Shown here piece by piece: positions 1 to 64,000 of a DNA stretch of 64,000 bases. The position numbers and the translations under genes were made by a program. The number at the start of each line of letters is the position of its first letter. The stretch's first letter is position 1. Where the stretch lies: assembly GCF_003051055.1 (NCBI RefSeq), contig NZ_QAON01000011.1:1-64000 (forward strand), written 5' to 3'. The notes under the pieces were generated by a model. It was not told where the DNA came from. It did not search any database and saw nothing but the letters and a program-made list of their open reading frames with translations. This stretch comes from Agitococcus lubricus. GTDB lineage: Bacteria > Pseudomonadota > Gammaproteobacteria > Pseudomonadales > Moraxellaceae.

Positions 1-117
1 TAAATTCAGGGCTAAAACGTTTTGCCATTTCTTCTCTCCAAACATAATTCTTAAATTAGCTTTAGAGGGAATAATTGTCCATTTAGTTGGCTAGGATCAT
101 TAACAAGCCCCACTAAA

Positions 118-780
118 ATGTATCACGATAAGCAAGCGGTTAAAATAATTGCCACCTTAGACGGGGTGGTTGCCCTAAAAAGCACAGGGAGGGTTGATTT
201 ACTATTTAAGCCGCTAGGTGTTTTAGAAACCTTAGTGCGTAATGTCCGAACTTTTGTAGAGCAAGGTGTCGAAATAAAGGCTTATGAACTGCACCTTCCT
301 TTACCTGTGGTCAGTATGGGAAGTGATATTTCAACCTATTACTTTTTATTAAACGATGGCTCAGTACATGCGATTGGGGATAATGATCGAGGTCAACTCG
401 GTCAGGGCAACCTATCAGACTATAAAAAATTAGTCAAAGTTAAAAATATTGGTCGCATTATACAAATAACAGAAAGAAAACCGATAGCCATAGATGAAAA
501 GGGTCGGTTATGGCGATGGGGGTCTAGTATTTATTGGCGCCCTGATTTAGCAGGGGGTAATAGTAATAGAGAGCCTTACCCTATAAATACTTTCACAGAT
601 GGTAGATTAGCTTTTATTGTGGCGAATAATTATTCTGCGGCATTAGGTTTGAATAATGGTGAGGTGCGTTTTTTCTTAGGAGAAAGGGGCGGGCTAAGGG
701 GGACAGGTAAATCATCATCTCAAACTGACTCAAGCAAATATTTATTAGTACCCGAAAAGTCTTTATGGTCTTGGAAATAA
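118..780 (+). pseudogene. RCC1-repeat protein fragment, probably frameshifted
   Basis: The reading frame encodes about 220 residues with beta-propeller-type repeats of the RCC1 family; the clearest is GDNDRGQLGQGN near residues 88-99, and other WRWG and WSW segments have the same spacing. RCC1-like proteins are usually longer with about seven blades, so this is a fragment. The ATG at 118 has no convincing ribosome site, and the same frame stays open upstream to a stop at 52-54, so the real N-terminus may also be missing. At the 3' end the frame stops just after WSW, while the next frame continues NNSYNRE, which is what an RCC1 repeat would read next. This suggests a small deletion near 770-780. 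A dispersed repeat begins at about 795. Function unknown; RCC1-like proteins often mediate protein contacts. Confidence 0.55.
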
Positions 781-794
781 CTCATACAACAGAG

Positions 795-906
795 AGCAAG
801 TAGGATGGGTTGAGGAACGAAACCCATCCTATTTAATTGATAAGTTGTGGGTTTCCTTCGTCAACCACACGCTATAGCAAGCCTATATGCAGCGTAGCGA
901 AATACA
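795..906. repeat. Dispersed repeat, left copy
   Basis: A block containing TAGGATGGGTTGAGGAACGA starts here. Positions 795-825 are identical over 31 nt to 1536-1566. The similarity continues, with changes, through a GTGG(G/A)TTTCC and GTCAACCACA segment. The left copy ends with a CCTATATGCAGCGTAGCGAAATACAGG segment whose counterpart precedes the right copy (about 1521-1537). Both copies have the same orientation and flank the toxin-antitoxin pair. Confidence 0.7.
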
Positions 907-935
907 GGATTAATATAATAAAAACCAAATACAAC

Positions 936-984
936 TTGTATAAATAACGCTATTTTCACTATACTTGTACCATATGTTGTACAA
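936..984 (+). promoter_or_regulatory. Promoter and operator of yefM-yoeB
   Basis: A plausible sigma-70 promoter is TTGTAT (936-941), an 18-bp spacer and TATACT (960-965). TTGTAC (965-970) overlaps the end of the -10 box, and a perfect TTGTACAA palindrome follows at 977-984. YefM repressors bind TGTACA-centred palindromes, so binding here would block the promoter. The boxes are seen directly; repression is inferred from the family. Confidence 0.6.
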
Positions 985-997
985 ATGTGGAGCGGTT

Positions 998-1252
998 ATG
1001 AATGTTATCTCTTTTAGTCAAGCAAGAAATAGCCTAAAGGCCGTATTAGATGGTGTGATTGATGATGCCGATTGCACCATTATTACGCGCCGTGATGCCG
1101 AAGATGCTGTCGTTATGTCACTAAACCACTATAACAGCTTAATGGAAACAGTACATTTACTCCGTTCTCCTGCTAATGCTGCTCATTTGGCAAAATCTAT
1201 TAACCAATATCAACAGGCACAAATGGTGGAAAGAGAGTTAATTGATGACTAG
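998..1252 (+). CDS. yefM: Antitoxin YefM (Phd/YefM family)
   Basis: This 84-aa protein begins MNVISFSQARNSLKAVLD, the N-terminal signature of Phd/YefM antitoxins, which fold as a DNA-binding dimer. The C-terminal half (about residues 50-84) is expected to wrap the toxin. I chose the ATG at 998 because GGAGCGG lies just upstream and homologues start at this residue; an in-frame ATG at 965 would lie inside the operator. The stop overlaps the start of yoeB by 8 nt, so translation is coupled, as usual for type II pairs. It should neutralise YoeB and, with it, repress the promoter upstream. Confidence 0.93.
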   Translation: MNVISFSQARNSLKAVLDGVIDDADCTIITRRDAEDAVVMSLNHYNSLMETVHLLRSPANAAHLAKSINQYQQAQMVERELIDD

Positions 1253-1505
1253 GCTATTAGCATGGACAGATGAAGCATGGAGTGATTATGTGTATTGGCA
1301 GGCGCAAGACAAAAAAACATTAAAACGTATCAATCTGCTGATTACAGACTGTAAACGCTCACCATTTGAAGGAATTGGAAAACCTGAAGCCCTTAAAGAA
1401 AATTTGTCAGGATTTTGGTCAAGGCGCATTGATGAGACAAATCGTTTGGTTTATGCGGTTAACAATAGCCATCTGACCATTATTTCTTGTCGTTATCATT
1501 ATTAA
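1245..1505 (+). CDS. yoeB: mRNA interferase toxin YoeB
   Basis: This 86-aa RelE-superfamily toxin ends in CRYHY, the YoeB hallmark. Residues matching the E. coli catalytic set are present: Glu48 in GKPEALK, Arg67 in NRLVY and His85 near the C-terminus. The NLSGFWSRRID segment (53-63) is strongly conserved. YoeB binds the ribosomal A site and cleaves mRNA during translation. The ATG at 1245 overlaps the yefM stop; the preceding TTG at 1242 is in frame but not needed. The protein looks intact. The pair lies between direct copies of a dispersed repeat. Confidence 0.94.
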   Translation: MTRLLAWTDEAWSDYVYWQAQDKKTLKRINLLITDCKRSPFEGIGKPEALKENLSGFWSRRIDETNRLVYAVNNSHLTIISCRYHY

Positions 1506-1519
1506 AATTTAAGTTTTGT

Positions 1520-1612
1520 AGCCTGTATGCAGCGTAGCAAGTAGGATGGGTTGAGGAACGAAACCCCTCTTTAATAAATTGTGGATTTCCTACGTCAACC
1601 ACATGCTACAGC
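1520..1612. repeat. Dispersed repeat, right copy
   Basis: The right partner of the repeat at 795-906, in the same orientation. It contains GCCTGTATGCAGCGTAGC, then the 31-nt core at 1536-1566, and then a diverged GTGGATTTCC and GTCAACCACA part. Confidence 0.7.
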
Positions 1613-1700
1613 AATTAAGTTCCCTCACTTTAATAAGGGGGGAGTTAGCATCATAATGATGCCTCCTCCCAATCTCCCCCTAGAAAAGGGGGAGGAGTTG
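1613..1700. repeat. C/G-run palindromic spacer after aspS
   Basis: The spacer between yoeB and the end of aspS has runs of C and G that can pair, for example CTCCCCC with GGGGGAG around TAGAAAA at about 1674-1694, plus a GCATCATAATGATGC dyad at about 1648-1662. It could fold and end transcription of aspS or yoeB, but I see no clear T-run after the stem in either direction. Confidence 0.4.
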
Positions 1701-3476
1701 TTACTCGCCGACTTTTTCGCGTAAACGAATACCTAACTCGCGTAACTGCTTACCTTCAACAGGGGCAGGTGCTTGAGTCATCAAACATTCAGCAGTTTTG
1801 GTTTTCGGGAAGGCGATTACATCACGAATAGACGTTGCGCCTGTCATTAACATCACCAAACGGTCTAAACCAAAGGCCAAACCGCCATGTGGTGGCGCAC
1901 CAAATTTTAAAGCGTCTAACAAGAAGCTAAATTTCTCTTGCGCTTCTTCTTCGCCAATCCCAAGCGCTTCAAATACTGCCTTTTGCATATCTGGATTGTA
2001 AATACGCAAAGAACCACCACCAATCTCAGTACCATTTAACACCATGTCATAAGCAACAGACGTGGCTTCGGCTGGATTATTTTTTAGGTCTTCAACTGTG
2101 CCGTGTGGCATGGTGAATGGATGGTGAACAGAAGTCCATTGACCTTCACCAACTTCTTCAAACATTGGGAAGTCAACCACCCACAAAGGCGCCCATTCGC
2201 AAGTGAGCATATTCAAATCGTGACCGATTTTGACACGCAATGCACCCATGGCATCGTTAACCACTTTGGCTTTATCGGCACCAAAGAACACGATGTCGCC
2301 ATTTTCGGCACCCACACGTTTTAATAACTCTAAAACAATCGGTTCAATAAATTTCACGATAGGCGATTGTAAACCTGCAACCCCTTGGCTCAAGTCATTG
2401 ACTTTGATGTAGGCTAAGCCTTTAGCACCATAAATCCCGACAAACTTGGTATAGTCGTCAATCTGACTACGTGTTAATTTTTCGGCAGCTTGTGGCACTC
2501 GAATGGCGGCAATACGACCTTTAGGGTCTTTGGCAGGGCCAGCAAACACTTTAAATTCAACATCTTGCATTAAGTCTTTCACGTCAACCAATTCTAATGG
2601 CACACGTAAATCTGGTTTGTCAGACGCAAAACGACGCATCGCTTCGGCATAAGTCATGCGTGGGAATTTATCAAACTTAATGCCTAATAATTCGTCAAAT
2701 AACTCAACCGCCATGCCTTCGGCAATGTTCATAATGTCTTCATCAGACATAAAAGACGTTTCGATGTCGATTTGGGTAAATTCGGGTTGACGGTCAGCAC
2801 GTAAGTCTTCGTCACGGAAACACTTAGCAATTTGGTAATAACGGTCAAAACCAGACACCATCAATAATTGTTTAAATAATTGGGGTGATTGGGGTAAAGC
2901 GAAAAAAGAACCTTGTTGGGTACGCGATGGCACTAAGTAGTCACGCGCACCTTCAGGCGTAGCACGTGTTAAGACAGGGGTCTCAACATCTAAAAAGCCA
3001 TGACGGTCTAAATAGTTACGGATTTTAGAAGTCACTTGAGAGCGGAAACGCATACGTTGTAACATTTCTGGACGACGCATATCCAAGAAACGGTACTTTA
3101 AGCGAATCTCTTCACCGACATTAGCAAATTCGTCATTTAAGGGGAATGGCGGCGTTTCGGAGGTGTTTAAGACCTCAATTTCTTTACCCAAGACTTCAAT
3201 CATGCCACTGGGCATATTAGGATTTTCTGTGCCTGCATAACGCTGACGAACACGGCCAGTAATTTTTAATACGTATTCACTACGTGCTTTATCGGCTAAA
3301 GCAAAGGCATCTGGCGTATCAGGGTCAACAACAACTTGTACTAAACCATCACGGTCACGCATATCCAAAAATACCACACCCCCGTGGTCACGACGACGGT
3401 GTACCCAACCACAAAGTGTTACGGTTTGGTCAATTAACGATTCGTTTAAACTGCCACAATAATGTGTGCGCATCAT
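1701..3476 (-). CDS. aspS: Aspartate-tRNA ligase
   Basis: Class II aminoacyl-tRNA synthetase of 591 aa, the normal length for the bacterial AspRS type (E. coli 590). The N-terminal anticodon-binding OB fold begins MRTHYCG and includes [17 protein letters not shown]. The catalytic core carries motif 2 ([18 protein letters not shown]) and motif 3 ([15 protein letters not shown]), with the bacterial GAD insertion between them. It charges tRNA-Asp with aspartate in the cytoplasm. The frame starts with two adjacent ATGs; AGGTGA upstream fits either, and homologues start at the second. The gene appears to be monocistronic. Whether it discriminates tRNA-Asn cannot be told from this view. Confidence 0.97.
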
Positions 3477-3780
3477 ATTCAGTCACCTAGCTAGTCAGGA
3501 TCATAGCTCAACATAAAACAAGTTGATGAGTCCAATTTTTTGTTACAAACAGGGAGTTAAGGGATGGTTATTAGCGGTTGTTGTTATGTTGTGCGGCCTT
3601 GGGCATTTGAGACGTTAATGTTTTGTGTGTTGGCAACCACAAGCTAACTATCAACAGACTCGCATCAAAACAACCACGGAATGTCGCATCCTCGTTGGGC
3701 TTGTCCCTTAAAAAGCCCAACATTATGCCCGATAATTAGGGTAGAGGGAAAGTTTATATAACAACCTTCACTAAAAATAA
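3477..3780. other. Intergenic region with hairpin and decayed repeat
   Basis: No gene is seen in these 304 bp. A stem of 9 bp pairs GTTGGGCTT (3694-3702) with AAGCCCAAC (3713-3721) around a 10-nt loop; it lacks a following T-run, so terminator function is uncertain. Around 3610-3662 the text GACGTTAATGTTTTGTGTGTTGGCAACC and TCAACAGACTC resembles the short MITE-like copy at 50816-50872, probably as a decayed relative. The aspS promoter must lie here. Confidence 0.45.
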
Positions 3781-4308
3781 TCAACGATTTAAGGGAATCT
3801 TTAAGGCAGTTAATTGCCAACTTAGGATACCCGTTCGGCTAAACTCAAAATTGAAAACCAGCGTGGGCTGTTGGCTATCGTAAACATCGACAACAAAGGT
3901 ATTAATGCCCTGATAAGATTGCTTAAATTCTAAATCCTGTGTGGTTTTTGAGGGGGCGATATCGGTGGTTTCCTTATCTAAACCGTCGGGTTGTTTGGCA
4001 CTCAGCATCAGCGCGAGATTATCAGGTGTAATAAGCGTGTCTACCAGTGGATTGACAAAAGCATTGGCAAACATCGTGGCAAAGGCATTCATGCCATTGT
4101 CGGTTTTTTCTGTTAATAATGCCGCACTCATCGTTTGGCTTAAGGATTTTTTGAGGCTCTCTTTGACGGCAGGGTAGTCAATTAAGCTGTTGAGTTTAGC
4201 CGTGTTTTTACTGCGAATCGCTTCTTGAAATTGATATACCGCATAATAAGGGCTAGCATAGAGCACCGCTATGAGGCCGAGGCTGCCTGCAATGATGGCT
4301 TTTTTCAT
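3781..4308 (-). CDS. DUF2939 family membrane-anchored protein
   Basis: This 175-aa protein has an N-terminal hydrophobic segment (about residues 5-22, IIAGSLGLIAVLYASPYYAV) and then the DUF2939 pattern: YAVYQFQEAIRSKNTAKLNSLIDYPAVKESLK. It is likely a periplasmic protein held by an uncleaved signal anchor. The function of the family is not known. Its ATG overlaps the ppsR stop in a TAATG arrangement, so it is translated with ppsR. That link is the only clue to its role and does not prove one. Confidence 0.75.
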   Translation of the reverse strand: MKKAIIAGSLGLIAVLYASPYYAVYQFQEAIRSKNTAKLNSLIDYPAVKESLKKSLSQTMSAALLTEKTDNGMNAFATMFANAFVNPLVDTLITPDNLALMLSAKQPDGLDKETTDIAPSKTTQDLEFKQSYQGINTFVVDVYDSQQPTLVFNFEFSRTGILSWQLTALKIPLNR

Positions 4309-5120
4309 TAGTTAATCCGTCGTTTTAAGCCCGCTAAATGAATAATGCGGGTGGCAATTTCTTCAACTGACATTTCTGATACATTTAAGTATTTAATGTT
4401 TTCGTTACGGTAGATACTTTCTATCGCGCGTAATTCTTGCTGACATTGTTGTGGACTGGCATAACGGCTATTGGCTTTACGTTCATTACGAATAGCTGTC
4501 AGGCGTTCGGCATCAATCATTAGGCCAAACAGTTTATTTTTGTGTTCTTTAAGCGCTTTAGGTAAACATTCGCCGTCTAAATCGTCTTCGGTCAGTGGGT
4601 AGTTAGCCGCACGAATACCAAACTGCATCGCCAAATAAATACACGTGGGCGTTTTACCTGAGCGTGAAACGCCAATTAAGATGATATCTGCGGAGTCATA
4701 TTGGCGAGTTCGCGCACCATCATCATTGTCTAAAGCAAAATGAACCGCATCGATACGTGTCTTGTAAGCGAGGGTATCAACCGTGTGTTTGCCTACTTGA
4801 TTGGCGGGTTTGACGCCAAGCTCAGCTTCTAATTTGCCGACAAAGGTTTCAAAGACATCAAACATACAGCCATTGGCGTTGGCAATGACTTGACGGATTT
4901 CTTTGTTAACGATGGTATCAATAATAATCGGTTTACAGCCATCTTCGGTGGCGACCTCATTGATTTTTTTGACGGCTTGTTGAGCGCGTTCAAAACTATC
5001 AACATAAGGTAAGGTGTATTGCTCAAAAGTGACACAGCCAAATTGTGCCAATAAGCTATGACCTAATGTTTCAGCGGTAATGCCTGTACCGTCTGAAATA
5101 AAAAATACGCTACGATTCAT
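4308..5120 (-). CDS. ppsR: PEP synthase regulatory protein (kinase/pyrophosphorylase)
   Basis: This 270-aa protein of the DUF299/PSRP family starts [20 protein letters not shown] and has a P-loop-like [10 protein letters not shown] at about residues 149-158, both typical. PpsR inactivates PEP synthase by ADP-dependent phosphorylation of a threonine next to the catalytic histidine, and reactivates it by phosphate-dependent dephosphorylation. It lies divergent from ppsA, its target, across a 521-bp gap. Length and motifs are normal. The stop overlaps the following DUF2939 gene. Confidence 0.95.
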
Positions 5121-5641
5121 GTTTTTAGCCCTTTTATCATTTGTACTCAGTCGTTGAAGACTTTATATTAAACACAATATGCCGTGTGCTTAGCAGCGAA
5201 ATCAATAAAATTACGTTATGCTTTAGTGAGATGCTGGCATCGAAGTCTTAGCATAGTCTGTTGCCAACGTTGGCTAACCTAAATCAGAGTTTCACCTCGA
5301 TGTGTCGGATTCACGCACTGCACCATTTCAGGATGGCTGCGCGGTGTTTAAGCCAAGCGTATGGACTCTGAGTTTGAATGCGCCTAGTCCTAAACTGTGT
5401 TATTTATCTAAGATAACACAAAGATTATTCGCCTCAATGAGGATTTAACGACAGTCATACATCGGGGTATCACGGGTTTTATCCTTTGGCAATAAACACT
5501 GGGCAGTTAACGTGTTTTATACGCAAATGTTTCACAGCCACTGGCCTCAGTTATATGATATAAACACAAATAGGTATAGGCTTATCACACATAAACGCTA
5601 TAGTCGTTTATGAACTTTTCTACAGCATAGGGAGCTTTACT
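5121..5641. promoter_or_regulatory. Divergent ppsR/ppsA control region
   Basis: No gene is seen in these 521 bp. The clearest element is an 8-bp dyad, TGTGTTAT (5396-5403) and ATAACACA (5413-5420) with a 9-nt spacer, which could be an operator or RNA hairpin. A looser pair, ATCAGAGTTT near 5283 and GACTCTGAGTTT near 5364, could form a longer-range stem in a ppsA leader. The ppsA ribosome site AGGGAG is at about 5629-5634. Confidence 0.4.
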
Positions 5642-8017
5642 TTGGAAGCATTAGTCCTCTGGTTTCAACAACTCGGTAAAAATGATGTTGAGCTCGTTGG
5701 CGGTAAAAACGCCTCTTTAGGTGAAATGATCAGTAATTTAGCAAATGTGGGTGTGTCAGTACCAAACGGTTTTGCCACCACCGCGCAAGCCTATCGTGAC
5801 TTTTTAGAGCAAAGTGGCCTCAATCAACGTATTAACGATGCTTTAGAACACTTAAATGTTGACGACGTGGTGCGTTTGGCAGAAGTGGGTAAGCAAATTC
5901 GTGAATGGATTGTTGCTACGCCATTGCAACCCGCCTTAGAACAGCAAATTCGTGATAATTTTGCCAAAATGTCAGAGGGTAATGCCAATATTGCAGTGGC
6001 TGTACGCTCCTCTGCAACCGCAGAAGATTTACCCGATGCATCGTTTGCTGGCCAGCAAGAAACCTTCTTAAATATTCGCGGTATCGACAATGTATTGATT
6101 GCCGTTAAAGAAGTATTTGCTTCTTTATTTAATGACCGTGCGATTGCTTACCGCGTACATCAAGGCTACGACCACAAAGGTGTGGCACTATCCGCAGGCA
6201 TTCAACGCATGGTGCGCTCTGAAACAGGCTCGGCAGGGGTGATGTTTACCTTAGATACCGAGTCAGGTTTCCGTGATGTGGTATTTATCACCAGTTCTTA
6301 TGGTTTGGGTGAAATGGTGGTGCAGGGCGCAGTAAACCCTGATGAATTCTATTTACATAAGCCAACCTTAATAGCTAAACGCCCCTCGATTTTACGCCGT
6401 AACTTGGGCAGTAAAACTCAAAAAATGATTTACGGTGAATCGGGTGCGGCAGGTAAATCCACGCTCGTGGTGGATGTTGATAAACCCGAACGCTTAAAGT
6501 TCTCAATTACCGATGCCGAAGCTGCCGCCTTAGCCGAACAAGCCTTAATTATTGAAAAACATTATGGCCAACCCATGGATATCGAATGGGCAAAAGACGG
6601 TGATGATGGTCAACTCTATATTGTGCAGGCACGTCCAGAAACAGTAAAAAGCCGTCAAAACGTCGGTACGATGGAACGCTATTTGCTCAAGCAAAAAGGC
6701 AGTGTCGTGCTCTGTGAAGGCCGTTCTATTGGTCAACGTATTGGTGCAGGCCGTGTGAAAGTCGTCACGTCCATTAAAGAGATGGATAAAGTACAAGATG
6801 GCGATGTCTTAGTTTCTGACATGACAGACCCCGATTGGGAGCCTGTGATGAAGCGTGCTTCTGCCATTGTCACCAACCGTGGTGGTCGTACTTGCCATGC
6901 GGCAATTATTGCCCGTGAGTTAGGCGTGCCCGCGATTGTTGGTTGTGGTAATGCCACCGAAGTGCTCAGTGACGGGATGGAAGTCACCGTATCTTGTGCC
7001 GAAGGCGATACAGGTTTTATCTACGAAGGCATGTTAGATTTTGAAGTTCAAAAGAACTCCATTGAATCTATGCCTAAGTTACCGTTCAAAATTATGATGA
7101 ATGTCGGTAATCCAGACCGCGCTTTTGACTTCGCACAAATTCCTAACCAAGGCATTGGTTTGGCACGCTTAGAGTTTATTATCAATCGTATGATTGGTGT
7201 GCATCCTAAAGCCTTATTAAATTACGAAACGCTACCGCGAGATATTCGTAATGCCGTGACCAACCGTGCAGCAGGTTATGCCTCACCGGTTGAATTTTAT
7301 GTTGAAAAACTGGTCGAAGGGATTTCTACGCTGGCGGCTGCTTTTTACCCACAACGTGTGATTGTGCGTATGTCTGACTTTAAGTCTAACGAATACGCCA
7401 ATTTAATTGGCGGTAAGTTGTATGAGCCAGAAGAAGAAAACCCCATGCTAGGCTTCCGTGGCGCCTCACGTTATATTTCGGATAATTTTCGTGATTGTTT
7501 CGATTTAGAAGTGCGTGCTCTGAAAAAAGTCCGCGACGAAATGGGCTTAACGAATGTTGAAGTGATGATTCCCTTTGTGCGTACCACGGGCGAAGCTAAA
7601 CGTGTGATTGAGTTATTAGCCGAAAAAGGCTTAAAGCGCGGCGAAAATGGCTTACGTGTGATTATGATGTGTGAGTTACCCACCAACGCTTTATTGGCAG
7701 AAGACTTCTTGCAGTATTTTGATGGCTTCTCCATTGGTTCTAATGACTTAACACAACTGACTCTGGGCTTAGACCGTGATTCAGGTATTGTTTCTCATTT
7801 GTTTGACGAACGTGACCCTGCGGTAAAAATGTTACTGTCGCGCGCGATTCATGCGTGTCGTAAGGCCAATAAATACATTGGTATTTGTGGTCAAGGCCCC
7901 AGCGACCATCCAGACCTTGCTCAGTGGTTGATGGAGCAAGGCATTGATTCTGTATCTTTGAATCCTGATTCTGTGTTAGAAACATGGTTTTTCTTAGCTG
8001 AAAAGCATGGAAAATAA
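5642..8017 (+). CDS. ppsA: Phosphoenolpyruvate synthase
   Basis: A 791-aa enzyme very close to E. coli PpsA in order and length. It converts pyruvate, ATP and water to PEP, AMP and phosphate, the entry to gluconeogenesis from pyruvate. The N-terminal ATP-grasp domain ([40 protein letters not shown]) is followed by the phosphohistidine swivel domain with GGRTCHAAI (catalytic His419) and the C-terminal PEP/pyruvate TIM barrel ([29 protein letters not shown]). The start is TTG at 5642 behind AGGGAG; no ATG fits the conserved N-terminus. The conserved threonine of GGRT (Thr417) is the expected PpsR target. A strong terminator follows. Confidence 0.97.
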
Positions 8018-8046
8018 TGTTTAAAATGAAATTTTAGCGTTGATAA

Positions 8047-8075
8047 CATAAGCCTCTTCGGAGGCTTATGTTTTT
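8047..8075 (+). terminator. Intrinsic terminator of ppsA
   Basis: A 10-bp stem, CATAAGCCTC (8047-8056) and GAGGCTTATG (8061-8070), is closed by a TTCG tetraloop and followed by TTTTT. Confidence 0.9.
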
Positions 8076-8087
8076 ATAGGAAATTAA

Positions 8088-9083
8088 ATGGAACTTTTAT
8101 TTTTAGGAACGTCTTCAGGTACGCCAACCAAACAGCGTAATGTCAGCGCTTTAGCCTTGCAGCCCGAAAATAGTAAACATTGGTATTTAGTGGATTGTGG
8201 TGAAGGCACACAACATCAGTTATTGTATTGTTCTTTGTCATTAAAAACTTTAAAAGCGATTTTTATTACCCATGTGCATGGTGATCATTGTTATGGTTTA
8301 TTAGGATTATTGGCCAGTGCATCAATGTTAGGGCGACAAGAGCCTTTAACCTTAATTGCACCCCAAGCAATTGAAGAGTGGTTAAAAGTCAGTTGCCAAT
8401 TAACTGAGTTATATTTGCCGTATAGCGTGAATTTTTTAGCAGTTGACCAGTTAACAGAATGGCATGATGACCAAGTACAAATACAACCCACTTTGTTGGC
8501 GCATCGTGTGCCGTCTTATGCCTATACCTTTATTGAAAATAATATTGAGCCAAGTTTAAACAGCGATAAATTATTAGCTGAGCAAATACCACAAGGCCAA
8601 TTGTGGGGACAGCTTAAAAAGGGTTTAGATGTTGAGTGGCAAGGCAAAATATTACATAGCCAAGACTATTTAGTGTCGAGCCGACCTGCACGAAAGATTA
8701 TCGTGGGTGGTGATAATGATACCCCTGAATTGTTAACACAGGCTTGTCATCAAGCTCAAGTATTAATTCATGAGGCAACCTATACCGAAGATATTGCTGC
8801 TAACGTTGGGGCACAGGTGCAACATAGTTCGGCGGCGATAGTAGCAAAATTTGCCCAGCAGCAACAATTACCGCACTTAATTTTGACGCATTTTAGCCCA
8901 CGTTATCAACATAATACCAAGCAATCACCATCAATTGCTGATATTCAACAAGAAGCAGGGCAATATTATCAAGGAAAGTTGTTTTTAGCCGAAGATTTTG
9001 CCAAATATCGTTTAACAAAAGCAGGTGAGTTGTTAAGTCTATCCATAAAAAAGCCTCAATCACTTGAGGCTTTTTGTACTTAG
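8088..9083 (+). CDS. rnz: Ribonuclease Z
   Basis: This 331-aa metallo-beta-lactamase-fold protein starts MELLFLGTSSGTPT and has the zinc motif THVHGDH with downstream ligands in VGGDNDTPEL, HEATY and LTHFSPRY. These are the features of RNase Z (ElaC), which removes 3' trailers from tRNA precursors. The length is typical of the short single-domain form. The start codon lies 12 nt after the ppsA terminator, behind TAGGAAATTAA. The last codons run into a terminator shared with the convergent slyD-like gene. Confidence 0.93.
   Translation: MELLFLGTSSGTPTKQRNVSALALQPENSKHWYLVDCGEGTQHQLLYCSLSLKTLKAIFITHVHGDHCYGLLGLLASASMLGRQEPLTLIAPQAIEEWLKVSCQLTELYLPYSVNFLAVDQLTEWHDDQVQIQPTLLAHRVPSYAYTFIENNIEPSLNSDKLLAEQIPQGQLWGQLKKGLDVEWQGKILHSQDYLVSSRPARKIIVGGDNDTPELLTQACHQAQVLIHEATYTEDIAANVGAQVQHSSAAIVAKFAQQQQLPHLILTHFSPRYQHNTKQSPSIADIQQEAGQYYQGKLFLAEDFAKYRLTKAGELLSLSIKKPQSLEAFCT
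9046..9076. terminator. Bidirectional terminator inside the end of rnz
   Basis: AAGCCTCAA (9051-9059) pairs with TTGAGGCTT (9064-9072) around a TCAC loop, with A-runs on the left and T-runs on the right. It can therefore stop both rnz and the convergent slyD-like gene. The left arm and loop are rnz codons. Confidence 0.85.
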
Positions 9084-9131
9084 ACAGAGGCAGTTAAATA
9101 TAAGACATCTAATGCCTCATGACTAAGAGGC

Positions 9132-9614
9132 TTAGTGGTGATGGCCACCTTCGCCGTGAACATGACCATGTTCTAATTCTTCTTGGCTGGCAGCGCGGAT
9201 TTCAACAATTTCTACGTCAAAATGTAAAGTTTGACCTGCTAAAGGGTGGTTGCCATCTACGGTAATTTCATCGCCTTCAACCGCCGCAATCGTGACGACC
9301 TGCATGCCATAATCGGTTTGAGCATGAAATTGCATGCCCACTTCAATCGTATCCACGCCTGCAAATAAGTGTTTAGGCACAACTTGTACTAAGTCTGCGC
9401 GGTATTCACCGTAACCTTCACCCGCAGCAACGGTCACTTTTAATTTATCACCGATTTGTTTGCCAACTAATGCATTTTCTAAACCAGGAATAATATTCTG
9501 TGCGCCGTGTAAATAAACTAAAGGTGCGCCACCCGCAGATGTATCAATCACTTGGCCTTCGTCGTTAGTCAGCGTGTAGGCAATAGAAACCACGCTATTA
9601 TTGGAAATTTGCAT
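9132..9614 (-). CDS. slyD: SlyD-type FKBP peptidyl-prolyl isomerase
   Basis: About 160 aa starting MQISNNSVVSIAYTLTNDEG. It has the split FKBP domain with an insert-in-flap, visible as YLHGAQNIIPGLENALVG followed by GEGYGEYRADLVQVVP. The C-terminus is rich in histidine (EHGHVHGEGGHHH), the metal-binding tail of SlyD proteins, though shorter than in E. coli. It should act as a proline isomerase and chaperone in the cytoplasm and may hold nickel or other metals. An in-frame ATG at 9632 exists, but AAAGG lies 7 nt before the ATG at 9614, so I prefer the latter. Confidence 0.9.
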   Translation of the reverse strand: MQISNNSVVSIAYTLTNDEGQVIDTSAGGAPLVYLHGAQNIIPGLENALVGKQIGDKLKVTVAAGEGYGEYRADLVQVVPKHLFAGVDTIEVGMQFHAQTDYGMQVVTIAAVEGDEITVDGNHPLAGQTLHFDVEIVEIRAASQEELEHGHVHGEGGHHH

Positions 9615-9782
9615 AATAAAACCTTTGGGCATTGCGCCATCATAAAATCAGCCGCTAATCATACTGTAAGTAACATGATTATGCTTGTATAAAATCGTGA
9701 AAAATCCCACTAAGCTGTTTTTATTGGTCAAAACAGCTGATGAAGTAGCCTAAATCCTGAGTAAATAAGTCAATATAGCCAC

Positions 9783-11081
9783 TTAATGTAATTTCAGGGT
9801 TGGGCTTGCATTTTTACTGAGTTGGTCTTTGCCCCATAATAACAGGGTTCTAAATAAGCCGTGGAGGGCATATTGATGCATACGATACAGCATGACATAC
9901 ATTAAACGCGCAATACGACCTTTGACATGAATATTTCCTACCAAGTTACCGACGCTGCTGCCTTCACTGAGTGAAATCAAGGAACCAAAGTCATTGTATT
10001 GATAATCAGGCAGTGCTTTGCCTTGAATATGTGCAGTTAATGCCTTGACTAAATAATTGGCTTGTTGGTGTGCAGTTTGCGCGCGCGGCGGGACGGGGCG
10101 CTCCATATTGGCCAACGTACAAGAAGCACAATCACCAAACGCAAAAATATGGCTATCGCGGGTTGTTTGAAGGGTTTTTGTCACTACGAGTTGATTGATG
10201 CGATTGGTTTCTAAACCTGCAATGCCTTGTAAAAAGTCAGGTGCTTTAATCCCCGCAGACCATACTTTAAGGTCGGCAGGAATACGCGTGCCATCAGCAC
10301 ATTCAATATGATGTGCATGAATCGCTTGTACTTTGGTACGTGTTAAGACGTGAATGCCTTTACGTTTTAATTGGCTTTCGGCAGCGGCAGAAACAGCCTC
10401 AGGTAAGACAGGTAATACGCGGTCAGCTGCTTCAATCAAGGTGATTTTAACATGTTGTGGCTGAATATCATCTAAACCATAACGGGCAAACTCATGGCTG
10501 GCATGATGTAATTCGGCTGCCAATTCAACGCCTGTTGCCCCTGCACCAATAATCGCCACATTTAGTTCTGGGGGTAAAGACGTATTGGCAGGTAGGGCAT
10601 GTGCCTGTAAGTACATATTCAAAAATTGTTGTTGAAAGCGGTCTGCTTGTGCACGCGAATCTAAAAACATGCAGTTATCACGCGCACCTGTCGTGCCAAA
10701 ATCATTAGCCGTAGAGCCAATTGCAATCACGAGGGTGTCATAGGTAATATGACGTGCAGGCGCGACTTCTTGACCCATATCATCTAATAAGGGGGCGAGC
10801 ATAATCCTTTTTTGCTCCCGATTGATAGCCGTCATTCGCCCTAATTGAAAGTCAAAATGATGTTTGACGCTGTGCGCAAAATAATTCAGTTCATCTTCAA
10901 ATGAGTTTAACGTTCCCGCAGCAACTTCGTGTAAGAGAGGCTTCCAAATATGGGTTAAATGCGCATCAACAAGCGTAATTTTGGCTTGTTTGCGTTTGCC
11001 TAATTTATGTCCTAGCTGTGTCGCTAACCCTAAACCTCCTGCGCCACCACCTACAATGACGATATGATGAAGTGTATTCAT
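9783..11081 (-). CDS. ndh: NADH dehydrogenase type II
   Basis: A 432-aa flavoprotein with an N-terminal FAD-binding GGGAGGLGLA motif at about residues 10-19 and a second Rossmann motif, IIGAGATGVELAAEL, for NADH. A late VWSAGIKAP and an FAFGDCAS segment complete the pattern of NDH-2. It oxidises NADH and passes electrons to quinone at the inner membrane without pumping protons. The ATG at 11081 is chosen because GAGG precedes it and homologues start here; an upstream ATG at 11105 would add only eight hydrophobic residues. It stands alone on the minus strand. Confidence 0.94.
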   Translation of the reverse strand: MNTLHHIVIVGGGAGGLGLATQLGHKLGKRKQAKITLVDAHLTHIWKPLLHEVAAGTLNSFEDELNYFAHSVKHHFDFQLGRMTAINREQKRIMLAPLLDDMGQEVAPARHITYDTLVIAIGSTANDFGTTGARDNCMFLDSRAQADRFQQQFLNMYLQAHALPANTSLPPELNVAIIGAGATGVELAAELHHASHEFARYGLDDIQPQHVKITLIEAADRVLPVLPEAVSAAAESQLKRKGIHVLTRTKVQAIHAHHIECADGTRIPADLKVWSAGIKAPDFLQGIAGLETNRINQLVVTKTLQTTRDSHIFAFGDCASCTLANMERPVPPRAQTAHQQANYLVKALTAHIQGKALPDYQYNDFGSLISLSEGSSVGNLVGNIHVKGRIARLMYVMLYRMHQYALHGLFRTLLLWGKDQLSKNASPTLKLH

Positions 11082-11360
11082 AATGACCTCAAAAAATAAA
11101 AACAATCACAACAACACACGCGCGGGCTTGCATTGATGTCATGGCTTTTGAAGGTATTGCGTACGAGGTCAGTCACAGAGAAATACGCAAGACGTATGCC
11201 TAATTTACACATTGTAACGAAACGAGTAAAAAAAGCCTAGCTTGGCATGGTGTGTTAGAAAAAGGATGTAGAGGAAAAGTACAGAGATAAAATTAAAAAG
11301 TTGACGTTTATCAATTACTTATAGCTAAAACGTCAACTGATATACTAACTGCTGGATTGT

Positions 11361-12299
11361 TTAAGAGACGGTCATTAACCAAGATAACAAGTCATAACGG
11401 ACTTCATTAGCATTGCTTTCATGTAAAATAGCATGCCTTGCTTCGGGATACAGTTTGAGGCTTAAAACAGCTTTTGTATGTTTTTGATACATGGCCGCCA
11501 ATTTTTGTACCCCTTTGCCCATGTGGCCTACAGGGTCAGCACGGCCTGCAAACAAATAAATGGGTAACCCGTCGCTGGTTTTAGCCATGTTTTTGGGTTG
11601 ATAAATCGTGGCTAAGGTACTTAAAAAGTCACGCCAGTAGCTGTTGGCTAATTTGAAGCCGCACAGAGGGTCGGCAACATATTTATCGACAAAATGTGAG
11701 TCACGTGATAACCAGTCGAAATCGGTACGCTGAGGTTTGAATGTTTTAGCAAATTTGCCAAAACCTAAAGCATGAATAATGGGACTACGGCCATTACTTC
11801 CTTGTCTTACACACTCTAAGGCCGCCAATTTAACTGAGCTTTTGGTAAACCAAGGTGCTAAATAATCAGAGCCTGATAGCGCTAAGGCTTGAATGGCTTT
11901 GGGATGTGCTTGTATAAAGGCTTGGCTAATAAATGAACCCATACTGTGAGCAACAATAATCACAGAGGTTTTTTGATAAGTGGCCTTAATCCAATTATGC
12001 AATAACGCCATATCTTGCAAAATACCTTGCCAATGTTGATGACGGCTGACATTGCCCAACGGCGTGTCGGCAACGGCTAAACCATGACAACGATGGTCGT
12101 GTGCTAAAACAGCATAACCATATTGATTTAAGAAAGCTGCGATATCATCATAATTACCACTGTGTTCGGCCATACCATGTACTAAATGGATAACAGCACG
12201 TGGTTTACTCACAGGCCAATGACGAACAGGAATTTTATGCCCATCAGGTGTTGGTAAATATAATAGCGTTGCGTCAGGGCTAAGATTCGGGTTATTCAT
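11361..12299 (-). CDS. Alpha/beta hydrolase, lysophospholipase (PldB-like)
   Basis: A 312-aa serine hydrolase of the S33/Hydrolase_4 family. The oxyanion region LVHGMAEHSGNYDDIAAFL is typical of lysophospholipase L2 and monoacylglycerol lipases, and the nucleophile elbow is AHSMGSF. Asp of FAGRADPVGHMGKG and His of EARHAILHE complete the triad. No signal peptide is seen, so it probably works at the inner face of the membrane on lysolipids or monoglycerides. The exact substrate cannot be read from sequence. It is divergent from the M61 peptidase gene, with about 110 bp between. Confidence 0.88.
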   Translation of the reverse strand: MNNPNLSPDATLLYLPTPDGHKIPVRHWPVSKPRAVIHLVHGMAEHSGNYDDIAAFLNQYGYAVLAHDHRCHGLAVADTPLGNVSRHQHWQGILQDMALLHNWIKATYQKTSVIIVAHSMGSFISQAFIQAHPKAIQALALSGSDYLAPWFTKSSVKLAALECVRQGSNGRSPIIHALGFGKFAKTFKPQRTDFDWLSRDSHFVDKYVADPLCGFKLANSYWRDFLSTLATIYQPKNMAKTSDGLPIYLFAGRADPVGHMGKGVQKLAAMYQKHTKAVLSLKLYPEARHAILHESNANEVRYDLLSWLMTVS

Positions 12300-12408
12300 T
12301 CACTCGCAGTCCTAAATATATTTATATACGTATTAGCGCTTGTTGATAATTGGCAGTAAATGGCCGTGCATTCAACAGCATCGAAATTGATTAAGGTTGA
12401 CCAAACAT

Positions 12409-14187
12409 ATGAAGCCTATTGCATGTCATTACACCGTTTCAGCAAATCATCCCAGTAACCATTTTTTTCAAATTAGGCTGATTATCACCAAGCCCAATCC
12501 TTTGGGGCAAATTCTCTGGCTACCTAATTGGATTTTAGGTAGTTATATGATACGAGATTTTGCGCGCCATATTGTGAGTGTAAGTGCCCAGACAACGCAA
12601 GGCTTGTTATTAGATGTCAAAAAATTAACAAAAAATCAATGGCAGGTTGAAGCACATGCAGGTGAGTTGGTGATTGATTACCGTGTTTATGCTTGGGACT
12701 TATCGGTACGGGGGGCACATTTAGACCAAACACACGGCTATTTTAATGGAACTTGTTTGTTATTGGCCGCAGAGGGATTGGAGCAAGAGGGGCACCTCCT
12801 TAGCTTAGTTAAACCCATGAATGTGGGAGATTGGCAAGTAGCGACCAGTTTAGAACCAGTCCATATCAACAAGCAGGGATTTGGTGACTATTATGCTGAC
12901 GATTATTTGACACTGGTTGACCATCCCGTCGAGATGGCGGACTTCACTTCTTTAGACTTTCGTAGTGCCAATACGCCACATCGTCTAGTGATTACAGGTA
13001 AGCATCGCACCGATATGCAGCGCTTAGCGCAAGATTTACAGGCTATTTGCCAAACGGTGATTGCGTTTTGGGGAGACGACGTACCGCCTTTCAAGCAATA
13101 TTTGTTTCAAGTGATGGCAGTAGGTAACGGTTACGGTGGCTTAGAACATCGAAGTTCAACCAGTTTATTATGTTCGCGCGACGACTTGCCATTAGTCACT
13201 GAGCCAAAAGATAAACTCAGTGATAAATACAAAACATTTTTAGGCTTATGCAGTCATGAATATTTTCACTCATGGCTAGTGAAACGTATACAGCCCGACG
13301 TATTAGTAACGCCCAATTTACATCAAGAAAATTACACCGAATTACTGTGGGTATTTGAAGGTTTTACCTCCTATTATGATGATTTACTGCTCCTCAGAGC
13401 AGGTGTCATTCAGCCTGCCGAGTATTTGGAGCTATTAGCACAAACCATTACCAGACATCTCAAAACATTAGGTAGACACCATCAAAGTGTTACGGAGTCC
13501 AGTTTTGATGCGTGGACAAAATATTATAAACAAGACGAAAATACGCCCAATAGTGTTGTCAGTTATTATGTCAAAGGGGCATTAGTCGCCTTATGTATAG
13601 ACCTTAAACTCAGACAATTAAGTCATAACACGGCCAGTTTAGACCATGTGATGCGTTTATTGTGGCAACAATACGGTAAAACAGGGATTGGCGTGACGAA
13701 TGACACCGTGCAACAACTTTGTCAGCAATGTGTTTCTGAAGATTTATCCGCTTTTTGGCAACACTGTTTGTACAGTACCCAAGAGTTACCTTTTGCAGAG
13801 TTGTTAGCTCGGCAAGGCATTGAGCTGGAGCTCAAATATGATAATCAAAAAACGCAAGCCAGTGCCAGCTTGGGCGTTCGAGGGCAAGCAGCAGAAGGAG
13901 GATATCAATTGCAACACGTCTATTTAGGTGGGGCAGCAGACAGTGCAGGCTTATCGGCTGGTGATGTGATTATCGCCATAGATGGTCTAAAAGTCAGCGC
14001 TCAGTGCGAAAAACATATTGCCACTTATGCGATTGGTGATACCCTTAGCGTGCATTATTTTAGACGTGACGAGCTGATGAGTTGTCAAGTACAACTGAAA
14101 GCAAGTATCGCTGATGTGTGTAGTTTACGTGCAAAGAGCACAACACAAGATAGTTTATTACAACAACAATGGCTGTTTGGCCAGTAA
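12409..14187 (+). CDS. M61 family metallopeptidase with PDZ domain
   Basis: About 592 aa. The N-terminal domain begins KPIACHYTVSANHPSNHFFQIRL, and the M1/M61-type catalytic domain has HEYFH (zinc ligands His283 and His287, catalytic Glu284) with the downstream Glu in WVFEGFTSYYDDL. A C-terminal PDZ domain reads VYLGGAADSAGLSAGDVIIAIDGLKV (about residues 505-530). Relatives are glycyl aminopeptidases. No signal peptide is clear, so it is likely cytoplasmic. The ATG at 12409 has AAGG upstream; the in-frame TTG at 12397 has none. Confidence 0.9.
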   Translation: MKPIACHYTVSANHPSNHFFQIRLIITKPNPLGQILWLPNWILGSYMIRDFARHIVSVSAQTTQGLLLDVKKLTKNQWQVEAHAGELVIDYRVYAWDLSVRGAHLDQTHGYFNGTCLLLAAEGLEQEGHLLSLVKPMNVGDWQVATSLEPVHINKQGFGDYYADDYLTLVDHPVEMADFTSLDFRSANTPHRLVITGKHRTDMQRLAQDLQAICQTVIAFWGDDVPPFKQYLFQVMAVGNGYGGLEHRSSTSLLCSRDDLPLVTEPKDKLSDKYKTFLGLCSHEYFHSWLVKRIQPDVLVTPNLHQENYTELLWVFEGFTSYYDDLLLLRAGVIQPAEYLELLAQTITRHLKTLGRHHQSVTESSFDAWTKYYKQDENTPNSVVSYYVKGALVALCIDLKLRQLSHNTASLDHVMRLLWQQYGKTGIGVTNDTVQQLCQQCVSEDLSAFWQHCLYSTQELPFAELLARQGIELELKYDNQKTQASASLGVRGQAAEGGYQLQHVYLGGAADSAGLSAGDVIIAIDGLKVSAQCEKHIATYAIGDTLSVHYFRRDELMSCQVQLKASIADVCSLRAKSTTQDSLLQQQWLFGQ

Positions 14188-14225
14188 AGCAATAACAACA
14201 GCCTTTGGGATAAACGCTCAAAGGC

Positions 14226-14383
14226 TAGGGTCTGTTGACGTTTTGATTGTGGTTGCGTTAAGAATCGTCTCATACGGTGTGACAAAACTGGCCAATAGAC
14301 TCACTATCCGCTGCGTTTTGTGCCTTGTCTGAGGCGATTTTTATCAGCAACGCGGCTCATACCTAACACGTCAACAGACCCTA
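14226..14383. repeat. MITE-like element, short form
   Basis: A 158-bp element bounded by perfect 15-bp inverted repeats, TAGGGTCTGTTGACG (14226-14240) and CGTCAACAGACCCTA (14369-14383). It has no coding capacity. Compared with the copies at 44434 and 56215 it lacks an internal piece of about 100 bp. TA dinucleotides at both outer ends could be part of the repeat or a target duplication. It ends about 60 bp before the fadD start, so it may influence fadD transcription. Confidence 0.8.
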
Positions 14384-14443
14384 ATAATGATAAAAATAAA
14401 AAACGGACCATTTGCCGTTAAAAAAGATAACAGGAGTGAGTTG

Positions 14444-16105
14444 ATGGATTACCAAGATTTTTGGCAGGGAAAATATCCAGACTGTATTGCAAGAAACATA
14501 GATACCAATATTTATCCAACCTTACTTGATTTATTTAAAGATGCTTGTCGTAAATATGCCAATAAACCTGCCTTTTCTAATATGGGGCGTACACTCACCT
14601 TTGCCGAATTAGATAAATACAGCGCGACATTTGCCACATGGTTACAACAAAACACGGAGCTACACATCGGTGACCGTATCGCTATTCAGTTGCCTAATGT
14701 CTTGCAGTATCCGATTGCAGTATTTGGTGCTCTGCGTGCAGGCTTGGTGGTGGTCAATACAAATCCCTTATATACAGCGCGCGAAATGGAGCATCAATTC
14801 AAAGATGCGGGATGTAAAGCCTTATTAACGCTCGCTAATTTCGCCCATTTAGTACAAGAGGTATTGCCCCGTACAGGCATTCGTTATGTCATGATTAGCG
14901 AAATCGCCGACATGATGCCATTGCCTAAACGTCTGATGATGAATAGTGTGGTCAAATACCTTAAAAGAAAGGTTCCCGCCTATAATTTGCCCGACGCCAT
15001 TCCTTTTACGCAGATGATGAGCGCTAACCCAAATAAATTACAAGAAGCCAGCCCCAAACCCGAAGATATTGCCGTTTTACAATACACAGGTGGCACAACG
15101 GGGATTGCCAAAGGCGCGATGCTAACACATAAAAGTATTACCAGTAATATGGTACAAACGCATGCTTTTTTAGCAACTGTACTTGAGACAGGGCGCGAAA
15201 CGATGGTGTGTCCCTTGCCGCTGTACCATATTTTTGCGTTTGGTGTCTCTTGTATTGGCATGATTATGGGCATGCATACGCTGCTTATCACCAATCCGCG
15301 TGATATTAAGGGATTTATCCAAGAGTTAAAAACATGGCCATTCACTGCCATCATGGGGTTAAATACCTTATTTGTGGCCTTGATGAATCATCCCGAATTC
15401 AAAAAGTTAGATTTTTCTAGGCTAAAACTGACGATTGCGGGAGGGATGGCGATGCAACAGCAAGTTGCCCTAGATTGGGAAAAATTAACCAACTGTCCTG
15501 TTTGTGAAGGTTATGGGATGACCGAGTCCTCACCCGTCATTAGCTTAAACCCGCCTAACGCGATTCAAATAGGTACGATTGGCTTACCCACCCCCAATAC
15601 AGAAGTACGGATTGTCAATGAAGAGGGGCAGGATATGCCGATTGGTGAAGCGGGTGAGTTATGGGCACGTGGCCCCCAGTTAATGAAAGGGTATTGGCAA
15701 CGGGCGCAAGCGACGGCTGAGACGATGACGGTAGATGGCTGGCTAAAAACGGGTGATATCGCCATGATACAGCCTGACGGTTATATTAAAATTGTCGACC
15801 GCAAAAAAGATATGATTTTAGTGTCAGGATTTAATGTGTATCCTAATGAAATTGAGGAAATCGCCGCAGCGCATGCAGGGGTGTTAGAAAGTGCAGCCGT
15901 AGGCATGCCTGACCAAAAATCAGGGGAAGTCGTGAAGTTGTTTGTTGTCAAAAAAGACCCTGAGTTAACCGAAGAAAGCCTGATGATTCACTTAAAAACA
16001 GGATTAACGGCTTATAAATTACCGCGTAGTATCGTTTTTAAGGACGAATTGCCTAAATCGCCTGTGGGCAAGATTTTGCGTCGTGAATTAAGAGATAAGG
16101 TATAA
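14444..16105 (+). CDS. fadD: Long-chain fatty acid-CoA ligase
   Basis: A 553-aa adenylate-forming enzyme. The AMP-binding motif is YTGGTTGIAKGAMLTHK, with the later motifs GYGMTESSP, WLKTGDIA and DRKKDMILVSGFNVYPNEIE; the C-terminal catalytic lysine lies in SPVGKILRREL. The order and length match E. coli FadD (561 aa), including NMGRTLTF and RAGLVVVNTNPLYTAREMEHQ. It activates long-chain fatty acids to acyl-CoA for beta-oxidation or lipid synthesis, at the membrane. I chose the ATG at 14444 behind AGGAG; an earlier in-frame ATG at 14387 lies at the edge of the repeat and lacks a ribosome site. Confidence 0.95.
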   Translation: MDYQDFWQGKYPDCIARNIDTNIYPTLLDLFKDACRKYANKPAFSNMGRTLTFAELDKYSATFATWLQQNTELHIGDRIAIQLPNVLQYPIAVFGALRAGLVVVNTNPLYTAREMEHQFKDAGCKALLTLANFAHLVQEVLPRTGIRYVMISEIADMMPLPKRLMMNSVVKYLKRKVPAYNLPDAIPFTQMMSANPNKLQEASPKPEDIAVLQYTGGTTGIAKGAMLTHKSITSNMVQTHAFLATVLETGRETMVCPLPLYHIFAFGVSCIGMIMGMHTLLITNPRDIKGFIQELKTWPFTAIMGLNTLFVALMNHPEFKKLDFSRLKLTIAGGMAMQQQVALDWEKLTNCPVCEGYGMTESSPVISLNPPNAIQIGTIGLPTPNTEVRIVNEEGQDMPIGEAGELWARGPQLMKGYWQRAQATAETMTVDGWLKTGDIAMIQPDGYIKIVDRKKDMILVSGFNVYPNEIEEIAAAHAGVLESAAVGMPDQKSGEVVKLFVVKKDPELTEESLMIHLKTGLTAYKLPRSIVFKDELPKSPVGKILRRELRDKV

Positions 16106-16182
16106 ATAAAATACAGTCGATGGCGAGAGAATGTGCAGCGAGATAACAAAAAGTCTTTGTGCTGTAAGCCATTTTTTAATTT

Positions 16183-16216
16183 AAGGCTCTGTAGAATTGG
16201 CTACAGGAGCCTTTTT
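16183..16216 (+). terminator. Intrinsic terminator of fadD
   Basis: AAGGCTC-TGTAG (16183-16194) pairs with CTACA-GGAGCCTT (16201-16213) with one bulged base, followed by a T-run. Confidence 0.8.
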
Positions 16217-16265
16217 TCTCTTACAATAGCGGTTTTTAGCCATTAGGCATTGCTGATAGCTTGTT

Positions 16266-19200
16266 ATGCACAAAACCGAATTCTTCCCAATACTGAATCA
16301 ATGCCTCACCCAAGACCGTCCACGTTTTATTAGTCGTTGGCAGCGTTTACGTACCACACCTGAAGACAAAAAAGCTGCCGCGATTGCCCAGTTGCAGCAA
16401 CAGTTACAACAATCTCAACAAGCAGTGGCGCAACGTCAACAGGCTTTGCCCGCAGTGACATTAAATGAAGATTTACCTGTTAGCCAACGTGCGCAAGAAA
16501 TTATTGACGCGATTCAACAACATCAAGTGGTGGTTTTAGCTGGCGAAACAGGTTCAGGCAAAACCACGCAATTACCCAAATTATGTTTATTGGCAGGGCG
16601 TGGTGTGTATGGCTTCATTGGTCATACCCAACCCAGACGTTTAGCGGCGCGGAGTGTGGCAGCCCGTATTGCCGAAGAATTAAATTCCCCATTGGGCGAG
16701 GTCGTTGGTTATAAAGTTCGTTTTAATGAAGCCTGTAAAGCGGAATCGTATATTAAATTAATGACGGACGGTATTTTATTGGCGGAATTAGCCAATGACC
16801 GTTATCTAAACGCTTATGACACGTTAATTATTGACGAAGCGCATGAGCGCAGCCTAAATATTGACTTTTTATTAGGTTATTTGCGGCAGTTATTGGCCAA
16901 GCGTCCTGATTTAAAAGTGATTATTACTTCCGCGACGTTGGATGTTGAGCGGTTTAGTCGTCATTTTAATGGTGCGCCGATTATTCAAGTCGAAGGGCGT
17001 ACCTTTCCAGTTGAAGTGCGTTATCGGCCAATTGCTGAAGAAAGCGTACAATCGGACGAAGATGAAGGCTTTGAACTACTCGAAGAGGCCATGCCTAGAG
17101 CGGTAGTAGCAGCTGTAGAAGAGTGTATTGAACACTCACGCCAACACGGTCGAGCAGGCAGTGGCGATATTTTGGTGTTTGCTAGCACCGAACGTGAAAT
17201 TCGCGATTTAGCCGATACCTTACGTAAATATGGCCCACCACATACCGAAATTTTGCCCTTATATGCACGTTTATCGCTTAACGAGCAACAACGTATTTTT
17301 CATCCGACAGGCAAAGGCCGACGGATTATTATTGCCACTAACGTCGCTGAAACTTCGTTAACTGTGCCTAATATTCATTATGTCATTGATAACGGTTTTG
17401 CACGGATTAGTCGTTACTCTTACCGTTCACGAGTACAGAGGTTACCCATCGAAGCCGTTGCCCAAGCGGCAGCCAATCAACGTAAAGGCCGTTGTGGACG
17501 GATTGCCGCAGGCGTTTGTATTCGTCTGTATAGTGAAGAAGATTTTAACAGTCGGCCAGAATTTACCGAACCCGAAATTCGCCGTACTCACTTAGCCGCC
17601 GTTATTTTGCAAATGAATGTCTTGGGCTTGGGGAATATTAGCGAGTTTCCCTTTATTGAGCCGCCCGATAGTCGTTTTATTAATGATGGTGTACGAGTTT
17701 TAGAAGAATTAGGTGCATTAGACAAACAACAAAAAATCACACCTTTAGGCCAACAACTGAGTCGTTTTCCTTTAGACCCGCGTTTGGCTAGGATGTTAGT
17801 CGCGGCTGCCCATAGTGCTTGTTTAGACGAAGTATTAATTATTGTCAGTGCCTTGGGTAGCCAAGACCCGCGTGAGCGTCCGCCTGAAAAACAAATGCAG
17901 GCTGACCAAAAACATGCCTTATTCAAAGACAAAGACTCCGACTTTTTGTTTTATGTCAATTTATGGCGTGCCTTTGAGGAAGCGCGTACCGAGTTAAGCG
18001 AAAATCAACGTAAACAATGGATTAAAAGCCATTTCTTATCGTATTTGCGCATGCGTGAATGGCGAGAAACTCATCATCAATTAGTCTTAGTGTGTAAAGA
18101 TTTAGGCTTACAACGCAACAGTGAGCCAGCCACCTACGAAGTCGTACATCGGGCTTTATTGACAGGCTTACTTTCGTCTATTGCCCATAAAAATGATGAT
18201 AAAGAGTATTTGGCCGCGCGCAATCAAAAAGCCAAAGTATTTCCTGCTTCTGCTTTACATAAAAAGTCTGTGCCGTGGTTAATGGCCGCTGAAATTGTCG
18301 AAACCAGCCAAGTGTTTTTGCGTACCAATGCCAAAATTGAGCCTGAATGGATTGAACAAGAAGCGAAACATTTATTAAAACACCATGTCTATGAACCGCA
18401 TTGGGAAAAAAATGCAGGTAAAGTGGTGGCTTATGAGCAGTTGTCTTTGTTTGGTTTGGTGATTAATCCCAAACGTAAATTAAATTATGAAACGATTAAT
18501 GCTAAAGAGGCACATGAGATTTTTATTCGTCGAGCCTTAGTGGAAGGAGACATCAATCTCAATGCGCCTTTCTTTAAGTATAACATGAACTTAGTTGAAG
18601 AAATTATTGATATTGAAGACAAATTACGTCGGCGAGATATCTTGGTTGACGATGAGGTTTTGTATCAGTTTTATGCCAGTGTGATTCCTGAGACGGTAGC
18701 TAACCTTCGCACCTTTGAAGGCTGGCGACGCGAGGCAGAACGAAAAAACCCACAGATATTATTCTGCCAAACTGAATTATTGATGACACAAGAGCAGTTG
18801 GCTTGCCAGCACCAATATCCCGATACGTTGGCTATCAACGGTTTGGTTTTACCCTTACGATATAAATTTGACCCGAGTGCTGACGATGATGGGGTGACTC
18901 TACGTGTCCCTCATGCGGTACTGAGTCAAATAGACGACGCCGCATTATCGTGGTTGATTCCCTCATTACTGACAGAGAAAGTAGAGGGCTTACTCAAGGG
19001 CTTACCCAAAGCGATTCGCCGTCAATTAGTCCCGATTCCCGATACAGTGAAATGGTTGATGCAGGATTTATCCCCGCAAGTAGGGCAAAGTTTGAGTCAG
19101 GCTATTCATCAGCGTTTATACACTAAAGGCTTGAGAATTAGCAAAGAGGACTGGCTGGAGAGTGAATTAAACTTAGAAAATTACTGTAAATTTAATATAG

Positions 19201-20147
19201 AAGTCATTGATAATAAATCAAAAATAATTGCAAGCGGTCGTGATATATCGGCCATACGTTTGCAGTTGGCTACTGCTAAAGTGCAGTTGGCTGTTGCCCC
19301 CTCTCAGGCCGCGTTGACACAGTTTCCCCAAGAGATAATTCCTGTTATAGAAAAACCAGTGGCTGGATTACCCACACGCAGTTATGCCGCCTTAGTGCTA
19401 CAACAAGAAGGCGTATTTTTACAATATTTGCCTAATGCTGCGCTGGCAGCTAAAGAGCATGTGCGCGGTACCTTGTTTTTATGGCAACAATTGTGTCAAG
19501 CCGAGATTAAACAATTAAAAAAGAGTATTCCGAATAGTCTCACCATTGATTTTGCGCCATTTGGTTCTAAAGTCCAATTAGAGCAACAAGTTGTGCAAGC
19601 CGTGTTTCGTCAGTTATTTAGCCAACAACCTATTTATACACTCTCTGATTTTAATAAAGAACTGGCAGAAAAAAAGGCGAAGATTTTGTCCGTAGGGCAA
19701 GAGACACTCAAAATAGCCAGTGAGATTTTTAGATTATGGCGAGAACTTAACCAACAAAAACATATATTTAAGCAGCCAATTTTTAAGCCTGCACTGGATG
19801 ATATGGAAAAACAATTAAATGCCTTGCAAGCAGGGCAATTTTTAGGTGAAATTGCCCCCTCGCGCTGGCGTGAATACCCGCGTTATCTAAAAGGCTTGCA
19901 AGTACGCCTAGAAAGACTGCCAAATAATTTAAATCGTGATAGCCTTGCATGCCAAGAGTTATCGCAGCATTGGCAAGGTGTGCTAGCTAAGCAAGCGCAG
20001 TTAGTCGCGCTCGGTATAGAAAACCCAACATTAGACGAGTATCGTTGGTTGTTAGAAGAGTATCGCATCTCGCTATTTGCACAACCCATGAAAACGGCTG
20101 TTCCTGTGTCTAAGGCGCGTTTAGAGAAATTATGGGCGCAACTATAA
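16266..20147 (+). CDS. hrpA: ATP-dependent RNA helicase HrpA
   Basis: A 1293-aa DEAH-box helicase, close to E. coli HrpA (1300 aa). Helicase motifs appear in order: GETGSGKTTQLPK, TQPRRLAARSVAAR, DEAH at residues 190-193, SAT, NVAETSLTVPN and QRKGRCGRIAAG. The winged-helix/HA2 and OB-fold regions follow, and then the long C-terminal DUF3418 part specific to HrpA. It acts on RNA in the cytoplasm, and in E. coli it helps resolve stalled ribosomes and process mRNA. The start has a weak ribosome site (GATAGCTTGTT). The gene stands alone behind the fadD terminator. Confidence 0.95.
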   Translation: MHKTEFFPILNQCLTQDRPRFISRWQRLRTTPEDKKAAAIAQLQQQLQQSQQAVAQRQQALPAVTLNEDLPVSQRAQEIIDAIQQHQVVVLAGETGSGKTTQLPKLCLLAGRGVYGFIGHTQPRRLAARSVAARIAEELNSPLGEVVGYKVRFNEACKAESYIKLMTDGILLAELANDRYLNAYDTLIIDEAHERSLNIDFLLGYLRQLLAKRPDLKVIITSATLDVERFSRHFNGAPIIQVEGRTFPVEVRYRPIAEESVQSDEDEGFELLEEAMPRAVVAAVEECIEHSRQHGRAGSGDILVFASTEREIRDLADTLRKYGPPHTEILPLYARLSLNEQQRIFHPTGKGRRIIIATNVAETSLTVPNIHYVIDNGFARISRYSYRSRVQRLPIEAVAQAAANQRKGRCGRIAAGVCIRLYSEEDFNSRPEFTEPEIRRTHLAAVILQMNVLGLGNISEFPFIEPPDSRFINDGVRVLEELGALDKQQKITPLGQQLSRFPLDPRLARMLVAAAHSACLDEVLIIVSALGSQDPRERPPEKQMQADQKHALFKDKDSDFLFYVNLWRAFEEARTELSENQRKQWIKSHFLSYLRMREWRETHHQLVLVCKDLGLQRNSEPATYEVVHRALLTGLLSSIAHKNDDKEYLAARNQKAKVFPASALHKKSVPWLMAAEIVETSQVFLRTNAKIEPEWIEQEAKHLLKHHVYEPHWEKNAGKVVAYEQLSLFGLVINPKRKLNYETINAKEAHEIFIRRALVEGDINLNAPFFKYNMNLVEEIIDIEDKLRRRDILVDDEVLYQFYASVIPETVANLRTFEGWRREAERKNPQILFCQTELLMTQEQLACQHQYPDTLAINGLVLPLRYKFDPSADDDGVTLRVPHAVLSQIDDAALSWLIPSLLTEKVEGLLKGLPKAIRRQLVPIPDTVKWLMQDLSPQVGQSLSQAIHQRLYTKGLRISKEDWLESELNLENYCKFNIEVIDNKSKIIASGRDISAIRLQLATAKVQLAVAPSQAALTQFPQEIIPVIEKPVAGLPTRSYAALVLQQEGVFLQYLPNAALAAKEHVRGTLFLWQQLCQAEIKQLKKSIPNSLTIDFAPFGSKVQLEQQVVQAVFRQLFSQQPIYTLSDFNKELAEKKAKILSVGQETLKIASEIFRLWRELNQQKHIFKQPIFKPALDDMEKQLNALQAGQFLGEIAPSRWREYPRYLKGLQVRLERLPNNLNRDSLACQELSQHWQGVLAKQAQLVALGIENPTLDEYRWLLEEYRISLFAQPMKTAVPVSKARLEKLWAQL

Positions 20148-20259
20148 AATCACAGGTGAGCGTGTTCGGTTAGCCAGCATCACATTTTCGGGGTAGTTGC
20201 CTAGGGGCTAAAAAATAGCTCACGCGCTACCTATCTTACGAGTTATACAGGAGCGAAAC

Positions 20260-21381
20260 ATGAAAAAGGTCGTCATCAGTGGTACAGGTTTATTCACTCC
20301 TGAAGAAAGTATTAGCAATGAAGAGTTAATTGACTCATTTAATGCCTATGTTGAGCTATTTAATGCGCGCAACGCCGAAGCCATTGAACGTGGCGAAGTG
20401 ACGGCCTTAAAAACGTCTTTTCCAGAATTTATCGAAAAAGCATCAGGCATTAAGTCGCGTTATGTGATTAATAAGTCGGGTGTATTAGACCCAGAGCGTA
20501 TGTATCCTGTGATTGCTGACCGTCCCGATGAAGAGCAATCTTTACAATGCGAGATGGCGGTAAAAGCGATTGAAGGGGCACTCGCACAATCAGGCAAAAC
20601 CGCAGCGGATATTGATGCAGTATTGGTTGCTTGCTCAAATATGCAGCGTCCATATCCCGCCATGTCCATCGAAATTCAACATGCGATTGGGGCTAAAGGT
20701 TTTGCTTTTGACATGAATGTCGCTTGCTCATCCGCAACATTTGGTTTGCAAACTGCCGCCGATATGGTGCGTAGTGGCTCAGCAAAATGCGTGTTAATGG
20801 TTAACCCAGAAATTTGCTCAGGTCATTTAGAATGGCGTGACCGTGATTGCCATTTTATTTTTGGTGATGTGTGTACCGCAGTGATTATTGAAACAGCCGA
20901 TACGTGCACTAATCCTGAAGCATGGGAAGTGTTAGGTACTAAGTTACAAACCCAATTCTCTAACAATATTCGCAACAACTTTGGCTTTCTAAATCGTTGT
21001 GATGAAGAAGGCGTTGGCAAACGTGACAAATTATTCCGTCAAGAAGGCCGTAAAGTCTTCAAAGAAGTTTGCCCAATGGTTGCCGAGCAAATCACCCAAC
21101 ATTTAGGCGAATTAGAGATTACTGCCACTGACTTAAAACGAATGTGGTTGCATCAAGCCAATAGCAATATGAATGATTTAATTGCCCGTAAAGTCTTAGG
21201 CCGTGACCCCAGTCCCGAAGAGTCGCCCACGATTTTAGATACCTATGCCAATACCAGTTCCGCAGGTTCTATTATTGCCTTCCATTTGCATCGTAATAAT
21301 TTGCAAGCCAATGATATTGGTGTGATTTGTTCTTTTGGTGCAGGTTACTCGATTGGTAGTGTGATTGTTAAAAAGCGTTAA
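20260..21381 (+). CDS. Beta-ketoacyl-ACP synthase III-like enzyme
   Basis: This 373-aa thiolase-fold protein has the FabH triad: Cys156 in NVACSSATF, His in LHQANSNMN and Asn in YANTSSAGS. It is longer than FabH (about 320 aa), with an N-terminal insert around residues 27-60 ([21 protein letters not shown]). That insert and the [19 protein letters not shown] segment match, from memory, the Pseudomonas aeruginosa PA3286 group, which joins a medium-chain acyl-CoA to malonyl-ACP and so channels beta-oxidation products into fatty acid synthesis. Substrate choice here is inferred. GGAGCG lies 8 nt before the ATG. FadD is encoded nearby but not in the same operon. Confidence 0.85.
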
Positions 21382-21435
21382 TGATAAATGATGAGGGCAA
21401 ACCTTGTACTTGCCCTTGTGATAGTGCTTTTGTAG

Positions 21436-21464
21436 GGGCAGTCCTTGTGACTGCCCTTATTTTT
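21436..21464 (+). terminator. Terminator-like hairpin after the FabH-like gene
   Basis: GGGCAGTC (21436-21443) pairs with GACTGCCC (21449-21456) around CTTGT, followed by TTATTTTTG. A second related segment (GGGCAAACCTTGTACTTGCCC at about 21392-21412) can form a weaker stem, so this may be a short duplicated palindrome. Confidence 0.7.
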
Positions 21465-21478
21465 GTGAGGGAAACAAT

Positions 21479-23671
21479 ATGAAGTCTTGTCTGACAACGC
21501 TTACCGTGCTTTTGTTAAGTCTAAGCGCGCTGGTACAAGCCGCAGAACGTCCCAAAATAGCCTTAGTTCTATCGGGTGGCGGTGCCCGTGGTCTGGCGCA
21601 TATTGGTGTGCTTAAGGTTTTGGAGGAAGCTAAAGTACCTGTGGATTGTGTGGTTGGCACGAGTATGGGCGCGATTGTCGGTGGTGCAATGGCAACGGGT
21701 ATGTCCGCAGACGAAATGGCAAGTATCGTGTCAGCAGCAGATTGGGAGTATATGTTTGGTGATAAACCACACCGTAAAGATGTGCCTTATTTTCGTAAGC
21801 GTGACGACCAACAAGATTATTTTGATTTTACCCTGACACTAAAAAATTTCTGGCCTGTACCGCCGCGTAATTTGGTGGGAGTGCATTATATCAGTCAGTT
21901 TTTTAGACAAATGACCAAAGGCATAGAGGTCGAAAACTTTGACCAATTACCCACCCCGTACCGCGCGATTGGGGCAGATTTAGAAACGGGTAAAACCGTG
22001 ATTATGCGTCACGGCGATTTACCCCTAGTCATGAGAGCCAGTATGAGTGTTTCGGGGGTATTTCCACCCGTGCCTTATGAAAATTACCTCGTCGTGGATG
22101 GCGGTATTGTTAAAAATATGGCAATTGATGAAGGCCGTAAGTTATGTGGTGATGTGGTGATTGCAGTCAATGTGTCATCACCCAATGCGCAACGCCAAAA
22201 ATTGGATTCCTTGTTTGCGGTGAGTGAGCAAACGATCAATATTGCCGTGCAAAAAGATATGCAAGCACAAATTGCGACCTTGACGGCTCAGGATGTGTTA
22301 ATCACCCCTGAGATGGCTAAACTCAGTTCGACAGATTTTAAGGAATCTACAAAATTGATGGCGGCTGGCGAGCAAGCTGCACGTACACGCTTAGCACAAT
22401 TACAACGCTATGCGTTAACAGACGTCGAATATGCACAGTGGCAACAGCAGCGTCAGCAACGCAAAGCTAAAACGCCTCATATTCAAAAAGTTGAAATTGC
22501 ACCTACACGTTGGGTAAGCCCGCAGGTCTTAAAGTCGGTGTTAGCCGTGCCTAAAGGCGAATTATTAGACATTCCTGCTTTGCATCAGCGTATTGACGAA
22601 GTATATGCCCGTGGTGATTTTGTCCGTATTGGTTATCAGGTTAAAAATCAGCCAGATGGAGCCACATTGAAAGTCATTCCTGTCGAAAAAGATGGCCAAG
22701 ATTTTGCGCGTATTGGCTTAAAAATGAATACCGACTTTGCAAATACCTCGTCTTTTGGTTTGGTCGCCATGTTGCGTCGAAGTTGGTTAAATGACTTGGG
22801 TGCAGAATGGCAAGTGCAAGGCGAGTTAGGAGAAACGCGCGCACTATATACCGAAATATATCAGCCTACGGTGTTGAATGGTGCATTTTTTTTAGCCCCG
22901 TGGTTACAGTGGAAAGATGAGCCTAAAGATTTAGTCATAAACCATGAAACAGTCGGCCAACACCGTATATTACATGCAGGTGGGGGGATAGATATTGGGT
23001 CGGTGATTGGCAAATGGGGCGAAGTGAGAATGTTTGTTGCCGACCAACAAGTCCGTTGGCGTTCGTCATTAGAGGTCAATAATCCCAGTATTGGTGAGCA
23101 TTATGAGCAAATAGCTTATGGTATTAAAGCGGTCTTTGACCAGTTAGATAATCCGCGTTTTCCACGGGCAGGGAATTGGATTAAGTTGGACTATACACAC
23201 GCTGACCAAGACCTTGGCAGTGATAAAGCGTATCAGCGTTTAACCTTAGATTGGCGGCGTGCCTTTACATGGGACGATTATACTTTTTTTGCAACAGGGC
23301 GTGGTGGCACGGCCTTAGGTTCAACCTTGCCTTATGCGGAGGAATTTCAATTAGGAGGGGCATTGAACCTATCCGCTTATAGACGGGCAGAGTTTGTTGG
23401 GAATAATTTCTTTTTTACCCGTTTATTGGGTTATAAACAAATTAAAGATATGCCGTCTGCTTTAGGTGGAGGTATATATGTGGGTTTATTAGCAGAAGCA
23501 GGAGCAACCTCTCAGCAAGACAGTTGGTCATCGGCCTTATTAGATAATACGGTGTATAGTATGGGGGCTGTATTGGCCGCAGACACTCGACTTGGGCCGT
23601 TTTATTTAACCGTTGCGCAAGGCCAACAACAACGACGTGCGGTACATCTGACCTTAGGGATTAGTTATTAG
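21479..23671 (+). CDS. Patatin-like phospholipase with outer-membrane barrel (PlpD type)
   Basis: A 730-aa protein with a signal peptide ([21 protein letters not shown], cut before AERP). The patatin domain has the oxyanion motif [11 protein letters not shown], nucleophile GTSMG (Ser62) and the catalytic DGG (Asp207). A POTRA-like linker follows at about residues 335-400, and the C-terminal third is rich in barrel strands ending in HLTLGISY, with an aromatic last residue as in outer-membrane proteins. This is the layout of type Vd autotransporters such as PlpD, which carry a lipase across the outer membrane. Whether the lipase is released or stays attached cannot be told. GTGAGGG is the ribosome site. 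Confidence 0.9.
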
Positions 23672-23910
23672 TCCTCAAAACCTGCTTCTAGCCAATCCAC
23701 ATGACCGTATTGGCAATAAAAATCCTCGACTTTTTGCCGTGCCCACGGGGTACGGCGTAAAAACGTCAGACTTGACTTAATACTCGGCTCATTTTTGAAG
23801 CAGTTAATATCAATAAAACGTGCCAGTTCTGGCCAGCCATATAATTTAACTAAACGTGTTAACAAACGCTCTAAGGTTAAACCATGTAGTGGGTCTAGTT
23901 TGGACATCAT
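23668..23910 (-). CDS. VF530 family (DUF2132) protein
   Basis: An 80-aa protein with the complete VF530 pattern: [33 protein letters not shown], then [22 protein letters not shown]-like text (here NEPSIKSS). The Vibrio VF530 structure suggested DNA binding, but no function is established. It overlaps the end of the convergent patatin gene by 4 nt. It follows the SafE-type gene of the cbb3 locus after about 50 bp and may be the last gene of that transcript. AGGGG precedes the start; of the two adjacent ATGs either could be used. Confidence 0.85.
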
Positions 23911-23962
23911 TATCCCCTAAAAAATTAGACTGAGATATCTGTTTTAGCGCAGGGTGGCTAGT

Positions 23963-24721
23963 TTAGATGGTGTCACTACCCTTTAGTTTGTTCGAGGTGA
24001 TGAGCGGAGTAGTGTGAGGCTCAAATCGCTCGGCAGTGTGATGATGTGTGTCGTGCTGCATAAAAGCACGCATTAGTGTCCATAAGCCAAAACCAATAAT
24101 CAGGAGTGCATTGGCAGTACGCCAACCTTGTTGTTGTAGTTTCTGTTTGAGTACACCTGCTGTACTGCCTGCTAATAACATCATGGGCAGTGTCCCAATG
24201 CCAAAAGCTAACATAGTGAGGCTTGCTGTTTGCGTATTAGCACTGGTAAAGGCAAGTAGTAGGGCACTGTACACCAAACCACACGGTAAAAATCCCCATA
24301 ACATGCCAGCAGCAAGCGCACGCCCCATAGAATTAATAGGCATAAAGCGTTTGCGTAAGGGGGACATGGCTTGCCAAATAGACGCACCCAGTCGTTCGAG
24401 TCGGTCTAAACCCCGCCACCAACCTGTTAAATACAAACCGACCATCACCATCACCACCCCCGTGAGAGCGTATAACCACTGCTGTTCAAATAGTGGGGTG
24501 AGTAATCCTTTGCCTGCAAAACCTATCACCAAACCTAAAAAGCTATACGAGAGCAAACGCCCCAAATGATAGCTCGTTTGTAATATTAAGCGTTGGCTAG
24601 GGCTTTGTTTCGCGAGGGCAAAACTGAGGGCGCTGACAATCCCCCCACACATACCTAAGCAATGGGGTGAACCAAAAAAGCCTTGTGCAAGAGCCGTCAC
24701 AATCAATAAATAATCAATCAT
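23963..24721 (-). CDS. SafE/TauE-type membrane protein of the cbb3 locus
   Basis: A 252-aa integral membrane protein with about six helices. It starts MIDYLLIVTALAQGFFGSPHCLGMCGG; the PHCLGMCGG motif and a later PCGLVYSALLLA are typical of the DsbD-like/SafE family often found next to ccoS. The pairs of Cys, His and Met in these motifs suggest metal or thiol chemistry, and copper delivery to cbb3 has been proposed for such neighbours; that is inference here. The start overlaps the ccoS stop by 8 nt. The C-terminus has a His-rich stretch (HDTHHHTAE). Confidence 0.8.
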   Translation of the reverse strand: MIDYLLIVTALAQGFFGSPHCLGMCGGIVSALSFALAKQSPSQRLILQTSYHLGRLLSYSFLGLVIGFAGKGLLTPLFEQQWLYALTGVVMVMVGLYLTGWWRGLDRLERLGASIWQAMSPLRKRFMPINSMGRALAAGMLWGFLPCGLVYSALLLAFTSANTQTASLTMLAFGIGTLPMMLLAGSTAGVLKQKLQQQGWRTANALLIIGFGLWTLMRAFMQHDTHHHTAERFEPHTTPLITSNKLKGSDTI

Positions 24722-24878
24722 GGTGTTGGCGGGTTAGCTCGCGGTCGTCGAGAATAATACGCTTGGCTGGGCCTTCGAGGTCTTCAAATTGGTCACTTTT
24801 GACCGCCCATAAAATCCCCCAAATCGCGCCTGCTAATAACACGACGCTGAGTGAGACCAACATATAGACAACATCCAC
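24714..24878 (-). CDS. ccoS: Cytochrome oxidase maturation protein CcoS
   Basis: A 54-aa single-span membrane protein. The core GAIWGILWAVKSDQFEDLEGPAKRIILDD matches CcoS (cbb3-type oxidase maturation), where FxWAVxxGQFDDLEGPA is conserved. It is needed to insert heme and copper into the CcoN subunit. I chose the GTG at 24878 because AGAGG lies 8 nt upstream and the length fits the family; an upstream ATG at 24911 would add 11 residues without support. It lies between ccoI and the SafE-type gene. Confidence 0.88.
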   Translation of the reverse strand: MDVVYMLVSLSVVLLAGAIWGILWAVKSDQFEDLEGPAKRIILDDRELTRQHHD

Positions 24879-24947
24879 GGTACATACCTCTAGACAAATC
24901 CTCTGTGTCAATTGATATTACACAGAAGAGATAAAATGCTTCCTAGA

Positions 24948-27326
24948 CTAATTCCGTTTTAGACGCAGTGCGTTGAGTACAACTAACAATGAACTGAGAG
25001 ACATGCCAATTGCGGCTAACCACGGTGGAATCCACCCTAATGCCGCAGGCGGAAGAACCGCAAGATTATACACAAAAGCCCACACTAAATTCTGTTTAAT
25101 AATCGTTTGTGTGCGCTGTGCACTGCGATAAGCAGCGACAACCGCAGTGAGACGGTCGCCTAACAGGATAGCATCGGCAGATAGTTGTGCGAGATCAGCG
25201 CCTGAACTCATGGCAATAGATAAGTGGGCTTGATTGAGTACGGGAGCATCATTGATACCGTCTCCAATCATGGTCACAACCGCACCATTGGCTTGTAGCT
25301 TTTGTACATAAGCGGCCTTATCTTGCGGTGATAAGCTACCGTGCACTTCAGTCATAGCTAACTGTTGGGCAAGTTGTTGTGGTGCGCGCGAATGGTCGCC
25401 TGATAATAATATTGTGCTTAAACCCAACCTATGCAGTTGTTGGATAGTGGTTTCTGCTTCTGACCGTATTTTATCGCTAAAGTCAAAATAGGCAAGCAAC
25501 TGATAGTTCGCACTCAAATAAACCCGTAAAACGCCTTCTTCGGGGGCGTCGCTCGATGCGTTGCCCAAGCTGAAATGGGCATGACCAATGCGATAACGTA
25601 ATCCCTTGTAATCCCCTGCAATGCCAGCCCCTGCGGTATTTTCTAGGTTGTCTAAAGGAAGAGACTGAGCCATTTTGAGTTGCTTAAACGCATGAGCAAC
25701 GGGGTGTTCGGAGTATTGTTCTAAACTATAGGCAATATTTAATGCTTGAGATGTATCACCAGCGACAATCACGGTATTAATCAGTTCTAGCTTGCCTTCG
25801 GTCAGTGTCCCTGTTTTATCAAACACAATGTGCGTTGTGGCCGATAAACTGTCTAAGACATGACCACGGGTGGCTAAAAAACCGAGTCGAGCGAGTCGAT
25901 GCGTCGCGGCTGTCAGGGCAACGGGGGTCGCCAATGACAGCGCACAGGGACAAGTGGCAACCAAGACCGCAATGGTGGCAAGCAGGGCATAGTCGCGGTC
26001 TACCAACGACCATAGGCCATACACTAAGCCTGATAACAGTAAAATGACGACAATAAACCAGTGCGCAAAGCGGTCGGCTTTTTGGGCTAATAGGGGTTTT
26101 TCGGCAAGTGCCCGTGCCATCAGTTGATGAATAGTGGCTAAGGTACTGGCACTGGCGGTTTGTGTGACGTCAATTTGTAAGGGACTGTCGTGATTTTGAC
26201 TGCCACTAACCACACTGTCACCAATAGATTTACTGAGTGGTAAAGGCTCTCCCGTTAAGAGTGCCTCAGAGACTGCACTATGACCAGCGACAATCACACC
26301 ATCACACGGGATGGTTTCGCCCGCCTTAACCAACAAGCGGTCATGCACACGAATCTCACTAATAGGCACATCTTCATAATCCCCACTGTTGAGTAAACGA
26401 TGGCTTAGACGAGGGGTGATGGGGATTAAGTCGTTGGCAGTTTCACTGGCTTGCCGCCGAGCTTGGGTTTCTAAAAAGCGACCTGTCAGTAAAAAAAAGA
26501 TAAACATGGTCACCGAGTCATAATAGACATGCGGCGCACCCACGATGGTGGCATAAATACTGGCAATAAAACTGAGTATAATCGCCAGTGATACCGAAAC
26601 ATCCATGGTTAAACTGCGTGCTTTGAGTGCAAACCATGCAGCACGATACAGGGGATAGCCTGAATAAAAAAAGACGGGTAGCGTCACTAATAAGGATACC
26701 CAACGAAAAAAGTCACGGTACTCCACCGTCATATCGGTAGCGACATATAAACTCCCTGCATACATCATAGACTGCATAGAGCCTAAACCTGCCACCCCCA
26801 AACGCATCAATAATTGACGAGATTCTTTTTTAAGTAAGGCGGCATGTGTATCGTGTCGAAAGGGACGCGCTTTATAACCCAGTTTTTCTAAGTCGTTTAA
26901 TAGCTCACTAAGGGGCGTGTGTGTGTCATTCCATAATAAACGTAATCGGTGGCTGCTGAGATTGACACTCGCTTGTTTTACTGCAGGCTCTTGTTGTAAA
27001 CGTTTTTCAATTAACCATGCACAAGCGGCACATGTGACCCCTTCAAGACTGATTTCTGCACAAGCGAGTTCTTGTTCGCGATGGATAAATTGACGTTGCG
27101 TATCGGGATGGTCATAGCCTTTGAGGCGTTCTAAGGCTTCGGGCAAAGCGGCGGTGGGACTGATAGTATCCCGTTCAAGATAGTAGCTTTCTAAACCTGC
27201 ACTGACAATGGTTTCTGCCACTGCAAAACAGCCCATACAACACAGATGCCGTGTTTCTCCTAAAATCTGCAAGCTAAACTGAGTATCGGGCGGAACGACT
27301 TCGCCACAATGAAAACAAGCAGTCAT
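24948..27326 (-). CDS. ccoI: Copper-translocating P-type ATPase CcoI
   Basis: A 792-aa heavy-metal P1B ATPase. It has an extra N-terminal Cys region (CFHCGEVV and CCMGCFAVAET), then a heavy-metal-associated domain with GVTCAACAWLIEKRL, the transmembrane metal site CPCALSLATP, phosphorylation motif DKTGTLT and hinge GDGINDAPVLNQA. This layout is specific to the CcoI/FixI group, which exports Cu(I) for assembly of the cbb3 oxidase, not for bulk detoxification. It is separated from ccoH by about 190 bp and from ccoS by about 70 bp. Confidence 0.96.
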   Translation of the reverse strand: MTACFHCGEVVPPDTQFSLQILGETRHLCCMGCFAVAETIVSAGLESYYLERDTISPTAALPEALERLKGYDHPDTQRQFIHREQELACAEISLEGVTCAACAWLIEKRLQQEPAVKQASVNLSSHRLRLLWNDTHTPLSELLNDLEKLGYKARPFRHDTHAALLKKESRQLLMRLGVAGLGSMQSMMYAGSLYVATDMTVEYRDFFRWVSLLVTLPVFFYSGYPLYRAAWFALKARSLTMDVSVSLAIILSFIASIYATIVGAPHVYYDSVTMFIFFLLTGRFLETQARRQASETANDLIPITPRLSHRLLNSGDYEDVPISEIRVHDRLLVKAGETIPCDGVIVAGHSAVSEALLTGEPLPLSKSIGDSVVSGSQNHDSPLQIDVTQTASASTLATIHQLMARALAEKPLLAQKADRFAHWFIVVILLLSGLVYGLWSLVDRDYALLATIAVLVATCPCALSLATPVALTAATHRLARLGFLATRGHVLDSLSATTHIVFDKTGTLTEGKLELINTVIVAGDTSQALNIAYSLEQYSEHPVAHAFKQLKMAQSLPLDNLENTAGAGIAGDYKGLRYRIGHAHFSLGNASSDAPEEGVLRVYLSANYQLLAYFDFSDKIRSEAETTIQQLHRLGLSTILLSGDHSRAPQQLAQQLAMTEVHGSLSPQDKAAYVQKLQANGAVVTMIGDGINDAPVLNQAHLSIAMSSGADLAQLSADAILLGDRLTAVVAAYRSAQRTQTIIKQNLVWAFVYNLAVLPPAALGWIPPWLAAIGMSLSSLLVVLNALRLKRN

Positions 27327-27517
27327 GCCATTCTCTCATAGGTCAAATGGGGTAATTCAACGTGGATTAAGCGCAATTCAGTGCGGTGAAATATCACCGA
27401 ATGATAAGGCGATGGGGTTCAGATTAAGGTATCTAAACGCGCATGCCTACTATCAATCATTAGACAGGGCTTAAGGTGATACCTCCTTAAGCCGACGTCT
27501 ATATGGCTTATTCTCTG

Positions 27518-28054
27518 TTATTCCCCGTGTAAGCCCGTTGGCTTTAAGACATGTGCAGAGGTCAAGGGTAAAAAGACGGTATCTTTTAGACGCCACACAC
27601 TACTATTGAGACTTAAATAATACCGACCTGTCAGTGTTTGCGGAATATTGGCACGGTATTGGCCATCACTTTGTTTATTTAGCGTGACTTTTAAGTCGCG
27701 CAACTTATCGCTAGGGTGAGCCAGTAATAACGATAATTCGGCGGGTAAGGCTTTCTCGTCTAAATTATAGGGACTTTGAATTTGCAACACGATTTGTTGC
27801 GGTGACATGGTCAGCACCCCGTTAATACTGAGTGCAGTGGCGTAATCATCACGGGCAAAGTCTTGGTTAATGGCTTTGCCTTTAGTATACCAATCGTCTT
27901 GGACTTCGGAGTCTTTCACGTCTAACGCGACGAACAACATACTAAAGCTCAAAATCAGAGAAATGACAGGAATCGCAATCACAAACCAAACCCACGCATT
28001 TTTATACCAAGGTTTAGCGGTAGTCGTGACAGTCTCAGGTGCGGTAGTAGACAT
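27518..28054 (-). CDS. ccoH: FixH/CcoH family oxidase assembly protein
   Basis: About 178 aa with one N-terminal transmembrane segment (WYKNAWVWFVIAIPVISLILSFSMLFVAL, residues 16-44) followed by VKDSEVQDDWYTKGKAINQD, which is the FixH signature. CcoH joins the assembling cbb3 complex through its single helix. The ATG at 28054 has GGAG 9 nt upstream; an earlier ATG at 28069 overlaps the ccoG stop as TAATG and is also possible. A palindrome of 9-bp arms (27468-27476 and 27485-27493) lies downstream but has no T-run. Confidence 0.9.
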   Translation of the reverse strand: MSTTAPETVTTTAKPWYKNAWVWFVIAIPVISLILSFSMLFVALDVKDSEVQDDWYTKGKAINQDFARDDYATALSINGVLTMSPQQIVLQIQSPYNLDEKALPAELSLLLAHPSDKLRDLKVTLNKQSDGQYRANIPQTLTGRYYLSLNSSVWRLKDTVFLPLTSAHVLKPTGLHGE

Positions 28055-28068
28055 CAATAAGGTCTCCA

Positions 28069-29499
28069 TTAACGACTGGCAGGCGCTAAGAAACGGCTCT
28101 CTGTTTCAGCGTGTATATTGGGGTTGTTGACATCTATGACTTCAAACTCAATGTCATAATTCGATTTTTCAAGATAGCCAGGGTCAGCTTGTAAAGTGAC
28201 AGGTAGACTCAGTACTTCGCCCGCATGAATCTTAATCTCACCGACCTTTTCAACTAACTGAATATGCTCATCGGCTTCAACCTGTAACTGGTAAGTTTGT
28301 GGTTGTTGCGTTTTGTTAATAATTTTGAGCGTGTAGACATTCTCAATGAGGCCTTCACTGTTTTCGCGGAACAGTTGGTTACGGTCACGAATGGCTTCGA
28401 CGGCCAACGGTACGCGTACTGCCAAGGTATACACAAATAAACACGCCATTATCACAAGCATGAGGCTATAACCCATTAAACGGGGTCTGAGCCAATGGTA
28501 AGCACTTTTTTCATTGAGCATGTGTTCGGTGGTATAACGTACCAGACCACGTTCGTAGCCCATTTGGTCCATAATACTGTTACAGGCATCAATACAGGCG
28601 GCACATTGAATACATTCAAGCTGTAAACCATCACGAATATCAATGCCTGTTGGGCAAACTTGCACGCATAATTGACAATCAATACAGTCGCCTAAACCTT
28701 CGGCTTTAGGGTCGACATTCTTTTTACGTGAGCCACGAGATTCACCGCGTGCCGCATCGTAAGATACAATTAAGGTATCTTTATCAAACATCACACTTTG
28801 GAAACGGCCATACGGACACATATAAAAGCAGACTTGTTCGCGTAACCAGCCCGCATTCATATAGGTAAAGACAGTAAAAATCAGAATAAATACATAACCC
28901 CAACCCCCTAATACCCCTGCAAAGAAGTCAGGTGCGAGGCTACGAATGGGCGTGAAATAGCCTACAAAAATAAAACCGGTGGCAAAAGAGACTAAGAGCC
29001 ATAAGACATGTTTAATACTACGGCGCACCAATTTATTGGCAGTCATTGGCGCTTGGTCTAGTTTCATGCGCGTATGACGTTCGCCTTCGGTGAGTTTCTC
29101 AATCCATAAAAATAAGGCTGTCCATGTTGTTTGTGGGCAGGCATAACCACAAAAAACACGCCCTGCAAACACGGTAACGACAAATAAGGCAAAAGCAGCA
29201 ATAATCAATAACCAAGACAATAAAAAGAAATCTTGGGGAGCGAATGTCCAGCCAAAAATATAAAAATGCTGATGACCTAAATCAAATAAGACAGCTTGCC
29301 GACCTTCCCAATTTAACCACGGTAGGGCGGCATAAATAAATAAGGCTAATGCCATCGTGCTATGACGAATATTTTGATAAAACCCGCGAATCGCGCGTGG
29401 AAAAATTTTGGGGCGGTCTGCATGCAAGCCGATTTGTTTAACAGGGATGACTTTTACGGGGTCAGGTGACTGGTTATTGATAGGAATTTTATGGCTCAT
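28069..29499 (-). CDS. ccoG: Cytochrome oxidase accessory protein CcoG
   Basis: A 476-aa membrane iron-sulfur protein of the RdxA/FixG family. It has about five transmembrane helices, a CGYACPQTTW motif, two 4Fe-4S clusters (CIDCQLCVQVCPTGIDIR and CIQCAACIDACNSIMDQMG) and a C-terminal Ig-like periplasmic domain with FixG_C character. CcoG reduces Cu(II) to Cu(I) for cbb3 assembly. The ccoG stop and the first possible ccoH start overlap. The gene lies about 200 bp downstream of ccoP and may have its own promoter in that gap. Confidence 0.95.
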   Translation of the reverse strand: MSHKIPINNQSPDPVKVIPVKQIGLHADRPKIFPRAIRGFYQNIRHSTMALALFIYAALPWLNWEGRQAVLFDLGHQHFYIFGWTFAPQDFFLLSWLLIIAAFALFVVTVFAGRVFCGYACPQTTWTALFLWIEKLTEGERHTRMKLDQAPMTANKLVRRSIKHVLWLLVSFATGFIFVGYFTPIRSLAPDFFAGVLGGWGYVFILIFTVFTYMNAGWLREQVCFYMCPYGRFQSVMFDKDTLIVSYDAARGESRGSRKKNVDPKAEGLGDCIDCQLCVQVCPTGIDIRDGLQLECIQCAACIDACNSIMDQMGYERGLVRYTTEHMLNEKSAYHWLRPRLMGYSLMLVIMACLFVYTLAVRVPLAVEAIRDRNQLFRENSEGLIENVYTLKIINKTQQPQTYQLQVEADEHIQLVEKVGEIKIHAGEVLSLPVTLQADPGYLEKSNYDIEFEVIDVNNPNIHAETESRFLAPASR

Positions 29500-29696
29500 A
29501 ACAAGACTGGTTACCTCGGTGGCAATAATTATGTAGTTATGGACTGCGGCTAGACGATAATTACATAATCACTTGGGTATAAGCATAACGGATATAGATT
29601 AACAATAGCTTAAGAAATATTGATACAAACTATCAGTAAAAAAGATGAAGAGGGGTTAGGACTTACACCTGAATGTGTGTAAGTCCTAAGAATGGC

Positions 29697-30614
29697 TTAA
29701 TGCTTAGCACCGCCATGAGATAAGGAGTAGACATAAGCAGTGAGTAAGTGAACTTTCTCAGCACCTAAAGCCTTTTCCCATGCAGGCATTGCACCATTAC
29801 GGCCATGACGTAAGGTCTCTTCGATGGTTGCTTTGCTGCCACCATATAACCAAATCGCATCGGTTAAGTTAGGGGCACCAACGGCATAATTACCACGGCC
29901 ATCTGCACCATGACAGGCGGCACAAGCGGCAAACTTGGCTTGACCGACTTCGGCTAGCTTTTGGTCTTCAGCAGACAGTTTACGGTCGGATAAAGTCAAT
30001 ACATACGCAGTGACTTCTTTGATACCTTGTTCACCAAGGACATCTTTCCAAGCGGGCATTTTTAGTCCACCTTCAACAGCCAAACGACCGTGTAATAAGG
30101 TCTCTTTGATTTTTTCAGGTGAACCGCCATATAACCAATCGTCATCGGTTAAGTTAGGAAAGCCTTTAGCGCCACGGGCATCAGCACCATGACAAGCAGC
30201 ACAATTGTTAGCAAATAAACGACCAGCAATTTTCATTGCCGCTTCATCATGTGCTAACTCTTCGACTGGTTTCTGTGCATAGGCCTTAAAAATAGGGCCG
30301 TATTTTGCATCGTAGGCGGCTTGGTCTTTGTCATGTTCGCCAACCGATGTCCAGCCTAAAAAGCCTTTATACGAGCCTAAAGCGGGATACGCAGCGACAT
30401 AAAAAATGAAGAATAAGACACCGCCGATATATAACAACTTCCACCAACGTGGCATCGGATTGTCATACTCACGAATACCGTCGTAATCGTGACCTGTTGT
30501 ATTGTCGGGCTCGCGGTGAACATTGATACTGTTTGCTAACCAGAAAGCCCCTACCACAAAGGCTAAACAGCCCAGTGATAAGATAGTGATATAAGCACTC
30601 CAAAACGCGCTCAT
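29697..30614 (-). CDS. ccoP: Cytochrome c oxidase cbb3 subunit III
   Basis: A 305-aa diheme cytochrome c. Two N-terminal helices (about residues 8-27 and 57-80) flank the PMPRWWKLLYIGG motif typical of CcoP. Two class I heme sites follow, CAACH at 138-142 and 231-235, each with a similar PNLTD-x-x-WLYGGS block and a distal Met in MPAW. It accepts electrons from periplasmic cytochromes and passes them to CcoO. Its start overlaps the ccoQ stop as ATGA. The two heme domains are unusually alike around their binding sites, suggesting an old internal duplication as in the family. Confidence 0.97.
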   Translation of the reverse strand: MSAFWSAYITILSLGCLAFVVGAFWLANSINVHREPDNTTGHDYDGIREYDNPMPRWWKLLYIGGVLFFIFYVAAYPALGSYKGFLGWTSVGEHDKDQAAYDAKYGPIFKAYAQKPVEELAHDEAAMKIAGRLFANNCAACHGADARGAKGFPNLTDDDWLYGGSPEKIKETLLHGRLAVEGGLKMPAWKDVLGEQGIKEVTAYVLTLSDRKLSAEDQKLAEVGQAKFAACAACHGADGRGNYAVGAPNLTDAIWLYGGSKATIEETLRHGRNGAMPAWEKALGAEKVHLLTAYVYSLSHGGAKH

Positions 30615-30796
30615 TTTGATTCATCTCCCGCTAAGTGACGGTTTTGATACAGAGGATCGCTATCTAAAGCTAACATGGCATCCTGCTCAAAACGCTTTTT
30701 GTGGGCAGGTCGGTACGCCCACCAGCAAATAGCACCAAAACCAAAAATTGCTGAAAAAGTGCCAAGAATATAAAGCAGAACCATGCCATTCATCAT
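30611..30796 (-). CDS. ccoQ: Cytochrome oxidase cbb3 subunit CcoQ
   Basis: A 61-aa membrane protein with one helix (about residues 5-28) followed by WWAYRPAHKKRFEQDAMLAL, the classic CcoQ tail. It stabilises the assembled cbb3 complex. GGAG precedes the start. It sits between ccoO and ccoP in the usual order and overlaps ccoP by 4 nt. Confidence 0.92.
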   Translation of the reverse strand: MMNGMVLLYILGTFSAIFGFGAICWWAYRPAHKKRFEQDAMLALDSDPLYQNRHLAGDESK

Positions 30797-30810
30797 GTAT
30801 CTCCGTTATG

Positions 30811-31437
30811 TCATTTTTTCATCACAGTGCCTAACTGTTGCAAGTAGGCAATGAGAGCTTCCATTTCGGTTTTGCCTTTCACGCTAGCCGCAGCATTTTG
30901 GATGTCGGCATCGGTGTAAGGCACGCCAAAACCACGGAAAATCTCCATTTTCTTAGCGGTTAATTCACCTGTGAGTTTGTTTTCTTGTAACCATGGGAAG
31001 CCAGGCATATTAGACTCAGGCACAACGTCGCGTGGATTGATTAAATGCACACGGTGCCAGTCGTCTGAATATTTTTGACCAATACGGGCGAGGTCTGGGC
31101 CAGTACGTTTAGAACCCCATAAGAAGGGGTGATCCCATACGGATTCGCCTGCAACAGAGTAGTGACCATAACGCTCGGTTTCGGCACGTAATGGACGAAC
31201 CATTTGTGAATGACAGACGTTACAGCCTTCACGGATATAAATATCACGACCTTCCAGTTGTAAGGCAGTCAACGGTTTCATGCCAGGTACAGGCTCATTG
31301 ACTTCCTTTTGGAAAAACAATGGCACAATTTCAACCAAGGTGGCGAAGCTAATAGCAACGCAAATCATAATGACTAAAACACCGAGGTTTTTTTCGACTA
31401 TTTCATGGTTGTTCTTGACAGAACTATGATCGGCCAT
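30811..31437 (-). CDS. ccoO: Cytochrome c oxidase cbb3 subunit II
   Basis: A 208-aa monoheme cytochrome c with an N-terminal membrane anchor (about residues 18-42). The heme motif is CNVCH (Cys72, Cys75, His76), followed by [18 protein letters not shown] and the conserved [11 protein letters not shown], all typical of CcoO. The axial Met is probably in NMPGFPWL. It relays electrons from CcoP to CcoN. GGGAGAG lies upstream of the ATG. The gene follows ccoN after 14 bp. Confidence 0.96.
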
Positions 31438-31451
31438 CTGAACTCTCCCAC

Positions 31452-32879
31452 TTAACCTAACTTGTCAGCATCAACGGGTTGTTTACCCTTGACCGTCATC
31501 GCCACGTTATAAGCCATGACTAGCATGCCTGATAAATACAAGGCACCTCCTAAGAAGCGGCCAAACCAATAAGGATGACTGGCTTTTACGGCTTCAACAA
31601 AGCTATAGGTTAACGAGCCATCATCATTGACAGCACGCCACATTAAGCCCTGAGTAATACCTGATACCCACATAGACGCAATGTAGAACACAACGCCAAT
31701 GGTAGCTAACCAGAAGTGCAAGTTAATTAAGCGAATGCTGTACATACGATTACGTTCAAATACACGCGGAATTAGCACGTATAAAGAACCAATACTAATC
31801 ATCCCAACCCAACCCAATGCACCAGAGTGTACGTGACCAATTGTCCAGTCTGTGTAGTGAGAAAGGGCGTTCACGGTTTTAATTGACATCATCGGGCCTT
31901 CAAATGTGGACATCCCGTAGAAGGATAAAGAAACCACTAAGAAGCGAATAATGGGGTCAGTACGCAGACGGTCCCACGCGCCAGATAAGGTCATAATGCC
32001 GTTAATCATACCGCCCCAACTGGGGGCAAATAAGACTAATGAGAATGCCATGGCTAAAGATTGTGTCCAATCTGGTAGAGCGGTGTAGTGTAAATGGTGA
32101 CCACCTGCCCACATGTAGACCGAAATCAACGCCCAAAAGTGGACGATGGATAAACGGTAGGAATACACAGGACGACCTACTTGTACAGGAATGAAGTAGT
32201 ACATCATGCCCAAGAAGGCCGCAGTTAAGAAGAAACCAACCGCATTATGGCCATACCACCATTGAATCATGGCATCGGTTGCACCGCTATAAATGGAATA
32301 AGATTTCCACAAGCTAACGGGTACTTCCATATTATTGACAATGTGCAATAAACCAATCGTGATAATAAAGGCACCAAAGAACCAGTTAGCCACGTAAATA
32401 TGTGATGTATTACGTTTAGCAATCGTTCCAAAGAAAACAGTCCCGTAAGATACCCAAACGACTGCAATCAATAAGTCGATTGGCCATTCAAGTTCGGCAT
32501 ACTCTTTGCTACTGGTATAACCCAAAGGTAGTGTAATGGCGGCAGCTAAAATCACTAATTGCCAACCCCAGAACGTGAACTTAGCAAGGTTGGGCATAAA
32601 CAAGGCAGCTTGGCAGGTGCGTTGAACCACATAATATGAGGTGGCAAATAGGGCGCATCCACCAAAAGCAAAAATAACGGCATTGGTATGTAGTGGCCGT
32701 AAACGGCTAAAGGTCAACCAAGGCGTATCAAAATTAAGAGCTGGCCAGACTAATTGGGCGGCAATAAATACCCCCACGGCCATCCCAACAATTCCCCAAA
32801 TCACGGTCATGATGGCAAATTGTCGAACTACTCCCATTTCATACGCCACTGGCGTGTTACTGGTGTGGCTGTGACTCAT
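31452..32879 (-). CDS. ccoN: Cytochrome c oxidase cbb3 subunit I
   Basis: A 475-aa heme-copper oxidase subunit with about twelve helices. Heme and copper ligands are visible: His in [14 protein letters not shown], the CuB pair in WAGGHHLHY, the first CuB histidine in YGHNAVGFF and the heme histidines in [11 protein letters not shown]. It reduces oxygen to water and pumps protons; cbb3 enzymes have high oxygen affinity and serve under low oxygen. The ATG at 32879 is preceded by AAGGAG; a start at 32900 would lack a site. It is the first gene of the ccoNOQP operon. Confidence 0.97.
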
Positions 32880-33461
32880 GCATTGCTCCTTAAACCACAA
32901 GGTTAATAGGGGAATTATTCTGCCTTAAAGCCTCACGGCCATCCATGGTAAGCTGTATAAAAAAGCTATAGGCAAAACGTAAGCGTAACCATTAAAAATA
33001 GTGCTCAATTTAGTCCATAGAATTATTGATACATCTTAATGACTTTGGCGATATCACGACTATCGGACAAAGTATGTTGGCAATGAAGCAAAAAGGGAAA
33101 CATCCCCAACTGCCCTACATTCTATTGTTTTTTTTATCTTTCTGCATCGTTCTTGTCACTTTATTGTGTATTTTCGTGCATATAATGCCTAAAAAATGCC
33201 AAGTTTTCGCTTAGGGGGTGCATTGTTGAGCATATAAATGGTTGCCAACCGAGCAAGCAATAGGTTACGGTACATGGGCTTCGTAATGAGTAAGCGTAAA
33301 ATAATGTTGTCTGTACAAATAAACAGAGGGTTATTTGGTAGTGCGTAGCAGGATATATTAAAAATCCTTACGCCTTAAAAATGGCCTGTCAGTGTAAAGA
33401 CACATCACCACACAATGTTGTAAACATAACTATCACCGAATAGAGAAATTGGGAGCAAAAA
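32880..33461. promoter_or_regulatory. Region between ccoN and the SCP2 gene
   Basis: These 582 bp hold the divergent promoters. A partial FNR-type sequence, TTGATACATCTTAA (33026-33039), keeps the first half-site and 3 of 5 bases of the second; it is about 150 bp before ccoN. A frame of 46 codons from 33074 or 37 further in could encode a small single-span protein, but its start and conservation are unsupported. I see no RNA gene. Confidence 0.3.
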
Positions 33462-33842
33462 ATGACTGCTTTTTTATCTGAGGCTTGGTTTGACAAAGTT
33501 GCTGAATTAACTGCTGCTGCAGGTGACTTAAATTTACCTCCTGCGTTATCAGGCATTGTCTTAAATTTAGTGGTAACAGGCACTGACAATGGTAATGTCG
33601 AAATGGCAATTAACGGTGGCAAATTAGAAAAAGGCTTAAACCCAAATGCCTCTACTAAATTGACCTTAAATGCTGATGTATTGAAAAAAGTATTCTTGCA
33701 ATTTGATATGAGTGCCGCGATGCAAGCATTCATGAGTGGTCAAATCAAAGCCGAAGGCGATATGACCAAATTGATGGCCTTACAAACTGCACGTCCAAGC
33801 GCAGAACAAAAGTCCTTATTTGAAAAAGTATTAGCTATCTAA
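33462..33842 (+). CDS. SCP2 sterol-binding domain protein
   Basis: A 126-aa protein consisting of one SCP2 domain. Hallmarks are the NVEMAINGGKLEKGLNPNASTKLTLNADVL core and FMSGQIKAEGDMTKLMALQ, where the G-x-I/L-K-x-x-G-D-M/xxKL pattern is conserved. Such single-domain proteins bind lipids or acyl chains in a hydrophobic pocket; a bacterial role is not settled. GGGAG precedes the ATG. It has a strong terminator and is separate from the hvf genes that follow. Confidence 0.9.
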   Translation: MTAFLSEAWFDKVAELTAAAGDLNLPPALSGIVLNLVVTGTDNGNVEMAINGGKLEKGLNPNASTKLTLNADVLKKVFLQFDMSAAMQAFMSGQIKAEGDMTKLMALQTARPSAEQKSLFEKVLAI

Positions 33843-33862
33843 TACCGATTCAATGTCGTCAT

Positions 33863-33895
33863 AAAAAAGAGGCTTTTTAGCCTCTTTTTTATTTT
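33863..33895 (+). terminator. Intrinsic terminator after the SCP2 gene
   Basis: AAAAAAGAGGC pairs with GCCTCTTTTTT around a T-rich loop (33863-33891), followed by more T. Confidence 0.9.
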
Positions 33896-34034
33896 TCGTG
33901 TAACAAACGCATCTATAGTCACTCTAAATGCGTATTAGTCACAGAAGTATTAAAGCCTTATTGAGGAATTTCGTGATTCTGGCTTTAATCTTAGGTGAGT
34001 TGTCATCGTAAATAGTAAACTTTTGGAGTGAGTC

Positions 34035-34406
34035 ATGAAATTATCAACCTTAACACCGATTGCGACCGTGTTAGCCGCCTCTTTGACACAACCTGTGCAT
34101 GCAGAGACGAATCCGTTTGTCAGTACTGCCGCGCCAACGATGGTTTTGGCCGCGCACCATGAAGAGGGTAAATGTGGCGAGGGCAAATGCGGTACAGGCA
34201 TGAAAGAAGCCATCGAAAAAACCAACAAAGACGCAAAAAATGGCACTGTAAAAGCTGACCAAGAAGGTAAGTGCGGTGAAGGTAAATGTGGTGCTAAACG
34301 TCAAGCCCATGAAGGCAAGTGCGGTGGTAGTAAAGTAGAAACACCTAAAGTCAAAACCCAACACGAAGGCAAGTGTGGCGAAGGTAAATGTGGTGCACAA
34401 AAATAA
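34035..34406 (+). CDS. hvfA: HvfA-type EGKCG-repeat RiPP precursor
   Basis: A 123-aa exported low-complexity protein. The signal peptide is MKLSTLTPIATVLAASLTQP-VHA, probably cut before ETNP. The mature part has seven EGKCG motifs and no other cysteine: Cys47/52, Cys80/85, Cys96 (alone) and Cys114/119. In recently characterised MNIO (DUF692) systems, cysteines of EGKCG motifs in HvfA or bufferin precursors are turned into thiooxazole-type groups that bind copper in the periplasm. The hvfB and hvfC genes follow directly, which supports this role. GGAGTGAG precedes the ATG. The modification is inferred from the family, not visible here. Confidence 0.88.
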   Translation: MKLSTLTPIATVLAASLTQPVHAETNPFVSTAAPTMVLAAHHEEGKCGEGKCGTGMKEAIEKTNKDAKNGTVKADQEGKCGEGKCGAKRQAHEGKCGGSKVETPKVKTQHEGKCGEGKCGAQK

Positions 34407-34413
34407 TTTGACG

Positions 34414-35247
34414 ATGTCAATGCGTCACTTAGCCTCAATGAGCGCAGGTTTAGGCCTGCGTCGTAGTTTTTTGGCAGACTTATGCCAAACTGAAGACGAA
34501 AACGCACCTGACTTCATCGAAGTCGCCCCAGAAAATTGGCTGGGTATGGGCGGGCGTTATGCTAAACAATTACGTGCTTGTAGCGAGCGTTTTCCGTTAG
34601 TCTGTCATGGTTTGTCGTTGTCTATTGGGGGTTATAGACCATTAGATGAACCATTTGTGTTGCGCCTGAAAGCGTTTTTTCAGCAGCACCAAGTACGTTG
34701 CTACTCAGAGCATTTGAGTTACACGGGTGATGATGGTCATTTATATGATTTATTGCCTATACCTTTTACCGAGGCAGCCGCAAGACATGTCGCAGAACGT
34801 GTCATGCGTGTGCAAGATATCTTGGGACAACGAATCGCCTTAGAAAACGTGTCTTATTATGCAGCACCGTGTCAGGATATGACTGAGCTGGAGTTTTTGC
34901 TTGATGTGGTTCGGCAAGCAGATTGCCAAATTTTATTAGACGTCAATAATGTCTATGTCAATAGCATCAATCATCATTATGACCCTAAACTGTTTATTCG
35001 GGCTATTCCGCCCGAAAAAGTTGCTTATCTCCATATTGCAGGACACTATGTTGAGGCTGAGGATTTACGTATTGACACGCACGGTGCGGACGTGGATTCG
35101 GAAGTCTGGCAACTATTAGCAACGACTTATCAACATATTGGTCTACGACCGACCTTATTAGAACGTGACTTTCATATTCCGCCCTTAGCAGATTTATACC
35201 AAGAGTTGGCACAAATTAGGCAACAGCAACGAGATGCTGCATCATGA
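34414..35247 (+). CDS. hvfB: HvfB-type MNIO (DUF692) peptide-modifying oxidase
   Basis: About 277 aa with a TIM-barrel DUF692 fold. Conserved metal-site segments are PENWLGMGG, HGLSLSIGG, SEHLSYTGDDGHLYDLLP, ENVSYYA, LDVNNVYVNSINH, HIAGHY and LERDF. These enzymes use two or three iron ions to modify precursor cysteines. The start is probably ATG 34414 (MSMRHL), 7 bp after hvfA; an in-frame start at 34375 would lie inside hvfA. The stop overlaps hvfC by 4 nt. It has no signal peptide, so modification should occur in the cytoplasm before export of HvfA. Confidence 0.93.
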   Translation: MSMRHLASMSAGLGLRRSFLADLCQTEDENAPDFIEVAPENWLGMGGRYAKQLRACSERFPLVCHGLSLSIGGYRPLDEPFVLRLKAFFQQHQVRCYSEHLSYTGDDGHLYDLLPIPFTEAAARHVAERVMRVQDILGQRIALENVSYYAAPCQDMTELEFLLDVVRQADCQILLDVNNVYVNSINHHYDPKLFIRAIPPEKVAYLHIAGHYVEAEDLRIDTHGADVDSEVWQLLATTYQHIGLRPTLLERDFHIPPLADLYQELAQIRQQQRDAAS

Positions 35248-35987
35248 GTGATTTTGTCGCTTTACAAAAACAATGGACCACATGGTTGCGGCAGCCTAAC
35301 ACAGCACCTGCACCCGATATCGACCCCAGACGACTCGCAATTTATCGTGAGTTGTTTTTTAATAATGTCCTCAGTTTTTTAGAAAGCACTTTTCTGCTTT
35401 GTCAGCAGTGTGTTACCGCAGATGATTGGCAGATACTAACCCGTCGATTTTTTGCTGAACATTCTTGCCAGAGCCCTTTTTTTTATGATATTTCGCAGGC
35501 TTTTTGTCAGTTTTTACAAAGTCAAACAGCCGTTCAAGAACAATATCCTTGGTTATTAGAACTTGCTCATTTTGAATGGGTTGAATTGGCGGCAGATATG
35601 GCAGAGGCAGAGCTGCCTTGTGCCATACAAGGCGATATAATACAGCAGATTCCTGTGCTTAATCCGTGTGTTTGGCCTTTAGTGTATCAATGGCCTGTGC
35701 ATATATTTGCGGAGCAATTGCCACCACATGAGCCGCCTCAGTTAGCGAGTTGCTTATTGTTTTATCGCACCTTAACTGACCATGTGCAGTTTATGGAAAT
35801 CACGCCTGTAACCGCTCGTCTCGTGGAATGCTTACAGCACAACCAAACATTGACGGGACAACAAATGTTGACTCAATTAGCGCATGAATTACAGTTAGAC
35901 ATGACACAGATACAAACGATGGGGCAGGCTATATTGCAAGACTTTGTTCATAGGCAAATTATTTTGGGTGTGAAGCCGAGCGAATAA
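35244..35987 (+). CDS. hvfC: HvfC-type DUF2063 partner protein
   Basis: A 247-aa protein with the N-terminal DUF2063 region (RRLAIYRELFFNNVLSFLESTF, residues 29-50; RRFFAEHSCQSPFFYDIS) followed by a second, less conserved domain. HvfC/BufC proteins pair with the DUF692 enzyme and recruit the precursor, the second domain resembling a RiPP recognition element. It overlaps hvfB as ATGAG, giving coupled translation. No signal peptide or membrane helix is seen. Confidence 0.9.
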   Translation: MSDFVALQKQWTTWLRQPNTAPAPDIDPRRLAIYRELFFNNVLSFLESTFLLCQQCVTADDWQILTRRFFAEHSCQSPFFYDISQAFCQFLQSQTAVQEQYPWLLELAHFEWVELAADMAEAELPCAIQGDIIQQIPVLNPCVWPLVYQWPVHIFAEQLPPHEPPQLASCLLFYRTLTDHVQFMEITPVTARLVECLQHNQTLTGQQMLTQLAHELQLDMTQIQTMGQAILQDFVHRQIILGVKPSE

Positions 35988-36135
35988 GTGAGGGGTAAGT
36001 ACTAATAAAACGCCTTAAAAGTGCTAACGATAAGATAAACTCACAAATAAAGCGGTTTTTTTCGTAGTAGGGCAATTCTTTTTATTTGTATTCTTGCTTA
36101 AAATGTGACAACAACCAAATAAATAAGAGCAAGGT

Positions 36136-36867
36136 ATGTTGCCACGTTTGATTCCTGCCATTTTAACATCTCTTATGGTTTTACCAGCCAGTGCTTGGTC
36201 GACTGAAAATCCAGACCCTTGGGAAAAAACCAACCGTAAGATTTATGCCTTCAACAAAACGGCAGATACCTATTTTCTCAAACCGATTGCCAAAGGCTAT
36301 CGTGCCGTGACACCTCAAGTCGTAGACGATAGTATTAGCCGTTTTTTTGATAACTTATTAGAGCCTTTAACGGCGATTAACAATGTTTTGCAAGCTAAAC
36401 CACAAGTTGCTGCTAACGATATGGGGCGATTTGTTGTCAACTCAGTGACGAGTTTAGGTTTTGCTGACATCGCGCAAACAATAGGTTTACCCAAACATGA
36501 AGAAGATTTTGGTCAAACCTTTGGTAAATGGGGCGCACGCTCAGGTCCTTATCTAATGCTGCCATTTTTAGGCCCTAGTTCGGTACGTGATGCCCTTGCT
36601 AAGCCCTTTGACGGCTTAGTCAACCCTAGAAATTTGATTGAAGAACCCAGTGTCAACATCGGCTTATTTGTGTTGGATGTCGTGGATACGCGCGCAGATA
36701 TTATTCCACTAGAAAAAATTATTGAAGGTGATGAATACATCTTATTACGCGATGTGTATTTACAACGTCGAGAGTTTGCGGTGCAAGACGGTAAAGTCAA
36801 AGACAGCTTTATGGACGATATGGACGATGACTCGTCGGAAGAATCGTCGACATCGGCTAATCCCTGA
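36136..36867 (+). CDS. mlaA: MlaA (VacJ) family phospholipid-transport protein
   Basis: A 243-aa protein with the VacJ pattern: DPWEKTNRKIYAFNKTADTYFLKPIAKGYRAVTP, then NNLLEP-like FDNLLEPLTAINNVLQAKP and GPYLMLPFLGPSSVRDA. MlaA in the outer membrane removes phospholipids from the outer leaflet and passes them to MlaC. It has a signal peptide (MLPRLIPAILTSLMVLPASA) but no lipobox cysteine, unlike E. coli MlaA, so it may be a plain periplasmic or membrane-ring protein. The acidic tail (DDMDDDSSEES) is unusual. AGAGCAAGG is the ribosome site. Other mla genes are not in this window. Confidence 0.9.
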   Translation: MLPRLIPAILTSLMVLPASAWSTENPDPWEKTNRKIYAFNKTADTYFLKPIAKGYRAVTPQVVDDSISRFFDNLLEPLTAINNVLQAKPQVAANDMGRFVVNSVTSLGFADIAQTIGLPKHEEDFGQTFGKWGARSGPYLMLPFLGPSSVRDALAKPFDGLVNPRNLIEEPSVNIGLFVLDVVDTRADIIPLEKIIEGDEYILLRDVYLQRREFAVQDGKVKDSFMDDMDDDSSEESSTSANP

Positions 36868-37015
36868 TTGAATAGGTATCGGAATGTTTATATCTTACAC
36901 AGACGTCCGCATGATTAACCGATGGTCTTGATGACTATAACGTGGGTCAGCGACAGCGGTATCCGCAGAACTTAGAAGGAATTAATATGCAATCCTATTC
37001 ACGGTTCAGTCAGCC

Positions 37016-38212
37016 ATGATAAATCTAGCCAATGAACGTGGTTATATCTTAATAATTCATTCTGATATTGTCGTCAGAGATACCCTTGTCAATAAGCTAC
37101 TGGAATTTGGTCATACAGTCGTTGCCGTGTGTGAGTTAGAAGAGGGGCTTGCATTATTTCAACAAGATAATCATCAATTGGTGATGGTTGAATTAGCCTT
37201 GGCAAAACCCGTCTTAGCCTTAGTCAGCACAAACTACCCTGAAACCCCCGTCATTACAGTATCCAGTGATGTATCCATGGATATGGTAGTGGAAAGTTTG
37301 AAAAATGGTGCTGTCGACCATTTCTTTGATTTTCGGGACGTCATCGTATTGGCACATACGGTGCAACGAGCTTTAGAGCGTGGCCGTTTATTAAGACAAA
37401 ACAGAGATTATCAACAGCAATTAGAAGCGGCCAATGCCGAGCTAGAGCGTAGCTTAGAAACGCTACAAGCTGACCAAGAAGCAGGTCGGCGTATTCAATT
37501 TAGATTATTACCACAAACGCCTTACCATGTAGATTCACGCTGTCAAGTGACTCACCGAATTTTACCATCACTCTATTTATCGGGTGATTTTATTGATTAT
37601 TTCAAGATAGGTGAGGGTAAACTCGGATTTTATTTGGCAGATGTATCTGGACACGGCGCGGCCAGTGCCTTTGTCACGGTTTTTTTGAAAGCCATTACTA
37701 ACCGAATCCAAAAACACTATGAACGAAAAACAACGGTGAATTACGTTGCACCTGCTAAAATATTAGCCATGATTAACGATGAGTTAATTGCGACTCGCAT
37801 GGGTAAACATTTAGCCATGTTTTGTGGTGTGATTGATTTCGAGCATAATAAATTGACTTATAGCGTCGCGGCGCATTATCCCCCACCTTTATTAGTGAAT
37901 AATGGGATAACCACCGCGTTAGCAGGACGAGGCCTGCCTTTAGGCTTGTTCAAAGAAGTCAGCCATGACGAGTATGTTGTCGAATTAACCGAAGAGTTCG
38001 TGTTAATTGCGACATCTGATGGGGTATTAGAAGTATTACCCAAAGGGACGGCGAATGAAAAGGAAAAACAATTATCTGCCATGGCGAGCCATATCCAGAC
38101 GGTAGATGATATGATTACGGCATTAAATTTAAGTGATGAAGTAGAACTTCCCGATGACGTTGCTTTATTAGTAATCAATCGGAGCAAACAGACCGTAGAC
38201 GAAACGCTATGA
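37016..38212 (+). CDS. Degenerate receiver plus PP2C-type (RsbU/SpoIIE) phosphatase
   Basis: A 398-aa protein in two parts. Residues 10-125 form a receiver-like fold, but the acidic pair is reduced (HSD) and the phospho-acceptor is Glu59 (LVMVELALAKP) in place of Asp. A coiled coil at about 130-160 (EAANAELERSLETLQ) leads to a PP2C/SpoIIE phosphatase domain with metal ligands in SGDFIDYF, LADVSGHGAASAFV, ATSDGVLEV and PDDVALLV. The next gene encodes a STAS antagonist, so the phosphatase probably dephosphorylates it, as in the RssB-RssC and HsbR-HsbA type circuits of pseudomonads. The E59 suggests phosphorylation-independent or constitutive behaviour. Confidence 0.88.
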   Translation: MINLANERGYILIIHSDIVVRDTLVNKLLEFGHTVVAVCELEEGLALFQQDNHQLVMVELALAKPVLALVSTNYPETPVITVSSDVSMDMVVESLKNGAVDHFFDFRDVIVLAHTVQRALERGRLLRQNRDYQQQLEAANAELERSLETLQADQEAGRRIQFRLLPQTPYHVDSRCQVTHRILPSLYLSGDFIDYFKIGEGKLGFYLADVSGHGAASAFVTVFLKAITNRIQKHYERKTTVNYVAPAKILAMINDELIATRMGKHLAMFCGVIDFEHNKLTYSVAAHYPPPLLVNNGITTALAGRGLPLGLFKEVSHDEYVVELTEEFVLIATSDGVLEVLPKGTANEKEKQLSAMASHIQTVDDMITALNLSDEVELPDDVALLVINRSKQTVDETL

Positions 38213-38255
38213 CCTGCTATTCTGCTCAGTCTCGTTGTTGAGGATTTGTCCGCAT

Positions 38256-38762
38256 ATGCCTTCAGGCCACATTTTGTTTGCTGTGCACAATGGCACCTAT
38301 GTTTTAAAGTTTACGGGCGAAATCCGTGCACCTATGTGTGCAACATTGGATAATTTTTTAGATAAAATGTTCAATGATAATCAGATTGCCGCTATTCTGA
38401 TTGATTTAACCGAAACCGAATACATCGACAGTACTGCATTGGGATTGATTGCCAAGACCTCTGTGTTTTTGCAAATGCACAATCATCGCAAACCTATCAT
38501 TTTATCGACCAATCCAGATATTAGCCGTATTTTAGAAAGTATGGGTTTTGATCAGGTCTTTATTATTTTAGATTGTGAGTGCCATGAAGAGTGCCTAAAC
38601 GAACTGCCAGAAATAGAACCTTCAGAACATGAAATGATGGAAAAAGTGATTGCTGCTCACCGTGTGTTAATGGGACTGAGTGAGCAAAATCAAGCGACAT
38701 TTAAGAGCCTGGTTGAGGCTCTTGAATTAGAACAACAAGCACAAGGTGAGGATAAGATTTAG
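38256..38762 (+). CDS. STAS-domain anti-anti-sigma factor
   Basis: About 168 aa. The STAS core is AAILIDLTETEYIDSTALGLIAKTS (about residues 46-70), with the expected phosphoacceptor serine in IDSTALG, and LSTNPDISRILESMGFDQVF. The C-terminal extension (after about residue 110) is longer than in minimal antagonists and acidic. In such modules the unphosphorylated STAS protein sequesters an anti-sigma factor. It follows the phosphatase gene by 43 bp and is very probably its substrate. The kinase/anti-sigma partner is not in this window. The ATG at 38256 is used; an in-frame TTG at 38235 is less likely. Confidence 0.88.
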   Translation: MPSGHILFAVHNGTYVLKFTGEIRAPMCATLDNFLDKMFNDNQIAAILIDLTETEYIDSTALGLIAKTSVFLQMHNHRKPIILSTNPDISRILESMGFDQVFIILDCECHEECLNELPEIEPSEHEMMEKVIAAHRVLMGLSEQNQATFKSLVEALELEQQAQGEDKI

Positions 38763-38840
38763 TAGTGCGTGATGTACAACATGACTAAAAAATGATTGTT
38801 ATTATAAAAAGTGCAGAAAACGGTTAACAGGTACCAAGTA

Positions 38841-38870
38841 AAAAACCCCGCATTCGCGGGGTTTTTCTAA
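38841..38870. terminator. Bidirectional terminator between STAS gene and aceA
   Basis: CCCCGC (38846-38851) and GCGGGG (38856-38861) close around ATTC, with A-run to the left and T-run to the right, so it can serve both convergent genes. Confidence 0.9.
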
Positions 38871-38888
38871 GTCAATTTGCTCTTATTA

Positions 38889-40484
38889 TTAAGAGAATTG
38901 ACCCATCGTGTTGGCAGTACCGCCAGCTTTCAATGCGTTGTCACCAGAGAAAATCTCTTTGTGATCGTCACCGATGTCAGAACCAGCCATTGCTTGGTGC
39001 TTAACGCAAGAAACACCTTCACGGATTTCTTTACGTTGTACGCCAGCAACATAAGCCAACATACCCATTTCACCGAAGTAACCTTTAGACAACTCGTGCA
39101 TATGTAATGCAGTGGTGTGGTAGGTTGGTAACGTGATGAGGTGGTGGAATACACCCGCTTCACGAGCAGCGTCAGCTTGGAACGTACGGATTTTTTCATC
39201 AGCGTCAGCAGACAATTCTGTGTTGTCATACTTAGCGTCCATTAACTTAGCGCGATCGTATGCAGAAACGTCTTTACCTTCTTTAACCCAACGGTCATAA
39301 GCCTGTTGACGGAAGTTTAAAGTCCAGTTGAAAGATGGGCTGTTGTTATAAACTAACTTAGCGTTAGGAATAACTTCTTTCACGCGGTTAACCATGTGAG
39401 CGATTTCGCCAACGTTTGGTGTTGGTGTTTCGATCCACAACATGTCTGCGCCGTTTTGTAAGCTGCTGATACAGTCTAAAACCACGCGGTCGATTTGTGT
39501 ACCTTCGCGGAATTGGAACAAGCCAGAAGCTAAACGTGTTGGACGATGTAATTTACCGTTGCGTTTAATCAACACTTCATCGTCTTGAGCTTCAGAGATA
39601 TCAATTTCTTTAGTATCTAAGTAGCTGATGTATTGAGAAGCGATGTCGCCAGCTTTCTTAACAACTGGGATCTTCTGAGTTAAGTCAGCACCTTCAGAGT
39701 CAGTACGGGCAACGATAACACCTTCGTCAACGCCTAATTCTAAGAATGCGAAACGAACAGCATTGATCTTAGATAAGAAGTCTTCGTGTGGAACAGTGAC
39801 TTTACCAGCTTGGTGACCACATTGCTTAGCGTCAGATACTTGGTTTTCGATTTGAATAGCACAAGCACCCGCTTGAATGATTTTCTTCGCTAATAAGTAA
39901 GTGGCTTCTTCGTTACCGAAACCAGCGTCGATGTCAGCAATGATAGGCACAACGTGGCTTTCGTAGTTGTCGATTTTAGCAGTCACTTCAGCAACTTTAG
40001 CTGCATCGCCAGCATCTTCAGCTTTTTGTAAAGCACGGAATAAATCGTTTAATTCTTTTGCGTCAGCTTGACGTAAGAAGGTGTAGATTTCTTCGATTAA
40101 TTTTGGCACAGCGGTTTTTTCGTGCATAGATTGGTCTGGCAATGGGCCAAACTCAGAACGTAATGCAGCAACCATCCAACCTGATAAGTAAATGTACTTA
40201 CGTTCAGTTGTACCAAAGTATTTTTTGTTGGCAATCATTTTTTGTTGCGCAACAAAACCGTGCCAGCAACCTAAAGACTGAGTATATTTGCTGCTGTCAG
40301 CATCGTATGCAGCCATATCTTTACGCATAATAGCAGCAGTGTACTTAGCGATTTCTAAACCGGTTGGGAAACGGTTTTGAATAATCATGCGAGCTGCGTC
40401 TTCAGGGTGAATTGCGCCCCAAGTATTGCCTAATTTTGCTTTAACAGCACGTACGTGCTCAAGAGCGGCTTGATAGGTTGCCAT
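38889..40484 (-). CDS. aceA: Isocitrate lyase (long form)
   Basis: A 531-aa enzyme that splits isocitrate to glyoxylate and succinate, the first step of the glyoxylate shunt. The active-site signature is AKQCGHQAGKVTVPHEDF, a KQCGH variant of KKCGH as in the pseudomonad enzyme, with VPIIADIDAGFGNEEATYLL and LVYNNSPSFNWTLNF. At 531 aa it belongs to the longer class (Pseudomonas-like), not the 434-aa E. coli class. AGGAAAGC precedes the ATG. Divergent from a lysR gene, with a dyad in the shared promoter. glcB, which completes the shunt, is two genes away. Confidence 0.97.
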   Translation of the reverse strand: MATYQAALEHVRAVKAKLGNTWGAIHPEDAARMIIQNRFPTGLEIAKYTAAIMRKDMAAYDADSSKYTQSLGCWHGFVAQQKMIANKKYFGTTERKYIYLSGWMVAALRSEFGPLPDQSMHEKTAVPKLIEEIYTFLRQADAKELNDLFRALQKAEDAGDAAKVAEVTAKIDNYESHVVPIIADIDAGFGNEEATYLLAKKIIQAGACAIQIENQVSDAKQCGHQAGKVTVPHEDFLSKINAVRFAFLELGVDEGVIVARTDSEGADLTQKIPVVKKAGDIASQYISYLDTKEIDISEAQDDEVLIKRNGKLHRPTRLASGLFQFREGTQIDRVVLDCISSLQNGADMLWIETPTPNVGEIAHMVNRVKEVIPNAKLVYNNSPSFNWTLNFRQQAYDRWVKEGKDVSAYDRAKLMDAKYDNTELSADADEKIRTFQADAAREAGVFHHLITLPTYHTTALHMHELSKGYFGEMGMLAYVAGVQRKEIREGVSCVKHQAMAGSDIGDDHKEIFSGDNALKAGGTANTMGQFS

Positions 40485-40569
40485 AATGCTTTCCTATGAT
40501 TGGGTTGAAAGATAAACAGATAAATAGAATTCATCTGTTTAAGAATGTCCGAAGTGTAAAGTTTATGTC

Positions 40570-40587
40570 ATAATTTAGCTAATTTAT
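40570..40587. promoter_or_regulatory. Possible LysR operator in the aceA/lysR promoter
   Basis: ATAATTTAG and CTAATTTAT form an 18-bp dyad around AGCT with one mismatch per arm. LysR-type regulators bind such T-N11-A dyads between their gene and a divergent target. It lies 26 bp upstream of lysR and about 86 bp upstream of aceA. Confidence 0.5.
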
Positions 40588-40612
40588 CATTTTAATCTTC
40601 GGTATTTATTTT

Positions 40613-41617
40613 ATGAATCTTGAGCGTGTTGACTTAAATTTGCTCACTCATTTAGATGTGTTGTTGCGTGAAAAAAATGTCACTCGTGCGGCGGAGCAGT
40701 TAGGTGTCACTCAACCTGCGATGTCTAATATTTTACGGCGTTTGCGTGTGTTATTTAATGACCCGTTATTGATTCGCTCCAGTGAAGGCATGACCGCGAC
40801 TGAACGCGCTTTAGAATTACAACCGCGTATTCGGGAAGTATTAGGGGATTTAAGTCAAATTTTAGAGCCACGTGCTGAGTTTAGACCACTGACGAGTAAC
40901 CGTGTCTTTAGAATCATGGCGTCTGATTATGCGGAGGCAACGTTAATTCCTGCGCTGGTTAAAGCGATGCGTTCCGAAGCACCCAATGTGGTGTTAGATT
41001 TTTTAACGCCCTCAGACGTGTCCTATCGTGACATGGAGCAGGGTAAAGTCGATATGGCAATTAACCGTTTTAACGAGATTCCGCAAAGTTTTCATCAAGT
41101 CTTGGTGTGGCGAGACAGTTTTAGCTGTTTATTGCATTGCGATAGCCCGATTGTTGACCATTTTAATCTAAAAACGTATTTAGAAGCACAACATATTTGG
41201 GTGAGTAAAACAGGTATGGGCGTGGGTTTTGGTGTCAATCCAGAAAAGTCAGGGGGCTTAGGGTGGATAGACCAAGCCTTAGCCCGTTTAGGTAAAAAAC
41301 GTAAAATCAGTTTATTTACACGTCATTACCAAATGCCCGCTTTATTGGCCGCTAATGCGGACTTAATTGCGACTTTGCCAACACGCGTTGCTAAACTGCA
41401 AGCCACAAATCCGCGTTTAGTGATTAAAGACCCGCCATTTTATATTCCAGAGTTTGAATTAAAAATGGCATGGTGTCCGTTGTTGCATCATCATCCTGCC
41501 CATCGTTGGTTAAGACAATTGATTTTATTTGTTGCGCGCCAGTTAATTGAGGAAGAACGTAAGCAAGCCGATAGACAATTAGCGCTACAACAAATGATGG
41601 GGCGATTTGAGGATTAA
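40613..41617 (+). CDS. LysR family transcriptional regulator
   Basis: A 334-aa regulator with an N-terminal winged helix: residues 8-65 include NLLTHLDVLLREKNVTRAAEQLGVTQPAMSNILRRLR, the LysR helix-turn-helix. The substrate-binding domain follows. Its divergent position next to aceA suggests it controls the glyoxylate shunt, perhaps by sensing an intermediate of acetate or fatty-acid use; that is inference. The ribosome site is weak. The C-terminus extends with LIEEERKQADRQLALQQMMGRF, longer than common. Confidence 0.9.
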   Translation: MNLERVDLNLLTHLDVLLREKNVTRAAEQLGVTQPAMSNILRRLRVLFNDPLLIRSSEGMTATERALELQPRIREVLGDLSQILEPRAEFRPLTSNRVFRIMASDYAEATLIPALVKAMRSEAPNVVLDFLTPSDVSYRDMEQGKVDMAINRFNEIPQSFHQVLVWRDSFSCLLHCDSPIVDHFNLKTYLEAQHIWVSKTGMGVGFGVNPEKSGGLGWIDQALARLGKKRKISLFTRHYQMPALLAANADLIATLPTRVAKLQATNPRLVIKDPPFYIPEFELKMAWCPLLHHHPAHRWLRQLILFVARQLIEEERKQADRQLALQQMMGRFED

Positions 41618-41702
41618 AAAACCATAAAACAGTGAGTAGATAAATAGCAACCCATGAGGATTTTCGTTACAATGCGCCGTTTTTAAGTGGAACTACACCC
41701 GC

Positions 41703-42155
41703 ATGAAGCATTACCAGATCACAGCAGCCATGATGGTTTTAATGACGAGCGGTTGTGCCAGTATAGTCAGTAAATCTAGCTATCCCGTCACCATTCGTTC
41801 GGAGCCGCAGGGCGCAAGTGTGCTCATCAAAGATAAACACGGTGTTGCCATACATAAAGGGACAACCCCTTTTACGGTGACTCTGGCATCTGGTAAAGGT
41901 TATTTCGGCCCGGGCGATTACACGCTTGACTTTGAATTATCGGGTTATCAGCCCCACCATACCGTCATGCAAGCGGGCGTAAATCCGTGGTATTTGGGTA
42001 ATATCTTCATTGGCGGCGCAATCGGCTTTTTGATTGTTGACCCGCTAACGGGCGCGATGTGGAAGTTAGCTGACCAAAAATCAGTGACTTTAAACGCGCA
42101 AGCAACAGATATAATACCGCCATTAGCGTCTCCTGCTGAGACTTCGCAACCCTAA
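41703..42155 (+). CDS. PEGA-like lipoprotein
   Basis: A 150-aa lipoprotein with a lipobox LMTSGCAS (acylated Cys18), then a PEGA-like domain (VTIRSEPQGASVLIKDKHGVAIHKGTTPFTVTLASG) and a hydrophobic GNIFIGGAIGFLIVDPLTGAMWKL segment. Similar proteins are annotated as PEGA domain or membrane-associated lipoproteins; function is unknown. It lies between lysR and glcB, in the same direction, but with no sign of a shared job. Confidence 0.8.
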   Translation: MKHYQITAAMMVLMTSGCASIVSKSSYPVTIRSEPQGASVLIKDKHGVAIHKGTTPFTVTLASGKGYFGPGDYTLDFELSGYQPHHTVMQAGVNPWYLGNIFIGGAIGFLIVDPLTGAMWKLADQKSVTLNAQATDIIPPLASPAETSQP

Positions 42156-42212
42156 GTGTAACTTTGTCAGACATCACGCTTGTGTGATGCATTTTTAATT
42201 TAAGGTGACAAC

Positions 42213-44381
42213 ATGACCGAACGTATTCAACGTGGTGAGTTAGCGATTGCTAAAGAATTGTATGATTTTATTGTCAATCAAGCGATTGAAGGAACAGGTA
42301 TCAGCGTTGATGATTACTGGACAAAGTTTGAGGCGATTGTTGCTGATTTAATGCCAAAAAACAAAGCGTTATTAGCCAAGCGTGATGCCATTCAAGCGCA
42401 AATTGATGCATGGCATCGTGCTAATCCAAATTTTGACTTCGCTGCGTATAAAGCCTTTTTAACTGAAATTGGTTATTTAGTGGCTGAAGGCGAGGATTTT
42501 AGCGTTAACCCACAAAACGTAGATGACGAAATTGCCCGTATTGCTGGCCCACAATTAGTTGTGCCTGTTAAAAATGCGCGTTATGCCTTAAACGCAGCTA
42601 ATGCGCGTTGGGGTAGTTTATACGATGCCTTGTATGGCAACGATGTGATTAGCGAAGAAGGTGGTGCAGACAAAGGCAAAGGCTACAACCCAGCTCGTGG
42701 TGCTAAAGTGATTGCTTATGCGCGTACTTTATTAGACACAGCCGCACCTTTGGCAACTGGCTCTCATGCCGATTCCGTCGCTTATGCTATTGTTAATGGT
42801 GCATTAGAAGTTAGCTTAAAAGATGGTAGTAAAGTTGCTTTAGCATCCCCAGAAAAGTTAGTGGGTTATGCTGGTGATATTAATGCGCCAACTAGCATTT
42901 TATTAAAAAACAACGGTTTGCACATTGATATTCAATTTGATGGCAATCATCCTGTTGGTCAACAAGACCCAGCAAAAATCAAAGATTTAGTAATTGAGTC
43001 TGCGTTAACCACTATTTGTGACTGTGAAGACTCTGTGGCTGCCGTTGACGCTGAAGACAAAGTTGAAGTCTATGGCAACTGGTTGGGTTTAATGAAAGGC
43101 AACTTGGTTGAATCTTTCGAAAAAGGTGGCAAAACCTTAACTCGTACCATGAATGCCGACCGTACTTACACTGCGTTAAATGGTGGCAGCCTCACGTTGC
43201 ATGGTCGTTCTTTATTATTAGTGCGTAACGTCGGTCATTTAATGACTAACCCAGCCGTATTGTATAAAGGCGAAGAAATTCCAGAAGGCATTATGGATGC
43301 CTTAGTGACGGTATTGATTGCAAAACACGATTTATTGGGCAATGGCACACGCAAAAACTCACGCACAGGTTCTGTGTATATTGTTAAGCCAAAAATGCAC
43401 GGCCCAGAAGAAGTGGCGTTCGCTAACGAAATCTTCACGCGCGTAGAAGAAGCTTTAGGTTTAGCACAAAATACCTTAAAAATGGGGATTATGGACGAAG
43501 AGCGTCGTACCACGGTTAACCTCAAAGAATGTATCCGTGCTGCTAAAGATCGTGTGATGTTCATTAACACGGGCTTTTTAGATCGTACGGGTGATGAAAT
43601 CCATACTTCTATGGAAGCAGGTGCAGTGATTCGTAAAGCTGACATGAAAAAAGCGAAATGGATTGCTTCCTACGAAAACTGGAACGTTGATATCGGTTTA
43701 GCGTGTGGTTTACAAGGTAAAGCACAAATCGGTAAAGGCATGTGGGCCATGCCAGACTTAATGAAAGACATGGTTGAGCAAAAAATTGCCCACCCAATGG
43801 CTGGCGCAAATACGGCTTGGGTACCATCACCAACAGGCGCGACTTTACACTCTATGCATTACCATAAAGTCAATGTGTTTGCTCGCCAAGACGAATTAAA
43901 GTCTCGTGCTCGTGCTAATGTTGATGACATCTTAACTATTCCTTTAGCAGAAAATACGGATTGGTCTGCTGAAGAAATCAAAAATGAACTTGATAACAAT
44001 TGCCAAGGCATTTTAGGTTATGTGGTTCGTTGGATTGATCAAGGTGTGGGTTGTTCTAAAGTGCCAGATATTAACAACATTGGCTTAATGGAAGACCGTG
44101 CAACCTTGCGTATTTCTAGCCAACACGTAGCTAACTGGTTACGTCATGGTATTTGTACACAAGAACAAGTGTTAGAAGCTATGCAACGTATGGCCTCTGT
44201 GGTTGATGGTCAAAACGCTAATGACCCATTATACAAACCAATGGCACCCAACTTTGATGACAGCGTGGCTTTCCAAGCGTCTAAAGAGTTAGTATTTGAA
44301 GGTTGTGCTCAACCAAATGGTTATACTGAGCCAGTCTTACACCGTCGTCGTCGTGAATTAAAAGCAAAAATTGCGGGTTAA
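42213..44381 (+). CDS. glcB: Malate synthase G
   Basis: A 722-aa enzyme that joins glyoxylate and acetyl-CoA to malate, completing the glyoxylate shunt. It has the GlcB pattern: [71 protein letters not shown] with catalytic Arg, and [19 protein letters not shown]. The catalytic Asp near the C-terminus lies in the [16 protein letters not shown] region. The length matches E. coli GlcB (723). AAGGTGAC precedes the ATG. It ends in a terminator. Confidence 0.97.
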
Positions 44382-44390
44382 TTTACACGA

Positions 44391-44424
44391 TAAAAAAGGG
44401 GAGCATTTTGCTCCCCTTTTTTTA
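44391..44424 (+). terminator. Intrinsic terminator of glcB
   Basis: AAAAAAGGGGAGC pairs with GCTCCCCTTTTTTT around a short A/T loop. Confidence 0.92.
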
Positions 44425-44433
44425 TGTCGACAT

Positions 44434-44693
44434 TAGGGGCTGTTGACGTTTTGATTGTGGTTGCGAAAGAGACTATTTTTTAGAGGATACACGATGTGAA
44501 TCACGTGATTTGGTTATTCCAACTAAGTGATGAACAACAAGGTAGCCTCAAAAAATAGTTCTTTCCCTGTGGGGTGCGTTAAAAATTGCCTCATTCTGCG
44601 TGACAAAACTTGCCAATAGAACGACTATTAACTGCGTTTTGTGCCTTGCCTGAGTCCATTCTTATCTCACACGCCAAACGTCAACAGACCCTA
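44434..44693. repeat. MITE-like element, long form
   Basis: A 260-bp noncoding element bounded by TAGGGGCTGTTGACG and CGTCAACAGACCCTA (one mismatch). Its inner part has a nested inverted repeat: GAAAGAGACTATTTTTTAGAGG near the left and CCTCAAAAAATAGTTCTTTC further in. The copy at 56215-56484 shares the whole length. It fills most of the gap between glcB and the exonuclease gene. Confidence 0.8.
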
Positions 44694-44729
44694 GGCCATT
44701 AAATTGACAAGTCAATAGGGGACTTATCT

Positions 44730-45239
44730 ATGCGTCATTTAGCTGCTAACTTTGTCGCTCTTGATTTTGAAACGGCTGATAATGGTCGAGACAGTGCGTG
44801 TGCGATTGGTTTAGTGCGGGTGAGTGCAGGTCACATAGTCAAACGAGTGTATCATCTGATTCGTCCACCGAGACCGCGAGTTTGGTTTAGCCATATTCAC
44901 GGCTTATCTTGGCAAGATGTCAAAGACCAACCCACATTTGCTCAGTTATGGCCGCAGTTAGCCGCAGAGTTTATGGATATTGAGTTTATTGCCGCACATA
45001 ATGCCAGCTTTGACCGTGGCGTACTCAATGCCTGTTGTTTGGCCGCAGGCGTACAAGCGCCGATATTGCCTTATACCTGTACCGTACAGCTTGCGCGGCA
45101 GGTATGGAATATCAGACCAACCAAGTTGTCGGATGTCTGTCAGTTTTTGCAAATTCCTTTACAACATCATCATGCTGCTTCGGATGCCGAAGCCTGTGCT
45201 CGTATTGTGATAGCGGCACAGCAGTCCTATGCATCATAG
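44730..45239 (+). CDS. DnaQ/RNase T-family 3'-5' exonuclease
   Basis: A 169-aa DEDDh exonuclease domain without other parts. ExoI motif is VALDFETADNGRDSACAIG, ExoII is AHNASFDRGVLNACC and ExoIII is HHHAASDAEACARI. Relatives are annotated as DnaQ-like or polymerase III epsilon-like exonucleases. Being a lone domain, it could act in DNA or RNA trimming; I cannot tell which. The ribosome site is AGGGGAC. A bidirectional terminator follows. Confidence 0.9.
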   Translation: MRHLAANFVALDFETADNGRDSACAIGLVRVSAGHIVKRVYHLIRPPRPRVWFSHIHGLSWQDVKDQPTFAQLWPQLAAEFMDIEFIAAHNASFDRGVLNACCLAAGVQAPILPYTCTVQLARQVWNIRPTKLSDVCQFLQIPLQHHHAASDAEACARIVIAAQQSYAS

Positions 45240-45246
45240 GTGTCAA

Positions 45247-45276
45247 AAATAAAGGCCGCAAGTGCGGCCTTTATCG
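45247..45276. terminator. Bidirectional terminator
   Basis: AAAGGCCGC (45251-45259) pairs with GCGGCCTTT (45264-45272) around AAGT; it separates the exonuclease gene from the convergent ETF-QO gene. Confidence 0.85.
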
Positions 45277-45285
45277 GGAGTGGGT

Positions 45286-46938
45286 TTACATATTAGGATA
45301 TGTTGGCCCGCCACCGCCTTCTGGTGTGACCCAATTAATGTTTTGAGAGGGGTCTTTAATGTCACAAGTCTTACAGTGTACGCAGTTTTGCGCGTTAATT
45401 TGTAAGCGTTGCTCACCCGCCAAAGAGACCACCTCATAGACGCCTGCTGGGCAATATAAACGTGCTGGCTCGTCATACAAGGGCAAGTTTTTGCTCATTG
45501 GAATGCTAGGGTCTTTGAGTTGTAAATGAATCGGCTGGTCTTCTTCGTGGTTAGTACCCGAAATGAAGACAGACGACAATTTATCGAAGCTGATTTTGCC
45601 GTCAGGTTTTGGATATTCCAATTTACGCGCCAAATCTTTACGGTCTAAACAATCGTAGTCTGGTTTGTTGTCATGGATAGTGAATGGGAAACCACTCGGC
45701 AAAATGTTTTGGTCGATAAAGTTAAACGCTGCGCCCATTAAGAAGCCCATACGGTGCATGGCTGGGCCAAAGTTGCGGTAGCGGTGTAACTCTTCATATA
45801 GCCAAGAATTTTCAAATTTCTCGGTGTAAGTCGTCACTTCATCATGGCCTTCACGACCGTCTTTTAAGGCTTCAAACACGGCTTCAGCACATAACATACC
45901 CGACTTCATGGCGGTATGAGAGCCTTTGATTTTAGCAAAGTTTAAGAAGCCCGCATCATCACCAATTAAACAACCGCCCGCAAATGTGAGCTTAGGCAAG
46001 GAATTTAAGCCACCTTTAATAATGGCGCGTGCACCATAAGAGACACGTTTAGCACCTTCTAAATAATGCTTAATGACAGGATGGTGTTTCCAGCGTTGCA
46101 TTTCATCAAAGGGAGATAGGTAAGGGTTGCTATACGCGAGGTCGGTAATCAAACCTAATGTCACTTGATTGTTTTCGGCATGATATAAGAACCAACCACC
46201 CGCACTACCAGACTCGCTTAATGGCCAGCCAGAACCGTGTAATACTAAACCTGCTTTATGTTTGGCAGGGTCAATTTCCCAAAGTTCTTTGATACCAATA
46301 CCGTAATGTTGTGGGTCGCAGTCTTTATCGAGTTCAAATTTACTAATTAACTGCTTACCTAAATGACCACGACAGCCTTCGGCAAATAATGTATATTTGG
46401 CGTGTAATTCGTAACCTGCCGTATAAGAATGTTTTTTCTCACCATTCTTGGCAATACCCATATCGCCCGTTGCGACACCTTTTACGCTACCGTCTTCGTG
46501 GTATAAAATCTCGGAAGCCGCAAAACCTGGAAAGAGATTGACTTCTAATTCTTCGGCTTTGCTACCTAACCAACGTACTAAATTACCTAAGCTGATAACA
46601 TAGTTACCTTCGTTATGCATCGCTTTAGGTACCGCCCAATCTGGCATTAACTTGCTACGAGTTTCGTTAAATAACAAATGGATTTCGTCTTTGATGACAG
46701 GCGTATTGAGTGGAGCACCTTCTTCTTTCCAATTTGGGAAAAGTTCGTTGAGTGCGCGTGGTTCAAAAACAGCACCTGATAAAATATGGGCACCAATTTC
46801 AGAGCCTTTTTCTACTAAACACACAGAAATCTCATGTCCAGATTCTATACTTAATTGGCGTAGACGAATGGCTGCAGATAAACCAGCAGGGCCGCCACCA
46901 ACGATGACGACATCAAACTCCATTGCTTCTCTTTCCAC
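45286..46938 (-). CDS. Electron transfer flavoprotein-ubiquinone oxidoreductase
   Basis: A 550-aa membrane-bound flavoprotein. It has an N-terminal FAD motif VVIVGGGPAGLSAAIRL, FADETVGG-like internal motifs (GGCLIGDDAGFLN) and a C-terminal 4Fe-4S cluster with CVHCKTCDIKDPSQNI. ETF-QO passes electrons from fatty-acid and amino-acid dehydrogenases via ETF to ubiquinone. The start is GTG at 46938 (VEREAMEFD) behind GAGGAG; the longer frame to 46989 has no site. ETF subunits are not encoded in this window, so they lie elsewhere. Confidence 0.95.
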   Translation of the reverse strand: MEREAMEFDVVIVGGGPAGLSAAIRLRQLSIESGHEISVCLVEKGSEIGAHILSGAVFEPRALNELFPNWKEEGAPLNTPVIKDEIHLLFNETRSKLMPDWAVPKAMHNEGNYVISLGNLVRWLGSKAEELEVNLFPGFAASEILYHEDGSVKGVATGDMGIAKNGEKKHSYTAGYELHAKYTLFAEGCRGHLGKQLISKFELDKDCDPQHYGIGIKELWEIDPAKHKAGLVLHGSGWPLSESGSAGGWFLYHAENNQVTLGLITDLAYSNPYLSPFDEMQRWKHHPVIKHYLEGAKRVSYGARAIIKGGLNSLPKLTFAGGCLIGDDAGFLNFAKIKGSHTAMKSGMLCAEAVFEALKDGREGHDEVTTYTEKFENSWLYEELHRYRNFGPAMHRMGFLMGAAFNFIDQNILPSGFPFTIHDNKPDYDCLDRKDLARKLEYPKPDGKISFDKLSSVFISGTNHEEDQPIHLQLKDPSIPMSKNLPLYDEPARLYCPAGVYEVVSLAGEQRLQINAQNCVHCKTCDIKDPSQNINWVTPEGGGGPTYPNM

Positions 46939-47174
46939 GATAATCTCCTCACAGCTCAGAGTAGGGGGAAAAGCAGGATTTAGGCACAATGCTTAAATCC
47001 TTAATTAATAAACAGTTTAGACTTTGCGTATTCAGTAGTCATTGTCACACTCAAGTAAATCTGATGACAAAACAGCAAAGCCAATTTTTAGACGCGCGTA
47101 GTATAAAAGCACACTATACAAACTCCAATCATTTATACGATATTTTGTTCGACAAAAAATAGGAAATGTTTGCT

Positions 47175-47759
47175 ATGACCCAAGATTCACAGATAAAAAT
47201 GGATTCTGCGACGATAGAACGCTTATTAACAGTCACGAGTGACTCAAGCCAACGCCCGCGGCCACCGATTCATCAATGGCATCCTCCATTCACAGGTGAT
47301 ATTGATATACAGATTAAAAAAAATGGCGAATGGTTTTATCAAGGTAGTGTATTTACCCGTTTAGCCTTGGTGAAAATGTTTAGTTCGATTTTAAGACGCG
47401 AAGCAGATGGCGATTATTACTTAGTGACCCCTGTCGAAAAATACCGTATTAATGTGGAAGATGCGCCATTTGTGGCTACACAGGTAGAACGTTTATATGA
47501 GGCAGGTGTCGCCTATTTATGTTTTACGACTCAAACGGAAGAGCGCGTGATTGTGGATGCCAACCATCCGTTATGGGTAAATTATGATGCAACGGGTGAG
47601 CCTAGACCCTATTTACGTGTGAGAGACAATTTGGATGCGCTAATTGCACGAAATGTATTCTATCAGTTAGTAGATTGGGCAACGATTGAAGAAGTCGACG
47701 GGCAACCTTGTTATGCGGTGAGTAGTGCAGGACAATACTTTAGCATTGCATCCGAATAA
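47175..47759 (+). CDS. DUF1285 family protein
   Basis: About 194 aa. The segment PPIHQWHPPFTGDIDIQIKKNGEWFYQGSVFTRLALVKMFSSILRREADGDYYLVTPVEKYRI is the conserved DUF1285 core, whose function is unknown (structures suggest a two-domain beta-rich fold). The start is chosen at 47175 (MTQDSQ) because AGGA lies 10 nt upstream; the alternative at 47166 is too near. No signal or membrane segments. Confidence 0.9.
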   Translation: MTQDSQIKMDSATIERLLTVTSDSSQRPRPPIHQWHPPFTGDIDIQIKKNGEWFYQGSVFTRLALVKMFSSILRREADGDYYLVTPVEKYRINVEDAPFVATQVERLYEAGVAYLCFTTQTEERVIVDANHPLWVNYDATGEPRPYLRVRDNLDALIARNVFYQLVDWATIEEVDGQPCYAVSSAGQYFSIASE

Positions 47760-47870
47760 TAAACGTATCGAAATGAGAGGCTCTTTGCGCTATAAAGATA
47801 ACGTCGCCTTCATGAGATGATGAAGGCTTAAAAACTTAAAAAGGTAAAAACAAAAATAATGGGAGTCATT

Positions 47871-48581
47871 ATGACAAAGTATGGAAGTGTGCTCGGATTA
47901 GCCCTGTGTTTCTCTACGGCTGTGCAAGCAGCCAGTTTTGCGGACTATGCAGAAGTTGCTACTAAAAATGCAAAGCGCTACCTTAAAATAGACCAACAAG
48001 GTGATGTGTTGCCAGACGAAGCCAATGTATGGACGTGTGTGTATGACCACCAAACGGGTTTGTTGTGGGAAGAAAAAACCGATGATAATGGCTTGCGTGA
48101 TAAAGATTGGCAATACACATGGTACAACGACCAGTCAGAAGTCAAAGGTTATCTAGACCGCCATTATTATCAATCTGAGCGCGCTTTGGGCAGTACGTGT
48201 GGTCAAACATTAGCACAATGTAATATTCAATCTTATCAAATACGTGTTGCTGAGCAGGGCGGATTGTGTGGTCAACAAGGCTGGCATGTACCGACGAAGA
48301 CACAATTAGCCAGTTTAATTACCGAGCAACCAGAGCAACACCCGTGGTTTGCCATTGATAAAACCGCATTTTTTGGCTTATTTCACCATCAAGAATTAGT
48401 TCCTATTTATTTAAATAAAAACTATTTCCAGCAGTTACCTGCCTATACTTGGTATTGGTCAAGTGATACAGCTAAAGAGGAGAGTAATAAAGCAGTGATT
48501 GCATATTTTGCGATTAGTATTACGTATGGCGCACCTAAAAGTAATAATTTGTATGTGCGGCTAGTGAAGGAGAAAAACTGA
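47871..48581 (+). CDS. Exported DUF1566 (Lcl C-terminal) domain protein
   Basis: A 236-aa exported protein. The signal peptide MTKYGSVLGLALCFSTAVQA is cut before ASF. The mature part has the DUF1566 pattern: VYDHQTGLLWEEKTDD, GQQGWHVPTKTQLASLI and a final YWSSDTAKEE-VRLVKE. Four cysteines (CVYD, CGQT, CNIQ, CGQQ) may form disulfides. In E. coli and Legionella such domains occur in adhesins; here there is one lone domain and no known role. GGGAG precedes the ATG. Confidence 0.85.
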   Translation: MTKYGSVLGLALCFSTAVQAASFADYAEVATKNAKRYLKIDQQGDVLPDEANVWTCVYDHQTGLLWEEKTDDNGLRDKDWQYTWYNDQSEVKGYLDRHYYQSERALGSTCGQTLAQCNIQSYQIRVAEQGGLCGQQGWHVPTKTQLASLITEQPEQHPWFAIDKTAFFGLFHHQELVPIYLNKNYFQQLPAYTWYWSSDTAKEESNKAVIAYFAISITYGAPKSNNLYVRLVKEKN

Positions 48582-48647
48582 TGTGGATAATCGAATAACA
48601 ACGTAGGGTAGACTATTTAATCTAATTGTTTATTATTAGCCACTCAT

Positions 48648-49100
48648 TTATTCTTGGTGGGTTATATGAAAATACTGCGCCCTCACAAAACTCCTTTCAT
48701 AATAAGCCATAGACAGTTGATGTAGTTGCTGATCTATTGCCACAAGTGACGCCCCTTCTTTAAGACTAAATCCACACTCCTTGAAGTCAATACGGCATTT
48801 ATCCTGAAAACGGATTAAATTATATACACAGCGCCATAAATCTCGACTTTTTTGTGGAATTTGATAACGCTCAATAGATTGAAAGATTTTACGAGGGTCG
48901 TAAATCCTTACAAATTGTGGCAGAATTATATGCAGATGCTCGTCTAATCGGTACCAAATCACCTGTTTTTGCTCATTACTGTAACGATTCCAATCAATGA
49001 CTTCATGTACAAAACGCATGCAGCCACGGCAAACGCTATCGCCAAAGACCGTAGAGCATAGACCGATACAGGGTGTAGAAACAGATGTAGAAAATGTCAT
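48648..49100 (-). CDS. DUF1289 family protein, extended
   Basis: A 150-aa protein whose N-terminus has the DUF1289 cysteine pattern (CIGLCSTVFGDSVCRGCMRFVHEVIDW), presumably binding a metal or Fe-S cluster. DUF1289 proteins are usually 60-90 aa; the remaining 95 residues here (VRIYDPRKIFQSIERYQIPQ and so on) match no family I recognise. The protein is likely cytoplasmic. Function unknown. Confidence 0.85.
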   Translation of the reverse strand: MTFSTSVSTPCIGLCSTVFGDSVCRGCMRFVHEVIDWNRYSNEQKQVIWYRLDEHLHIILPQFVRIYDPRKIFQSIERYQIPQKSRDLWRCVYNLIRFQDKCRIDFKECGFSLKEGASLVAIDQQLHQLSMAYYERSFVRAQYFHITHQE

Positions 49101-49301
49101 ATGGGGTTAGTCAGTCGCTTAGTGAGTCACACGTTACACTATTATCGGATGGCCACATGAAGTCAATACGATACCCATATATCAGCATTGGATTATCATA
49201 CTTTTGCCATCTATATGATATTGAGTATTTGGTATAATCCTTTGTAAAGGGCTGACGGGCTGTAAGCGCTAAGCCAATGTTTAATGTAAAAGGTTATATT
49301 T

Positions 49302-50189
49302 ATGGATGTGATTGTTATTGCTGCATTGTACCAATTTAAAGTGGTTGATGATGCACCTATGTTGCAAGCATCACTCAAACAGTTTTGTCGAGAACAAGCT
49401 ATTTTAGGTACCTTAATCGTTGCACCTGAAGGGATAAATGGTACGGTATCTGGAAGTCGTCAGGCGATTGATAGCTTACAACAGTTTCTCGTTGCACAAG
49501 GGTTTGACCGTATGGAGTACAAAGAATCCTTTGCACCAGAGCACACGTTTAAAAAAATGAAGGTGAAGCTCAAAAAAGAAATTGTGACCTTAGGCGTCGA
49601 AGTGAATCCTCGTGAGCAAGTAGGCACTTATTTAGAGCCTGAGCAATGGCATGATTTTATTCAACAACCTGATGTTTTAATTATTGATACCCGTAATGAC
49701 TATGAATTTATGACGGGTACTTTTGAAGGCGCGATTGACCCTCAAACGAAGAGTTTTGGTGAGTTTCCAGAATACGTTGCTACTCAGTTAAAAGACGCTA
49801 AAGATAAAAAGATTGCCATGTTTTGTACAGGTGGCATTCGTTGTGAAAAGTCTACCAGTTATTTATTGCAAGAGGGATTCAATCAGGTCTTTCATCTTAA
49901 AGGTGGGATTTTGAATTATTTAGCGCATATTCCTCCTGAACAAAGTTTATGGAAGGGAGAATGTTTTGTTTTTGATAAACGGGTCGGTGTGAGTCATGGT
50001 GTAGATTTGGGGCGTACACGGATGTGTTTTGGCTGCGGTCATCCACTGATGGCAGGTGATGAATTAGATAGCCACTATGAGGAAGGCGTGAGCTGTAAAT
50101 ATTGTTTTGATAAAACCTCAGAACAACAAAAAGCACGTTTTCGTATGCGGCAAAGTCAAAAAAATAAGGCGCAAACAGCAAACAGCTAA
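49302..50189 (+). CDS. trhO: tRNA uridine(34) hydroxylase (rhodanese-type)
   Basis: A 295-aa protein of the YceA/TrhO family. An N-terminal acylphosphatase-like domain (LGTLIVAPEGINGTVSGSR) precedes a rhodanese domain with catalytic Cys175 in FCTGGIRCEKST, and a C-terminal zinc-like CFGCGHPL-CKYC. TrhO makes ho5U34 in some tRNAs in an oxygen-dependent, prephenate-independent way. The length fits the shorter group (E. coli YceA 350). A weak AAAGG site precedes the ATG. Confidence 0.95.
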   Translation: MDVIVIAALYQFKVVDDAPMLQASLKQFCREQAILGTLIVAPEGINGTVSGSRQAIDSLQQFLVAQGFDRMEYKESFAPEHTFKKMKVKLKKEIVTLGVEVNPREQVGTYLEPEQWHDFIQQPDVLIIDTRNDYEFMTGTFEGAIDPQTKSFGEFPEYVATQLKDAKDKKIAMFCTGGIRCEKSTSYLLQEGFNQVFHLKGGILNYLAHIPPEQSLWKGECFVFDKRVGVSHGVDLGRTRMCFGCGHPLMAGDELDSHYEEGVSCKYCFDKTSEQQKARFRMRQSQKNKAQTANS

Positions 50190-50250
50190 TTTACTTGATA
50201 AGAGACTGCATGAAGACAGTCTCTTATATGCAATAGCTTAACAGCTCTGT

Positions 50251-50799
50251 TTAATGTGGGGTTTGAGGAGCATGAAAAAATAAATAGAGTTCGGTCAGCA
50301 CTTCTGGAATTTCACGTGCAAGTTGCTGCAACAATTTCCGATTACGTCGAATTTTATTGAGCTCGTCATCTTCGACTAAGCCACTAATAGTCACTATCGG
50401 CAATGTGAGTTCGATAATCGTATCTTCATGTTGCGCATACCAAGCCTCTTCGTTACTTAACATACCTTCCATAAAGCCGATACACCAATCGGTCAGGTCG
50501 TTTTCTTCTTGCTCAACCATCAGCTCACAAGGTGGGCGTACCGTTTCTTCATGGTATAACAACGCATGAATGCTTTTTTGCCATGCAAGTAAATCGGGAA
50601 CAATGTCAGTGGCCACTTCGCCTTCAAACAATACATCCAGCCACGTATGTTGCGCTACAGTTGGCCCCACAGTGATTGCGCACAAAAAACCATGCGTGCC
50701 ACAAAAATTTAGCCCATGCTCATTATCTTCACTATCGAGATAATCTTCGAGTTGATTTAATGTCTGTTCAGACAATGCGTAACGTTCATGCATTTCCAT
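50251..50799 (-). CDS. UPF0149 (YecA/YgfB) family protein
   Basis: A 182-aa protein with the UPF0149 fold pattern: LSEQTLNQLEDYLDSEDNEHGLNFCGTHGFLCAITVGP and FMEGMLSNEEAW. It lacks the C-terminal SecA-like metal-binding tail of YecA, and so is more like YgfB. Function is unclear in most hosts. The start could be the second ATG (MHERYA). A short MITE-like repeat lies immediately upstream. Confidence 0.85.
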   Translation of the reverse strand: MEMHERYALSEQTLNQLEDYLDSEDNEHGLNFCGTHGFLCAITVGPTVAQHTWLDVLFEGEVATDIVPDLLAWQKSIHALLYHEETVRPPCELMVEQEENDLTDWCIGFMEGMLSNEEAWYAQHEDTIIELTLPIVTISGLVEDDELNKIRRNRKLLQQLAREIPEVLTELYLFFHAPQTPH

Positions 50800-50815
50800 T
50801 CGCTCTCAGCAAATA

Positions 50816-50872
50816 TAGGAGCTGCTGATATTTTGCGTGTTCGCAACCACATCAAAACGTCAACAGACTCTA
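50816..50872. repeat. MITE-like element, minimal form
   Basis: A 57-bp copy that keeps only the two ends of the family: TAGGAGCTGCTGATATTTTG at the left and CAAAACGTCAACAGACTCTA at the right. Its left part matches the reversed right end of the long copies (TTTTGCGTGT) and its right part the reversed left end (GCAACCACATCAAAACG), so it is an internal-deletion derivative in the opposite orientation. Confidence 0.65.
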
Positions 50873-50882
50873 GGTATCAAAA

Positions 50883-50917
50883 AATAAAAAAGCCTCTAAC
50901 AAGGGTAGAGGCTTTTA
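50883..50917 (-). terminator. Intrinsic terminator of pbpG
   Basis: On the minus strand AGCCTCT pairs with AGAGGCT (50891-50897 and 50907-50913) around a 9-nt loop and is followed by a T-run (AAAAA at 50886-50890 on +). Confidence 0.85.
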
Positions 50918-50936
50918 TGTGTAAAGGCGAGATTAA

Positions 50937-52190
50937 TTATTGGACGGGTACGTTTTCTAGCCACTTTTTCACACGTTGCGCATCACCAATACGTGTGTAT
51001 TTACCCCAAGAGTCCATTAAGACAATCACAACAGGCGTGGTTTTGATTTTGGCTTGCATGACTAAGCATTTGCCAGCTTCATTGATATATCCTGTTTTAG
51101 AGACACCAATTTGCCAATCAGGATTCTTAACCAAAGAATTGGTATTATGAAACTGCTGAACGCGGTCGCGAATAGCAACAGCATGTTCAGAAGTAGTCGA
51201 AAAACGACGGATTAACGGATAACTGTGCGCAGCTTTTACCATGGCTACTAAATCTTTAGGAGAGGCCATATTGCTACTACTTAAACCTGTACCATCATAA
51301 AAGTGCGTATTTTTCATGCCAATAGCATTTGCTTTACGATTCATTGCCGCAATCGCCGCCGCAGTGCCACCAGGGTAACTACGGGCTAAGGCAGAAGCCG
51401 CACGGTTTTCTGAAGACATTAAAGCCAACAACATCAGTTCTGCACGCGATAAAACGGTACCCACACTCAAGCGTGAGGTGGTATTTTTTAAGCGGTCAAT
51501 GTCTTCTTCGCTAATGGTAATAGGTTCGTCTAAGGGCAGGTGTGCATCTAATACGACCATGACAGTCATTAACTTCGTAATAGAGGCAATTGGCATCGAT
51601 TGTTCGGTATTCTTGGAGTAAAGCACTTCGCCTGTTTCGGCATTCATGACTAAAGCCGCTCTAGACTCCACATTTAACGCACTCACCGCATTAGGGGTTT
51701 GTTGAATGACATTCGCTTTGGGGACATTAGCAACTGCAGGAGCAGATGCAATGGCAGTAGCTGTAGCCGCAGATGCAATGACTACAGGTTTAGCAGCATA
51801 TTTAGCCGCTTTTGCAATTTTGCCCGTCCGAGAAACTTTGGCTAAGCGCTCGCGTGTACGTTCTTTACGTAATGCCTCACGTTCGGCTTTGCTCACACGC
51901 TTAGCAACTTTATCGGTTTTAGCAGATTTTTTTGCGATATTCGTTTTGCTTTTGCTGTTTTTAGCCAGCTCTTTTTCTTTTTTAGCTTTTTTGTCTTTAG
52001 CAGCTACTTTGGCTTTATCGGCTTTATTAGATTTTTTGTTAGCCGTTGCCTTTTTATTGGTAGCCTCTTTGACTTGCTTGACCGTTTGTTTTTCTGATTG
52101 CTCTTTTGCAACGGCGTGGCTCACAGGAGTTAAGGCCAGCATTAAACCTAACACTAAGGACGATAACAGTGCAGGGCGAACATTTATCAT
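50937..52190 (-). CDS. pbpG: D-alanyl-D-alanine endopeptidase (PBP7/8 type)
   Basis: A 417-aa secreted S11 peptidase. The signal peptide (MINVRPALLSSLVLGLMLALTPVSHA) leads to about 100 residues rich in Lys and Ala (for instance KANKKSNKADKAKVAAKD), and then the peptidase domain with SxxK (SITK), SxN (SEN in LMSSENRA) and KTG (KTGYINEAGK). PBP7 cuts peptide cross-links in peptidoglycan. E. coli PbpG has 313 aa; the basic linker explains the extra length and may bind the wall or polyanions. I chose the ATG at 52190; a longer frame to 52337 lacks support and breaks the signal peptide. Confidence 0.9.
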   Translation of the reverse strand: MINVRPALLSSLVLGLMLALTPVSHAVAKEQSEKQTVKQVKEATNKKATANKKSNKADKAKVAAKDKKAKKEKELAKNSKSKTNIAKKSAKTDKVAKRVSKAEREALRKERTRERLAKVSRTGKIAKAAKYAAKPVVIASAATATAIASAPAVANVPKANVIQQTPNAVSALNVESRAALVMNAETGEVLYSKNTEQSMPIASITKLMTVMVVLDAHLPLDEPITISEEDIDRLKNTTSRLSVGTVLSRAELMLLALMSSENRAASALARSYPGGTAAAIAAMNRKANAIGMKNTHFYDGTGLSSSNMASPKDLVAMVKAAHSYPLIRRFSTTSEHAVAIRDRVQQFHNTNSLVKNPDWQIGVSKTGYINEAGKCLVMQAKIKTTPVVIVLMDSWGKYTRIGDAQRVKKWLENVPVQ

Positions 52191-52675
52191 AATAGCAACC
52201 CATTTTATAAAAAAACGAAGGGCTCGTGGCGATAGGGTAGTTGCCACCAGCTTGGTAAAGTAGAGGAAATATGACCTCTGTATAAAGCGTCCTGCTATTA
52301 ACCATTTATTGAGATGATTAGCACAATAATGCAGCATTTCTTATCATACAGATACAAAAGCGGTCACATTATTGTTAAATCCTTGAAAATAAAGCACTAG
52401 CATGGACTATTTTTATTGATATGCAAAGTCCATGACAACTCATTAGAAGATTTTGTAACAAAATGATTGTTTATATAATGAGTGTAGTTCTTATATGTGT
52501 ATTTTCAAGCCAATTTGACCCTAAAAAATACGGTTTTTTTTCTGTGCTTATTTTATAATTGTAACCTGCTTGTTGCCTATATTATAGTGTTTTTGCAATT
52601 AGATGCGTGTGCGACGCGGTCTTTTTCCATGAAAGACGCTTATTGATTGTTTTAGTTAGTGTGATGGGGTGCGTT
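52191..52675. promoter_or_regulatory. Divergent pbpG/uvrY control region
   Basis: No gene is seen in these 485 bp. They are AT-rich towards uvrY; a weak promoter there could be TTGTAA (52559-52564) and TATAGT (52583-52588) with 18 bp between. I see no clear operator. Confidence 0.3.
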
Positions 52676-53326
52676 TTGATTAAAGTCTTGCTCGTTGATG
52701 ATCACGATTTAGTCCGCATGGGCATGAATCGTATGCTGTCTGATGTAGCAGACATCAATGTGGTTGGCGAAGCAAGTAATGGCGAAGATGCTATTAAGTT
52801 GGTGAAATCCCTAAAACCCCATGTGGTTCTGATGGATGTACAAATGCCAGGTATAGGCGGTATTGAGGCGACACGTAAACTCGCACAACTCTTTCCGCAA
52901 TTAGGGATTTTGGTGGTGACAATTTGTGAAGAAGAGCCATTCCCCTCACGTATTCTCAAAGCAGGTGCTTTGGGTTATATCACCAAAGGTACCGATTTTA
53001 GAGAAATGGAAACGGCTATTCGTAGAGTTGCTTCAGGCCAGCGTTATTTGAGTGCCGATGTTGCCTCACAACTTGCAGATAATTGGTTAGAAAAAGACAA
53101 AAAAACTGAATCGCCTTTTGAGTTATTATCGGAACGAGAAATGCAAGTCGCGATGATGATTGTGAATTGCAAGAGTAGTCAAGAAATTGCCGATAGTTTA
53201 TTTGTTAGTCCCAAAACCATCAGTACCTATCGCTATCGTATTTATGAAAAATTGGCGATTGATAGCGATGTTAAGCTCACCCATTTAGCTATTCGTTTTG
53301 GTTTTGTACAAGGCGATAAAGCCTAA
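52676..53326 (+). CDS. uvrY: Response regulator UvrY/GacA
   Basis: A 217-aa two-component regulator. The receiver begins [20 protein letters not shown] with phosphoacceptor Asp in [13 protein letters not shown], and the C-terminal LuxR-type helix-turn-helix reads [43 protein letters not shown]. GacA/UvrY controls small RNAs that titrate CsrA. The gene order uvrY-uvrC-pgsA is conserved. A TTG at 52676 fits the family's N-terminus (LIKVL), while an in-frame ATG at 52664 would add four residues; both are possible. Confidence 0.93.
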
Positions 53327-53367
53327 ACCTAGGCTATAATCGTCAAATAATTCCGCCTACTGATGTT

Positions 53368-55179
53368 ATGAATGATAAAGTATCTGCCGTATTAGCAACC
53401 TTACCCACCTTACCAGGCGTCTACAAAATGTTAGGTGAGATGGGCGATGTGTTATATGTGGGTAAGGCTAAATCACTCAAAAATCGCGTCAGTTCGTATT
53501 TCCATAAAACAATCACCCACCCAAAAACTAAAGCATTAGTCGCTAAAATCTGTGATATCGAGTTGACGATTACCAGTTCCGAAACAGAAGCCTTATTGCT
53601 AGAACAAACGCTAATTAAGACCCTCAAACCGCCTTTTAATATTTTATTACGAGATGATAAATCTTATCCTTACATTATTATTTCAGCCGATAAACCCTAT
53701 CCTCGAATTAGTTGGCAGCGTGGCAAACAAACCATCAAAGCAGGCCGTGTTTTTGGACCGTATCCCAATAGTCAAGCCGTCCACGATAGTTTGCTGTTAT
53801 TACAACGCTTGTTCCAAGTGCGACAATGTGAAGACAGTACCTTTAGAAACAGGGATAGACCGTGTTTACAGCATCAAATTAAACGCTGCCGTGCCCCTTG
53901 TGTGGGCTTAATTAGTCCCGAAGATTATCAAAAAGATATTCAAAACACGGTGCATTTTTTGGAGGGTAAAAATTCCGAATTACAACAGCGGTTGATTGCA
54001 CAAATGGAGGAGGCTTCCGCAGAATTAGCCTTCGAGGCCGCAGCGATTTATAGAGACCAGCTAGCCTCATTACGTCAAGTACAAGCACAACAAGCGGCGT
54101 ATTGTGAGCAAGGTGAAGCCGATATCTTTGCTTTAGCTATACAGGCAGGCCTAGTTTGTGTACAAGTGATGTTTGTGCGTGGTGGACGTATTTTAGGCAG
54201 TAAAAGTTATTTTCCTGAAACCACGGAAATCGAAGAAGAACGTATATTGGCCGAATTTTTGGCCAGCTTTTATTGGCAACAAGAACGTGACCTGCCACAA
54301 GAAATTATCATCAGTCACCGTTTAGAAAATGATGAAATAGAGGCTTTATTAAATGCCTTATTACAATCCTATCAGCAAAAATTAGTCTTAAAGTACCGTG
54401 TCAAAGAAGACCGCGCAGCATGGCTTTCTTTGGCGCAACTCAATGCCCAAGAAGCCTTAAAAGCGCGATTAGCCAATAAAGTACAAATTTCTGCCCGTTT
54501 ACAAGCATTGCAGCAGTTATTGGCACTGGAGTCTGTTCCGCAGCGTATAGAGTGTTTTGATATCAGTCATTCGCAAGGCGAAGCAACGGTGGCATCTTGT
54601 GTGGTGTTTGATAGTCAAGGGGCACGTAAACGCGATTATCGGCATTACTTAATTAAAGGTATTACCGCAGGTGATGATTATGCCGCGATGGAACAAGCGC
54701 TAACGCGCCGTTTTAGTAAAGTCACCGCAGACAGTCCGCTACCTGATATTTTGTTGATTGACGGGGGCAAGGGACAGTTAGCGCAGGCCAAACGTGTATT
54801 AGGTAGTTTGAATATTCAACACGTGCTCATGATGGGGGTGTCTAAAGGCGAAGGGCGAAAAGCGGGGTTAGAGACACTACATTTTACCGACCAGACCAGC
54901 ATTCAGTTAGCGCCCGACGCGATTGCTTTGCACTTAATTCAATATATCCGTGATGAAGCGCATCGTTTTGCGATTACTAAACACCGTGCTAAACGTGATA
55001 AAGCACGTAAAACCTCCCCATTAGAAGCTATTCCTGGATTAGGCGCTAAACGTCGTCGTGACTTATTAAATCATTTTGGTGGCTTACAAGGGGTATTAAC
55101 AGCCAGCGTTAAGGAGCTGGCTTCTGTGTCGGGCATCGGCACAACGCTGGCAGAAACGATTTATCAGGTCTTACACTGA
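53368..55179 (+). CDS. uvrC: Excinuclease ABC subunit C
   Basis: A 603-aa protein. The GIY-YIG nuclease domain is at the start ([29 protein letters not shown]), followed by a Cys-rich [15 protein letters not shown] segment and UVR domain ([17 protein letters not shown]). The RNase H-like nuclease domain has Asp residues in [21 protein letters not shown] and [11 protein letters not shown], and tandem helix-hairpin-helix motifs close the protein ([24 protein letters not shown]). It makes both cuts in nucleotide excision repair. Length is normal (E. coli 610). Confidence 0.97.
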
Positions 55180-55413
55180 CTGTACATGAGAGATAGTCGT
55201 CCCCGACGATAGACCTGAGCGCAAGCAATCGCTTGTGTAACCGCGAGGGTCTCATAGCCAATAATACCTAAATTTATCTTTTCTGATGGTGATTGTGATA
55301 CCATTCTTGTTAGACAAAAAATAAAGACAATTTGTGGTTTGGCTTTAATCTTAGAGACAGTCAGCGACAACAGAGCCCCTGTTGTATTCATGATTTGACG
55401 AGGAGCACGTTTT

Positions 55414-55977
55414 TTGGCAAATAAACACTTATGGAATATCCCCAATATCTTGACCATCATGCGTGTGTTACTCATTCCTGTTTTGGTCTTATTGGCATAT
55501 TTACCTGCCTTTCCGTGGCAACATGGTTTAACTGCGGGGGTGTTTGTCTTAGCGGCGATTACCGATTGGTTTGATGGTTATTTGGCGCGTGCCTTAAACC
55601 AAAGCTCTGCGTTTGGCCGCTTTTTAGACCCTGTTGCTGACAAATTGATGGTGGCGGCGGCTTTAGTCATTTTAGTACAAAATCAGCCTACGATTTGGGT
55701 TGTGATTCCTGCCATTGTGATTATTTCGCGTGAGATTACAATTTCGGCTTTACGTGAGTGGATGGCAGAGTTAGGCAAACGAGCAAATGTGGCTGTCTCA
55801 GCGATTGGCAAATGGAAAACAACTGCCCAAATGAGTGCGATTGCCATTTTATTGGTGCAACACCCGCTACTAGACCGTATCGGTTATGTTTTGCTGTATA
55901 TTGCGGTGATATTAACTATTTGGTCGATGTTGATTTATCTCAAAGCGGCATGGCCAGACTTAAGTAAGGCTGATTAA
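55414..55977 (+). CDS. pgsA: CDP-diacylglycerol-glycerol-3-phosphate phosphatidyltransferase
   Basis: A 187-aa membrane enzyme that makes phosphatidylglycerophosphate. The CDP-alcohol phosphotransferase motif is DWFDGYLARALNQSSAFGRFLDPVADKLM, with all required Asp and Gly residues. About five helices. The start is TTG at 55414 behind AGGAG, and the N-terminus (KHLWNIPNILTIMRVLLIP) fits the family. A 234-bp gap after uvrC probably contains its own promoter. The tRNA-Gly gene follows. Confidence 0.95.
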   Translation: MANKHLWNIPNILTIMRVLLIPVLVLLAYLPAFPWQHGLTAGVFVLAAITDWFDGYLARALNQSSAFGRFLDPVADKLMVAAALVILVQNQPTIWVVIPAIVIISREITISALREWMAELGKRANVAVSAIGKWKTTAQMSAIAILLVQHPLLDRIGYVLLYIAVILTIWSMLIYLKAAWPDLSKAD

Positions 55978-56042
55978 TTCAAGCTAAGTGATTGAAAAGT
56001 GTGCATATAATTGAGAAAAAATGCACAATTCAAAAAGGATGC

Positions 56043-56070
56043 TTGACGAACAGAAAAAAAACTCTAAAAT
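56043..56070 (+). promoter_or_regulatory. Promoter of tRNA-Gly
   Basis: TTGACG (56043-56048), 16-bp spacer and TAAAAT (56065-56070), ending 14 bp before the mature tRNA. Confidence 0.75.
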
Positions 56071-56084
56071 CGCCGTCCACGAAT

Positions 56085-56160
<76 letters not shown>

Positions 56161-56171
56161 AATTATACATC

Positions 56172-56198
56172 AAAGCCGACTTTATAGTCGGCTTTTTT
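56172..56198 (+). terminator. Terminator after tRNA-Gly
   Basis: AAGCCGACT and AGTCGGCTT form a 9-bp stem closed by TTAT, with a T-run after it. Confidence 0.88.
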
Positions 56199-56214
56199 GT
56201 TTGGCGTGCTAGTA

Positions 56215-56484
56215 TAGGGTCTGTTGACGTTTTGATTGTGGTTGCGAAAGAGACTGTTTTTTAGAGGATACGAGGCGTGAATCGCGTAGTTTGGTTATTC
56301 CAAATAAGCGATGAGCAACGAAGTAACCTCAAAAAATAGCTCTTTCCCTGTGGGTTGCGTTAAAAATTGACTCATTCTGCGTTACAAAACTTGCCAATAG
56401 AATAACTATTAGCTTCGTTTTGTGCCTTGCCTGAGTCCATTTTTATCAGCAACGCGGCTCACACGCAAAACGTCAACAGACCCT
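56215..56484. repeat. MITE-like element, long form
   Basis: A 270-bp element with perfect 15-bp ends TAGGGTCTGTTGACG and CGTCAACAGACCCTA. It aligns along its whole length with the copy at 44434-44693, including the nested AGAGACTGTTTTTTAGAGG/CCTCAAAAAATAGCTCTTT arms. Noncoding. It lies just after the tRNA-Gly terminator. About 240 bp of sequence without a gene separates it from dapA. Confidence 0.8.
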
Positions 56485-56726
56485 AGGTACCAACAATATA
56501 TTTTAGACTTCGAGTCTGATGTGGTTCGGTTATTTAGCTTTTTTGTTGTTTGATAGAGCGCATTTGCCGACCATACTTGTTTTTTAGGTGAGCCCACAGC
56601 TAAGATTATCGGCTCAATGATGACGCGCACAGACAAACACCTGATATCAACCCCTTGAGCTGGTAACTAATCAGCAAGTGATGAAGTGGCTTGTGTCATC
56701 AGTATTAACACAGTGGAGATACACGC

Positions 56727-57599
56727 ATGATTACTGGCAGTTTAGTGGCCCTTGTTACCCCAATGCAAGATAACGGTGACATAGATTGGCCAGCCCTCAA
56801 ACAATTGGTTGAGTGGCATATTGCAGAAGGAACACATGCTATTGTGGCTGTAGGTACAACAGGCGAGTCGGCTACTTTAGATGTTGATGAGCATTGTGCT
56901 GTCATTAAAGCTGTGGTTGATACCGCTGCTGGACGAATTCCTATTATTGCAGGTACGGGTGCCAACTCCACGCGTGAAGCGATTGAATTAACCAAATCGG
57001 CCAAAGAAGCGGGTGCAGATGCCTGTTTATTGGTCACGCCTTATTATAATAAACCGACACAAGAAGGCTTGTTTCAACACTACAAAGCCATCGCAGAAGC
57101 CGTAGATATTCCGCAAATTTTATACAATGTGCCAGGTCGTACAGGCGTGGATATGAGTAATGCAACAGTCGCACGTTTGGCAGGTGTCCCCAACATTGTG
57201 GGTATAAAAGATGCGACGGGTAATTTAGAACGCGGTCAAGAATTATTGACGTTGGTAGGGGATAAAATGGCTGTCTATTCGGGTGATGATGCCACCGCAT
57301 ATCGCCTGATATTGATGGGGGCTAAAGGTAATATCTCTGTGACTGCCAATGTTGCGCCTAAAGCCATGAGTGCTATTTGTGAAGCTGCGTTAGCGGGCGA
57401 TGCACAAACAGCCAATGCTCTCAATCAGCCATTAGAGGCTTTACACCGCGATTTATTTGTTGAGTCCAATCCTATCCCTGTGAAATGGGCATTATTTAGC
57501 ATGGGACGTATTGCTCAAGGTATTCGTTTGCCTCTGACCGTATTGGCTCCACAGTGCCAAGATACTGTACGTCAAGCATTAACACAGGCTGGTCTATAA
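56727..57599 (+). CDS. dapA: 4-hydroxy-tetrahydrodipicolinate synthase
   Basis: A 290-aa TIM-barrel enzyme of lysine and diaminopimelate synthesis. It condenses pyruvate with aspartate semialdehyde. Conserved residues are visible: the Thr pair in GTTGESATL, Tyr in YNVPGRTG and the Schiff-base lysine in GIKDATGN. Length and order match E. coli DapA (292). GGAG precedes the ATG. Next to it lie bamC and purC, the classic dapA-nlpB-purC group. Confidence 0.97.
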
Positions 57600-57600
57600 G

Positions 57601-58209
57601 ATGCGGAATTTCCTCGTTGCAGGGATTGTCTTGACTCTAGGGGCATGTAGTCTGTTGCCAGAGACTTCGTTGGATTACCAAAAATCACCGATGTTAGCGC
57701 CTTTAGTGCTCACAGAGGGACAAACAACACGTCCTATACAACCTTTATTTGCAATTCCAGATGTCACGACTCCCGCAGAGAATGTGGCGGTTGTCACCGA
57801 AGGTAAAGGTAGAAAGCAGCATTTTGCTGCACCTCTGCCTAAACCGCTGGCGATTGCTGAAGTAAAAAATGCGGCGCCTATTAAAGACAGCCCGCTTAAA
57901 CCCATTATCGTGAAAGATGGCAACAATCACCCTGTATTACAAACAGCGGGTGATATTCGTCTAATTTGGGATGATTTAGAGCGTGTATTAACCAAAGCAA
58001 ATATCAAAATCAGTGACCGTAATCAAAGTTTGGGTTTGTATTTTGTTGAGCTAAGTGAAAAAAGTGTTAAACAACTTTATCAGCTTAAATTGACGAGAAC
58101 GAGTAATGATAATGTCATTTCTTTGCAGAAAGACGATGATACCTTGGCTGATGCAGTTGTTAGTCAGCGTCTTTTTGAAACTTTATTAACACATTGGCCA
58201 AATAACTAA
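57601..58209 (+). CDS. bamC: BamC-like outer membrane lipoprotein, short
   Basis: A 202-aa lipoprotein with lipobox LTLGACS (Cys16) and the NlpB-like N-terminal unstructured part (PETSLDYQKSPMLAPLVL...). A single C-terminal domain follows (GDIRLIWDDLERVLTKANIKISDRNQSLGLYFVEL). E. coli BamC has 344 aa with two such helix-grip domains; here only one is present. It sits one base after dapA and before purC, as nlpB does. It should belong to the Bam outer-membrane assembly complex. I am sure of the position, less of the function. Confidence 0.82.
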   Translation: MRNFLVAGIVLTLGACSLLPETSLDYQKSPMLAPLVLTEGQTTRPIQPLFAIPDVTTPAENVAVVTEGKGRKQHFAAPLPKPLAIAEVKNAAPIKDSPLKPIIVKDGNNHPVLQTAGDIRLIWDDLERVLTKANIKISDRNQSLGLYFVELSEKSVKQLYQLKLTRTSNDNVISLQKDDDTLADAVVSQRLFETLLTHWPNN

Positions 58210-58265
58210 CCGCCGACCATGAGCGAACCGCGGTGTAGAGGCATTCTTAGAGTTGAGTAGACATC

Positions 58266-58976
58266 ATGGAAAAACGTGAATTGTTATATACTGGCAAAGC
58301 AAAGTCTGTATATACCACTGATAATCCCGATTATTTAGTATTAGTCTTTCGAGACGATACCTCCGCGTTTGACGGCAAAAAAGTAGAACAATTAGCACGT
58401 AAAGGGCGCGTCAATAACACCTTTAATGCATTTATTATGGATAAATTGTCTACAGCAGGCATAGAAACACATTTTGAACGTCTCATCACACCCAATGAAG
58501 TGCTGGTTAAAAAATTAACCATGATTCCTGTAGAGTGCGTGGTGCGTAATTATGCCGCAGGCAGTTTATGTCGCCGTTTAGGGGTAACAGAAGGTTTGGA
58601 GCTCAGCCCTCCGACTTTTGAATTATTCTTAAAAAATGATGCCTTGGGTGACCCCATGATTAATGAGTCTCACGCTGTCTCCTTTGGGTGGGCAACGGAG
58701 GCGCAGTTAAGCCGTATGAAAGAATTGTCCTTTCAAGTGAATGAGGTATTAAAAGCCTTGTTTGCAGACGGTAACATGTTGTTAGTCGACTTTAAGCTCG
58801 AGTTTGGTCTCTTCCATGACCGTATCATTTTGGGTGATGAGTTTTCGCCAGATGGCTGTCGTTTGTGGGATAAAGAAACCCGTAAAAAATTAGACAAAGA
58901 CCGCTTTCGTCAAGGTTTAGGTGACGTGGTAGAAGCGTACGAAGAGGTAGGCCAGCGTTTAGGCATTCAATTCTAG
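58266..58976 (+). CDS. purC: SAICAR synthetase
   Basis: A 236-aa purine-synthesis enzyme (phosphoribosylaminoimidazole-succinocarboxamide synthase). Motifs are [50 protein letters not shown] and [30 protein letters not shown], which form the ATP- and CAIR-binding sites. Length matches the E. coli enzyme (237). Gene order with dapA and bamC is conserved. Confidence 0.97.
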
Positions 58977-58986
58977 GGAAAGTATC

Positions 58987-59220
58987 ATGTTGAAAGTCAT
59001 TAAACTGAGTATGATTGGTCTGTTAATCACTAGCTTAAGTGGTTGCTTTTTAACAAAAGTCGTGACGATGCCCATGCGTGTTGTGGGCGCGACAACGGGC
59101 ATGGTGGGGGCTGTCGTATCTGTTGTACCAGTTGCGGGCAATAAAGTGGATGCTGCCTTAGAAAAAGTAGATACATCGATTGATAAAGCAGCAGATACGG
59201 TAGATGATGTGCCTCTTTAA
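58987..59220 (+). CDS. Small lipoprotein (NF038104/DUF6726-like)
   Basis: A 77-aa lipoprotein with lipobox LSGC (Cys20) followed by FLTKVVTMPMRVVGATTGMVGAVVSVVPVAGNKVDAALEK. The V-rich VVSVVPVAG-then-acidic pattern occurs in a family of small lipoproteins found near purC. Function unknown. It follows purC by 10 bp and is probably co-transcribed. Confidence 0.75.
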   Translation: MLKVIKLSMIGLLITSLSGCFLTKVVTMPMRVVGATTGMVGAVVSVVPVAGNKVDAALEKVDTSIDKAADTVDDVPL

Positions 59221-59231
59221 GTAATTTGTAC

Positions 59232-59260
59232 TTGAGTTCTGGTCGTAATCACTATATATT
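59232..59260 (+). promoter_or_regulatory. Promoter of tRNA-Ser
   Basis: TTGAGT (59232-59237), 17-bp spacer and TATATT (59255-59260). Confidence 0.7.
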
Positions 59261-59272
59261 TTGCGACCTTAC

Positions 59273-59365
59273 GGAGAGGTGGCAGAGTGGTTGAATGCAC
59301 CGGACTCGAAATTCGGCATAGGGGTTATACTCCTATCGAGGGTTCAAATCCCTCTCTCTCCGCCA
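59273..59365 (+). tRNA. tRNA-Ser (CGA)
   Basis: A 93-nt tRNA with the long variable arm of serine tRNAs. The acceptor GGAGAGG pairs with TCTCTCC, the discriminator is G and CCA is encoded. The anticodon CGA is at 59307-59309, and the T-loop is TTCAAAT. It lies at the edge of an accessory segment, and tRNA-Ser genes are frequent attachment sites. A terminator (AAAAAAGCCCATGA with TCATGGGTTTTTTT) follows. Confidence 0.96.
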
Positions 59366-59373
59366 GATAAATA

Positions 59374-59406
59374 AAAAAGCCCATGATTTTTCATGGGTTT
59401 TTTTAT
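59374..59406 (+). terminator. Terminator after tRNA-Ser
   Basis: GCCCATGA pairs with TCATGGGT around TTTTT, with A-run before and a T-run after. Confidence 0.88.
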
Positions 59407-59418
59407 GTCTGATATTTC

Positions 59419-59440
59419 TACCTACAAATTTACCTACAAA
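59419..59440. repeat. Tandem TACCTACAAA boxes
   Basis: Two perfect TACCTACAAA units at 59419-59428 and 59431-59440, separated by TT, directly downstream of tRNA-Ser. Such boxes resemble the arm or core sites seen beside tRNA-linked integrations; no integrase is visible in the window. Confidence 0.4.
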
Positions 59441-59501
59441 AAGATTTTTGATTAAAGATGGTTTGGAATTTGCGAGTAAGCTTGATTGTTATTATTCCGT
59501 T

Positions 59502-59906
59502 CTAATTTTTATTTTCCTTAAGTGTGTCATATTCTTGCTTGAGTCGCCCTAAATCGCGAGATAGATAAGTATAGTGTTGTTCTAACGACTTAAGCTTATC
59601 TTCAAGGTTGGCTATTTCACTATCTTGAGTTTCTACTTTTTTATTAAGCTCTTTGTTTGACTGTTTTAATTCTAAGTTATCTTTTTTCTCTAGAGAAAGC
59701 ATGGATTGTAGTTCTTTATTATGATCTTTTAATTCCTTTATTTTCGGGGCTTCTTGTAAATAATAGTTGCTAATTAACGTTTCTAATAGCTCTCGGACGT
59801 TACCTTTTCCTGCTAAATCTTTAAGTTTTTTTTCGATCTTGGTACTCATAATAAACGAGTAAGTCTTTTTGCCGTTTTGTTTACTTCTAAATTTTTTTGC
59901 CGCCAA
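59502..59906 (-). CDS. RHH-like DNA-binding and coiled-coil protein (probably the 3' half of a split gene)
   Basis: The frame encodes up to 134 aa: a ribbon-helix-helix-like start (GKKTYSFIMSTKIEKKLKDLAGKG and NVRELLETLISNYY) followed by about 85 residues of heptad-rich coiled coil (LKQSNKELNKKVETQDSEIANLEDKLKSLEQ). It looks like a small DNA-binding or partition-type protein. It overlaps the upstream gene by 61 nt. An internal ATG at 59849 would give an ATGA overlap, but that would remove the RHH strand (TYSFIM). The frame instead joins the upstream one by a -1 shift at an A7 tract (T7 at 59892-59898), giving RQKKFRSKQNG. I infer a split or frameshifted gene. Confidence 0.6.
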   Translation of the reverse strand: MAAKKFRSKQNGKKTYSFIMSTKIEKKLKDLAGKGNVRELLETLISNYYLQEAPKIKELKDHNKELQSMLSLEKKDNLELKQSNKELNKKVETQDSEIANLEDKLKSLEQHYTYLSRDLGRLKQEYDTLKENKN

Positions 59907-60112
59907 GCTGCACGCATTTTATTAATCAGTAGTAGTAGGTCTGATTCAACAAAAGGGTTAAATAAGTTGTACACTCCAATTTCTGCATTAGACTCGTTGG
60001 TCTGAATAAAATATCTTCCTGCTGCGTGTTTTTGTAAATACTCCTTTATCCATTCAAGCTGTTCAGCATCTTTTATATCAACCCAGTTGAGTAAGTCAGA
60101 GATTTTTTTCAT
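59846..60112 (-). CDS. Small protein (probably the 5' half of a split gene)
   Basis: An 88-aa frame starting MKKISDLLNWVDIKDAEQLEWIKEYLQKH behind GGAG, which is a good ribosome site. The last 15 residues (NLEVNKTAKRLTRLL) come after the A7 tract, whereas the preceding NKMRAAWRQK runs naturally into KFRSKQNGKKTYSF of the next frame by a -1 shift. I recognise no family. Its promoter region holds TGTTA-rich repeats. Confidence 0.6.
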   Translation of the reverse strand: MKKISDLLNWVDIKDAEQLEWIKEYLQKHAAGRYFIQTNESNAEIGVYNLFNPFVESDLLLLINKMRAAWRQKNLEVNKTAKRLTRLL

Positions 60113-60818
60113 TCAAGTTCTCCACTAATCATTGCCTTTTTATTGTTTTATCTCGCACTTAATTTTAAGCAAATATTTTCCAATATTAATTTGTAACACG
60201 TTATACAACACATAGTGTTAAAAGTAGTAATACAAGCAATGTTAAACGTAGTGTCATAAGTTTTGTTATAAGTTTTGTTACACGTTATTTCTTGTAATAG
60301 CCTTCCTAAAAATGTAGGGGGTTAAAACTATATAAATATAAACACTTTTGCATGTATTATCTAGTTAAGATAAGCGTATATCTTGTTTTTTGCGTGTAAT
60401 TAGTGGTGTAAGAATAATTATTCTATATCTGATTTTATTAAGACAAATTAATATAATTACAGAGTTGCATATTCCAACCACACTGACCATTTGTTCTTGA
60501 GTACGCTGACCAGCCCGCCAATTTCTACTGACCACGCAACTTTTTGCTGACCAGTCTTAGGTAGATTTAAAAGAAGTATTGGTCTAGCTCATTTGAATAC
60601 ATATTGAAGAGGCAGATTCTGAGGTTTTTTAGCGTTTTCTTCCTGATATTAAAGGCAAATCAACAACCAATAAATTACTTTAACAACCATACCTATTTTG
60701 TAAAACTCCAGTTTTGTCGTTGATCATTTTTGAGTCTTTGCATACAATAGAGAAATCTCATCAACGCCTCCCATACCTCAGCAATTAGAGCTGCGCTATC
60801 GTGTGTTGGTGAGCTTTT
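60113..60818. other. AT-rich noncoding stretch with repeats
   Basis: No gene is seen in 706 bp. At 60190-60300 there are repeats: GTAACACGTTAT near 60192 and GTTACACGTTAT near 60279, and two ATAAGTTTTGTTA units at about 60260-60285. They could be operators of the RHH gene or iteron-like. At 60483-60553 four CTGACCA boxes lie 23, 22 and 19 bp apart. The base composition is lower in GC than the core genes. Confidence 0.6.
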
Positions 60819-61628
60819 TTATTTTCCTAAATCACAATCACCAGAGTGTAAGGCAAATCCATCAATCGGTTTTTTGATCAGTGTTTTACCCGTTGTAGCA
60901 TAGCTTTGCTTATATCCAAACTTCCCCTCTGAAAAAACAACGACCCTCATGCGCTCACTGGGCGAAGGATAAATCCATGGTGGATATTGAGAGTCGATGT
61001 AGCTGAATAAATCAGGAAAGCATAGTTCAAGCTCATTCAACTGCATCAATGCGGGTTGAATTGCATAATAAAGTGATAGTACTAAATCACGCAATTCAAG
61101 AGAGCCAATCAGCTCTGATCTTCGTACCATCAATATAGCTATCGCCAAGCTATCCAGATGCCTAAAGTTGGATAGTTGCGCTACTATTTCTTGTTTGAAA
61201 GGTTTCTGTTTTGGAAACTGCGCCTGTAAGTCATCAAACAACACGGCCTTAATATCGTCGGGAAAATCAAATAGCATTTCGTCGATTTCTTCCTGTGATA
61301 GCAACTTTGGCTGTAAAACTCGCCAAAGCACATGCCTAAACCACCAAGCCGTGAACGGCACATGCTCTTCAACCCGATCAATCAGGTTATCTACGCTAGG
61401 TTTATCCTTGGGAATCATCACGCCATCCCGATAACGATCCCAAAGACGAGGACGAACACTTTTACCATCCACACAGCGAACTTGTAGAGGGTGAAAACAC
61501 TTTTCCAGTGCATAGGCACTCATACCTGTTCGTAGGCTTACCGTATGGAACCAGACGCGAGTACGAAGCGAATCGACTGGACAGCGTGTTGGACGACCAC
61601 GTCTTCGGCCATCTTTAGTATCCGACAT
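60819..61628 (-). CDS. Unknown protein with basic N-terminus
   Basis: A 269-aa protein I do not recognise. The N-terminus is basic and AT-hook-like (RRRGRPTRCP), followed by VWFHTVSLRTGMSAYALEKCFHP. The middle is helical and acidic (LDSLAIAILMVRRSELIGSLELRDLVL), and the C-terminus contains GYKQSYATTGKTLIKKPIDGF. No membrane segment or signal is seen. It may bind DNA. It is divergent from the 104-aa gene and next to IS21 genes, so it is likely accessory. Confidence 0.7.
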   Translation of the reverse strand: MSDTKDGRRRGRPTRCPVDSLRTRVWFHTVSLRTGMSAYALEKCFHPLQVRCVDGKSVRPRLWDRYRDGVMIPKDKPSVDNLIDRVEEHVPFTAWWFRHVLWRVLQPKLLSQEEIDEMLFDFPDDIKAVLFDDLQAQFPKQKPFKQEIVAQLSNFRHLDSLAIAILMVRRSELIGSLELRDLVLSLYYAIQPALMQLNELELCFPDLFSYIDSQYPPWIYPSPSERMRVVVFSEGKFGYKQSYATTGKTLIKKPIDGFALHSGDCDLGK

Positions 61629-61734
61629 GTATTTAGCTCATGGAGTCGAGTTATTCCGAATAATACGAAGGTTGTTCATTTTTGTCTATTCATTACATAA
61701 TTCATAACTAGACGTAACCTGCCGTGAGCTAACC

Positions 61735-62049
61735 ATGATGACCATTTTACCTTCTTTTCCTGATGCCGATTCTCTGACGGGAACAGTAGCCGAATCAGAG
61801 GTTTCAGCTCTAGAGTCTCGATTATTGATGGACATTCAGCGTCAGTATGGGCCGCTAGTCGGTGGGGCTGATTTACTAAAAATATTGGGATTTCCGTCAT
61901 CAGAGGCTTTTCGGCAGGCACTTAGTCGAGGTTCGATTCCTGTACCAATTTTTGCCATTCCTCATCGGCGAGGTAAATTTGCCTTAGCACAAGATTTAGC
62001 CGTTTGGTTAACCAGATTACGGTACACAGGCACGACGAATCACGCCTGA
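61735..62049 (+). CDS. Small helix-turn-helix-like protein
   Basis: A 104-aa protein with a C-terminal pattern (LVGGADLLKILGFPSSEAFRQALSRGSIPVPIFAIPHRRGKFALAQDLAVWL) that resembles AlpA/PrtN-type or MerR-like small DNA-binding domains: a helix-turn-helix and a wing. Such proteins often control mobile elements. It is divergent from the unknown 269-aa gene, with about 106 bp shared promoter, so the two probably form a unit. No exact family is claimed. Confidence 0.6.
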   Translation: MMTILPSFPDADSLTGTVAESEVSALESRLLMDIQRQYGPLVGGADLLKILGFPSSEAFRQALSRGSIPVPIFAIPHRRGKFALAQDLAVWLTRLRYTGTTNHA

Positions 62050-62337
62050 TTTTTACCATGATGTAATCAATAAAAGGAGAGAGAAATGACTAATACAGAT
62101 GATGGGTAAAACAAAACAGGGGGTTGCAGGGAAAAGTGCGATGACTCGTGTTTTACGAGAACACGAGCCATCGTTACGGGTGTCTATGTAGAAACCAGAC
62201 GCTCGTATTTTGTACGGCATCAAGCAGGTTGTCAACCTGATGCCGTACAGCCGCTTTACTCTGCGTTAATCCTTTCCCTTTTGGCGGAGCTAGAACACGT
62301 TCGGCTCTGAGATCAGTTTTTTATCTGAGGATGACTC
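62050..62337. other. Palindromic region before istA
   Basis: No gene is seen. Two clear palindromes: CTCGTGTT/AACACGAG (62145-62152 and 62160-62167), and a large one at 62212-62248 with GTACGGCATCA and TGATGCCGTAC arms plus inner AGGTT/AACCT. They may be terminators, operators or transposase sites. The istA start codon follows at 62338. Confidence 0.55.
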
Positions 62338-63873
62338 ATGCGTAAAGCACGAGAGTTACTACGTTTATTATTTTCACTGGGCTTGAGCAATCGCCAAGCA
62401 GGTAGGTTGGTGAAAGTCTCTCACAATACCGCTGGGCGTTTCCGTGCATTAGTTGATGCACAGAAGTTGGACTGGGGTGCTTTGGAAGCCATGCCAGATC
62501 AAGCGTTACAAGCCTTATTGTACCCTAAGCGGCATAAAGGGACTGCTTGCGAATGGCAGCCAAACTGGCCCCACATACATCAAGAAATGCAGCGCAAAGG
62601 CGTTACTTTGATACTGCTCTGGCATGAGTATCGTGCATCTTGGCCAGAGGGTTGCTCTTATCAAGCATTCACTGAACATTACCGTTTATACCGTCGTCGT
62701 TTGGGTCTGGTGATGCGTCAGACACATAAAGCTGGCGAGCGTTTATATGTCGATTATTCAGGTCTAACTGTTCCGATTGTTGATGCGACAACAGGCAATG
62801 TACATAAAGCGGAGATATTCATCGCGGTCATGGGGCTATCCAATTTTACTTATGCGGAAGCTACATTAACCCAAAAGATTCCTGACTGGACTGCTTCCCA
62901 TGTCAGAATGTTTGCATTTTTAGGTGCTGTCCCTCAAATGATTGTGCCTGATAATCTACGTTCAGCAGTCAGTAAAGCCTGTCAGTATGATCCCGTCATT
63001 AATCCCACTTATCATGAACTGGCTCTACATTATAATGTCGCCATCATACCCGCCCGTAAAAGACGACCCAAAGATAAAGCCAAAGTTGAATTGGGTGTGC
63101 GTTTGGTACAACGCTGGATTCTCGCTCGTCTTCGTAATCAGGTTTTTTACTCACTAACGACATTAAACGCAGCTATCCATGAGTTGCTGATTGACCTCAA
63201 TACCAGACCATTCAAAAAACAGGATGGTTGTCGTCAGTCTGTGTACCAAACGATGGATTTGTCGGCGATGCGCCCACTGCCTGACCATCATTTTGAACTG
63301 GCGGAGTGGCTTACTGCGCTGCATGTCGGACTCGATTACCATGCGATCGTTGACCATCATGCCTACTCACTGCCGTATCACTTGGCCCATGAAAAAGTGG
63401 AAGCGCGATTAACGGCAACCGTAATTGAGTTTTTCTATAATCGGCAACGAGTAGCTACTCATGAGCGCAGTGTGATACGCGGTGGTCACACCACATTAGT
63501 CGTTCACATGCCAAAAGCTCATCAACGTTATGCTCATCCTGACAAAGAGCGGTTACTGGATTGGGCGGCACGCTTGGGAGTATCGACAGTCGGCGTGGTA
63601 CAGCATCAACTCCAGCGACGGCATCCCGAGGCTGGTTATCGCAGTTGTATGGGGTTGCAAAGCTTGACTAAAACTTACGGCGAAACCCGATTAGAAGCAG
63701 CTTGCCAACGAGCATTAGTTATTCAAAGCCCCACGTTGGGCAGTATTCGTTCAATCTTGAAAAATAAACTGGATGAGCTCCCGTTACCGACTACTGTTGC
63801 CGAACATCAGCCCATTACTTCACACGACAACGTGCGAGGTAATGCGTATTATTTTGGAGATTCCTCATGTTAA
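62338..63873 (+). CDS. istA: IS21-family transposase IstA
   Basis: A 511-aa transposase. The N-terminus has a Sigma-like helix-turn-helix (LLFSLGLSNRQAGRLVKVSHNTAGRF), and the DDE catalytic core has Asp139 (YVDYSG), Asp205 (VPDNLRSAV) and Glu251 (KDKAKVE), all correctly spaced. The C-terminal Mu-transposase-like domain is present. It appears intact. The stop overlaps the istB start by 7 nt, as in functional IS21 elements. It cuts and joins DNA with the help of IstB. Confidence 0.95.
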   Translation: MRKARELLRLLFSLGLSNRQAGRLVKVSHNTAGRFRALVDAQKLDWGALEAMPDQALQALLYPKRHKGTACEWQPNWPHIHQEMQRKGVTLILLWHEYRASWPEGCSYQAFTEHYRLYRRRLGLVMRQTHKAGERLYVDYSGLTVPIVDATTGNVHKAEIFIAVMGLSNFTYAEATLTQKIPDWTASHVRMFAFLGAVPQMIVPDNLRSAVSKACQYDPVINPTYHELALHYNVAIIPARKRRPKDKAKVELGVRLVQRWILARLRNQVFYSLTTLNAAIHELLIDLNTRPFKKQDGCRQSVYQTMDLSAMRPLPDHHFELAEWLTALHVGLDYHAIVDHHAYSLPYHLAHEKVEARLTATVIEFFYNRQRVATHERSVIRGGHTTLVVHMPKAHQRYAHPDKERLLDWAARLGVSTVGVVQHQLQRRHPEAGYRSCMGLQSLTKTYGETRLEAACQRALVIQSPTLGSIRSILKNKLDELPLPTTVAEHQPITSHDNVRGNAYYFGDSSC

Positions 63874-64000
63874 TTCAACAAACATTAACTACCCTTAAAC
63901 ATCTTAAACTATCGGGCATGACGCAAGCAGTAGAGCGGCAAATCCAGCAGCCTAGCCTACAAATGCTCTCTTTTGACGAGCGACTAGGCATGATAGTAGA
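63867..64000 (+). CDS. istB: IS21 helper ATPase IstB (cut by window end)
   Basis: Only the first about 44 codons are in the window. They read LIQQTLTTLKHLKLSGMTQAVERQIQQP, which is the typical IstB N-terminus. The ATG at 63867 overlaps the istA stop. IstB is an AAA+ ATPase that helps pick the target. Confidence 0.9.
   Translation, partial: MLIQQTLTTLKHLKLSGMTQAVERQIQQPSLQMLSFDERLGMIV

Follow-up and report, generated by a model that had tools for sequence, protein, structure and literature searches.

The chemistry of HvfABC-type systems was established between 2024 and 2026. Captophorins have been reported to bind copper (PMC13097082), and the modification carried by the products HvfA, FonA and NgoA is assigned in the published work as 5-thiooxazole, in revision of an earlier oxazolone/thioamide assignment (PMC13097082, PMC13419390). 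HvfC has been described as a PME1 protein with an RRE, and about 4 Da is lost per EGKCG cysteine (PMC13097082, PMC13419390, PMC12452194), while HvfB requires HvfC to attain its active Fe(II)/Fe(III) state (PMC13419390). Induction by an excess of copper, by gold or by oxidative stress is common among such clusters (PMC13097082, PMC13419390, PMC12452194).

The hvfABC locus was found in a 64,000-nucleotide stretch of the Agitococcus lubricus genome (contig NZ_QAON01000011.1, positions 1 to 64,000), hereafter the window. Its closest published counterpart in layout is the fontiphorin cluster fonABC of Fontimonas thermophila, which is likewise a minimal precursor-MNIO-PME1 cluster without DoxX and whose precursor, as the one here, carries seven cysteines in EGKCG-type motifs, all of them 5-thiooxazoles in that system (PMC13097082). 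The residues of the enzyme pocket are the same in both; the two clusters differ in species and in motif spacing, and the product has been characterised in F. thermophila whereas the window locus is known from its genes. The oxazolin operon hvfABC(X) of Haemophilus influenzae shares with the window the arrangement of EGKCG in tandem pairs, and the window HvfB and HvfC score above the cut-offs of the corresponding NCBIfam models; however, HvfA of H. influenzae has six cysteines in three AEGKCGEGKCG units, against seven motifs arranged as three pairs and a single one here, and its operon includes the DoxX-like HvfX, which the window cluster lacks (PMC13419390). The bufferin 1 and 2 clusters (BufA of the DUF2282 type or Buf2, BufB and BufC) also combine an MNIO with a DUF2063 partner, and likewise involve a Sec-exported precursor, thiooxazoles and copper (PMC12452194), but the window precursor is neither of the DUF2282 nor of the Cys-Lys type, and the bufferin-side enzymes are only about 35% identical to the window HvfB and fall outside its clade.

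A DoxX-like fourth gene was not found in the cluster, and the only PF07681 match of the genome lies on contig C20. A DoxX-like gene is a frequent but not obligatory companion of HvfABC systems and no strict defining feature of them. In our comparison a DoxX gene was located nearby in 45 of 71 related loci, and the absence of DoxX from the window cluster is not unusual, since in the remaining 26 loci no DoxX gene lies within the flanks that were retrieved, and the fontiphorin cluster is devoid of it as well.

Table 1. Features of the hvfABC locus and of the region preceding it (window positions).
Feature	Position	Strand	Basis
Terminator-like hairpin and T run, between upstream SCP2-type gene and operon	33861..33892	+	14-pair stem
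hvfA, exported RiPP precursor, 123 aa, signal peptide and 7 EGKCG	34035..34406	+	motif count, NCBIfam
hvfA core region, EGKCG motifs starting 34164, 34179, 34263, 34278, 34311, 34365, 34380	34164..34394	+	motif and DNA-pattern scan
hvfB, multinuclear non-haem iron oxidative enzyme (MNIO, former DUF692), 277 aa	34414..35247	+	PF05114, NF003818, tree, residues
hvfC, DUF2063 and NGO1945_C (RRE-type) partner, 247 aa	35244..35987	+	Pfam, NF050145, PDB 3DEE match

The initial annotation, made from the letters of the window, described an exported protein with seven EGKCG motifs followed after 7 bp by a DUF692/MNIO enzyme and, with a 4-nt overlap, by a DUF2063 partner, and each of these elements was recovered in our analysis (Table 1). 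HvfA begins with MKLSTLTPIATVLAASLTQPVHA|ETN, a Sec-type signal peptide as judged by eye, and contains EGKCG at residues 44, 49, 77, 82, 93, 111 and 116; all seven of its cysteines fall in these motifs and no further cysteine is present. In 20,000 shuffles of the HvfA sequence the motif occurred 0.002 times on average and once at most. No further EGKCG was found outside hvfA in any of the six frames of the window, and the corresponding DNA pattern had no match outside hvfA in the 3.74-Mb genome. The codons that spell EGKCG vary synonymously from motif to motif, and therefore the array does not represent a very recent DNA repeat expansion. HvfA scored 55.4 bits against the NCBIfam model KCGExKCG_twice (NF050137), above its cut-off of 19.5, and 59.8 bits against the HvfA model NF050188, under the equivalog cut-off of 95, a shortfall that is perhaps due to the differing layout of the repeats.

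The ATG of hvfB lies 7 bp past the hvfA stop; the frame is open to an alternative GTG start from 34375, and the relatives fit a start near 34414. The overlap between hvfB and hvfC is ATGA. HvfB matched the Pfam family MbnB_TglH_ChrH (PF05114) with 342.8 bits and the NCBIfam HvfB model NF003818 with 419.6 bits, above the curated cut-off of 360, and its closest solved structure is 3BWW, a relative of HvfB found in Histophilus somni with which it shares 46% identity in 263 aligned columns. HvfC matched DUF2063 (73 bits) and NGO1945_C (84.9 bits) in Pfam as well as the NCBIfam HvfC model NF050145 (263.8 bits, above the curated cut-off of 142), and its closest solved structure is PDB 3DEE. An HvfC gene stands next to HvfB in all 79 relatives with enough downstream sequence.

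The relationship of HvfB to the HvfB and BufB sets, which had been proposed as a check, was examined in a tree of 102 enzymes built by a quick method with SH-aLRT support. The MNIOs were drawn from 58 related genomes, 80 loci of named genomes and DUF2282 (bufferin) loci of the class, and were labelled by the precursor encoded alongside; the label "other" came from an automatic rule, and some of the rows that bear it do have EGKCG precursors, such as that of Amnimonas (L032), with six motifs. The window HvfB was placed in a clade of 74 rows (SH-aLRT 100) in which 57 of the 58 EGKCG-linked enzymes are found together with 15 enzymes without a recognised adjacent precursor and PDB 3BWW; the DUF2282- and Buf2-linked enzymes were all found outside it. 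The outcome named beforehand as refuting the initial annotation, a position of HvfB outside the EGKCG-linked clades, was thus not obtained. Its nearest rows are the enzyme of a congener (about 68% identity) and other EGKCG-linked enzymes of the family of the host, and the enzymes of Acinetobacter baylyi and Amnimonas aquatica share its subclade, which points to Moraxellaceae as the most likely family of the host. The sole EGKCG-labelled enzyme outside the clade belongs to locus L127, where one BufB-side enzyme is preceded by precursors of both kinds, EGKCG and DUF2282.

As shown by the alignment, HvfB retains H65, E99, H100, E144, D176, N178/N179, H207, H211, D221, H223, E250 and D252. When counterparts to the published HvfB and FonB positions were assigned by alignment and motif, D221, H223 and N178 or N179 (of the DVNN motif) corresponded to D242, H244 and N175 of the published HvfB, iron-site residues whose replacement abolishes activity (PMC13419390), and D252 corresponded to D249 of FonB, which has been identified as the catalytic base (PMC13097082). 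R16, R17 and F253 are the counterparts of FonB R15, R16 and F250, which shape the pocket that receives the EGKCG motif; 71 of 72 enzymes of the HvfB clade have the second arginine of this pocket and 71 of 72 the phenylalanine, and the bufferin side mostly has other residues.

Gene order, family membership, clade and the catalytic and specificity residues of the operon are thus established here, and the chemistry, the role of the partner protein and the copper binding would be carried over from the published relatives. On these grounds the locus is very probably a minimal HvfABC operon of the EGKCG captophorin type, dedicated to thiooxazole maturation, export and Cu(I) buffering. In the proposed course of events, HvfC would hold the precursor HvfA via its RRE-type domain and activate HvfB; with O2 and its mixed-valent diiron centre, HvfB would then turn the cysteine of each EGKCG motif into a 5-thiooxazole, with a predicted mass change of about -4 Da per 5-thiooxazole and up to -28 Da for HvfA. 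The modified HvfA would then reach the periplasm via Sec, where the thiols of the thiooxazoles may bind Cu(I) and so buffer excess copper. Since the fontiphorin cluster has the same layout and yields seven 5-thiooxazoles, copper sequestration can be expected as the function here, and it may protect the host against copper. Three points weigh against this overall reading: the HvfA score under the NF050188 cut-off, the lack of a DoxX gene in the cluster, and the failure to recognise copper-responsive control of the operon. The earlier proposal of a copper-binding RiPP locus of the HvfABC type is consequently supported by curated models, phylogeny, diagnostic residues and architecture, and its wording of "thiooxazole-type" groups is probably right by inheritance from HvfA, FonA and NgoA. 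The locus is real but ordinary: it belongs to a kind of bacterial system that is very common and already named by curated models, and adds one clean minimal seven-motif cluster to a class of >20,000 known examples.

Other readings of the enzyme and of its product were also weighed. HvfB is matched by the profiles of both BufB (275, below the cut-off of 310) and MbnB (TIGR04159; 45.4, below the cut-off of 325), and HvfA was originally reported to carry an oxazolone/thioamide, which would be compatible with a bufferin or methanobactin maturase making a product of other chemistry. However, the tree and the pocket residues group HvfB with the EGKCG enzymes, and the oxazolone/thioamide assignment has since been revised to 5-thiooxazole (PMC13097082, PMC13419390), which renders such a reading highly improbable. 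The TIGR04159 score speaks against methanobactin identity, and the BufB score, the tree and DUF2282, for which no match was obtained anywhere in the host genome, speak against bufferin (Buf1/Buf2) identity. It is also unlikely that copper is secondary and that the modified peptide serves chiefly in oxidative stress or for another metal: such clusters have been linked to gold and oxidative stress in the literature (PMC13097082) and the precursor of a congener contains EF-hands, but copper is what the characterised relatives bind, and the operon contains no gold or redox gene.

The initial annotation further linked the operon to the investment of the host in cbb3 copper assembly. Profile matches confirmed the nearby genes on which this was based, those for CcoI, CcoG and a DsbD_2-type (SafE-like) protein, along with CcoH, and the starts of the SCP2 gene and of hvfA both lie no more than about 1.2 kb from ccoN. 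The order cbb3 - SCP2 - hvfABC - mlaA is kept in the congener G001 up to the limits of its short contig (ccoN being seen), and a genome of another genus (G014) has it completely, with the SafE-like gene at one end and the STAS gene at the other. A use of the same modified peptide for copper acquisition or storage for the adjacent oxidase, and not for buffering of excess, is nevertheless decidedly unlikely. Of the 61 loci whose upstream sequence was long enough, G014 alone has cbb3 upstream of hvf; in 37 genomes of the family, hvf and FixO/CcoO occurred independently (counts of 8/3/21/5, Fisher p 0.67, and 11/3/18/5, p 1.0), with CcoO missing from three hvf-bearing genomes; and in relatives, induction has been described under excess copper (PMC13097082). 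With adjacency in two other relatives only and no co-occurrence beyond chance, the suggested link finds no support beyond close relatives, and the proximity of hvf and cbb3 is more readily explained by inheritance of the gene order than by a functional unit.

Linkage of hvf to mlaA is broader than that to cbb3, as mlaA was found downstream of hvf in 11 of 79 loci, representing Moraxellaceae, Spongiibacteraceae-type genomes and an Aeromonadales genome. Genes for a response-regulator phosphatase and a STAS protein were found in 9 of the 79 loci, mostly after mlaA. The order hvfABC - mlaA - response-regulator phosphatase - STAS (window positions 36136-38762 downstream of the operon) recurs in distant gammaproteobacteria.

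In the region upstream of hvfA, a scan for sigma-70-like promoters yielded no site and no excess over shuffles. Alignment with the corresponding region of the congener matched the ribosome-binding site and scattered bases, with no clear operator, and neither a promoter nor a regulator responsive to copper was recognised for the operon.

A published survey separated precursors with plain repeats from those with EF-hands as two different types, the EF-hands of the latter being located C-terminally to a short EGKCG domain (PMC12452194). The syntenic hvfA of the congener G001 (contig C33, L020:986-1405) encodes two EGKCG motifs, an EF-hand pair (Pfam EF-hand_5, 7e-11) and two more EGKCG motifs, an observation made on one short contig of 3,990 bases. 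Its product thus resembles the second published type, Buf_EGKCG|EF-hand, in joining an EF-hand pair to EGKCG motifs, but the pair lies between the motifs and not C-terminal to all of them, whereas the window HvfA has no EF-hand. As a modest side finding, the plain and EF-hand types of precursor appear, as judged from sequence, to occupy orthologous, syntenic loci within one genus. It is possible, though doubtful, that the EGKCG precursor gains or loses an EF-hand pair at one syntenic locus with an orthologous MNIO, so that plain and EF-hand captophorins would be interchangeable modules in which calcium might tune copper binding or localisation in some species. The hvfA pair of the window and the congener could reveal the role of the calcium module, and this is the only part of the locus that could teach something new. 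A possible EF-hand relic in the window HvfA (TNKDAKNGTVKADQ, resembling TNKDGKISKAEF of the congener) was rejected, having no Pfam EF-hand match even at an E-value of 10. A DNA pattern combining EGKCG with an EF-hand loop gave no matches and also missed the known positive in G001. In the congener the gap between hvfA and hvfB spans about 75 bp and contains a hairpin, versus 7 bp in the window. The same nested layout of EGKCG and EF-hands was observed at a Pseudomonas locus (L069).

Several further MNIO loci were recorded. Woeseiaceae-type loci (L053, L056, L059, L061, L062, L071, L074, L077 and similar ones) encode HvfB-clade enzymes with HvfC and mostly DoxX, and lack an EGKCG precursor gene immediately upstream, where an endonuclease III-like gene is often found; the sampled enzymes form one subclade (support 100). 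The host genome encodes a second, divergent MNIO (L002:1369-2253 / L180:6090-6974; contig C1:417221-417805), which reaches none of the NCBIfam MNIO cut-offs. The next gene encodes a 301-aa protein that matches no Pfam family, and the cluster also includes genes for SWIM zinc finger, DUF5691, AAA and DUF5682 proteins. MNIOs with comparably low scores are present in G001, G002, G014 and G028. In the congener G002, hvf was not found, and its locus L003 is of the bufferin-1 type (DUF2282) and includes a DoxX-like gene; hence the type of captophorin varies within the genus.
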